In this document: positions 1 to 37,234 of the stretch, piece after piece
Numbering within the stretch: position 1 is the stretch's first letter
How the letters are laid out: each line of letters begins with the position of its first letter
Source of the DNA: Candidatus Poseidoniales archaeon
Lineage (GTDB): Archaea; Thermoplasmatota; Poseidoniia; Poseidoniales; Poseidoniaceae
Direction: 5' to 3'
Assembly (NCBI GenBank): GCA_003602635.1
Contig: QQSJ01000054.1
Location: 1-37,234 of the forward strand
DNA length: 37,234 bases
Notes under the pieces: model-generated
Database searches by the model: none
Told to the model about the DNA's origin: nothing
Seen by the model: only the letters and a program-made list of their open reading frames with translations
Program-made: the position numbers and the translations under genes

Positions 1-206
1 TCGATGATCTTGTAGCCCTGGCGCTCGCTTCCTTCGAGGATCGGCTCCATGCGCAACCCAGCGGTGATGAGGGTGTTGGGGTCTCCGCCACGCATCCGCA
101 GCTCACGAACGCGCTCGTCGACAATCATGTCGAGTACTTTGCTCATGACCGCAGATTTGCCTGAGCGTGGCAAGCCGGTAATGCCGATTTTCGGGTGAAG
201 TCCCAT
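1..206 (-). CDS. THEP1-like nucleoside-triphosphatase, partial (C-terminus off window)
   Basis: Reverse translation from ATG at 206: MGLHPKIGITGLPRSGKSAVMSKVLDMIVDERVRELRMRGGDPNTLITAGLRMEPILEGSERQGYKII; Walker A GLPRSGKS plus the GYKII motif typical of the NTPase_1/THEP1 family. Confidence 0.75.
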   Translation of the reverse strand, partial: MGLHPKIGITGLPRSGKSAVMSKVLDMIVDERVRELRMRGGDPNTLITAGLRMEPILEGSERQGYKII

Positions 207-298
207 GATGACGTCCTCCCGATTCGAGCGTTCCAAACATCGGGCCAACCCGTATAAAGCCTGCTCCTTACGATGTCGAAATGTCCGGAATCCGGCAT

Positions 299-718
299 TC
301 ACGCCGCGTTCTCGTGCAGCGAGGCCATCCAGTTCAACCCGGATTCGACCCACGTGAAGGCGTCGTCAAGCACGTCCGTACCGACGTCAAGCGCTTCGCA
401 CATCTGACGAAGAAGGCGGACTTCCTCGTCGTCATAATCCCCGTCCACCGCAGCGACATAGGCCGCAAGAAACAGCACCGTGCGCGCGTGCTCCCCGTCG
501 ATTTCAGCCAGCGATGCAGACCACAAAGGGGGATCAGTGAGTTGGTTGCGCAGGCCTGCGCGGGCTTCGGGATGCAGCATGACCGCTCCCATGATCGACT
601 CAACGCAGGCTGCTTCCTCGGCCACGATGGCTCCGTCGGCAGCCGCGACCGCCACCAAAACCTCCACCAACGCGTGACGTTGTTCGACGGGGAGGTCGAG
701 GGCCGTCGCCAGCAGCAC
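299..718 (-). CDS. TerB-like (tellurite-resistance TerB superfamily) small helical protein
   Basis: 139-aa ORF; two-part helical pattern with AAADGAIVAEEAA and AAVDGDYDDEEVRLL acidic motifs; homologous to the adjacent ORF. Confidence 0.6.
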   Translation of the reverse strand: MLLATALDLPVEQRHALVEVLVAVAAADGAIVAEEAACVESIMGAVMLHPEARAGLRNQLTDPPLWSASLAEIDGEHARTVLFLAAYVAAVDGDYDDEEVRLLRQMCEALDVGTDVLDDAFTWVESGLNWMASLHENAA

Positions 719-722
719 GTGA

Positions 723-1151
723 TCACGCCAAGTCGTTCAGAAGAGCGTAGCCTTCGTTCATCCAGGCGTACCCGTCTTCGGTCCACTTGAGCAACCGGTC
801 CACGGCGCCTTCGGCGAGACCGAGGTGGTTCGCGATGTCGTTCAAGGCCTCGAGTTCGTCCTCGTCGACGTTGCCGTCCGCCGCGGCCATCAGCACCGAA
901 TCACGGAGCGCGAGACGACCTGCTTCGGGACCGAGGTCCTGCATGCACTCTTCGAGGGGCGGAGGCACCTTGAGCGCAGAACGGATGGATTTGCGTTGAT
1001 TGGGGGACAGGAGCGCCGTACCGAGCCGCTGTTCAAACATGGCCATTTCATCCACGGTCAGTTCGTTGTCGACGCGGGTCATGAACGCCAACACCTTGGC
1101 GTAGGCAAACCGCTCCTCTTGGGGAAGCTTGTGCAGGGTGTCAGGCAGCAT
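723..1151 (-). CDS. TerB-like small helical protein, paralog of the 299..718 product
   Basis: ATG at 1151 (MLPDTLHKLPQEER...); AAADGNVDEDELEALNDIANHLG motif; alignable with the downstream ORF. The ORF-track start at 1289 is probably too long. Confidence 0.6.
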   Translation of the reverse strand: MLPDTLHKLPQEERFAYAKVLAFMTRVDNELTVDEMAMFEQRLGTALLSPNQRKSIRSALKVPPPLEECMQDLGPEAGRLALRDSVLMAAADGNVDEDELEALNDIANHLGLAEGAVDRLLKWTEDGYAWMNEGYALLNDLA

Positions 1152-1281
1152 GGGGTGGAGGCTGCAACGCCCCTCAAGAACCCAACGGCGAAGCCGCCGC
1201 CTGCAGCACGAACACGGCGGGTCCCAACCGTCGCCGTCGCAGGGTTCAGCACGAGGGTCAAAGAGGGACGTGGGGTTTCGT

Positions 1282-1650
1282 ATGGCCATGGACCCCTCCC
1301 TGAACGTTCACGGTCAACCGCTGGAAGCGTGCTCAATCGACCCTCTGACCGGATGGTACCGGGACGGTTGCTGCAACACCGATGAACACGACAGGGGGCT
1401 CCACACCGTGTGCTGCATCGTCAACGAGGCCTTCCTTCACTTTGCAAAAGACGCGGGAAACGATCTGATGACAGCCGCCCCTCAATTCAACTTCCCGGGC
1501 CTCAAACCAGGGGACCAATGGTGCGTCTGTGCAGCCACGTGGCGAGCAGCGGCTGAGGCGGGTTCAGCCTGCCCGGTGGACCTTGAGGCTACCCATCAGA
1601 GGACGCTTGACGTCGTTCCGATGGAACTGCTCGAACTCCATGCCGTCTGA
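1282..1650 (+). CDS. DUF2237 family protein
   Basis: MAMDPSLNVHGQPLEACSIDPLTGWYRDGCCNTDEHDRGLHTVCCIVNEAFLHFAKDAGNDL...PGLKPGDQWCVCAATWRAA matches the conserved DUF2237 pattern; the ORF-track start at 1129 is probably too long. Confidence 0.85.
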   Translation: MAMDPSLNVHGQPLEACSIDPLTGWYRDGCCNTDEHDRGLHTVCCIVNEAFLHFAKDAGNDLMTAAPQFNFPGLKPGDQWCVCAATWRAAAEAGSACPVDLEATHQRTLDVVPMELLELHAV

Positions 1651-2475
1651 TCAATCGTCGTTGGTGACGACGTCCGAGGGCTTGCCCGTCAACGTCGTTC
1701 GAAGCCGTGCGTTGTCCTGCTGCATGGCGTCCATGATGTCGTACTTCACCCCGAGCGAATCGGCGAGCACCCCAAGAGCGAGGCTGTCTTTCGGGAGGCA
1801 CTTTCCGCCAAATCCACGGTACAGTCCGAAGATCGGATCCAGATGGGACGGACCGATGGGCTGCGCTTGGGGTGAGGTGATGATGTCGCGGATGGCGTAC
1901 CAGTCTTCACCGAGCCCTTGACAGATGTCGTACAGTTGGTTGGCAAAGGTCACCTTCAGCGCATAGAACGTGTTCTTGGTGTACTTCACCAATTCCGCCT
2001 GGGTGGGGGTCACCTGGAAGGTTTGGTCCGTTCTGAGCACACCGGCTTCACGGTGCTGTTGGAAGACCAACTCCGCCACGTCCGCATGGTGGGTTCCGCA
2101 CACAAGGATGTCCTGATTCGCGAAGTCATGCAGCCGTTGCCGTTCCACCAAAAATTCGGGAGAATAGGCCAACTTCAGGTGGGGATACCGCTCGTGCCAC
2201 GCTTGCGTGGTGCCGGGGACCACGGTGGATTTGATCACCGCCGTGAACCCTTCTGGCAAAGCGTCGAGGATGCCCTCGACGATGCTCGTGTCGCAGGCTC
2301 CTGTTTCGGGGTGGGGGGGCGTAGGGACGGCGATGTAGGCCATCTCAACGTGGTCGATGACGTCGCTGAGGGTCGTACCTCGCGCTGGGTCGTGGACGTA
2401 GAGGTCGTGCGCGTCTGCAAAACAATGCTCGATGGCGCCTCCGACCATGCCTGCACCGATGATGCCGACCTTCAC
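1651..2475 (-). CDS. UDP-glucose/GDP-mannose 6-dehydrogenase family protein
   Basis: N-terminal Rossmann motif [27 protein letters not shown], and FGGKCLPKD active-site Cys motif. GTG start at 2475 with upstream GGAGGA. Confidence 0.88.
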
Positions 2476-2477
2476 GT

Positions 2478-3242
2478 TCAATCCTCCTGAATTTCGTCCC
2501 GATGCGGGCGAGGGTCCAACTTGCCCTCTTTGGCCATGATGCTGGCTTGAAGCAGGGTCGCGGGCGTTCCGCAATCAATCCACGTTTCTTCTCCCACGTT
2601 GAGCAGGGACGCCGCACGATGTTCGACGTACGCCCGATTGATGTCAGAGATGGAAAAGGCCTCGCCTTTTGCTGAAACGGCTTCGTCGACGAAGCCCCAG
2701 AACCGCTCGTCGTAGAGGTAAATGCCGCCGATGGCCAAATTCGAAGGGGGAACCTCTGGCTTTTCCACGATGTCCACCACCTGCCCGGCGGCGTCCAGCA
2801 CGGCCACGCCAAACGCACGTGGATCAGGTTCCTCTCGAGCGAGCAGGACGGCCCCAGGAGGGTCGATCGCCTCACGGAAGGCGGCGACATGACCGGCGAG
2901 CTCAACGGTGGTGATGTTGTCGGAGAAGTAGATCAGCAAGCGGGTGTTTTCGTTGTGCGGACGAGCCAAGCCGAGGGCGTAAGCCACACCGAGTGGTTCC
3001 TCTTCCATCACGTAGTGGATGCGTTCGCCGGGCAAACCGGTCCCCACGTGCTGTGCGATTTGTCCGATGAAGCGGTTGGCGATGATGGTGATGTCCTGAA
3101 TGCCCGCCCGACGGATGGTGCCCAAGGCATAATCGATGACGGGACGCTCGTGAATGGGAAGCAGGGTCTTCTGCGTGTAGCGGGTGAACGGGGCTAAACG
3201 GCTGCCATGGCCGCCCGCTACAAGGATGGCCTTGACGTTCAC
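2478..3242 (-). CDS. Sugar nucleotidyltransferase (glucose-1-phosphate thymidylyltransferase-like)
   Basis: [42 protein letters not shown]-x-G-[ST]-R-L nucleotidyltransferase signature. Confidence 0.9.
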
Positions 3243-3264
3243 GTGCCTCGCAACCTAACGTTGT

Positions 3265-3825
3265 TCAAGGCTCCTCCGGTTCCGAAACCTGACTGAGATG
3301 GCGGAAGGTGTCCTCCGGTCCCGGCCCAGTCAAGCTGTTCGCGGCAACAAGATCGCCAAGGCGCTCGAAGCCGGCCTCTTTGAGGTCCGGGTCGTTCGCT
3401 TCGCTCGCCGCCCAACGTGCTGCCGCAACCTCGTCGTAGCGTTTGTCGGCCTCAGCCCGCAACAGTTCCGAAGGGCGGAGTGGGCCTTCGAGTCCATCAT
3501 ACGTTTCGGATGACACCATGGCGTCACGGCGCTGGCCCTGACCGAGATCTGAATCCGTCTGACCTGCCGTCCACCCAGAAGGGTCTGATCCACGGCCCCC
3601 CTCCGAGGATTGGAATTCGGTCCATTCTTCCTCAAATTCGCCCCTGGCCTTGCTGGATGCCACGTACAGGAGCAGCAACCCAGCCATCACCAGCGTGACG
3701 CTCAGCCAATGCCCAATGGCTTGGCGTTCCGTGCTTTGCATCTCCCAGACGACCGCTCCAACAACCACCAAACAGAACGAGGCAAAGACGGCCAACGCTG
3801 GGGGACGACGGGTGCGTTCCGCCAT
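3265..3825 (-). CDS. Hypothetical membrane protein (two N-terminal TM segments)
   Basis: 186-aa ORF; hydrophobic LAVFASFCLVVVGAVVW and WLSVTLVMAGLLLLYVASS; hydrophilic C-terminus. Confidence 0.55.
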   Translation of the reverse strand: MAERTRRPPALAVFASFCLVVVGAVVWEMQSTERQAIGHWLSVTLVMAGLLLLYVASSKARGEFEEEWTEFQSSEGGRGSDPSGWTAGQTDSDLGQGQRRDAMVSSETYDGLEGPLRPSELLRAEADKRYDEVAAARWAASEANDPDLKEAGFERLGDLVAANSLTGPGPEDTFRHLSQVSEPEEP

Positions 3826-3829
3826 GACC

Positions 3830-4153
3830 TCACCGCTGATCCAAGAAACGGTTCAGGCGGGCCAACAATTCCTCCGTGGAGATGGCCTCTTCTTCCCAAC
3901 CCAAGCGCTGTCGGCTTGATTCGGCAGCCACACGGAAGGTTTCACGCATCCGTTCCAATGAGAACTGGAAGAGCACCCCCAGAAGGAGCACGGCGCCGAT
4001 GCCATAGCGGAGGTCGATGCTGCCAATCAGCCCCGACACGAGGACGATGATGGCGATACCAAACGAGGTTCTGCTGCGCAGTTTGGCTTCGCCCTCGACG
4101 GCGGATTTCCAACGTTCGGCGGCCTCACGGCGGGACATGGACAAGAGGGTCAC
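3830..4153 (-). CDS. Hypothetical small membrane protein
   Basis: 107-aa ORF with TM segments FGIAIIVLVSGLIGSIDL and GIGAVLLLGVLFQF; start could be GTG 4153 or ATG 4138; abuts the upstream ORF. Confidence 0.55.
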   Translation of the reverse strand: MTLLSMSRREAAERWKSAVEGEAKLRSRTSFGIAIIVLVSGLIGSIDLRYGIGAVLLLGVLFQFSLERMRETFRVAAESSRQRLGWEEEAISTEELLARLNRFLDQR

Positions 4154-4795
4154 TCACCCAACGCATGGCACAAACACATCGTCGTCAATTTCGAGCAGCA
4201 GCTCGGTCGTCAACAGATGGTCGAGAGCTTCGTCAATTTCATCCGGCGACACGCCAAGGTTCAGCATGCCTTCGAAAATCTGGCTCAACGTGGCCACGCC
4301 TTCGTGTTCCCGGCAGACGTCGTCGACCACGCCGAGCATGGCGCTGGCACAGACGGCGAGAAGCGGGTCGTCGGTGGCCTCGCCGGGAAGGAGGTCGATG
4401 TACAGGCGGGCCGGGTGGAAATCTTCGACCTCTTGGGCTCCTTGCGCACGCGCCTCAGAAGATCGGCGTCCAAGGGCGCTGAACGCGGCGTCGTTCACCG
4501 GTTCAAAACAATCGAAGAGGTTCCTTTGCACGCCGGCCGTGGTGTCGGTTTCCTCGGCCATGCGCCGTTGCACCGCTTCGAGCCGGTGGAGCCGCTGTTC
4601 CAAGCGCAACCGTTCCCGCGCCAAATCCGCCTCAACGAGGTCCAGATGTTGTTCGGCGGCCTCCTCGAGCCAGGCCTCGAAGGTCCATTCGGGATCCATC
4701 CCCGCCATGGTGTCGATGAGTCGGGCGACGGCCCCGTTCAGGGCGTCAGCGGGGAGGGGGTTCCGTCCTTCTCGCTCCGTCGTCATGGTCAACAC
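4154..4795 (-). CDS. Hypothetical protein, helical / acidic C-terminal domain
   Basis: 213-aa ORF, coherent protein composition, same strand and abutting the 3830..4153 ORF. Confidence 0.55.
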   Translation of the reverse strand: MLTMTTEREGRNPLPADALNGAVARLIDTMAGMDPEWTFEAWLEEAAEQHLDLVEADLARERLRLEQRLHRLEAVQRRMAEETDTTAGVQRNLFDCFEPVNDAAFSALGRRSSEARAQGAQEVEDFHPARLYIDLLPGEATDDPLLAVCASAMLGVVDDVCREHEGVATLSQIFEGMLNLGVSPDEIDEALDHLLTTELLLEIDDDVFVPCVG

Positions 4796-4908
4796 AAGTC
4801 TTCGTGACGGACTATGAAGTATGGTGCTGGCGGGGAATCAGAACCGGGCTCTTGTGGCCCGTTGAACACAGGGGTTCCGTTCAAGAGGGAGTTCTCCGTG
4901 GCGCGGCC

Positions 4909-6090
4909 ATGGGCGACCACCGCATTGCCGTGCTCCCCGGGGATGGCGTGGGCCGCGAGGTCGCCCCTGAGGCCGTGCGCATCCTTGAGACCGTGATGGA
5001 ACACACCAACCACGGGTTCGTGTTCGACGAAATCCCCTGCGGAGGTCAGGTCTGGAAAGAGACCGGCCTCGAGTGGGAAGAAGGCGCGTGGGACCGCGTC
5101 AAGGAAGACGCAGATGCGATTTTCCTCGGGGCCATCGGCCTTCCCGGTGCACGCCTCGAAAACGGCGACCTTGCAGGTGGAGGTGTCATCTTGGGCATGC
5201 GCTCCGGACTTGACCTCTACGCGAATGTCCGTCCTATCCGCCTTTACGAAGGCGTCAAGCACAAGGTTCACGGCACGTTCCGGCAGGTCTGGGATCACGA
5301 CATGGTCGACATGGTCGTGTTGCGTGAAAACACCGAGGGCCTGTACCACAGCCTGCTTCGCCGATGCGCCGACCGTGCTGCTGGCCGCGATCCCTACGAG
5401 CCCCCAGAGATGACCTTCCCTGGCCTCGAAGGAGAGGTGGCTTACGACCCACGTCCGATTTCCAAGATGGGTTCTGAACGCATCTCCCGCATGGGCTTTG
5501 ACATCGCCCAACGCCGAAGCGGTGCGCCAGGAGACGGCGTCAGCCGGGTCACCTGCGTGGACAAGTCCAACGTGACGCGCGGCTGCCAACTCTTCCGCCG
5601 TACCTTTGACGAAGTCGGAGAGGCCTACCCGGGCATCGAGCGCGATTACGGCTACATCGACGCGTTCATGCAGTGGATCACCCGAAACCCTGAGCACTAC
5701 GACGTGGTGGTGTCCAGCAACATGTTCGGTGACATCTCCACCGACCTTGGAGCCGTGCTCCAAGGCGGCATGGGCATGGCCGGATCGGCCAACATTGGCG
5801 ATCACCACGCGATGTTTGAGCCCGTTCACGGTTCGGCACCCAAGCACGCGGGCAAGGGCATCGTCAACCCCATCGCGTCCATTTCCTCCATCCAGATGAT
5901 GCTGGACTGGTTGGGTCGCCGAAACGCCAACGATGACCTCGTTGACGTCGCTGAACTTGTCGGCGCGGCCATCGCGGATCACGTCCGTGACGGCACGCAA
6001 CTCACCTACGACCTTGGTGGCGATGCGTCGACCACGCAGGTCGGCACCAGCATCGCCACTCGCCTGGCTGCTGCGCTTCGCGAACGTTGA
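4909..6090 (+). CDS. Isocitrate/isopropylmalate dehydrogenase family protein (substrate uncertain)
   Basis: MGDHRIAVLPGDGVGREVAPEAVRIL, DLYANVRPI, VVLRENTEGLY, VDKSNV, VVSSNMFGDISTDLGAVLQGGMGMAGSANIG, EPVHGSAP. ATG 4909 fits the start of the conserved domain. Confidence 0.9.
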   Translation: MGDHRIAVLPGDGVGREVAPEAVRILETVMEHTNHGFVFDEIPCGGQVWKETGLEWEEGAWDRVKEDADAIFLGAIGLPGARLENGDLAGGGVILGMRSGLDLYANVRPIRLYEGVKHKVHGTFRQVWDHDMVDMVVLRENTEGLYHSLLRRCADRAAGRDPYEPPEMTFPGLEGEVAYDPRPISKMGSERISRMGFDIAQRRSGAPGDGVSRVTCVDKSNVTRGCQLFRRTFDEVGEAYPGIERDYGYIDAFMQWITRNPEHYDVVVSSNMFGDISTDLGAVLQGGMGMAGSANIGDHHAMFEPVHGSAPKHAGKGIVNPIASISSIQMMLDWLGRRNANDDLVDVAELVGAAIADHVRDGTQLTYDLGGDASTTQVGTSIATRLAAALRER

Positions 6091-6095
6091 ATGCT

Positions 6096-6851
6096 TCATT
6101 CGAAGCGATGGCTCAAGTGGGCCGCGATCTCGTCCAAGGACGCTTGCAAACAGGCCATGTTGTCCCAATCAGGGTTGGGTTTGGGCGACTCAGCGGCCAT
6201 CGCATGAGCCCGGAGGGCGGCGGCCGTGCGGCCGACCTCGTCAACGATCGTGACGGTGGCGGTCCGCGCGGTACGAGAGAGCGGATTCAGATCGACCACG
6301 AGCACGGTCTTGCCCATGGCCACCAACGCCTCGCAGCGGTCGCCGTCCTCCAACGGCACCAACACCACGTCCGCCGAGGCGATGCCGCCCGCCTCACACT
6401 GCGCCCGAGGGCCCTCCAATCCCTCGATGCGCCCGTCCGTGCGACGACCAAGGACATCGACCTGGAGGCCGTCCTCGGCGCACCACCCCTCGAGCTTGGC
6501 CATCAGGCCGTCCATCCTTGCTTGAGTCCGATAGAAGATGTTCACTTCGACCGGACACGACAGCATCGAGGCGAGGTGGAGAAGGTCGCGGCCCGCCAAC
6601 GCCACGGTGTTCCCGTTGACGGAAATGACGGGGTGTTCGGCCGCGCGAAGCCTTGCGTATGCTTCCAAGGTGGCGCTGGCTGCGGACAAGGTGGTTTGCT
6701 CGCCGAGGAGGTAATCGTAGGCCTCGCCGCGGCCATGCGCGATCATGGCACTTCCCGCCAGCAAGCCTTCTGCTGCAGCCTCCTCGATGAGATGACGACG
6801 AAGAAGAGAGGCGTACCTCGGGTGACTCGGGTCCGCGGCGATCGGGTTCAC
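6096..6851 (-). CDS. 4-phosphopantoate--beta-alanine ligase (archaeal CoA pathway)
   Basis: GTG start VNPIAADPSHPRYASLLRRHLIEEAAAEGLLAGSAMIAHGRGEAYDYLLGEQTT...PVISVNGNTVAL; motifs of the archaeal phosphopantothenate synthetase family. Confidence 0.85.
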   Translation of the reverse strand: MNPIAADPSHPRYASLLRRHLIEEAAAEGLLAGSAMIAHGRGEAYDYLLGEQTTLSAASATLEAYARLRAAEHPVISVNGNTVALAGRDLLHLASMLSCPVEVNIFYRTQARMDGLMAKLEGWCAEDGLQVDVLGRRTDGRIEGLEGPRAQCEAGGIASADVVLVPLEDGDRCEALVAMGKTVLVVDLNPLSRTARTATVTIVDEVGRTAAALRAHAMAAESPKPNPDWDNMACLQASLDEIAAHLSHRFE

Positions 6852-6864
6852 GTGATGCCCCCCG

Positions 6865-7800
6865 TCACACGCCGTCCATGAGCATGGTGAGGTCGAGCGG
6901 CGCGACACCTCGGTTGACCGCGCTGGTGCTGACCACGTCCATGCCGCTTTCCTTCCAGTCGCTCAATCCCTCGATGGTGATGCCTCCGCTGGCCTCGAGA
7001 ATGACGTGTTCACGCACGCCCAGTTCCTCCATTTCCGAGGCCACGTCCTTGCAGGCTTCCGGTCCGAAATTGTCGAGCATGATGACCAAGGGCATGTCGC
7101 CCATGCTGGACCGGTGTTGGTTCCACGCCAAGGCGGCGGCCAGCGCTTGCTTCGCACTGGTCGTTTCGATTTCGATGAAGGCATGATCTTCGTCAGGTTC
7201 CAAAGCCATGACGGCGGCTTGGACGCGGCTGATGTCGTCGTCGCCGTAGGTCACCAGGTCGTTTTCTTTGAGCATCAACGCGTCCTTTCGGTTCAAGCGA
7301 TGGGTCAAGCAACCCCCGAGATCGACCGCCCATTTGTCCATCAGCCCAAGCACGGTTTTCCGTGTGCAGGCCACTTGTCCTGGGGCGATGGTGGCCCATG
7401 CTCGAGCAGAGGTCGCGATGCCAGAGAGGTGACCGAGGAGGTTGAGCACGGACCGTTCGATGGCCAGCAAAACATCGGCAGGGCCGGTCAGTTGCCCGAC
7501 CTCGTCACCGTTTCCGACTTGGCGGCCGTCGCTGGCGCTCCAAGAGACTCGTACCTCGGGCGCCCAAATCTGGAGCAAGTGATCGACGGCGGCCGTGCCC
7601 GCCACAAGGCCCTCTGAACGCGCAAGGACGGTGGCGGTGGCGGTGTCCGAACGGCCCATGAGGGGCATGTCAATGCCGTCGTCCGCGAGGACGGCCCCGA
7701 CCCATCGATCGATGCTGGCGAGCAATCGATTGGAAGGCCCGTCCGTGGGCGTCCACAGCAGGTGGCCTCGGTCGTGAGGCACCTTGGCGCCCTTCCCCAT
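6865..7800 (-). CDS. nadC: Nicotinate-nucleotide pyrophosphorylase (carboxylating)
   Basis: VLNLLGHLSGIATSARAW, CTRKTVLGLMDKWAVDLGGCLTHRLNRKDALMLKENDL, EIETTSAKQAL, IMLDNFGPE, LEASGGI motifs. Confidence 0.9.
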   Translation of the reverse strand: MGKGAKVPHDRGHLLWTPTDGPSNRLLASIDRWVGAVLADDGIDMPLMGRSDTATATVLARSEGLVAGTAAVDHLLQIWAPEVRVSWSASDGRQVGNGDEVGQLTGPADVLLAIERSVLNLLGHLSGIATSARAWATIAPGQVACTRKTVLGLMDKWAVDLGGCLTHRLNRKDALMLKENDLVTYGDDDISRVQAAVMALEPDEDHAFIEIETTSAKQALAAALAWNQHRSSMGDMPLVIMLDNFGPEACKDVASEMEELGVREHVILEASGGITIEGLSDWKESGMDVVSTSAVNRGVAPLDLTMLMDGV

Positions 7801-7880
7801 GACCACCGATGCGTGCAGGACCTCAAGAAAGCACCCCTGCTCTCCGGAAGGCCCATGCCGTTCCATCGTGCGGCAAGGGC

Positions 7881-8942
7881 ATGCAGCGGGTGGTGGTGGT
7901 CGGCGGTGGCCTCGCCGGACTGGCCGCTGCGCTGGAGGCGGCGTCCTCTGGCCACAAGGTGGTCGTTCTCGAAGCCCGGGACCGGCTTGGAGGTCGGGCC
8001 ACCACCACGCCCGGTCGGTATGCTGACCTCGGTCACGGGCCTCACGTGCTCCTGCGTGGAGGCACCATGCACCGCTTGGTTCGGCGGCTTTCGCGCACGC
8101 GGCCCGCCACGGTGGCGCTGGCCCCGCACCGGCTCAACATGGTGGGCCATGGCCCGCTTCGTTCGCTTCGAAGCGTGCGCTCAACCGCCGCCGTCCGTCG
8201 AGCGCTTCGCTCCTCCTCACGCTCCGATGAGCCTGCGGTCAAGGCCGCTCGTCTTCTGGCGGGGTGGGGGCTTCCGGCCGTTCATGGCCACCTTGGCGCC
8301 CGTGCTGAAGCGCTGTACATGGGCCAAGGCCTGCTCCTTCATGCCGGGTGGGCGGACCTCATTGGACGGATCCTCGCTGCCCTCGACGAAGTGGGTGTGC
8401 CCATCGAAACCAACGCCAAGGTCATCGCCGTTGAGGACGGCTGCGTCCATCTTGAGGACGGGCGTGACGTTCAGGCCGACCTCGTGGTCGTGGCGGCAGG
8501 TCCGCGACGAGGAGCGTTGCTCCTCGAAGCCGAAACCGGCACCGCCCATCGGGTGAGCACCATCGAAGCCTTGCTGGATGCGGTGCCTTTTGGCGAGCAC
8601 CAGGGCCTGATCGACGTCGAGGAGGGGATGGTTGCGCTTCGCTTGCCCCATCCCGAACCGGCCTTCAGTCACCTCAGCGCCATCGCCGTTCCTCGAGACG
8701 GTGAGGACGATGCCTCACGCATGGCTCGGCTTGAAGGATGGCTGGACCGCCATCTGGCCGGGTGGCAGAGCACCGTGGCCGAGGACCGTCGCCAGGCCGG
8801 ACTTGACCTGGCCATGACCGAACCAAGTCCGGAGAGCGCGCGCGGCGTGATCGTCATCGAGCCGCACATGGGGCTCTCCGATGCGCTCATCGAAGCTTCA
8901 CGCGCACGCGTTCGGAGCGCTTTGTCCGGTGACGATGCCTAA
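7881..8942 (+). CDS. FAD-dependent amine-oxidase/phytoene-desaturase-like oxidoreductase
   Basis: MQRVVVVGGGLAGLAAALEAASSGHKVVVLEARDRLGGRATT: dinucleotide-binding GxGxxG and GGR motif. Confidence 0.8.
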   Translation: MQRVVVVGGGLAGLAAALEAASSGHKVVVLEARDRLGGRATTTPGRYADLGHGPHVLLRGGTMHRLVRRLSRTRPATVALAPHRLNMVGHGPLRSLRSVRSTAAVRRALRSSSRSDEPAVKAARLLAGWGLPAVHGHLGARAEALYMGQGLLLHAGWADLIGRILAALDEVGVPIETNAKVIAVEDGCVHLEDGRDVQADLVVVAAGPRRGALLLEAETGTAHRVSTIEALLDAVPFGEHQGLIDVEEGMVALRLPHPEPAFSHLSAIAVPRDGEDDASRMARLEGWLDRHLAGWQSTVAEDRRQAGLDLAMTEPSPESARGVIVIEPHMGLSDALIEASRARVRSALSGDDA

Positions 8943-9744
8943 GGCCCGCCACACACGCCGGGGTGGCATGCGCCTCGTGTCTTGGAACGTCAACGGCTTG
9001 CGTGCCGCCATTCGGAAGGGCATCGACGGATGGATCGAGACCATCGGGGCAGACGTGTTGATGCTGCAAGAGACCCGCGTCCTCGAAGAGCAGTTGCCGA
9101 AGGATTGGTCATGGCCAGAGGGCCACGCCGTTCACCTTCACCCTGCAGAAAGGAAGGGGTACTCTGGCGTGGCCACGCTCAGCACGCTCGAGCAAGACGT
9201 ACTTCCTGGATTCGCGTGGGGCGAGGACGCCACCGACATCGAGGGCCGCGTCCTCGTGACCCGCCACGGCGAGCTGGTCTGCGTCAACACCTACCTGCCC
9301 AACGGTGGCGGCGGGCCGGAGCGCCAAGCGTACAAGGAGCGCTGGATGGACGCATGGCGGGCATGGCTTTCGCCATGGCTCGAAGCAGACCACCCAGTGG
9401 TCGTGGTCGGGGACCTCAACATCGCTCACACCGAAGACGACATCTGGAATCCCAAGGGCAACGCCAAGACGAGCGGTTTCCTTCCGCAAGAGCGCGCGTG
9501 GTTCACGGAACTGCTGGCCGACGGGTGGGTCGACAGTTTCCGTCACGTGAAGGGTGAAGGCGAGAAGACCTACTCCTGGTGGTCCAACCGAGGCAACGCC
9601 CGAGCTGACGACAAGGGATGGCGAATCGATTACCTCCTGTGCAACCCGGCTGCCGCCAAGCGAATCGTCGCCGTGGACATCATCCGCCAAGCCGGGCTCG
9701 AAGTCAGCGACCACGCGCCGTGCATCCTCGACCTCGCCGATTGA
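8935..9744 (+). CDS. xth: Exodeoxyribonuclease III / AP endonuclease (ExoIII family)
   Basis: MRLVSWNVNGLRAAIRKGIDGWIETIGADVLMLQETR..., GDLNIAHTEDDIWNPKGN, WRIDYLLCN, SDHAP. The start may instead be ATG 8968. Confidence 0.93.
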   Translation: MPKARHTRRGGMRLVSWNVNGLRAAIRKGIDGWIETIGADVLMLQETRVLEEQLPKDWSWPEGHAVHLHPAERKGYSGVATLSTLEQDVLPGFAWGEDATDIEGRVLVTRHGELVCVNTYLPNGGGGPERQAYKERWMDAWRAWLSPWLEADHPVVVVGDLNIAHTEDDIWNPKGNAKTSGFLPQERAWFTELLADGWVDSFRHVKGEGEKTYSWWSNRGNARADDKGWRIDYLLCNPAAAKRIVAVDIIRQAGLEVSDHAPCILDLAD

Positions 9745-9809
9745 TTTCCCAAGGACATCATGTCCAGATTCGCCGGAACGGTGAATACCAGTCAGAATTC
9801 GCTGGAGGC

Positions 9810-10394
9810 ATGGACGAATTTGCAGCCTTGGAGGCGACCCTTGCCTCCGACGAGGCACGATCGACCATCGAACGCGTGGCTTGGGCCATCTGCACCGATG
9901 AACGGCAAGCGGATTACGTGATTGAAGAGAGCAACCACATTTACACTCCCTCGGAGAAGACCGTGTGGCTTTTCTTGGGCATCCTCCTCATCCCGCTCGG
10001 TTTTGGCATCCTCATCCTCATCGCCTTGTTCAAAGACGGACCACTCAATGAGGAGACGCATGAAATCTGCGGGCGCTATTTCATCGCGGAGTTGGGGGGC
10101 GTCATCGAATTCGAATGCAAGAACGACGTGTTCACGAAACTCACCTTCACTCGGATTGAGCCAACTGCGATCGTAGGGCACCACTATGTTGAGTTTGGTG
10201 ATAACGGAAGTTCGTATCTTGAATTCATCATCCTCAATGGCGAAGCGCCCAACATCCGCCTCTGGCGTTTGGGTGGATGGCATGATGGGCGGGAATTTGG
10301 GAAGAATTACCCCAAACTCGTGGATTTTTCCGAACGCACCGGCATCAGATTGAGCCCAGGGATGCTGAACCGTTTCGGAAAATGGATTCCCTGA
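9810..10394 (+). CDS. Hypothetical protein with central TM segment
   Basis: MDEFAALEATLASDE...; hydrophobic TVWLFLGILLIPLGFGILILIALF followed by a beta-rich region. Confidence 0.55.
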   Translation: MDEFAALEATLASDEARSTIERVAWAICTDERQADYVIEESNHIYTPSEKTVWLFLGILLIPLGFGILILIALFKDGPLNEETHEICGRYFIAELGGVIEFECKNDVFTKLTFTRIEPTAIVGHHYVEFGDNGSSYLEFIILNGEAPNIRLWRLGGWHDGREFGKNYPKLVDFSERTGIRLSPGMLNRFGKWIP

Positions 10395-10473
10395 CGTGCT
10401 CGGCTCCGAGCGAAGGCGAACAGGTGGTGAATGTCGCCGCGAGGTTCTTTGGGCGTGGGCCACAGGCATCCAC

Positions 10474-11052
10474 ATGGTTCGATGTTCCGTGTTCGCGCTG
10501 ACGGTGCTGCTGCTGTTTGTGCCGCTCTCCGGTTGCACCCTTTATTCTGAATTCAAGGGAACCCAAGTGGCCTCTTTCGAAATTGGTGAAGGCCCGGAAT
10601 ATTTGGACAGGGGCATCGGCAAAGGGACCGAATCCACCGATGATCGACTCTTGTCAATCAAACTCATTGATTCAACCCTCGACAGCGTTGAATTCAACGA
10701 CTGGAGCGGCAATCAAGACGGAGCGAATGCGTTCCGTTTCGAAATCACCATCACGGATACGGGTGAGGCTGAAGCCCCTTCCTATGCCTGCGTCCTTGCC
10801 ACACAAGGGCCAGATGCTTGCCTGTTGGCCGAAAGCGTCGAAGACGGAGTTTGGACGCTGGACGAATCGATCCACCTGTATGAGCACGACACCGACATCT
10901 GCAGCACGAGTTGCAGGCTGACGTTGACCGTCCTCAACGCCGACCTGGAAACCACCGCCGAAGAAGACGTGAATTTCATCTCGGATGAGTACGATGGGAA
11001 CGGCCCGATTACCCACACCTACAACGTCATCCTTGGACAAGACGACGCGTGA
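10474..11052 (+). CDS. Putative secreted lipoprotein, unknown function
   Basis: MVRCSVFALTVLLLFVPLSGCTLYS: signal peptide with LSGC lipobox; rest soluble. Confidence 0.6.
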   Translation: MVRCSVFALTVLLLFVPLSGCTLYSEFKGTQVASFEIGEGPEYLDRGIGKGTESTDDRLLSIKLIDSTLDSVEFNDWSGNQDGANAFRFEITITDTGEAEAPSYACVLATQGPDACLLAESVEDGVWTLDESIHLYEHDTDICSTSCRLTLTVLNADLETTAEEDVNFISDEYDGNGPITHTYNVILGQDDA

Positions 11053-11088
11053 TGGGAGGCTTCATCCCTCGCCCATCGATGGGCACCC

Positions 11089-11403
11089 ATGCGGCTCTAC
11101 CACAACCCGCGTTGTTCGAAGTCACGGCAAGCCGTGGCCCTGCTGAAGGAACGCGGCGTGACCTTCGAAGAGCACCGCTACCTGACGGATGGCGTGCACG
11201 ATGAAGACCTGAGCCTGCTCGCTACGCTTGACGGCATCGTGCGCACAAACGACGTGGAGGGCGAGGTCGATCTTTCTGACGTGGACGCCATTCGCGCCTT
11301 GCTGGCCTCGAACCCGAAACCGATGCAACGGCCCGTGCTTGTGCACGAGGGGCGTGCGGTCATCGGCCGACCGCCCGAAGACATCCTCCAACTGCTGGAC
11401 TGA
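11089..11403 (+). CDS. ArsC/Spx-family (arsenate reductase-like) thioredoxin-fold protein
   Basis: MRLYHNPRCSKSRQAVALLKERGVTFEEHRYL...RPVLVHEGRAVIGRPPEDILQLL: ArsC family pattern with conserved CSKSR. Confidence 0.9.
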   Translation: MRLYHNPRCSKSRQAVALLKERGVTFEEHRYLTDGVHDEDLSLLATLDGIVRTNDVEGEVDLSDVDAIRALLASNPKPMQRPVLVHEGRAVIGRPPEDILQLLD

Positions 11404-11412
11404 GGTGAAGTC

Positions 11413-11745
11413 GTGAACGCGTGGATTTGGTTGCTCATCGCCATCGTCTCCGAGGTCATCGCCACCTCGAGCCTCAAGGCCACGGAGGGATTCACGCGGC
11501 TCGGGCCGTCCATCGTGGTGATGGTCGGCTACGTCGGCTCCTTCTGGTGCGTCTCTCAGACCTTGGACACCATCCCGCTTGGCGTCGCCTACGCGGTTTG
11601 GTCAGGTGTGGGCATTGCCGCCCTGGCGGTGGTGACGGTGGTCGTGTACGACCAGAAGTTGGATGCGGCGGCGTTGGTTGGCATGGGCCTGATCATCGCT
11701 GGTGTGGTCGTGCTCCGACTGTTCAGCGAGACCTCGCTCGAATGA
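11413..11745 (+). CDS. Small multidrug resistance (SMR/EmrE-like) transporter
   Basis: GTG start; four TM helices; VSEVIATSSLKATEGFTRLGPS...IPLGVAYAVWSGVGIA signature of SMR proteins. Confidence 0.92.
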   Translation: MNAWIWLLIAIVSEVIATSSLKATEGFTRLGPSIVVMVGYVGSFWCVSQTLDTIPLGVAYAVWSGVGIAALAVVTVVVYDQKLDAAALVGMGLIIAGVVVLRLFSETSLE

Positions 11746-11812
11746 TGGAGACGGGCCATCATGCACGCAAAGAGGCCCGAGGTTACACCGTTGATACACG
11801 AAGAATAAGTGG

Positions 11813-14800
11813 GTGAGCATCGAGAAATGGCTGATGTCTGGAGTGTCGAAAGCAGTTCCTCTCGTCCTGATGTTTCTGATGTCCATGATGGTCCCGCTGG
11901 CCATTCATGCCGGCCATTTCGCCTCAGAATCCCCGCTGCAGGACGGGCCCCAAGCAGCCTACACCGGATCTTCAAGCAACTTGAGTGCGACCTTCTCACC
12001 GACCTCGGGATGGACCACGGGCGGACAAAACGTCACGATCACAGGCTCCGGTTTCCTTGAGATGGCGACCAACAACATCTACGACGACGGTTTGACCCAC
12101 AGCTGGACCGCCACCACGGTGGATTACATCCAGGGAGGTTACGGCGACCAGGCGATTGCGGTGACGTCAAACGGTGACGTGCACATCGTGTACTGGAATT
12201 ACGACACCCACGAACTCAAGCACGCCATCAACGACGGAAGTGGTTGGACCAGGTCCGTCATCGTCTCGTACTCGGCCGGCAGCTCCGACATCCGAGAGGT
12301 GGAAATGGTCGTCGACGGTTCCGACAACCTCCACGTGGCCCATTTCGTGACCGGGGAATACCTCCACTACCGTCACTACAACGGCACGAACTGGACGATC
12401 CCCTACACCACCAGCGACGTGGACCGATGGGGCATGGACATCGCCGTTGATTCCAACAACCTTGCTCGCATTGTGTACAACAAGCCCGACTACGTCTGTG
12501 GCGGCCTGATGCTGGCTTACGACACGGGTTCTGGTTGGACCAAACAGGCCCTGGACACCTCCTCCACCCTGGTTGGGTGCTACCCCTCGATCGACGTCGA
12601 CTCCAACGATGCTGTTCACGTGGCCTATCGTGACCACACCAACAGCCGTTTCAACTACATCACCAACGAAAGCGGCACCTGGGACAAATACATGCATTCC
12701 AACACCAACACGCCCGGGTATTACACGCAAACCAAAGTGAAGTCCAACGACGACGTGTTCATCGTTCAGAAGAACAGCAACGGGCTTCGCTACGCCGAAG
12801 GCACGCCGGGTACATCGTGGTCCCAAGGCGGCATCAGCGGCGATTCGGCCGACGACACGTCGCTGTTCCTTGACGCCTTTGACCGGCCGCACGTGTTGCA
12901 CTGGAAGTCGAGCACCGACGACCTGCTGTACTCGACGCGGAGCACCTCGGGTTCGTGGGCCACGAGCACCGTGGACGGCACCGGTGGCAACGACGTCGGT
13001 CGATCCAACGCCCTCACCATCGACGCCGACCACCACCTCCACGCCGCCTACAGCGATCACGGCAACAAGCACCTGAGGTACGCCACCATGGCGACTGGCC
13101 TGGTGAACAATTACGAGATCACCGTCGAGTTTGGCCCCTACGGCAACGTGACGGGCACCGTGATGGACGACAGCACCATCGTGGTGGCCACACCGGTGGC
13201 CGGTTCACAGGCCGAGAGCGTCAGCCTCAGCATCTGGGACGCGGATGGCCACGAGCACGTGCTGGCGGACCCCTTCCAGTTCATTTCACCCGATGACCCT
13301 GACGTTGACGGCGTGCTTAGCGACGTGGATGCATGCCCGAGCACATGGGGCAACTCCACGGTCGACCGACTCGGCTGCCCCGATTCCGATGGCGACGGCA
13401 CCAGCGACCTGAACGACGCCTTCCCAACCGATGCAAGCGAGTGGACCGACACCGACGGCGACGGCGTGGGCAACAACACGGACGCCTTCCCAGAAGACGC
13501 CAACGAGACCATGGATTCGGATGGGGATGGCGTCGGTGACAACGCCGATGCCTTCCCGAACGACGGCAGCGAAACCGTTGACTCGGACGGGGACGGCGTG
13601 GGCGACAACGCTGACGTCTTCCCGAGCGACCCCAACGAGTGGATCGATTCAGACCTTGACGGCGTGGGCGACAACGCCGATGCCTTCCCCACCGATGCCG
13701 ACGAAACCATGGATTCTGACGGTGACGGCATCGGTGACAACGCCGACATGTTCCCCTTCAACGCGTTTGAGTACGTGGACAGCGACGGCGACGGAGCAGG
13801 TGACAACATCGACGCCTTCCCCTTCGACGCCAGCGAAACCACCGATTCAGACGGCGACGGTGTGGGCGACAACGCCGATGCGTTCCCGAACGATGCCAAC
13901 GAAACGACCGATTCGGACGGTGACGGGATTGGCGACAACGCTGACGCCAACCCGACGATCAACGATTTCATCGACACGGACGGTGACGGCTTCCCTGACC
14001 TCGTGGACATGTTCCCAAACGATGCAAGCCAGTGGATGGACGCAGACGGTGACGGCTACGGCGACAACGCCACAGGAAGCACGGCCGATGCTTTTCCCGC
14101 CTTGCCTACGCAATGGTCCGACGTGGACGGTGACGGCTACGGTGACAACTGGGGCAACGCGTCCTGGACCGATGCACGCACCGGCAAGGGCATCGGCCAA
14201 TACGTCGAAGGCGCCATCATGGCCGATTACTGCCCTGAAGTGGCCGGGACCTCGATCATGGACGGTTACTTTGGTTGCCGTGACGCAGACGGTGATGGCA
14301 TCGCCGACCAATTCCAATCCTCGGACGAGTCCAACGACGGGCAACAGGGCGACGGTCCCGTCGGCGACGGACCCGGAACTGACCTTGGCGCGACGGACCA
14401 AGACGGCGACGGCGTGATGGACATCGCCGATGCTTGCCCGAACACCCCGGCTGGAACCGAAGTGGACGGTTTTGGATGTGAGAAGGAGCATGCCTCCTTC
14501 ATGGAAGGGCTGATGTCAGGTGATCAACAGGCCGTCACGACCACGGTGGGCCTGAGCGCCGTCCTTCTTGCGGCCTTCGCGTTCTTGCAGACCAACGCCG
14601 CTGCTTCCGTTCTCCCTGATGCCTTCCGCTGGGTGCAGGTGCTACGAAAGTCCAACAAAATGAGCCATGAGGAGGAGCGCGAGCTTGGGTTCTTGAAGTC
14701 CCTTGTCCAAGGGTTTTCCCACAATCCTGAATCCCTCCGGGCCGAACTCCGCGAACTCAAAGCGGTGCTGTCCTCCCGCTACGCGAACAACGAGATCAGC

Positions 14801-15121
14801 AAATCGACCCTTGAGAAATTGAACACCCTCGTTGAAGACCTGATGGTTGCAAGCCCCGAGGACATCAAACACATCGCACACAGTGACGTGTATTTCGGCC
14901 TGTCCAGTGGCACGAGCATCGAAGAGCGTGAGGCTGCGCTCCAGATGCGCATGGCCATGGAGGCTCCGATGGACGACGTCTCACGAGGAGGCACGGTGCC
15001 GTCGGCGGACGTCAAAGGCTCCATCAGCGAAGAAGACGGGCACGAGTACCTCGAGCATCCGCAAGGGTCTGGTCTGTACTTCCACCGTGACGAGACGGGC
15101 GAATGGCAGCCATGGCAATGA
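11813..15121 (+). CDS. Large surface/secreted protein: signal peptide, IPT/TIG-like segment, beta-propeller-like region, TSP3 Ca-binding repeats, C-terminal TM and cytoplasmic tail
   Basis: GTG start; 1102 aa; FSPTSGWTTGGQNVTITGSGF (TIG-like); repeated (D-x-D-G-D-G-x-G-D-N-A-D-A-F-P) units; CPNTPAGTEVDGFGC; TM AVTTTVGLSAVLLAAFAFL. Confidence 0.85.
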   Translation: MSIEKWLMSGVSKAVPLVLMFLMSMMVPLAIHAGHFASESPLQDGPQAAYTGSSSNLSATFSPTSGWTTGGQNVTITGSGFLEMATNNIYDDGLTHSWTATTVDYIQGGYGDQAIAVTSNGDVHIVYWNYDTHELKHAINDGSGWTRSVIVSYSAGSSDIREVEMVVDGSDNLHVAHFVTGEYLHYRHYNGTNWTIPYTTSDVDRWGMDIAVDSNNLARIVYNKPDYVCGGLMLAYDTGSGWTKQALDTSSTLVGCYPSIDVDSNDAVHVAYRDHTNSRFNYITNESGTWDKYMHSNTNTPGYYTQTKVKSNDDVFIVQKNSNGLRYAEGTPGTSWSQGGISGDSADDTSLFLDAFDRPHVLHWKSSTDDLLYSTRSTSGSWATSTVDGTGGNDVGRSNALTIDADHHLHAAYSDHGNKHLRYATMATGLVNNYEITVEFGPYGNVTGTVMDDSTIVVATPVAGSQAESVSLSIWDADGHEHVLADPFQFISPDDPDVDGVLSDVDACPSTWGNSTVDRLGCPDSDGDGTSDLNDAFPTDASEWTDTDGDGVGNNTDAFPEDANETMDSDGDGVGDNADAFPNDGSETVDSDGDGVGDNADVFPSDPNEWIDSDLDGVGDNADAFPTDADETMDSDGDGIGDNADMFPFNAFEYVDSDGDGAGDNIDAFPFDASETTDSDGDGVGDNADAFPNDANETTDSDGDGIGDNADANPTINDFIDTDGDGFPDLVDMFPNDASQWMDADGDGYGDNATGSTADAFPALPTQWSDVDGDGYGDNWGNASWTDARTGKGIGQYVEGAIMADYCPEVAGTSIMDGYFGCRDADGDGIADQFQSSDESNDGQQGDGPVGDGPGTDLGATDQDGDGVMDIADACPNTPAGTEVDGFGCEKEHASFMEGLMSGDQQAVTTTVGLSAVLLAAFAFLQTNAAASVLPDAFRWVQVLRKSNKMSHEEERELGFLKSLVQGFSHNPESLRAELRELKAVLSSRYANNEISKSTLEKLNTLVEDLMVASPEDIKHIAHSDVYFGLSSGTSIEEREAALQMRMAMEAPMDDVSRGGTVPSADVKGSISEEDGHEYLEHPQGSGLYFHRDETGEWQPWQ
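13382..14160 (+). repeat. In-frame TSP3-type tandem repeats, about 66 bp (22 aa) period, 10-11 copies
   Basis: Repeated DSDGDGVGDNADAFPNDANET in the translation; at DNA level repeated gattcggatggggatggcgtcggtgacaacgccgatgccttccc. Confidence 0.9.
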
Positions 15122-15125
15122 CGCC

Positions 15126-16190
15126 TCACGACGCCGTGATCACGTGAACGCGCCCGTTGCCACCAAAGGTGGCGTAAAACAGGTCGCCGTTTGGATGGAA
15201 CACGATTGGCAGCGGTGTGCCAAGGTCTGAGGCAAACACGGAGGTTTCGCCCGACCAGAAGCCGTCTTCGTCCTGCGTGAAGTCGATGCGCACGATCTCG
15301 TGGCCGACGGGCACGATGCTGTTCCATGAACCGTACACCGTGGCGTAGACCGTGTGATTTCCGCCCGGGAGGGTTGAGGTGGCAGGGCGGTGGGCCAACC
15401 CGTTGAGGCTGCTGTGAGGCGTCCACGTGGCCACAGGAGCTTCGCTTCCCTCCGGTACGGGCGTATCTGGAGCATCGTCCGGCCAACCATAATTCGCACC
15501 CTCGAACAAGAGGTTCACCTCTTCGGGCGGGTGGTCGCCTTCCCAGTCCCTTCCGTTGTCGCTGAAGAGGTACCCAAGCCCGTCGACCCATGTTCCGTCG
15601 AAGGAGTTCCGAACACCGCTCGCCAAAACGCCGTGTTCGCCCGTGCTGGCGTTGACCCACAACAGGGCCGCGTTGCGCTCATCGCTCTCCTCGCAGACGT
15701 TGCATGTGGAACCGGAATGCCACACAAGGGTCCCGTTGGGGAGCACGTTCACGGCGTTGGTCTGATGGTTCCCCGTTGGGATTCCGTCAACGAGGACGGT
15801 TCGATTTTCGATCGGTGCACCGGCGTCGTCAAGCGCAAAGCTGCTCAATCGGCCTGCTTCCGAGACGATCAGCGCATCTTCAAGCAAAGCCACGTCGTGA
15901 GGACGGTCAAGGCCCTCAAGCCAGGTTTCTGGGGCTCCAGCCTGCCAATCCCCGTTGAAGGTCAGCGGAAGAAGGAGGATGCGCCCTCCGTCGCGATCGC
16001 AGATGAGCATGGTGTCGTTGTCCAACCAATCCATGCAGGTGGGGCCACCGAGATCGCCGACCAGCAGGTCAACTTCCATGCCTTCCTGCACCACGGGGTC
16101 GTGCACGTCAGCGTAGGGCCAGATTTGGCGTGCGGTGACCAACAACAGGAGGGCGACGATGAGGGATGCGACGTGCCTCTCCCATGCCAT
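15126..16190 (-). CDS. Exported PQQ-dependent sugar dehydrogenase (glucose/sorbosone dehydrogenase family)
   Basis: N-terminal TM/signal, LDRPHDVALLEDALIVSEAGR, GSTCNVCEESDERNAAL, SGVRNSFDGTWV..DNGRDWEGDHPPEEVNLLFEGANYGWP: GSDH family motifs. Confidence 0.85.
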   Translation of the reverse strand: MAWERHVASLIVALLLLVTARQIWPYADVHDPVVQEGMEVDLLVGDLGGPTCMDWLDNDTMLICDRDGGRILLLPLTFNGDWQAGAPETWLEGLDRPHDVALLEDALIVSEAGRLSSFALDDAGAPIENRTVLVDGIPTGNHQTNAVNVLPNGTLVWHSGSTCNVCEESDERNAALLWVNASTGEHGVLASGVRNSFDGTWVDGLGYLFSDNGRDWEGDHPPEEVNLLFEGANYGWPDDAPDTPVPEGSEAPVATWTPHSSLNGLAHRPATSTLPGGNHTVYATVYGSWNSIVPVGHEIVRIDFTQDEDGFWSGETSVFASDLGTPLPIVFHPNGDLFYATFGGNGRVHVITAS

Positions 16191-16232
16191 GACGTGCGTC
16201 CACCGTGGTGGGATTTAGCCGCGTGGGTTGGT

Positions 16233-16769
16233 TCAGTCTCGACGGGCGAGAATCATCGCGGCCGCCATCAAAGCGACCACGGCAGCGGGTGCTGCGAAGC
16301 CTGGGGCGTCTTCGGATGAGCTGGAACTGGAACCTGCCTCGCTGGCGGGCGCAGGGTCGCCTTCGCCCACGGTCACGATGCCGACCATGTCGGAGGTGGC
16401 GTGTGGTTCGCAGACGTAGGTGAAGTCTTGATCACCGGTGAAGGTCACACGGAAGTCTTCGGTTTCGTTGGCCTCGCCGGAACTCAACCCGCCTTCGGCA
16501 GCTTCGGTTCCGCCTTCTTCGGCGGTTTCAACGACGTTGTGGGCCATGGACTCGTCGGTCCATTGCCAACACACGGTTGCACCGTCGTCGACGGTCAGGG
16601 AGGCTGGGCTGAACTTGATGCCGCTCGGAGCGATGCGGACCACGTGGTCGCATTCCGCTTCGGGCGAAACCACCGCGGTGGCCGAGGAATCCGTTTCTTC
16701 AGACATGCCAGGGGCGGCAAGGAAACTGAACACGACAAGGGTACAGAGCAACGTGGCGATCAATCGCAT
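16233..16769 (-). CDS. Plastocyanin/cupredoxin-like blue copper protein with C-terminal PGF-CTERM-like anchor
   Basis: Signal peptide MRLIATLLCTLVVFSFLAAPG; type 1 Cu-like ligands MAHNV ... YVCEPHATSDMVG; C-terminus APGFAAPAAVVALMAAAMILARRD. Confidence 0.82.
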   Translation of the reverse strand: MRLIATLLCTLVVFSFLAAPGMSEETDSSATAVVSPEAECDHVVRIAPSGIKFSPASLTVDDGATVCWQWTDESMAHNVVETAEEGGTEAAEGGLSSGEANETEDFRVTFTGDQDFTYVCEPHATSDMVGIVTVGEGDPAPASEAGSSSSSSEDAPGFAAPAAVVALMAAAMILARRD

Positions 16770-16819
16770 GGCACTGGGCCGGTTGGGCCCCTTTTGAAGC
16801 GTGACATCAAGCCTGCGCG

Positions 16820-18073
16820 TCAAAGGTCGAACGGAGACGCGTAATCGCTCACTTCGGAAGCAATGCGAAGCAGTTGGTTGTACTTCGCCGTCCGGTCGCT
16901 GCGTGCAGGGGCACCGGTCTTGATTTGACCCGCCCGAGTTCCAACGCACAAATCAGCGATGGTCACGTCTTCGGTCTCACCAGACCGGTGGCTGACGACG
17001 TTGTTGAAGCCGTTCCGTGATGCGAGGTCCATCGATTCGAGGGTCTCGGTGACCGTACCGACTTGGTTGACTTTGACCAACATCGCGTTGGCGGCCTGCA
17101 TCTCAATGCCGCGAGCCAAGCGTTCGGATTGGGTCACGAAGAGGTCGTCACCGACGATTTGCACGCGGTGTCCTTCTCGTGCGGTGAAGTGCGACCATCC
17201 TTGCCAGTCGTCTTCGTCAAAGCCGTCTTCGATGGAGAGGATTGGGTACTGATCCAGCCAGCCGGAGTAGAGTTCAGCCAACGCCTCGCTGTCCAAGGCT
17301 TGCCCGTCGATGTGGTAGGCCCCGTCTTTGTGGAATTCCGTGCTGGCGACGTCGAGGGCGATGCCCATTTGGTCGATGGAATAGCCCGCAGTTTCGATCG
17401 CTCGAACGAGGTAGCGAAGGCCGTCCTCGTTGGAAGGAAGGTTGGGTGCAAAGCCACCTTCGTCTCCGATGCCTCCCAACAAGCCGTCCTTGCGCAATTC
17501 TCCCTTCAGGGCGTGGTAGGTCTCCACGCCGGCACGAAGGCCTTCGCCAAAGGTGTCGAAGCCGTGAGGGACGACCATGAATTCCTGGACGTCCACGTTG
17601 GACGCCGCATGGGCGCCACCGTTGAGGATGTTCATCATCGGGACGGGCATCAATCCGCCGGCCACGCCTCCAACGTAACGCCACACGGGGAGTTCGTGCT
17701 GGGCTGCGCCTGCATGCAAGCACGCCAACGAGGCCCCGAGGGTGGCGTTGGCGCCCAAACGGGCCTTGTTGCCCGTGCCGTCCAGTTCGACGATCGTTTC
17801 GTCCAGCATCCGTTGGTCGTCCACCGGCATGCCAACGAGGGCTTGCGCGATGTGTTCGGTCACGGCGTTGACCGCGCCGTCCACGCCCTTACCAAGCCAA
17901 GGCTGACCACCGTCGCGCAGTTCGACCGCCTCGTGCCGGCCGGTTGATGCGCCAGACGGCACCGCGGCACGACCCGCCAGCACGCCGTCCACGTAGCAGT
18001 CGACTTCGACCGTGGGGTTGCCACGGGAGTCGAGGATCATGCGTGCGTCCAATCCGGTGATGTGCCCACTCAC
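16820..18073 (-). CDS. eno: Enolase
   Basis: MSGHITGLDARMILDSRGNPTVEVD, SGASTGRHEAVELRDG, IGDEGGFAPNL, LSIEDGFDEDDW, SHRSGETEDVTIADL, GQIKTGAPARSDRTAKYNQLLRI. Confidence 0.97.
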   Translation of the reverse strand: MSGHITGLDARMILDSRGNPTVEVDCYVDGVLAGRAAVPSGASTGRHEAVELRDGGQPWLGKGVDGAVNAVTEHIAQALVGMPVDDQRMLDETIVELDGTGNKARLGANATLGASLACLHAGAAQHELPVWRYVGGVAGGLMPVPMMNILNGGAHAASNVDVQEFMVVPHGFDTFGEGLRAGVETYHALKGELRKDGLLGGIGDEGGFAPNLPSNEDGLRYLVRAIETAGYSIDQMGIALDVASTEFHKDGAYHIDGQALDSEALAELYSGWLDQYPILSIEDGFDEDDWQGWSHFTAREGHRVQIVGDDLFVTQSERLARGIEMQAANAMLVKVNQVGTVTETLESMDLASRNGFNNVVSHRSGETEDVTIADLCVGTRAGQIKTGAPARSDRTAKYNQLLRIASEVSDYASPFDL

Positions 18074-18125
18074 GGCCTTCCCCAGTCGAGGCCAGCGGCC
18101 GTCCGTCCTTCAACGGTGCGGCGGC

Positions 18126-18599
18126 TCAGGCTTGGTTCAGCCAACGCATCCATCGAGCCGTGGAGCTCTGCGCAGCAGGAATGTCGTGCTCTTCACGGCA
18201 CTCGTGAAGCCAGCAGAGTTGTTCATCGGCCGGAGAGATGGAAAAGAGTTCGACACGGTAGAGGAGTCCGTCAACCTCTGGCGAAGGAGATCCGCGGAAA
18301 TCCTCGACAAACAAATGCAAGAGATGTCGGGGATACTGCCGAAGGCCTCGGCAACACGGTTCGGCCAACACCACGCCGTTGTTCATGAAAAGCAGAGCAG
18401 CGCCTGTCAAAGGTTGAACCTCATGCATGAGGATCTCGCTGCCGTCGAGCATGGTGGCCACTTCGACCTGATACCATTCACGTTGGGCCTGTGAGAGTTC
18501 CAGATGTGCAACTTCATCGAGGAAAGATTGCAACCGCGCGACGGCCTCGGTATTCGCCACGATACCACCTGAACCTCCCGCCTTCTTGAAGGCGAGCAT
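18126..18599 (-). CDS. Hypothetical protein
   Basis: From ATG 18599: MLAFKKAGGSGGIVANTEAVARLQSFLDEVAHLELSQAQREWYQVEVATMLDG...; start uncertain. Confidence 0.5.
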   Translation of the reverse strand: MLAFKKAGGSGGIVANTEAVARLQSFLDEVAHLELSQAQREWYQVEVATMLDGSEILMHEVQPLTGAALLFMNNGVVLAEPCCRGLRQYPRHLLHLFVEDFRGSPSPEVDGLLYRVELFSISPADEQLCWLHECREEHDIPAAQSSTARWMRWLNQA

Positions 18600-18663
18600 T
18601 TTCGACGAGTGCCGATTTATGGCCAAGAATCCCGCCCGCTGGGAAGATTTCGGCGTAGAAGGG

Positions 18664-18672
18664 GCTATATGG
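18664..18672 (+). promoter_or_regulatory. TATA-like element (gctatatgg) upstream of the Lrp/AsnC gene; would give a leaderless or near-leaderless transcript
   Basis: ggggctatatgggtc lies about 25 bp upstream of the ATG at 18694, archaeal TATA spacing. Confidence 0.4.
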
Positions 18673-18693
18673 GTCCGTCTTCCCTCAAAGCCC

Positions 18694-19116
18694 ATGCCCC
18701 GCATCGCCGAAATCGACCGAGCCATCCTCGCTGCCCTTCGCGCCAACGGACGCATCTCGTACGTTGATTTGGCCAAGGAGGTCGGAGCCAGCGAACGAAC
18801 CGTCCGCACCCACGTCCGCAAACTCGAGGAAGACGGCACCATCCGTGGTTACACCATCCGCGAAGGAGGCGTTGGCCTGACTGCATTGGTTCGCATCAAA
18901 GTCGCCCCTGGTGCTGAAATCGGATCTTTCGCCTCCGAAGTGACCCATTGGGCGGGCGTTGAAGTGGTCTACGAAGTGTCTGGAGAAGCCGATCTCATCG
19001 CGTTGGTGCACGTCGACGACACCATGTCGCTTCGCCAATTGCTCGACAAAATGTGGATGGCGGCCCCAGACGAAATCGCTTCTACGACCACCGAGTTGGT
19101 CCTTGAGCAGTATTGA
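18694..19116 (+). CDS. Lrp/AsnC family transcriptional regulator
   Basis: MPRIAEIDRAILAALRANGRISYVDLAKEVGASERTVRTHVRKLEEDGTIRGYTI (HTH) plus RAM-like C-terminal domain. Confidence 0.92.
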   Translation: MPRIAEIDRAILAALRANGRISYVDLAKEVGASERTVRTHVRKLEEDGTIRGYTIREGGVGLTALVRIKVAPGAEIGSFASEVTHWAGVEVVYEVSGEADLIALVHVDDTMSLRQLLDKMWMAAPDEIASTTTELVLEQY

Positions 19117-19758
19117 TCACGCCGCAGGCCCGACGCGCCAGCGCGTGGCCAGCCCAACCATCAGCGCGCCTGCGGTGGTCGACAGCACGTACATCACCAA
19201 CCCGCCTGAACCCGACAACAGGTTCGGGCCAAAGGTGCGCGCGGGATTCATCGAAGCACCGGTCAACGGACCGAACATGAAGGCCAGCACCGCCACCGCT
19301 GCACCCACCAACACCGCTACGGTGGCCGTCGATTCATCCCGCCACATCACGACGCCGAGGATGGAGGCCATCAGCGCTGCCGTGATGCCCACTTCAATGG
19401 CGACGGCGGTCAAGAACGGCACCGAACTCGCCACCACGGTTGGAGCCAATTGATCAGGACCGATGACGGCATAGACCAGTCCGCTTCCGAGGACCGCCCC
19501 CGTTGCTTGAGCGAGAACATAGCCGGGAAGAAGGCGGGCTGGAAGGTGCCCGGTGACCGCGAATGCAGCGGAGACCGCTGGATTGATGTGAGCCCCCGAC
19601 ACGCTTCGAAGCACAAGGATGGCGGTGGTCACGGCCGCGCCAAAAGCCAGTGAAATCACCAACGTGGAGGCCCCGATGGCCACGCTTCCCGTCCCGATGG
19701 CGACCATCCAAGCCGTACCGATCAGCTCAGCGCCATAGGCGCGCAGCCGTTCGTCCAT
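19117..19758 (-). CDS. MIP family channel (aquaporin/glycerol facilitator-like)
   Basis: SGAHINPAV and GASMNPAR, the two NPA boxes, in a six-TM protein. Confidence 0.92.
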   Translation of the reverse strand: MDERLRAYGAELIGTAWMVAIGTGSVAIGASTLVISLAFGAAVTTAILVLRSVSGAHINPAVSAAFAVTGHLPARLLPGYVLAQATGAVLGSGLVYAVIGPDQLAPTVVASSVPFLTAVAIEVGITAALMASILGVVMWRDESTATVAVLVGAAVAVLAFMFGPLTGASMNPARTFGPNLLSGSGGLVMYVLSTTAGALMVGLATRWRVGPAA

Positions 19759-19767
19759 GTCCAGCCC

Positions 19768-20331
19768 TCAGGCTTTCCACTTCACGGAGCACCCGATGCT
19801 TTGGGTCCGATCCACCGCAGGCGCAACGCCGCTCAGCATGGCGTCGAGGGCGGCACGAAGATCTTCCACGGTGACTTGCCCGGGATCCTTGGGCGAATCG
19901 TCCATGCGACCACGGTACACGACCTCGTCGGCCGCGTTCAGGAGGTACACTTCTGGCGTGCGTTCTGCGCCCCAAGCGGTGGCGACGGTCTGTTCCGCGT
20001 CGTGGAGGTAGGGGTAGGGCATGCCGCCCTCGGTTCGCTTGACCATGTGCTCCCAGGAGTCGTTCTCGTAGACCACGGGGTCGTTGCTGTTGATGCCCAC
20101 GAAGCCGACGCCAACAGAAGCAGCGTGCTCGGCCATGGCGTTGAGGCGTCCAACGCTGGCGACCACGTACGGGCAATGGTTGCATTCGAAGACCACAATG
20201 GTCCCGTGTTCTCCACGGGCTGCCTCCAAATTCATGGCGTCTGGGCCATGGTTGGCGTTTGCGTTGGGCAGGTGAAAGTCGGGGGCGGTCATGCCTGGCT
20301 CAAGGGACATGGCCCTGCGTGGGCCAACCAC
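19768..20331 (-). CDS. AhpC/TSA-Redoxin family thioredoxin-fold protein
   Basis: MSLEPGMTAPDFHLPNANANHGPDAMNLEAARGEHGTIVVFECNHCPYVVAS; CNHCPY is characteristic of this Redoxin subgroup. Start may be the internal M of MSLEPG. Confidence 0.85.
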   Translation of the reverse strand: MVGPRRAMSLEPGMTAPDFHLPNANANHGPDAMNLEAARGEHGTIVVFECNHCPYVVASVGRLNAMAEHAASVGVGFVGINSNDPVVYENDSWEHMVKRTEGGMPYPYLHDAEQTVATAWGAERTPEVYLLNAADEVVYRGRMDDSPKDPGQVTVEDLRAALDAMLSGVAPAVDRTQSIGCSVKWKA

Positions 20332-20353
20332 GACATAGCCCTTCCTCGGCCTT

Positions 20354-22615
20354 TCAGACGGTCAGGTGCTGCTCGCTTTGCTCGAGGCGACGGCGTGCGA
20401 GGGCATGATCTGGATCGATGCTCAACACCGCACGCCATGCTGCAGCGGCTTCTTCGTGATGCCCGAGGGTGTGATGGATGGCCGCCAGATGGAGGCGAGC
20501 ATCGAGATGGTCGCCGCGGCAACGGATGGCAGCTTCAAAGTCGGAAGCCGCTTCTTCAAACCGTTCCCAACGCAGGTACAGCAGACCTCGCTGGTGCCAC
20601 GCATGGGCATGGTTTGGAGCGGCCCGAAGGGCTTCGTTCAGGGGCGCTTCAGCTCGTTCTGGGCGGTCGAGGGCAACGTGGCAGGCGGCCAACTGCGTCA
20701 AGGCGTGATGGTGGTTCGGCACGGCCTCAATGATGACTTTCAGATCGCTCACTGCGTCGTGCCAATGCGTCAAGGCCATCTTGGATTCGGCGCGCCGTAG
20801 GCGTGCGAGCAACAGGTCTGGGGCCTGCGTCAGGAGGCGTTCTGCGTCCTCAAGGGCACGCTCTGGGAGGTCTCCACCAAGGTACGCCGAGCAGCGGTTC
20901 AGGCGCGCACGCACGTGGGTTGGATCCAACACAAGGGCTTCGTCGTACTTTGCGATGGCGTCCTCAAGCCGGCCTCGGCGTGCAGCGATGTTCCCTCGGA
21001 CGTAGGCGATGAGGGCGCCTTCGCCGCGGATGTCGGCCGCATCGGTCAGGCGTTCTGCCTCAATGTCGTCCCCGTTTTCCAAGGCCAACAAGGCGGCTTC
21101 AGCACACAAGGCAGGAAGGTGTTCGTCCAACAAACGGCCGGCTCGGGTCAGCGAATCCGACGCGGCATCAAAGTCACCAAGGAGGCGCTGGACTCGGCCC
21201 ATGGCAAGCCATGAGAGGCCGTTTTCACGGTCAAGTTTCAACGCTTGGTCGATGGCGTCGCCCGCCTCTCGCAAGCGCCCTCCATCGATGGCCCCGGTCC
21301 CGTCTCGGATGAGGTCTGCACGCGCAAGGGACAGCCGGCCTTCGACCAAGTGAAGGCTCGCGTGATCCACGCCTGCTGGAACAGCGTCGAGCAGGGCTTG
21401 TGCTTCATCCAAGCCTCCGCGCTCAAGCCGACGCGTGGCGATGGCAGCACGCAATTGTCCGTTGTCTGCGTTGGCCAGAAGCGCTCGATCAAGCCCTTCT
21501 TCGGCCGCAGTAAACGCTCCAACGGATTCCTGAAGATCTGCTTTGAGCATGATGGTGGTCCAGCCGCCTGCACTGAGGGCAACGGCGTGGGTGGCCGCTT
21601 TGAGGGCCTCCTGATCGCGACCGGGGAGGCGGGCCAAGCATCGGGCCTTCAGGGCCCACCCTTCGCCGTGCTGGCGGTCAAGGTTGAGGCACGCTTCGGC
21701 AGACGACAGCGCTTGGTCCACGTCATTCGGTTCAAGCAACTCACCCCGGCGAACCCAGTCGTCGGGTTGAGAGGGGTCCTCGCGCAGCGCTGCTTCGATT
21801 TCGGCCAGGGCCTCATCGGGAGATCCTGCTCGTGCTCGCAGGCCCGACAGCAGGCTGCGGTCGGCCGCCGTCACTTCGCCAAGGGCCTCGAGACGCCGAA
21901 CGGGGCGCTCGGCATCGGCTTGCCCGGCTGAGGCCAACAGGTGGGCTTGTCGGCGGAGAAGATCTGTGTCGTCAGGTCGCTCGGAGAGTTGTGCTTCAAG
22001 GTGCGCCAAGCGAGCCGTGCCGTCGCCCCGACGTGCTGCGATGCGTTCGGCGATGGCGTGAAGGGTCGCGTCACCGGGTCGGTCCAGAAGCGCGCTTTGC
22101 ATCAGATGCTCCGCGGTGGCGTCGTGACCCATCAGCAAGGCCGCTTCTGCCAATTGGGTCAGGCTGGTGGAGGACAATTGGCCTTCCACGGGCAACCCGT
22201 CGGAGGAGGCTCGCGCAAAGAGCCGTTGAAGGGTGGAACGCTTCATCGGGTCAATGGCGGCTTCCATGGATTCTGCATCGGAGGGGAGACCCACCACGAG
22301 GCGGTCCAGGGTGCGCCACAAGGCTGGGGCATCAACGGACTCTGCGGCCAAGAGACGGTGTGCCATGATGGCCCCGTCGAGGTCGGGAAGGACGCTCCTC
22401 GCGTCTTCAAGCAGGCTTTCCATGGACGCGAGACGGTGCGAGAGAGAATCAACGGCTTCGCGCTGCTGGACCGCGTGCGCAGCGGCGGCTTGTTCGTTGA
22501 CCAGACGTTGGTCGTCAAGCCTCTTCCAGCGCTGCGTCACGCGTCGCCAAGCGGCGGCACCGGCGCCGCCGAAACCGAAGGAGGTGGCAAGAAGAGCAGC
22601 CAACACCGGGTCCAT
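20354..22615 (-). CDS. Tetratricopeptide-repeat protein with N-terminal TM segment
   Basis: MDPVLAALLATSFGFGGAGAAAW then many TPR-like units, e.g. AIAKYDEALVLDPTHVRARLNRCSAYLGGDLPERALEDAERLL; AAWRAVLSIDPDHALARRRLEQ. Confidence 0.85.
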   Translation of the reverse strand: MDPVLAALLATSFGFGGAGAAAWRRVTQRWKRLDDQRLVNEQAAAAHAVQQREAVDSLSHRLASMESLLEDARSVLPDLDGAIMAHRLLAAESVDAPALWRTLDRLVVGLPSDAESMEAAIDPMKRSTLQRLFARASSDGLPVEGQLSSTSLTQLAEAALLMGHDATAEHLMQSALLDRPGDATLHAIAERIAARRGDGTARLAHLEAQLSERPDDTDLLRRQAHLLASAGQADAERPVRRLEALGEVTAADRSLLSGLRARAGSPDEALAEIEAALREDPSQPDDWVRRGELLEPNDVDQALSSAEACLNLDRQHGEGWALKARCLARLPGRDQEALKAATHAVALSAGGWTTIMLKADLQESVGAFTAAEEGLDRALLANADNGQLRAAIATRRLERGGLDEAQALLDAVPAGVDHASLHLVEGRLSLARADLIRDGTGAIDGGRLREAGDAIDQALKLDRENGLSWLAMGRVQRLLGDFDAASDSLTRAGRLLDEHLPALCAEAALLALENGDDIEAERLTDAADIRGEGALIAYVRGNIAARRGRLEDAIAKYDEALVLDPTHVRARLNRCSAYLGGDLPERALEDAERLLTQAPDLLLARLRRAESKMALTHWHDAVSDLKVIIEAVPNHHHALTQLAACHVALDRPERAEAPLNEALRAAPNHAHAWHQRGLLYLRWERFEEAASDFEAAIRCRGDHLDARLHLAAIHHTLGHHEEAAAAWRAVLSIDPDHALARRRLEQSEQHLTV

Positions 22616-22639
22616 CGGTCCCGTTCGGCCTCGTGGCCC

Positions 22640-22650
22640 CTTTATGCTCT
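22640..22650 (-). promoter_or_regulatory. TATA-like element (gcataaag on the minus strand) for the TPR gene
   Basis: cccctttatgctc lies about 25-30 bp upstream of the predicted minus-strand ATG at 22615. Confidence 0.3.
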
Positions 22651-22772
22651 CCGTCACACCTCCCTCCCATGCTTGCGTTTCGCCACCCATCTCTTTGCGC
22701 CGAAGGAGGCGCATGGAACAGGAAAGGCGCACAGGTTGAAGAGCGGGGTGAGCGCATCCCGGATGGATTCCG

Positions 22773-25409
22773 ATGCAAGACGGCTCCAGCGATGGGCAGG
22801 GGAGCGACCCCGTGTCGGCCCGTGCCCGTGCCGGTTGGGACGTCTCGGGGCTCGAATTGGAGGTTCAGGCTCACCCCGAGCGTGCGGACCAAGCGTTGGA
22901 AGATTTCGACGCACGTTGCAGCCGTTTGACGCGCCTGATCGAACGGACGGCTGCGGTCGACGATGCGCTTGCGCGCCGTTCACCACCACCGATCGCCCCA
23001 ACCAAACAGGACATTGCTGACTTGGAACGGTTTGAATCGGCGTGGACGGAATGGAGCCGGCAACACCGACCTTACGGGCTGGTGGCTGAAGCGGCCAAGG
23101 CCGCGTGGGAAGACCGAGGTCGGGGCCAAGACCTCAGCGACCTGCTCAGACGGTTCGACCGGTTGGATCCTGCCTTTGCCATCGACGTGCACCGCCTCGA
23201 ACGGTCCCTCGCTGATCCTTCAACGCAAGCAGACCTGCACCGCGCCCTGCTCGATTTGGAAGCCGACCAAGAGAAGCAACGGGCTGCGATGCAGATCACC
23301 GTGGACCGGTTGGTGGCCGAAGGCTTGCCGGTTCCTCCCTTGTCCACCGCCACCCTGCTCGACGGTTATGACGCGCTCGAAGCGTGGACACGGCTCAGCG
23401 ACGATTTGCAGCGCATGCGCTTGAGCGTAGATCGGGACGTCAGGCCCTTTGACGCCAACGTCGCCGACCGCCTGCTCGGCCGAATTTCAGACGTGGCGCA
23501 AGCGGGGGACCGGAGCCTTACGGCCGACCTTGACGCAGAAATCGGCCGCATCGTTGACGGGTTTCAACGGCGCCTTGACCGACTCAATGCGACGCTCGAC
23601 GGGTGGAGAAACGAAGGCTACACGTTGCCGCTCGAAGGGCGGGCCTTGCCGCAAGACTTGCTTGATTGGGAAGCCAACTTCGACGAAGTTGAGCGTTTGC
23701 GTGCGCGCCACGGCGTGGCCTGGCGGCGGCTGAAGGAGATCGCTCATGTCCGCCCAGAGGAGGCTGCGCAAGCGGTGGCCCTTGCAGGAAATCTGGAGGC
23801 CACCGAGGCCTTCATCGACCACGTTGACGCCCTCCACGCAAGGTGGGGACAGGCCACGGCTCAAGCCCAGACCATGCTTGAAGCGTGGGAGTTGGAAGGA
23901 TTCGATACAGAGGCGTGGCACGCCCGTGTGCACCAGGATCCTGCTGCTGCGCTGCGCGATCTTGAACGCCACCAAGGGCACGTCCATCGTGCCATCGATT
24001 TGCGACGACGCATGGACGCGCTGGACCTTTCCGTTGAAGGCGAAGGGCCCCGCACGCACCACGACGAACTGCTTCGTACGGTGGACCTGACACCAGACCT
24101 GCTCGATGAAGTGGAGGCCTGGACGTCCCGGCTTGAACGTCGAACGTCACGCCACAGAAGCCTGATTCTTGAGGAGTGGACGGACCTCCGCCGACGAGGA
24201 TGGACGGACGACGTTTCGCCCCCTCCTTCGATGAGCCTCGCCGAGGCAGAGCGTCACGTCGACGCCATGCGGAAACGAGCCAAGGCCAAGCGGTTGGACG
24301 GAGGCATCGAGGGGCGAGTTCGACGTCGTGTGCTCGAAGAAATCGAAGCCTGGGCCGCCCAAGGTTGGGACGTCGAGGCTCTGAAAGCACGGCTCGAAAA
24401 CAATCCAATGGACGTCGGCATGGCCATGCCAGGACTCCGTCAAGCGGTGGAGGACCACAGGCGTCTCCGTCGGCGGCTCGAAGCGTTGCCTTGGGAACGA
24501 AATGCGGCCCTTGGGGCAGAGGTGCTTGAACGCATGCAACGCCCCGAAGCCTTGCTTGACCTCGCCCATGAGCTCCCCGATCTCGCCCGACGGCTCGCCT
24601 CATCCCCACCGGATTCCGATGCCCCAACATGGCGCGCTTGGCGCCCCACGCCCGCTCCATCAACCCCTTCGGCCCCGGTCGAGGGGGAGCCGACACCCGA
24701 ACCGGTTGAGGCTTCGGAAGCGTTCGCGGCCCCTGAACACGAACCTCCGCGCCCTGAACCTCCGGCTCCCCAACCGTCGCCCGCACCGCCTGAAGCCGAA
24801 GAGGAAGAAGAGGAGCCAGAAGAGGTCGAGGAGCATGTTCCCGAGATCGAGGACGTCGCTGAAGACGTGACAAGGGATGAGAAGACCCCGGTGATGCTGC
24901 GCACGCCCACCTCACGCACAGCAGCAGGCGAGGAGGACCTCCGGCCGATGCTGAGCGCCTTGATCACCGGTCTGGGACTTGACGCTCCGGATGCCTTGGA
25001 TGCTGGCAGCGTTCGACGAACGCTCGGACCTCATGTTCAGCAGCAACCCAAGGACATCAGGGTCACGCGACTTCTGAGGTTGATCCTTCGCTTGTTGCCC
25101 GAGGCTTTGGACGAAGCCTCCCTCACCCAGAAAGACCTCATTTCGAGGCTGGTGGGCATGGTGGACACCCTGAACGCGTGGACCTGCCTCAGGCTGCAAG
25201 CACGCCACCTACCAAACGGCCACGGGTTGCTTGAGGACGCCCTTGTGTTGGGTGAAGCGTTGGATCGCATTCCCGGACCAGGACGTCGCTTGCCGCTGGG
25301 AGAGGACACGCATGCCCTGCCGTCGCCAGGAGACCAAGAGGACCTCCAAGCAGAAGTCATGCGCCTTGACCAAGCGGTCAACCTGCCTTCAGCAGGCGGA
25401 ATTCGGTGA
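22773..25409 (+). CDS. Large helical/coiled-coil protein with degenerate W..G[WFY] repeats and acidic Pro/Glu-rich linker; unknown function
   Basis: 878-aa ORF; long charged helices, repeated modules such as EAWELEGFDTEAWHARVHQDPAAALRDLERHQ and EAWAAQGWDVEALKARLENNPMD; linker EPPRPEPPAPQPSPAPPEAEEEEEEPEEVEE. Confidence 0.8.
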   Translation: MQDGSSDGQGSDPVSARARAGWDVSGLELEVQAHPERADQALEDFDARCSRLTRLIERTAAVDDALARRSPPPIAPTKQDIADLERFESAWTEWSRQHRPYGLVAEAAKAAWEDRGRGQDLSDLLRRFDRLDPAFAIDVHRLERSLADPSTQADLHRALLDLEADQEKQRAAMQITVDRLVAEGLPVPPLSTATLLDGYDALEAWTRLSDDLQRMRLSVDRDVRPFDANVADRLLGRISDVAQAGDRSLTADLDAEIGRIVDGFQRRLDRLNATLDGWRNEGYTLPLEGRALPQDLLDWEANFDEVERLRARHGVAWRRLKEIAHVRPEEAAQAVALAGNLEATEAFIDHVDALHARWGQATAQAQTMLEAWELEGFDTEAWHARVHQDPAAALRDLERHQGHVHRAIDLRRRMDALDLSVEGEGPRTHHDELLRTVDLTPDLLDEVEAWTSRLERRTSRHRSLILEEWTDLRRRGWTDDVSPPPSMSLAEAERHVDAMRKRAKAKRLDGGIEGRVRRRVLEEIEAWAAQGWDVEALKARLENNPMDVGMAMPGLRQAVEDHRRLRRRLEALPWERNAALGAEVLERMQRPEALLDLAHELPDLARRLASSPPDSDAPTWRAWRPTPAPSTPSAPVEGEPTPEPVEASEAFAAPEHEPPRPEPPAPQPSPAPPEAEEEEEEPEEVEEHVPEIEDVAEDVTRDEKTPVMLRTPTSRTAAGEEDLRPMLSALITGLGLDAPDALDAGSVRRTLGPHVQQQPKDIRVTRLLRLILRLLPEALDEASLTQKDLISRLVGMVDTLNAWTCLRLQARHLPNGHGLLEDALVLGEALDRIPGPGRRLPLGEDTHALPSPGDQEDLQAEVMRLDQAVNLPSAGGIR

Positions 25410-25415
25410 CCTTGG

Positions 25416-26654
25416 TCACGCCTTCTGGAACCAAACGTCGACGTCGTCGACGGCCTTGAATCCCTTTCCGGCCTTGGTGCCCACGAGGGTGGGAATCGCC
25501 GCAGTGGACGCGATCTCAACCATCCGGGCGTTGATCGTGCTGTTGATGACGATGGCCACGGCTCCGTCGGCTTCTTCCGCGATGTCGGCCAAGTCGCCGG
25601 CAGGAATTGGGTCGCTGGCTTCTCCGTCGGCCATGATCAACTGAGCGTGGTTCTTGTCCAGCCCATCGATGAGCGCGATCATGTCCTTGACTTCCTCAGG
25701 GGCTTCGTAGGACTCGTCCATGCCCTCGGCCCAATCTTTGTCGGGCACGCCGGCCTTGGCGTCGTCTTCCTTCTGCTTCTTCTCGAGACGGGCCGCGAAC
25801 TTCGATGCGGCTTCCTTCTTCGAAAGCGTGACCGTCACGGTCTTCTGCGGGAGAAGTTCCCATTCTTGGCCGACCGGCGCTTGCGCAACGAAATCGACCT
25901 TCATGGTCCCGTTCAACTGCTGGAAGAGCATTTCGCCACCGCGGTCTCCGTCAATCGCGACGATGACGGTGTCCTTGCCGTTGGCCAAATCGATCAGTTC
26001 CTGCTTGATGTCACCCGCACCGTCCGCGCTGATCGCGTTCTTGATGCCGCAGTTCAGCAAGTTTCGGACGTCGTTTCGTCCTTCGACGATGATCAGGGAC
26101 GCACTGGACTCGATGTTTGGCCCGCAGGTCAACCCGTGGAAGGCCTTCGCCTGGCCCACGGTAAGCACCGAGCGAACTTCCTCGATGACGGTCTTCGTGG
26201 CGGATTCGCCGGTGTTGACCATGTCGAGCAGGAGTTCCTTTGCACGCTCCACGACCGCCGTGCGCTTGGTGGCGCGGATGTCACGGATTTCGAGCACTTT
26301 GATGATGGCGTTGCACGGGCCAATGCGGTCGATGGTTTCGAGTGCACTTCCAATGATGGCCGTCTCGACGTTGTCAAGGCTGCTTGGGATGATGATCATG
26401 CCGTGGACCTTGCCGCCGCTCGTGTTCATCTCAACGTCAACGTGACCGACACGGGCCGTTCGCTGCAGTTTGCGCAGTTCAAGATCGTCTCCGAGGAGCC
26501 CCTCGGTTTGACCCATGATGGCACCAATGATGTCCTTGCGTTGGACGCTTCCATTGATCTTGATGTCTGCCCGGATTTCGTACTTCATGGCCGTAGCCTT
26601 TCCTCGTCCGCTGTTGTTCCCGCCGCCACCGCGGCCTCCTCTTGATTTTGACAT
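25416..26654 (-). CDS. dnaG: Archaeal DnaG-type primase (TOPRIM)
   Basis: KYEIRADIKINGSVQRKDIIGAIMGQTEGLLGDDLELRKLQ; SLIIVEGRNDVRNLLNCGIKNAISADG; VIVAIDGDRGGEM. ATG 26654 with GAGGTGA SD; RGG-rich N-terminal extension. Confidence 0.95.
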   Translation of the reverse strand: MSKSRGGRGGGGNNSGRGKATAMKYEIRADIKINGSVQRKDIIGAIMGQTEGLLGDDLELRKLQRTARVGHVDVEMNTSGGKVHGMIIIPSSLDNVETAIIGSALETIDRIGPCNAIIKVLEIRDIRATKRTAVVERAKELLLDMVNTGESATKTVIEEVRSVLTVGQAKAFHGLTCGPNIESSASLIIVEGRNDVRNLLNCGIKNAISADGAGDIKQELIDLANGKDTVIVAIDGDRGGEMLFQQLNGTMKVDFVAQAPVGQEWELLPQKTVTVTLSKKEAASKFAARLEKKQKEDDAKAGVPDKDWAEGMDESYEAPEEVKDMIALIDGLDKNHAQLIMADGEASDPIPAGDLADIAEEADGAVAIVINSTINARMVEIASTAAIPTLVGTKAGKGFKAVDDVDVWFQKA

Positions 26655-26839
26655 GATGTTCACCTCATTTTTGCATCCGCTCGCCCATCCCCGCCGAAGC
26701 GGAGGAAGCCGCCGCACGAAGCAGCAGCGTGAGTGTAAGGATGTCTTGCCCTCACGGAGCCTTCCATTTGAACCCTCCTTCAACAAAGAAGCGTGTTCGG
26801 GGGGTTTGAATTTCCAACAGCCGCGGCGAATGGATTCAA

Positions 26840-27331
26840 ATGGAGGCATCGGGAAGGCGAGGTGTGCCCTCGCCTCGGAGCCCGGACCTTGACCGACTGG
26901 AAGTCTTCCGGTCTACCGTCGAGGTCATGCTCACGGACGGGGTGTTGACGCGCGAGGAAAAGCGGCTCGCCATCCGGCTCGCGACCGCGCTGAAGCTGAA
27001 GGAAGAGCAGCCTGCTCAAGCCTACGCAGCCGTGGAAAACGGCGACCCTCTTCCCGAAGGAGAGCCGATCGATCACGACGAGCAGCGTGAAGCGTACGGG
27101 AAAGTCGCCGCCGTGGCGCTGCTCAACGCCTCCTTGAGCCGAGACGAGTTCAGGGTGCTTGAGCACCTCCGAGAAGTGATGGGCATCACTCCAGAAGAAC
27201 ATGCAGATTTTTTGGGTCAGGCCGAGGAATTGGCCCGTCTCCGATTGAGCGACCCGAAGGCCATCGAGCGTGTGCGTGAGACCATCACCGACCTCAGCAC
27301 CATCGTGTTCTCAAGGCGGGACCGAGCGTGA
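26840..27331 (+). CDS. TerB-like domain-containing protein
   Basis: FRSTVEVMLTDGVLTREEKRLAIRLATALKLKEE ... AAVALLNASLSRDEFRVLEHLREVMGITPEEH; start uncertain. Confidence 0.55.
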   Translation: MEASGRRGVPSPRSPDLDRLEVFRSTVEVMLTDGVLTREEKRLAIRLATALKLKEEQPAQAYAAVENGDPLPEGEPIDHDEQREAYGKVAAVALLNASLSRDEFRVLEHLREVMGITPEEHADFLGQAEELARLRLSDPKAIERVRETITDLSTIVFSRRDRA

Positions 27332-27975
27332 GCCAAGACCCACTTGATGAAGCATTGAAGCGGCATCTGCCAGCCCTTCCGAGGCCCAAGGCGCTTCCAA
27401 AACGCCTCGAACGCGTCTACGACGGCATGGGCGATCGTTTGGCCATGCGACATCATCTCGACCGGTACGACGAGGTGAGCGGCGGTCCTTCGGCCAGGGG
27501 CATCGACGACGAACTGCTTCGACGCATGGCTTCCTATCTCCTGAGTTTGGCTGAGGGGCGTTGGAGGAGGCTGGCCAAATCAATCCCTGCCTTGTGGAAG
27601 CGTGGGGGCCGAGAGCACCGAAAGATCGCCGGCATGCTCGTCGCGAACCTTCCGGAGGAAGCCCTTGGAGACGAGCGGTGGACCGTGTTTTCCATGTTGC
27701 TTCAGAACGACGTAGGGCTGGCTCCCGTCGTGGACGCAGCAGAGGAAATCCGTCGTGCCTCCGGCCAAGGCCCTTCCGAAGCATGGCTGCTCGCCATGGC
27801 CGCACAAGCGCCCTTGTGGCACCGCTATGCAGCGGTCATCGCCATGACGGGTCCGCCCGAAGAGGCGGGTGCTTCCGTCCACGATCTCGTGGCCTCCGTC
27901 GACGCGCCCAGCCGCATGTTCGAACGGTTGCGAGAGCGGTGGCTGGAGCGTCATGTTGATGCCCGCAGCGCCTAA
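27328..27975 (+). CDS. Hypothetical protein
   Basis: GTG start overlapping the upstream stop (gtga); 215-aa helical protein. Confidence 0.6.
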   Translation: MSQDPLDEALKRHLPALPRPKALPKRLERVYDGMGDRLAMRHHLDRYDEVSGGPSARGIDDELLRRMASYLLSLAEGRWRRLAKSIPALWKRGGREHRKIAGMLVANLPEEALGDERWTVFSMLLQNDVGLAPVVDAAEEIRRASGQGPSEAWLLAMAAQAPLWHRYAAVIAMTGPPEEAGASVHDLVASVDAPSRMFERLRERWLERHVDARSA

Positions 27976-27984
27976 ACGCGGCCT

Positions 27985-28194
27985 ATGGCGGAGCGGTTTC
28001 TTCCGACGGAAGACCCGGTCCGAGAAGCCGTCCTTCAGTGGACCGTGAACCGGGACGCGGCTGACGTGCGACGGTTGCTGACGTGGTTGCCCGATGCCCG
28101 TTCGTCGCGCGAACGTGAGGTCCTCATGGTACGCGTTCGTGGCTTGCTCGATGAGTTGACCAACGCCCTCGACGCGCTTGAAGCGATGAGGTGA
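27985..28194 (+). CDS. Small hypothetical protein
   Basis: 69 aa, MAERFLPTEDPVREAVLQWTVNRDAADVRRLLTWLPD...; placed tightly in an apparent operon. Confidence 0.5.
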   Translation: MAERFLPTEDPVREAVLQWTVNRDAADVRRLLTWLPDARSSREREVLMVRVRGLLDELTNALDALEAMR

Positions 28195-28198
28195 GCGC

Positions 28199-28768
28199 GT
28201 GGTTGGGCTGCTGCTGCTCGCAGGTGGGCAGAGCCGAAGAATGGGGCGCGACAAGGCGCGTTTGCACGGTGGCGTTCGAAGGATCTTGCGCGAAGCAAAG
28301 GCAGCCGGACTTTCGCCGCGCATCGTTCTTGCAGGACCGGCCCCCCGTGGAGCGGACCTGAAACGCGACGGGTGGCTCGACGAGGCCGACGACATCATCG
28401 ACGATCCCGAGGAGGCCACCTGCCTCCATGACGTGCTTGTTGCGGTCTTGAACGGCCACCTTCCACCGATGATCCTGACACCGTGCGACGCCGTTTCGGT
28501 GGATCAGGCCATGTTCACCCGCCTTGTGTCGATGGGTGCTGGGGTTCCCCTCGACGAGGAAGGGCGACGGCAGGTGTTGTTCAGCCATCTTCCAGAGGGC
28601 TGGGTCGCTGCACCGAACGCTCAACGACGCACGGAAGCGCTGTTTGAGGCGCTCGAGGACCACGGCCTTGGAACGGAAGGCGTGAAACTCCGAACCGTCA
28701 ACACGCCCGAAGAATGGGCGGCCATGCCCTCAGTCCAACCGGGGCGCGTCGATGGAAATGGCCCCTGA
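28199..28768 (+). CDS. MobA-like NTP transferase (molybdenum cofactor guanylyltransferase-like)
   Basis: GTG start; VVGLLLLAGGQSRRMGRDKARL signature; PPMILTPCDAV. Confidence 0.8.
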   Translation: MVGLLLLAGGQSRRMGRDKARLHGGVRRILREAKAAGLSPRIVLAGPAPRGADLKRDGWLDEADDIIDDPEEATCLHDVLVAVLNGHLPPMILTPCDAVSVDQAMFTRLVSMGAGVPLDEEGRRQVLFSHLPEGWVAAPNAQRRTEALFEALEDHGLGTEGVKLRTVNTPEEWAAMPSVQPGRVDGNGP

Positions 28769-29371
28769 TGCCAAGGCATCGATGGCGCGTGGATACAACC
28801 GATGTTCCTCCACCTTGACCCGTGCGGCCAATCGTCCAACGTCGTCGCCATCCAAGACGGGGACCGTGGCTTGAGCGACAATGGGGCCTGTGTCCATGCC
28901 TGCATCGACGAAATGGACGGTGCACCCGCTTTCGGTCGCTCCAGCGAAGAGCACGTCGCGGTGGGCGTGGGCGCCGGGGAAGGCTGGAAGCAACGAAGGG
29001 TGGATGTTGAGCAGCCGTCCTTCCCATCGGGCCACGAAACCCGGTGTGAGCAACCTCATCCAGCCAGAAAGGATGACCGCTTCCACGTCGTGGGCCTCAA
29101 GTTGGGCCTGAACCAGCGCCTCATGCGCGAGGCGACGGGCGGTTCGGTCGGCCATCGACGGCAAGGGCACGGCTTCGACAACGCAGCCCATCTGCTCAGC
29201 ACGCTCCACGGCCCCTGCATCGGCGTGATCGGTCAACACCAAGACGGTCGTGTGGAGCACGCCCCCCGTGGCCCGCTGGTAACGCACCAAGGCTTCCATC
29301 CCAGAGCCCGACCCAGAGGCCAGCACCGCAAGACGCAACGGCGCCTCTGAGGTCGCGATGCGTGGACGCAT
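28730..29371 (-). CDS. purN: Phosphoribosylglycinamide formyltransferase
   Basis: LAVLASGSGSGMEALV, VILSGWMRLLTPGFVARWEGRLLNIHPSLLPAFPGAHAHRDVL, GCTVHFVDAGMDTGPIVAQATVPV. Confidence 0.93.
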   Translation of the reverse strand: MRPRIATSEAPLRLAVLASGSGSGMEALVRYQRATGGVLHTTVLVLTDHADAGAVERAEQMGCVVEAVPLPSMADRTARRLAHEALVQAQLEAHDVEAVILSGWMRLLTPGFVARWEGRLLNIHPSLLPAFPGAHAHRDVLFAGATESGCTVHFVDAGMDTGPIVAQATVPVLDGDDVGRLAARVKVEEHRLYPRAIDALASGAISIDAPRLD

Positions 29372-29452
29372 ACCTCGTGCAGGGTTGGACCGAACATGAG
29401 CGCTTCGGCCCGAAGACCGACCCTTTTTGGCGTGGCGTCCTGCCAACGCGGC

Positions 29453-29956
29453 ATGACGGAGGCCCCTTTGGAGAGGTTGTCCACCGTCGACGAGGTCATG
29501 GCGACGTACGCCATCACGTCCACTCCCGTCAAGCGCGTCGTCTGCTTGGCGCTTGGATTGATTTTCATCGTCTTCGCAATCATCGGCATTTGGGTTCCGG
29601 GTTGGCCGACGGTCTCATGGGCGGTTCCAGCGGCCTTCTTTTTCTCGATGTCCAGCCCTCGTTTGTTCCGTTGGACCTTGGAGAACCGCTGGTTCGGTTC
29701 GGCCTTGTTCGAATACTACGCGACGGGAAAAACCGTGCCAAAGCATGCCAAATACGGCATTGCGGGGTTCATCACCCTCTCGACGCTGCTTTCTGCCTAT
29801 GGCGTCTGGGCGGTCTCCGTTCGAGGTGACGGTGCCCTGTTGCAACCCTCCACATGGAACGGCGCTGACCCTGGCTTTGGCCCCGCCACGGTGTTGGCTG
29901 CAGGGCTGTTTGGCGTGTGGTTCATTCTGATCCGGGTTCGCACGCGGACGAGATGA
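29453..29956 (+). CDS. DUF454 (YbaN-like) membrane protein
   Basis: KRVVCLALGLIFIVFAIIGIWVPGWPTVSWAVPAAFFFSMSSPRLFRWTLENRWFGSALFEYY: DUF454 pattern. Start could be ATG 29498. Confidence 0.8.
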   Translation: MTEAPLERLSTVDEVMATYAITSTPVKRVVCLALGLIFIVFAIIGIWVPGWPTVSWAVPAAFFFSMSSPRLFRWTLENRWFGSALFEYYATGKTVPKHAKYGIAGFITLSTLLSAYGVWAVSVRGDGALLQPSTWNGADPGFGPATVLAAGLFGVWFILIRVRTRTR

Positions 29957-30166
29957 TTAGTCGTCATGCCCCATTCGACGTCTGACCCTGGCCACGGTGT
30001 TTTGTCCGGCCTTGTCGTCGACAAAAGGCAGCAAACCGTGCACCAGCAAGCGGGCGCTTCCAAGAAGGAACATGGCGGCCATGCTCCAAGCGGTGAAGAG
30101 GTGCGTGAACCAGTTCATGTTCACGTCGTTGAGGTGACCCATGAACAATCGGCAGAGGGCGGACAT
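29957..30166 (-). CDS. Small membrane protein (possible DUF6356-like)
   Basis: MNWFTHLFTAWSMAAMFLLGSARLLVHGLLPFVDDKAGQNTVARVRRRMGHDD; one or two TM segments. Start may be the internal M. Confidence 0.5.
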   Translation of the reverse strand: MSALCRLFMGHLNDVNMNWFTHLFTAWSMAAMFLLGSARLLVHGLLPFVDDKAGQNTVARVRRRMGHDD

Positions 30167-30192
30167 TTGGTCCTTCGCGTCGAACGGGACCT

Positions 30193-31833
30193 TCAGTGAC
30201 GGAACAAACGACGGCCGGTGAACACCATCGCGACGCCCAAAGCATCGGCAGCGGCGATCACTTCCTTGTCGCGAATGGAGCCCCCGGGTTGCACGATGAG
30301 GCGAGCGCCGGCTGCAGCCGCCTGCTCAACACCATCGGGGAAGGGGAAGAAGGCATCAGAGGCCAACACGCAATCTTTCGCACGGTCTCCTGCGCGCCGT
30401 CCTGCGATCCGTACGGCTTCAACGCGGCTGGTTTGCCCTGGTCCAATGCCAACGGTCGCCAAGCCTTGCACCATGACGATGGCGTTGGATTTCACCTGTT
30501 CACACACCCTCGCAGCAAAGCGCATCGACGCAGCATCCGTTGCGTCCATCTGACGCGAGGTGACCGTGGAGAGGTCCTTGACGTCGAGGCGTGGGGGCTC
30601 TTCGGTTTGCATCAACCAGCCGCCCTCGATGGGCTTGCGCACAAGGCGTCGTTCCAAGGGCGCAAGACGGTCGCCCGGTGAAGCCAAGGTCAGCAGACGC
30701 CTGTTGGATTTGCTGCGCAGAAGGTCACGTGCATCGTCGTCGTATGCAGGAGCCATCACGACTTCGACAAACAAGCCACCGATGGCTTCCGCCGTCGCCA
30801 AGGTGACGGGAGTGTTGAAGGCAATGATGGACCCAAACGCCGATTCGGAATCTGACGCCAAGGCCTGACGGAAGGCTTCCTCTTGCGTCGCGCCCAAGGC
30901 GGCTCCACAGGGGTTGGCGTGCTTGACGATGACGCAGGCATGCGGGGCCTCAGGCCACTCGTCCGTGGAAAGCGAACGGCAGAGACGCAGGCAGGCATCG
31001 GCGTCCGCGTAATTGTTGTACGACATCGCTTTGCCGCCCTGAACGTCTGCCCCGACAAGGGTCGAAGCATCTCCTTCTGACGCAGGATCGATGAACAGCG
31101 CCGCAGCCTGATGGGCGTTCTCTCCGTATCGGAGCATCTCGTGTTGGGTTGCTGCCACGCGGATAACGGAGGGGAAGCGTGCGGCCTGTTCTTCCACCGC
31201 TTCGACGGACTCAGGTGCACCGGTCCACCGCTGATGCAAGGTGGTGGCGATGGCCGTGTCGTACCCTGAGGTCTGTTCGAAGGCCTCCAACGCCAGGGCT
31301 TGCCGGAGGTCCATGCCGACCACTTCAGGTCGGCCGGCATCCTCGAGCGAGGCGAGAACTTCCGCATAGCGCTCTGGACGGACGACAATGAGCACGTTTC
31401 GATGGTTTTTGGCCGATGCACGCACGAGGGTTGGGCCGCCGATGTCGATCATCTCGAGCAGTTCGGTGTCCTCGAGGGGTGGGTTCTTGGCGGCGGCTTC
31501 TGCAAAGGGATAGAGGTTGACCGCCACGACTTGGATGGGTGGGTATCCGAGTTCACGAAGATGGGTGGCGTCGTCTTCGCGTTCAAGGCGAGCGAGCAAG
31601 GGGCCGTGGATGGCAGGATGGAGGGATTTGACCCGGCCGTCGAAAATCTCGGGGTGGCCGGTGGCCTCGGACACGTCGAGCACCGTCAGCCCTGCTTCGC
31701 GAAGCACACGCGCGGTGCCGCCGGTGGAGAGCAATTCGAAGCCGAGGTCGGCAAGACCCTGGCCAAAAGGAACGATGTCGCGCTTGTCCCAAACGCTGAG
31801 CAGGGCGCGTGGACGGACGGGCTCCTGTTCCAT
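30193..31833 (-). CDS. purH: Bifunctional AICAR formyltransferase / IMP cyclohydrolase
   Basis: RALLSVWDKRDIVPFGQGLADLGFELLSTGGTARVLREAGLTV, GRVKSLHPAIHGPLLAR, NLYPF, MIDIGGPTLVRASAKN, KHANPCGAA, SDAFFPFPDGVEQAAAAGARLIVQPGGSIRD. Confidence 0.96.
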   Translation of the reverse strand: MEQEPVRPRALLSVWDKRDIVPFGQGLADLGFELLSTGGTARVLREAGLTVLDVSEATGHPEIFDGRVKSLHPAIHGPLLARLEREDDATHLRELGYPPIQVVAVNLYPFAEAAAKNPPLEDTELLEMIDIGGPTLVRASAKNHRNVLIVVRPERYAEVLASLEDAGRPEVVGMDLRQALALEAFEQTSGYDTAIATTLHQRWTGAPESVEAVEEQAARFPSVIRVAATQHEMLRYGENAHQAAALFIDPASEGDASTLVGADVQGGKAMSYNNYADADACLRLCRSLSTDEWPEAPHACVIVKHANPCGAALGATQEEAFRQALASDSESAFGSIIAFNTPVTLATAEAIGGLFVEVVMAPAYDDDARDLLRSKSNRRLLTLASPGDRLAPLERRLVRKPIEGGWLMQTEEPPRLDVKDLSTVTSRQMDATDAASMRFAARVCEQVKSNAIVMVQGLATVGIGPGQTSRVEAVRIAGRRAGDRAKDCVLASDAFFPFPDGVEQAAAAGARLIVQPGGSIRDKEVIAAADALGVAMVFTGRRLFRH

Positions 31834-31882
31834 GACGCGACCCGTTTTAGCAAGCATCGGTGGACCCGTTATGAACGTGGCG

Positions 31883-33472
31883 TCAGTCGCCCCGGGCCGA
31901 AATCACCTGGTCGATTCGAAGCAAGCCGCACACGGCTTCCGTGGCGACTTCGATGGCGTGTTCCAACGTCTCCGCGTTCGCCCATGCCGCGTCAATGGGG
32001 CCGTTGGCTCCCGCGGCCGTGACGCCGTTGTCGCTGCTTCCGGCTCGGTGCGCAGCCCGTAGGTCGAGAAGCACGTCGAGCCGGTTCCCGCCCGCGTTCT
32101 CGATGAGCGATCCTGGAACGGCTTCGAGGGCGCGAGCGTAGGCCTCCATCGCCAACCTGCGTCGGCCTGTGGCTGCTTCTGCTGATGCTCGAACCGCCGA
32201 TGCTGCGGCAATGTGGAGGCTTCCCCCACCGAGCAGCAGGCGACCAGAGCTCATGGCCCCAATGACCGAACGCAACGCATCGAAAAGGCCGCGGATGACC
32301 TCCTCGGTCGCGGTACCGGCGCTTCCCGCCACATCAATGCAGGCCAGCCTGCTGTTCGCGTGTTCGAAGATCAGGCGCTCTCGCCGCCCTTCGTCCCCTT
32401 CGAGCGTCTCGACGGAAAAGCGATCCAAACGGCCCAAGGCTTCGGGGGTGAGGTCGTCAAGATGCTCGCACAACGTGGCCCCGGTGACTTTTGCAAGGTC
32501 CTCTGCACCGTCGCGTTCGAGGTCCGCGAGCACGACGCAACCTGCGTCCACGAGACGATGCAACACACGGGTTTCGACCTCCTTGGCGCAGATCACCAAA
32601 CGTGCCCCAGAAGCAAGCACGGCCTCCGCGTGGGCGTCGAGAAGGGCGTCTTCTGCGGCCATGAAAGATTCGAGTTGATCGACGTCGTTGACTTCAATCT
32701 CCGTCTCTCTGACACCTTTTTGCAGCGCCAACGGTCGCGTCAAGACGGCGACTTTGACGTCTTCCAATCGGCGAGCCTGACGGTCGAGGGAAAGGCGCTG
32801 GTCAAGGATCAACCCTGAGATGAGGCGGCTCTGGCCCAGGTCGCCTGCACCGCGCTTGGCCATTCGGATGCGCTCGTACGACAAGGGGTCGCCGTCGGCG
32901 GTTCGTTGGACGAGCATGGCGGCGTCCACCACCAGAGAGGCAAGGGCTGCACCACCGGCTTCAGCGCTCGTGCCCGTCATCGCGGTGAGGGCCACGTCGG
33001 CCCAACGGGACGTGTCGGCATCCGCTGCATCCACGCTTCGTGCTTCGGCGGTGGAGAGGGTGATGCCTGCGGCTTCGCGGTACCCTTCCACAAGCGTGAG
33101 AGGGTGAAGGCTACGTTCCAGCAGGCGACCGCCTTCCCGCATCAGCTCTGCTGCGAAAATCAGGCAGCCGGTGACACCGTCGCCGCAAGCGTTCTCCTGC
33201 GTTTCGGCCATGGACACGAAGGTCTTGGCAGCGGGGTGCTTGACCATCAGGTCGGCCACGATACGGGCACCGTCGTTGGTGACCGCGGTTTCCCCGTTGG
33301 ATTTGTACAACATCTTGTCCAGCCCGTTGGGCCCAAAGGTGCCTCGAATCAGGTCACCAAAAGCCACTGCTGCCCGGACAAGTTTCTGCGTCACGGCCAC
33401 GCCACTGGTGACGTTGGTCGTCGGACGAACGATGACGACGGGGGCGCGGCCACCGCTTTCCTCTCCGTCCAT
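31883..33472 (-). CDS. Group II chaperonin (thermosome/CCT family), divergent
   Basis: DLIRGTFGPNGLDKMLYKSNGETAVTNDGARIVADLMVKHPAAKTFVSMAETQENACGDGVTG...RIDQVISARGD. Starts at ATG 33472, 33499 or upstream TTG are possible. Confidence 0.9.
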   Translation of the reverse strand: MDGEESGGRAPVVIVRPTTNVTSGVAVTQKLVRAAVAFGDLIRGTFGPNGLDKMLYKSNGETAVTNDGARIVADLMVKHPAAKTFVSMAETQENACGDGVTGCLIFAAELMREGGRLLERSLHPLTLVEGYREAAGITLSTAEARSVDAADADTSRWADVALTAMTGTSAEAGGAALASLVVDAAMLVQRTADGDPLSYERIRMAKRGAGDLGQSRLISGLILDQRLSLDRQARRLEDVKVAVLTRPLALQKGVRETEIEVNDVDQLESFMAAEDALLDAHAEAVLASGARLVICAKEVETRVLHRLVDAGCVVLADLERDGAEDLAKVTGATLCEHLDDLTPEALGRLDRFSVETLEGDEGRRERLIFEHANSRLACIDVAGSAGTATEEVIRGLFDALRSVIGAMSSGRLLLGGGSLHIAAASAVRASAEAATGRRRLAMEAYARALEAVPGSLIENAGGNRLDVLLDLRAAHRAGSSDNGVTAAGANGPIDAAWANAETLEHAIEVATEAVCGLLRIDQVISARGD

Positions 33473-33516
33473 CGCGCGCCGGTCTGAGCACGCCCTCATG
33501 AATCCTGCCTCGGGCC

Positions 33517-33756
33517 TCAACCTGCGGATTCAGCCTCGTTGAGGGCCGCAAGGGTGGCGTCAAGCACCGCTTGGAGGTCCCGAAGCGAGGGGGCAACAAC
33601 GTGCACCACCAAGGCTTCGCCGTCAACGCTCGCGTTGACGCCGTCCATGCCGTCGACGGCCGTCTGCAACGCTGCTCGACCCTCCAAGCGGAGGTCGATG
33701 GACACCGGCTCCATGCGCGGACGTGGCGCCCCTTGCTCATCACCATGACGGCTCAT
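33517..33756 (-). CDS. KEOPS complex subunit Pcc1-like protein
   Basis: MEPVSIDLRLEGRAALQTAVDGMDGVNASVDGEALVVHVVAPSLRDLQAVLDATLAALNEAE: size and pattern of archaeal Pcc1. Confidence 0.65.
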   Translation of the reverse strand: MSRHGDEQGAPRPRMEPVSIDLRLEGRAALQTAVDGMDGVNASVDGEALVVHVVAPSLRDLQAVLDATLAALNEAESAG

Positions 33757-33793
33757 CCATCGGGCTGATAGCCCAGACGCCGAGTCCGCTCTG

Positions 33794-35164
33794 ATGACCC
33801 AACGTGACGTGTTGGCCGGGGCTGGCGGCGTTCTGCTGGGCGCCGCGCGCACGGATCACGCTGGGCGACGTGCCGTGCTGTTGGTGCGCGGCGATGAGGA
33901 CACCTCTGAATTCGTCGACCTGGCTGCAACCATGGGCATCGTCATCGTCGAAGTCGTCAAACAACGCGGGCGTGAAGATCCGCGGACCTACCTCGGACGC
34001 GGTCGTTTGGACGAGGTCGCCGACCTGTTGCGGAGCGCTCCGTCCGGTCACGCGTGGAAGGGCGTGGACTTGGTCCTCTTCCACGCCAATGCCACGCCTC
34101 GCCAACTGGTGGCCATGTCCACCGTGCTCGACGTGGAAGTCTGGGACCGCGTTCGTTTGCTGCTCGCGTTGTTTACGGCGCATGCGGCTTCCGTCGAAGC
34201 CCGAACGCAGGTCCGCATCGCGCGTCTGCGCTCGGACCGCACTGTGTTGCGTGAAGTGATCTCACAAGAAACGACGGGCGAACGCGCGGGGTACGGTGGT
34301 GCTGGCGCCACGGGAGCGACCGAGGTCTTGGTGGCCCTTGGGCGAGAAATCGAAGGTTTGCGCCGTCGTTTGCAGCGCCATGCTCGGGCCCAGTCCGAAC
34401 GACGAAGGCAACGGACGCGGAGCGGGGCGCGCACCGTCGGCTTGGCAGGATACACCAACGCCGGCAAATCCAGCCTGTTTCGCGCCTTGTCTGGAAAATC
34501 TGTCTTGGTCGAAGACCGCTTGTTTTCGACGCTGGAAACCACCGTCGGTCGAATGGAAGCGAGCCCACGCGTCCTGCTGGCGGACACCATCGGATTCATC
34601 GACGCCTTGCCCAGCGAAACCCTCGAGGCGTTTCGCGCCACCTTGGCCGAGGCGTTGGAGTGCGATTTGCTCTTGCTCATGGCCGACGCGAGCGATGACG
34701 ACAACGAGTTGCTTCGACGTCTGAGCACGTCCATCCGCGAGGTGCAGGACCGGCTCGAAGACGAGGACGTGGACGTGATGGTCGTCATGACGAAGGTGGA
34801 TTTGATCGACGGTGACCAGCGAGCGCTTGTGACGGACCTCGTGGCCGAGGTCGGTCTGCATGACCTGCATTTCGTCTCGTCCCACACCGGCGAGGGCATG
34901 ACCGCGTTGCGTGATGCGATTTTGACGCGCCTGCACGGGCCGGCCCGTGTGGTGCGCATTGGGCCTCCGGCCGACGGAGGACGCCCCATCGCGGCCTTGG
35001 AAGACGCTGTGCGGAAGGCTGGCCTTGTGCTTGAGCGTCGTGACGTCGGCGAGGCCGTCGACCTGTTGTTGTGGTGCGACGGCGCAGACCTTGAGCGTCT
35101 GATGGCCCATGAGCCGAACCGCTTGACGGTGATTGGTGAGGGCGTGGACGCTTTCAGGTCATGA
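33794..35164 (+). CDS. hflX: GTPase HflX
   Basis: DPRTYLGRGRLDEVADLL, RLLLALFTAHAASVEARTQVRIARL, GYGGAGATGATE, VGLAGYTNAGKSSLFRAL, LFSTLETTVGRM, LADTIGFIDALPSETLEAFRATLAE, TKVDL. Confidence 0.96.
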   Translation: MTQRDVLAGAGGVLLGAARTDHAGRRAVLLVRGDEDTSEFVDLAATMGIVIVEVVKQRGREDPRTYLGRGRLDEVADLLRSAPSGHAWKGVDLVLFHANATPRQLVAMSTVLDVEVWDRVRLLLALFTAHAASVEARTQVRIARLRSDRTVLREVISQETTGERAGYGGAGATGATEVLVALGREIEGLRRRLQRHARAQSERRRQRTRSGARTVGLAGYTNAGKSSLFRALSGKSVLVEDRLFSTLETTVGRMEASPRVLLADTIGFIDALPSETLEAFRATLAEALECDLLLLMADASDDDNELLRRLSTSIREVQDRLEDEDVDVMVVMTKVDLIDGDQRALVTDLVAEVGLHDLHFVSSHTGEGMTALRDAILTRLHGPARVVRIGPPADGGRPIAALEDAVRKAGLVLERRDVGEAVDLLLWCDGADLERLMAHEPNRLTVIGEGVDAFRS

Positions 35165-36044
35165 CCGGCACGAGCCTTCGGGGCACGAGGAAGGTCAGGA
35201 TGATGGCCGTCAATCCAAGGATGCAAGCGCTGTAGAAGTGCCCCATGGTGAAGATGGACAAGACGGCGCCAACGCGAAGCAACGGCAGCGAACCAAGTTT
35301 GAGCGACATCACGCCAAAGCCGCCGCTGATGAGCGCGAGCCCCATGAAGCCGAAGCCGATGACCACGTACAGCCCCGCTGCAGCTGGATCCATCATCGGG
35401 TGTTCCATCTGTTGTGCTGAATTGTCGATGGTGCGGAGTTCACAGGAATCGGCGCCGTTGTTGCACGGTGCTGCCGCAAATTGAGCGGCTGAAGGGAAAT
35501 CGAACCTCAACGTGGTAAACCCGTACGGCTCGAACAAGGCCGGAGGGGAAAGCAAGACCCGGTTGGACAGCACGTCCGTGTGGTTGTCCCGGTCGAACAT
35601 CAGATCCACACGGACCAAACCAGGGGTGAGGTTCTCCAGAAGATACTCGCCCTGAGCATCGGTTTGAGCCTCTGCGAAGACCCATTGGTTGCCTGATTCC
35701 CACTGCACGTAGACGGTGACGTTCTCGAGGCCTTGGCCTTGTTCGTCCATCACGCTGCCCCGGAAAATGGCCGTGTCCTCAGGCGCAGCACGCGACATGG
35801 CGTAGACAAATTCGTCTGGACGCACCACGCCTTGCTCAGGTGAAGCGAAGTCCAGCCCGTTGACGAAGCCGAGCATGGAGACCACGATGACCAGCACGGC
35901 GATGGATCGGGCCATGGGGTGCAGGCCCTTCGCCTCGGTGAGCATCACGGCGTCGCTGCTGGCAAAGGTCAGGCCGGTGGCGATTTCCGCCGCCAGCCAA
36001 TCCTCGTCGTCTTCTTCGGACGTCTGCGGGGCCTCCTCATCCAC
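35154..36044 (-). CDS. Membrane protein with carboxypeptidase-regulatory-like (Ig-fold) domain
   Basis: TM SIAVLVIVVSMLGFV; IFRGSVMDEQGQGLENVTVYVQWESGNQWVFAEAQTDAQGEYLLENLTPGLVRVDL; C-terminal TM helices. GTG 36044 start is a choice; ATG alternatives exist downstream. Confidence 0.65.
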   Translation of the reverse strand: MDEEAPQTSEEDDEDWLAAEIATGLTFASSDAVMLTEAKGLHPMARSIAVLVIVVSMLGFVNGLDFASPEQGVVRPDEFVYAMSRAAPEDTAIFRGSVMDEQGQGLENVTVYVQWESGNQWVFAEAQTDAQGEYLLENLTPGLVRVDLMFDRDNHTDVLSNRVLLSPPALFEPYGFTTLRFDFPSAAQFAAAPCNNGADSCELRTIDNSAQQMEHPMMDPAAAGLYVVIGFGFMGLALISGGFGVMSLKLGSLPLLRVGAVLSIFTMGHFYSACILGLTAIILTFLVPRRLVPVMT

Positions 36045-36151
36045 GCTGCGGCGTGGTGCCCGTCCGGATTGAACCTGCCGACGGTGGCAAGGCTGCGTGG
36101 GCCGCCGCCGCGATTCGTGGCATTGAAATACCACCCCGATTACGCAACCAT

Positions 36152-36169
36152 AAGTTCACTAGTGAACTT
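36152..36169. promoter_or_regulatory. Perfect 18-bp palindrome AAGTTCACTAGTGAACTT, candidate operator of groES-groEL
   Basis: Exact self-reverse-complement sequence, 13 bp upstream of the groES ATG, in the only promoter-sized gap before the operon. Confidence 0.7.
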
Positions 36170-36182
36170 GGAGTTGAACACC

Positions 36183-36452
36183 ATGAGCGTAGGCATTGAA
36201 CCGTTGGCAGCGATGGTCCTTCTCGAGATCGAGAAGGCCCCCGAAACGACCGCAGGAGGGCTTTTGCTCCCCGAAGAAGCACGCGACGCGATGAACGTCG
36301 GTCGTGTGTTGGCCGTTGGCCCTGACGCGGAGCACGTCGCTGAAGGTGACCGCGTCATTTACCGAAACTACTCAGGAACCACCATCGAATGGCTCGGCAT
36401 CGAATACCTCCTCATCAAGGAGGAAGACCTCCAAGCGAAGGTGACGAACTGA
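36183..36452 (+). CDS. groES: Co-chaperonin GroES (group I)
   Basis: MSVGIEPLAAMVLLEIEKAPETTAGGLLLPEEARDAMNVGRVLAVGPDAEHVAEGDRVIYRNYSGTTIEWLGIEYLLIKEEDLQAKV; mobile loop and roof pattern of Cpn10, immediately upstream of groEL. Confidence 0.92.
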   Translation: MSVGIEPLAAMVLLEIEKAPETTAGGLLLPEEARDAMNVGRVLAVGPDAEHVAEGDRVIYRNYSGTTIEWLGIEYLLIKEEDLQAKVTN

Positions 36453-36461
36453 GGTGAGATC

Positions 36462-37234
36462 ATGGCGAAGCAAATTGTGTACGGAGACGAAGCGCGAAAC
36501 AAGTTGGTCGAAGGCATCGACGCGGTGGCGAACGCGGTCAAGGTGACCCTTGGTCCAGCCGCCCGCACCGTGGTGCTGGAGAAATCCTGGGGCAGCCCGA
36601 CGATCATCAACGACGGCGTGACCATCGCCAAGGACATCGAACTCGAAGACGCTTTTGCGAACATGGGCGCCAAGCTCATCCAAGAAGTGGCCTCGAAGAC
36701 CCAAGACAACGCCGGTGACGGTACGTCCACGGCCTCCGTGATGACCCAAGCCCTCGTGCACCAAGGCATGCGCAACGTGACCGCAGGCGCCAGCCCCGTG
36801 GCCCTCAAGTCCGGCTTCGATGCGGCCATCACGGCCGTGGTGGAGCACCTCAAGGGCAGCGCCATCGAAGTGGACAGCGGCGACATGATCCGTCAAGTCG
36901 CGACCATCGCGGCCAACAACGACCCCGAGATCGGGGCGCTCATCGCCGAGGCCTTCGACAAGGTCGGACGCGAAGGCGTCATCACCGTCGAGGACTCGAA
37001 GTCCATGGAAACCGAACTCGAAGTCGTCGACGGCATGGAGTTCGACAAGGGCTACGTGTCCCCCTACATGGTGACCGACCAAGAGCGCCGCGAAGCGGTG
37101 CTCGAAGCGCCGCTCGTCCTGATGACCGACCAGAGCATCAACAGCACGCAGGAGCTCATTCCCGTGCTCGAGTACGCCATGCAACAGAAGCGCCCGCTGC
37201 TCATCGTCGCCAAGGACGTCGAGGGCCAAGCCCT
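36462..37234 (+). CDS. groEL: Chaperonin GroEL (group I), partial, runs off window end
   Basis: [93 protein letters not shown]...[34 protein letters not shown]. Confidence 0.97.

Follow-up and report, generated by a model that had tools for sequence, protein, structure and literature searches.

A conserved operator at the groES promoter of Marine Group II archaea and a predicted Phr/HSR1-type heat-shock regulon

The promoter of the groES-groEL operon analyzed here carries a conserved 23-bp operator, O1. It is highly likely, in our judgment, that a Phr/HSR1-family repressor that also controls its own gene blocks the groES start site at this promoter and is released on heat shock. The archaeon seems to exert its own heat-shock control over a chaperonin operon of a kind that is usually bacterial. 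The strength of the case is that the operator occupies the same position at functionally related genes and that the candidate regulator was identified independently. The original prediction that a heat-shock operator lies at the likely groES transcription start was supported, via O1 and not via the 18-bp palindrome that had been proposed as the operator unit.

The groES promoter and operator O1

The groES-groEL operon closes the window, i.e., the whole stretch of 37,234 bp that was analyzed. The relatives of this GroES belong to Candidatus Poseidoniales, Poseidoniaceae, and Thalassarchaeaceae, that is, to Marine Group II, for which genomes encoding both group I and group II chaperonins were reported earlier (PMC5332604). 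The promoter and the operon comprise the following features.

36123 to 36130, plus strand: conserved TATA-like box TTGAAATA, within the stretch TTGAAATAC (36123 to 36131)
36140 to 36162, plus strand: O1, the primary operator, TTACGCAACCATAAGTTCACTAG, with its core AAC-N5-GTT at 36146 to 36156
36150 to 36156, plus strand: predicted transcription start region
36152 to 36169, no strand: perfect 18-bp palindrome AAGTTCACTAGTGAACTT, read as the O1 right arm followed by the O2 left arm
36159 to 36181, plus strand: O2, a probable weaker tandem operator, CTAGTGAACTTGGAGTTGAACAC, 14.3 bits
36170 to 36173, plus strand: possible Shine-Dalgarno sequence GGAG, 9 bp before the ATG
36183 to 36452, plus strand: groES (89 residues), the target gene
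36462 to 37234, plus strand: groEL, encoding the group I chaperonin (GroEL TIGR02348, E value of 1e-112), second gene of the operon, which leaves the window

The weak TATA-like stretch noted earlier upstream of the palindrome was confirmed, and the transcription start region was deduced from its position and from the usual archaeal TATA-to-start distance. The start of the box and the start of the operator are separated by 16 to 18 bp in nearly all operator-bearing groES loci, so that O1 straddles the predicted groES start.

Alignment of groES promoters from Candidatus Poseidoniales (Marine Group II) revealed the 23-bp consensus (C/T)TA-N3-AAC-N5-GTT-N3-TAG. O1-type operators were present at 27 of 48 groES loci, related genomes in this and the other counts being nonindependent; all 27 scored at least 18.8 bits and the other 21 at most 0.4 bits, a bimodal distribution with no intermediate values. 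Scores were obtained with a matrix of 54 sites from the regulator and dnaK promoters, which contains no groES site and is partly nonblind, since its training sites were found with the consensus first noticed at groES. One of these sites (G011) was taken out of register; the correct site of that genome appears in the profile search described below. With this matrix, O1 scored 24.6 bits and the overlapping O2 scored 14.3 bits, whereas all other scores in the window were at most 8.9 bits; the best score over 100 shuffled windows was 15.6 bits. The earlier statement that there is no copy at the thermosome gene (31883 to 33520, minus strand) was thereby confirmed, and this gene was rejected as a regulon member, there being no operator for it in the window.

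Within the order, groES genes of this kind have a patchy distribution (49 of 319 genomes), and the absence of the operator at 21 of the 48 loci indicates that this control of groES is lineage specific. Many of the operator-less loci (n = 21; e.g., L033, L041 to L044, L047, and L050 to L059) have another promoter block in common, GTTTAAAATAGACC ... TGGAGATGAAC.

The 18-bp palindrome and a probable second site, O2

As originally described, AAGTTCACTAGTGAACTT is exactly self-complementary at 36152 to 36169 and is separated by 13 bp (36170 to 36182) from the groES ATG at 36183. Perfect palindromes of 18 bp or more occurred twice in the window (starting at 2679 and 36152), compared to a mean of 0.21 per window in 100 dinucleotide shuffles; as a bare palindrome, AAGTTCACTAGTGAACTT is only modestly rare. 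The other one occupies positions 2679 to 2696. With up to 3 mismatches allowed, no second copy of AAGTTCACTAGTGAACTT was detected in the window or in the source genome, which is 69% complete.

As originally proposed, the palindrome itself could serve a separate regulator specific to this lineage, a reading that agrees with its perfect symmetry in this species (9 of 9 pairs), with the symmetry of its inner 14 bp in L015, and with the 7, 7, and 6 of 9 pairs retained in three congeners. Farther out, only 3 to 5 of 9 pairs are symmetric while O1 is retained, the right half of the palindrome is poorly conserved in the aligned groES upstream regions, and the 69%-complete genome contains no further copy. 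The palindrome is also explained by two O1-type sites that have CTAG in common, O1 contributing its right arm and O2 its left arm to make up AAGTTCACTAGTGAACTT exactly. We therefore rejected the palindrome as the operator and regard a dedicated regulator for it as very improbable. Examination of relatives, proposed at the outset as a check, gave a divided answer, since the palindrome is largely not conserved and the overlapping operator is. The significance is carried by the conserved 23-bp operator overlapping the left half of the palindrome (36140 to 36162; core AAC-N5-GTT) and not by the 18-bp symmetry.

O1 and O2 overlap by CTAG, with 19 bp between their centers. O2 is identical at 17 of 23 positions to the TFB operator of the same genome and resembles the operator variant found elsewhere in the genus (TFB, CTATTGAACAAGGAGTTGAGAAG; Hsp20, CTATTGAACCACAAGTTCAGGAA). 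Its score was 15.8 bits in L015 and 8.6 bits in L017, and the site was lost in L016. Because O2 scores high in two species, lower in a third, and is missing from a fourth, and because it overlaps the possible Shine-Dalgarno sequence, we grade it as probably, but by no means surely, a second operator. Such probable tandem operators, found at groES within this genus, are new.

Predicted regulon

First pointers to dnaK and to a helix-turn-helix (HTH) gene came from a pattern search with two mismatches. This pattern was too loose, as a reversed control gave an approximately equal number of matches, and the assignments were decided by the profile and by where the sites lay with respect to start codons. 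Searched against 24 whole genomes, the profile recovered O1 and matched mainly the promoters of the dnaK operon, the regulator, groES, and TFB. In the source genome (G000), these promoters lie on the following contigs.

Contig C133: operon of the small-heat-shock-like (sHsp-like) gene and dnaK
Contig C48 (G000:C48:14368-15099, minus strand): candidate Phr/HSR1-family repressor gene, HTH type
Contig C63 (L230; G000:C63:3047-3949): operator-bearing TFB gene
Contig C97: groES

The operator was found before the sHsp-like/dnaK operon in 27 of 27 genomes and before the HTH regulator gene likewise in 27 of 27. At the regulator gene it lies 0 to 3 bp from the start in nearly all genomes, with an exact AAC-N5-GTT in 25 of 27 and an altered core in G007 and G013. 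At one TFB paralogue, all 15 gene copies, two of which come from one genome, have the operator at the start codon; none was found at the other TFB paralogue in the 10 cases checked. All three Marine Group II genomes in which an Hsp20 gene was found have an operator at this gene (27.0, 19.2, and 8.5 bits), and weaker Hsp20 sites occur in two sister-family genomes. The element is thus not unique to groES.

The sHsp-like open reading frame (L084:1535-2236) and its orthologues, which lie directly 5' of dnaK in Marine Group II, are unannotated and divergent in sequence, often with an acidic C-terminal tail ending in GGIPI. Comparison with Pfam gave no match, and the profile of this open reading frame matched the Hsp20 structure 4rzk (E value of 1.4e-4). 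In genome G184, a single operator (L092, G184:C13:5102-5124) lies between the divergent sHsp-like/dnaK and thermosome genes. Judged by distance, it would belong to the dnaK operon, and it might reach both the dnaK operon and the thermosome gene.

The conserved element might instead belong to the core promoter or the 5' leader (initiator or Shine-Dalgarno sequence) and involve no repressor, as it overlaps the predicted start, is close to the start codon, and, in the case of O2, overlaps GGAG. Against this explanation, near-identical 23-bp dyads occur at few promoters only, the other TFB paralogue and 21 groES loci lack the dyad, and the distance from TATA box to operator takes two values, approximately 17 bp at groES and the regulator versus approximately 25 bp at dnaK in this genus. 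We regard a core-promoter or leader origin as scarcely credible and retain the repressor site. Our literature search, which was not exhaustive, retrieved no earlier reports on heat-shock regulation in Marine Group II; the regulon content predicted from these operators, groES/EL, dnaK, and a TFB, is new.

The candidate regulator

The HTH regulator is essentially single copy throughout the order. Its best sequence match in the PDB was Phr of Pyrococcus furiosus (2p4w; profile E value of 1.9e-17), and 2p4w was again the best match of its predicted fold (pLDDT of 82), with approximately 20% identity in the structural alignment. These matches place the protein among the ArsR-like winged-helix proteins, with Phr as its nearest structurally characterized relative. 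The best NCBIfam match was Phr_regulator (NF053602), with 43 bits for a cutoff of 320, indicating a distant relative and not Phr itself. Phr and HSR1 are both members of arCOG01684 (PMC5852551). On the basis of the matches above, the Poseidoniales protein is best filed as a distant relative in the Phr/HSR1 family with its own operator variant. The original suggestion of an undescribed regulator is therefore probably incorrect, as the candidate is a winged-helix protein of the Phr/HSR1 type, encoded once in this genome and present across the order, with the same operator at its own gene. The site at its own promoter is the pattern expected for autoregulation, as the sites at Hsp20 and at the sHsp-like open reading frame are for sHsp control.

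Homologues of the regulator are present in many other families of Thermoplasmatota, and AAC-N5-GTT occurs within approximately 55 bp of the regulator start in 16 of 20 representatives (L154 to L173). Two orthologues without this core lie directly behind hsp20, in an array of a cdc48-like AAA+ gene, hsp20, and the regulator in L160, matching the genes associated with HSR1 in Archaeoglobus, and in an hsp20-regulator pair in L164. In Marine Group II, no linkage of the regulator to hsp20 or to a cdc48-type AAA+ gene was seen.

The match that followed Phr in the PDB was PF0095 (SurR), which leaves room for a member of the same protein family acting as an activator or sensing a signal other than heat, such as redox in the case of SurR. 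Such a role is very unlikely, as the predicted targets encode chaperones, a single TFB, and the regulator, the operator lies on the predicted start site, which is a repressor position, and hsp20 and cdc48 neighbors are found in distant relatives. A heat-responsive repressor remains the preferred interpretation.

Comparison with known systems

HSR1 of Archaeoglobus fulgidus recognizes the motif CTAAC-N5-GTTAG, is autoregulated, has hsp20 in its operon, and is released at high temperature (PMC9133787). The sites described here have in common with it the AAC-N5-GTT core with identical spacing, a site at the regulator's own gene, a dyad near the transcription start, and, in the distant orthologues L160 and L164, hsp20 and cdc48 partners. 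In contrast, the outer CT/AG adjoin the core in HSR1, whereas CTA/TAG are 3 bp away here; the regulator gene of Marine Group II lies apart from hsp20; and the predicted regulon extends to groES/EL, dnaK, and a TFB, HSR1 having been compared by description only. Phr occupies the start site, so that RNA polymerase cannot join the TBP/TFB complex, on an operator that comprises TTTA at -10, TGGTAA at the start, and AAAA at +10 (PMC9133787). Predicted autoregulation, an operator across the predicted start site, and predicted sHsp control are likenesses to Phr of P. furiosus (2p4w). Unlike in the Phr system, the TTTA, TGGTAA, and AAAA blocks are absent from O1, and the reported Phr regulon consists of the sHSP gene and an AAA+ ATPase, without a chaperonin.

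In bacteria, groES-groEL is controlled by HrcA through the inverted repeat CIRCE. The groES promoter analyzed here resembles this system in having an inverted repeat at groES-groEL and differs from it in that the candidate regulator comes from another family and the basal promoter is archaeal. CIRCE was rejected because TTAGCACTC-N9-GAGTGCTAA is absent from the promoter, in agreement with the original description of the element as unlike CIRCE.

Proposed mechanism

By analogy with Phr and HSR1, a repressor bound to O1, and probably also to O2, and released by heat is the most likely arrangement. We infer that the regulator binds O1, that binding represses, that heat relieves the repression, and that O2 is functional. 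At normal temperature, a repressor dimer would occupy O1 (36140 to 36162), straddling the predicted start behind the TATA box, and would bar RNA polymerase from the TBP/TFB complex; the second, weaker dimer site O2 (36159 to 36181) would probably lengthen the block downstream. Under heat stress, the repressor would be released, and expression of groES/EL would rise along with that of the sHsp-like/dnaK operon, Hsp20, one of the TFB paralogues, and the repressor's own gene.

A two-tier circuit in Marine Group II is a more tentative proposal, which we consider possible but on balance doubtful. One Phr/HSR1-family repressor would directly hold down the chaperones, including bacterial-type groES/EL, as well as a dedicated TFB paralogue, so that heat would free the chaperone promoters and shift the pool of basal initiation factors, and some uncultured marine viruses may share the operator.

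According to a 2022 review (PMC9133787), Phr and HSR1 were the only heat-shock regulators identified in archaea at that time. Our analysis adds to this family a predicted regulon in a marine order that is abundant and uncultured, and it extends the family, via orthologues that share the operator core, across much of Thermoplasmatota. The regulons of Phr and HSR1 are said to exclude the thermosome (PMC10653856); here, the predicted regulon contains the group I chaperonin and DnaK, and the thermosome of the window lies outside it. The data suggest how a chaperonin of bacterial type and patchy distribution can come under an archaeal control circuit, and in the predicted circuit one repressor governs a basal transcription factor as well as the chaperones.

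Operator-like sites in viral contigs

An extended form of the operator, CACTA-N2-CAACC-N3-GGTT-N3-TAGTG, was found in IMG/VR contigs L256, L258, L259, L260, L261, L262, L263, and L264, whereas an arm-swapped control pattern gave no match in this viral search. Scans for a viral groES or groEL with the operator gave no relatives. Several of the contigs are near-identical and the match in L255 is apparently inside a coding sequence, and the viral operator is therefore treated as a lead only. These sites may represent a host operator copied by the virus, or else a hairpin with no relation to it. In several viral contigs, the exact operator is located in noncoding DNA beside repeat arrays, and in several a large terminase gene lies not far from it.
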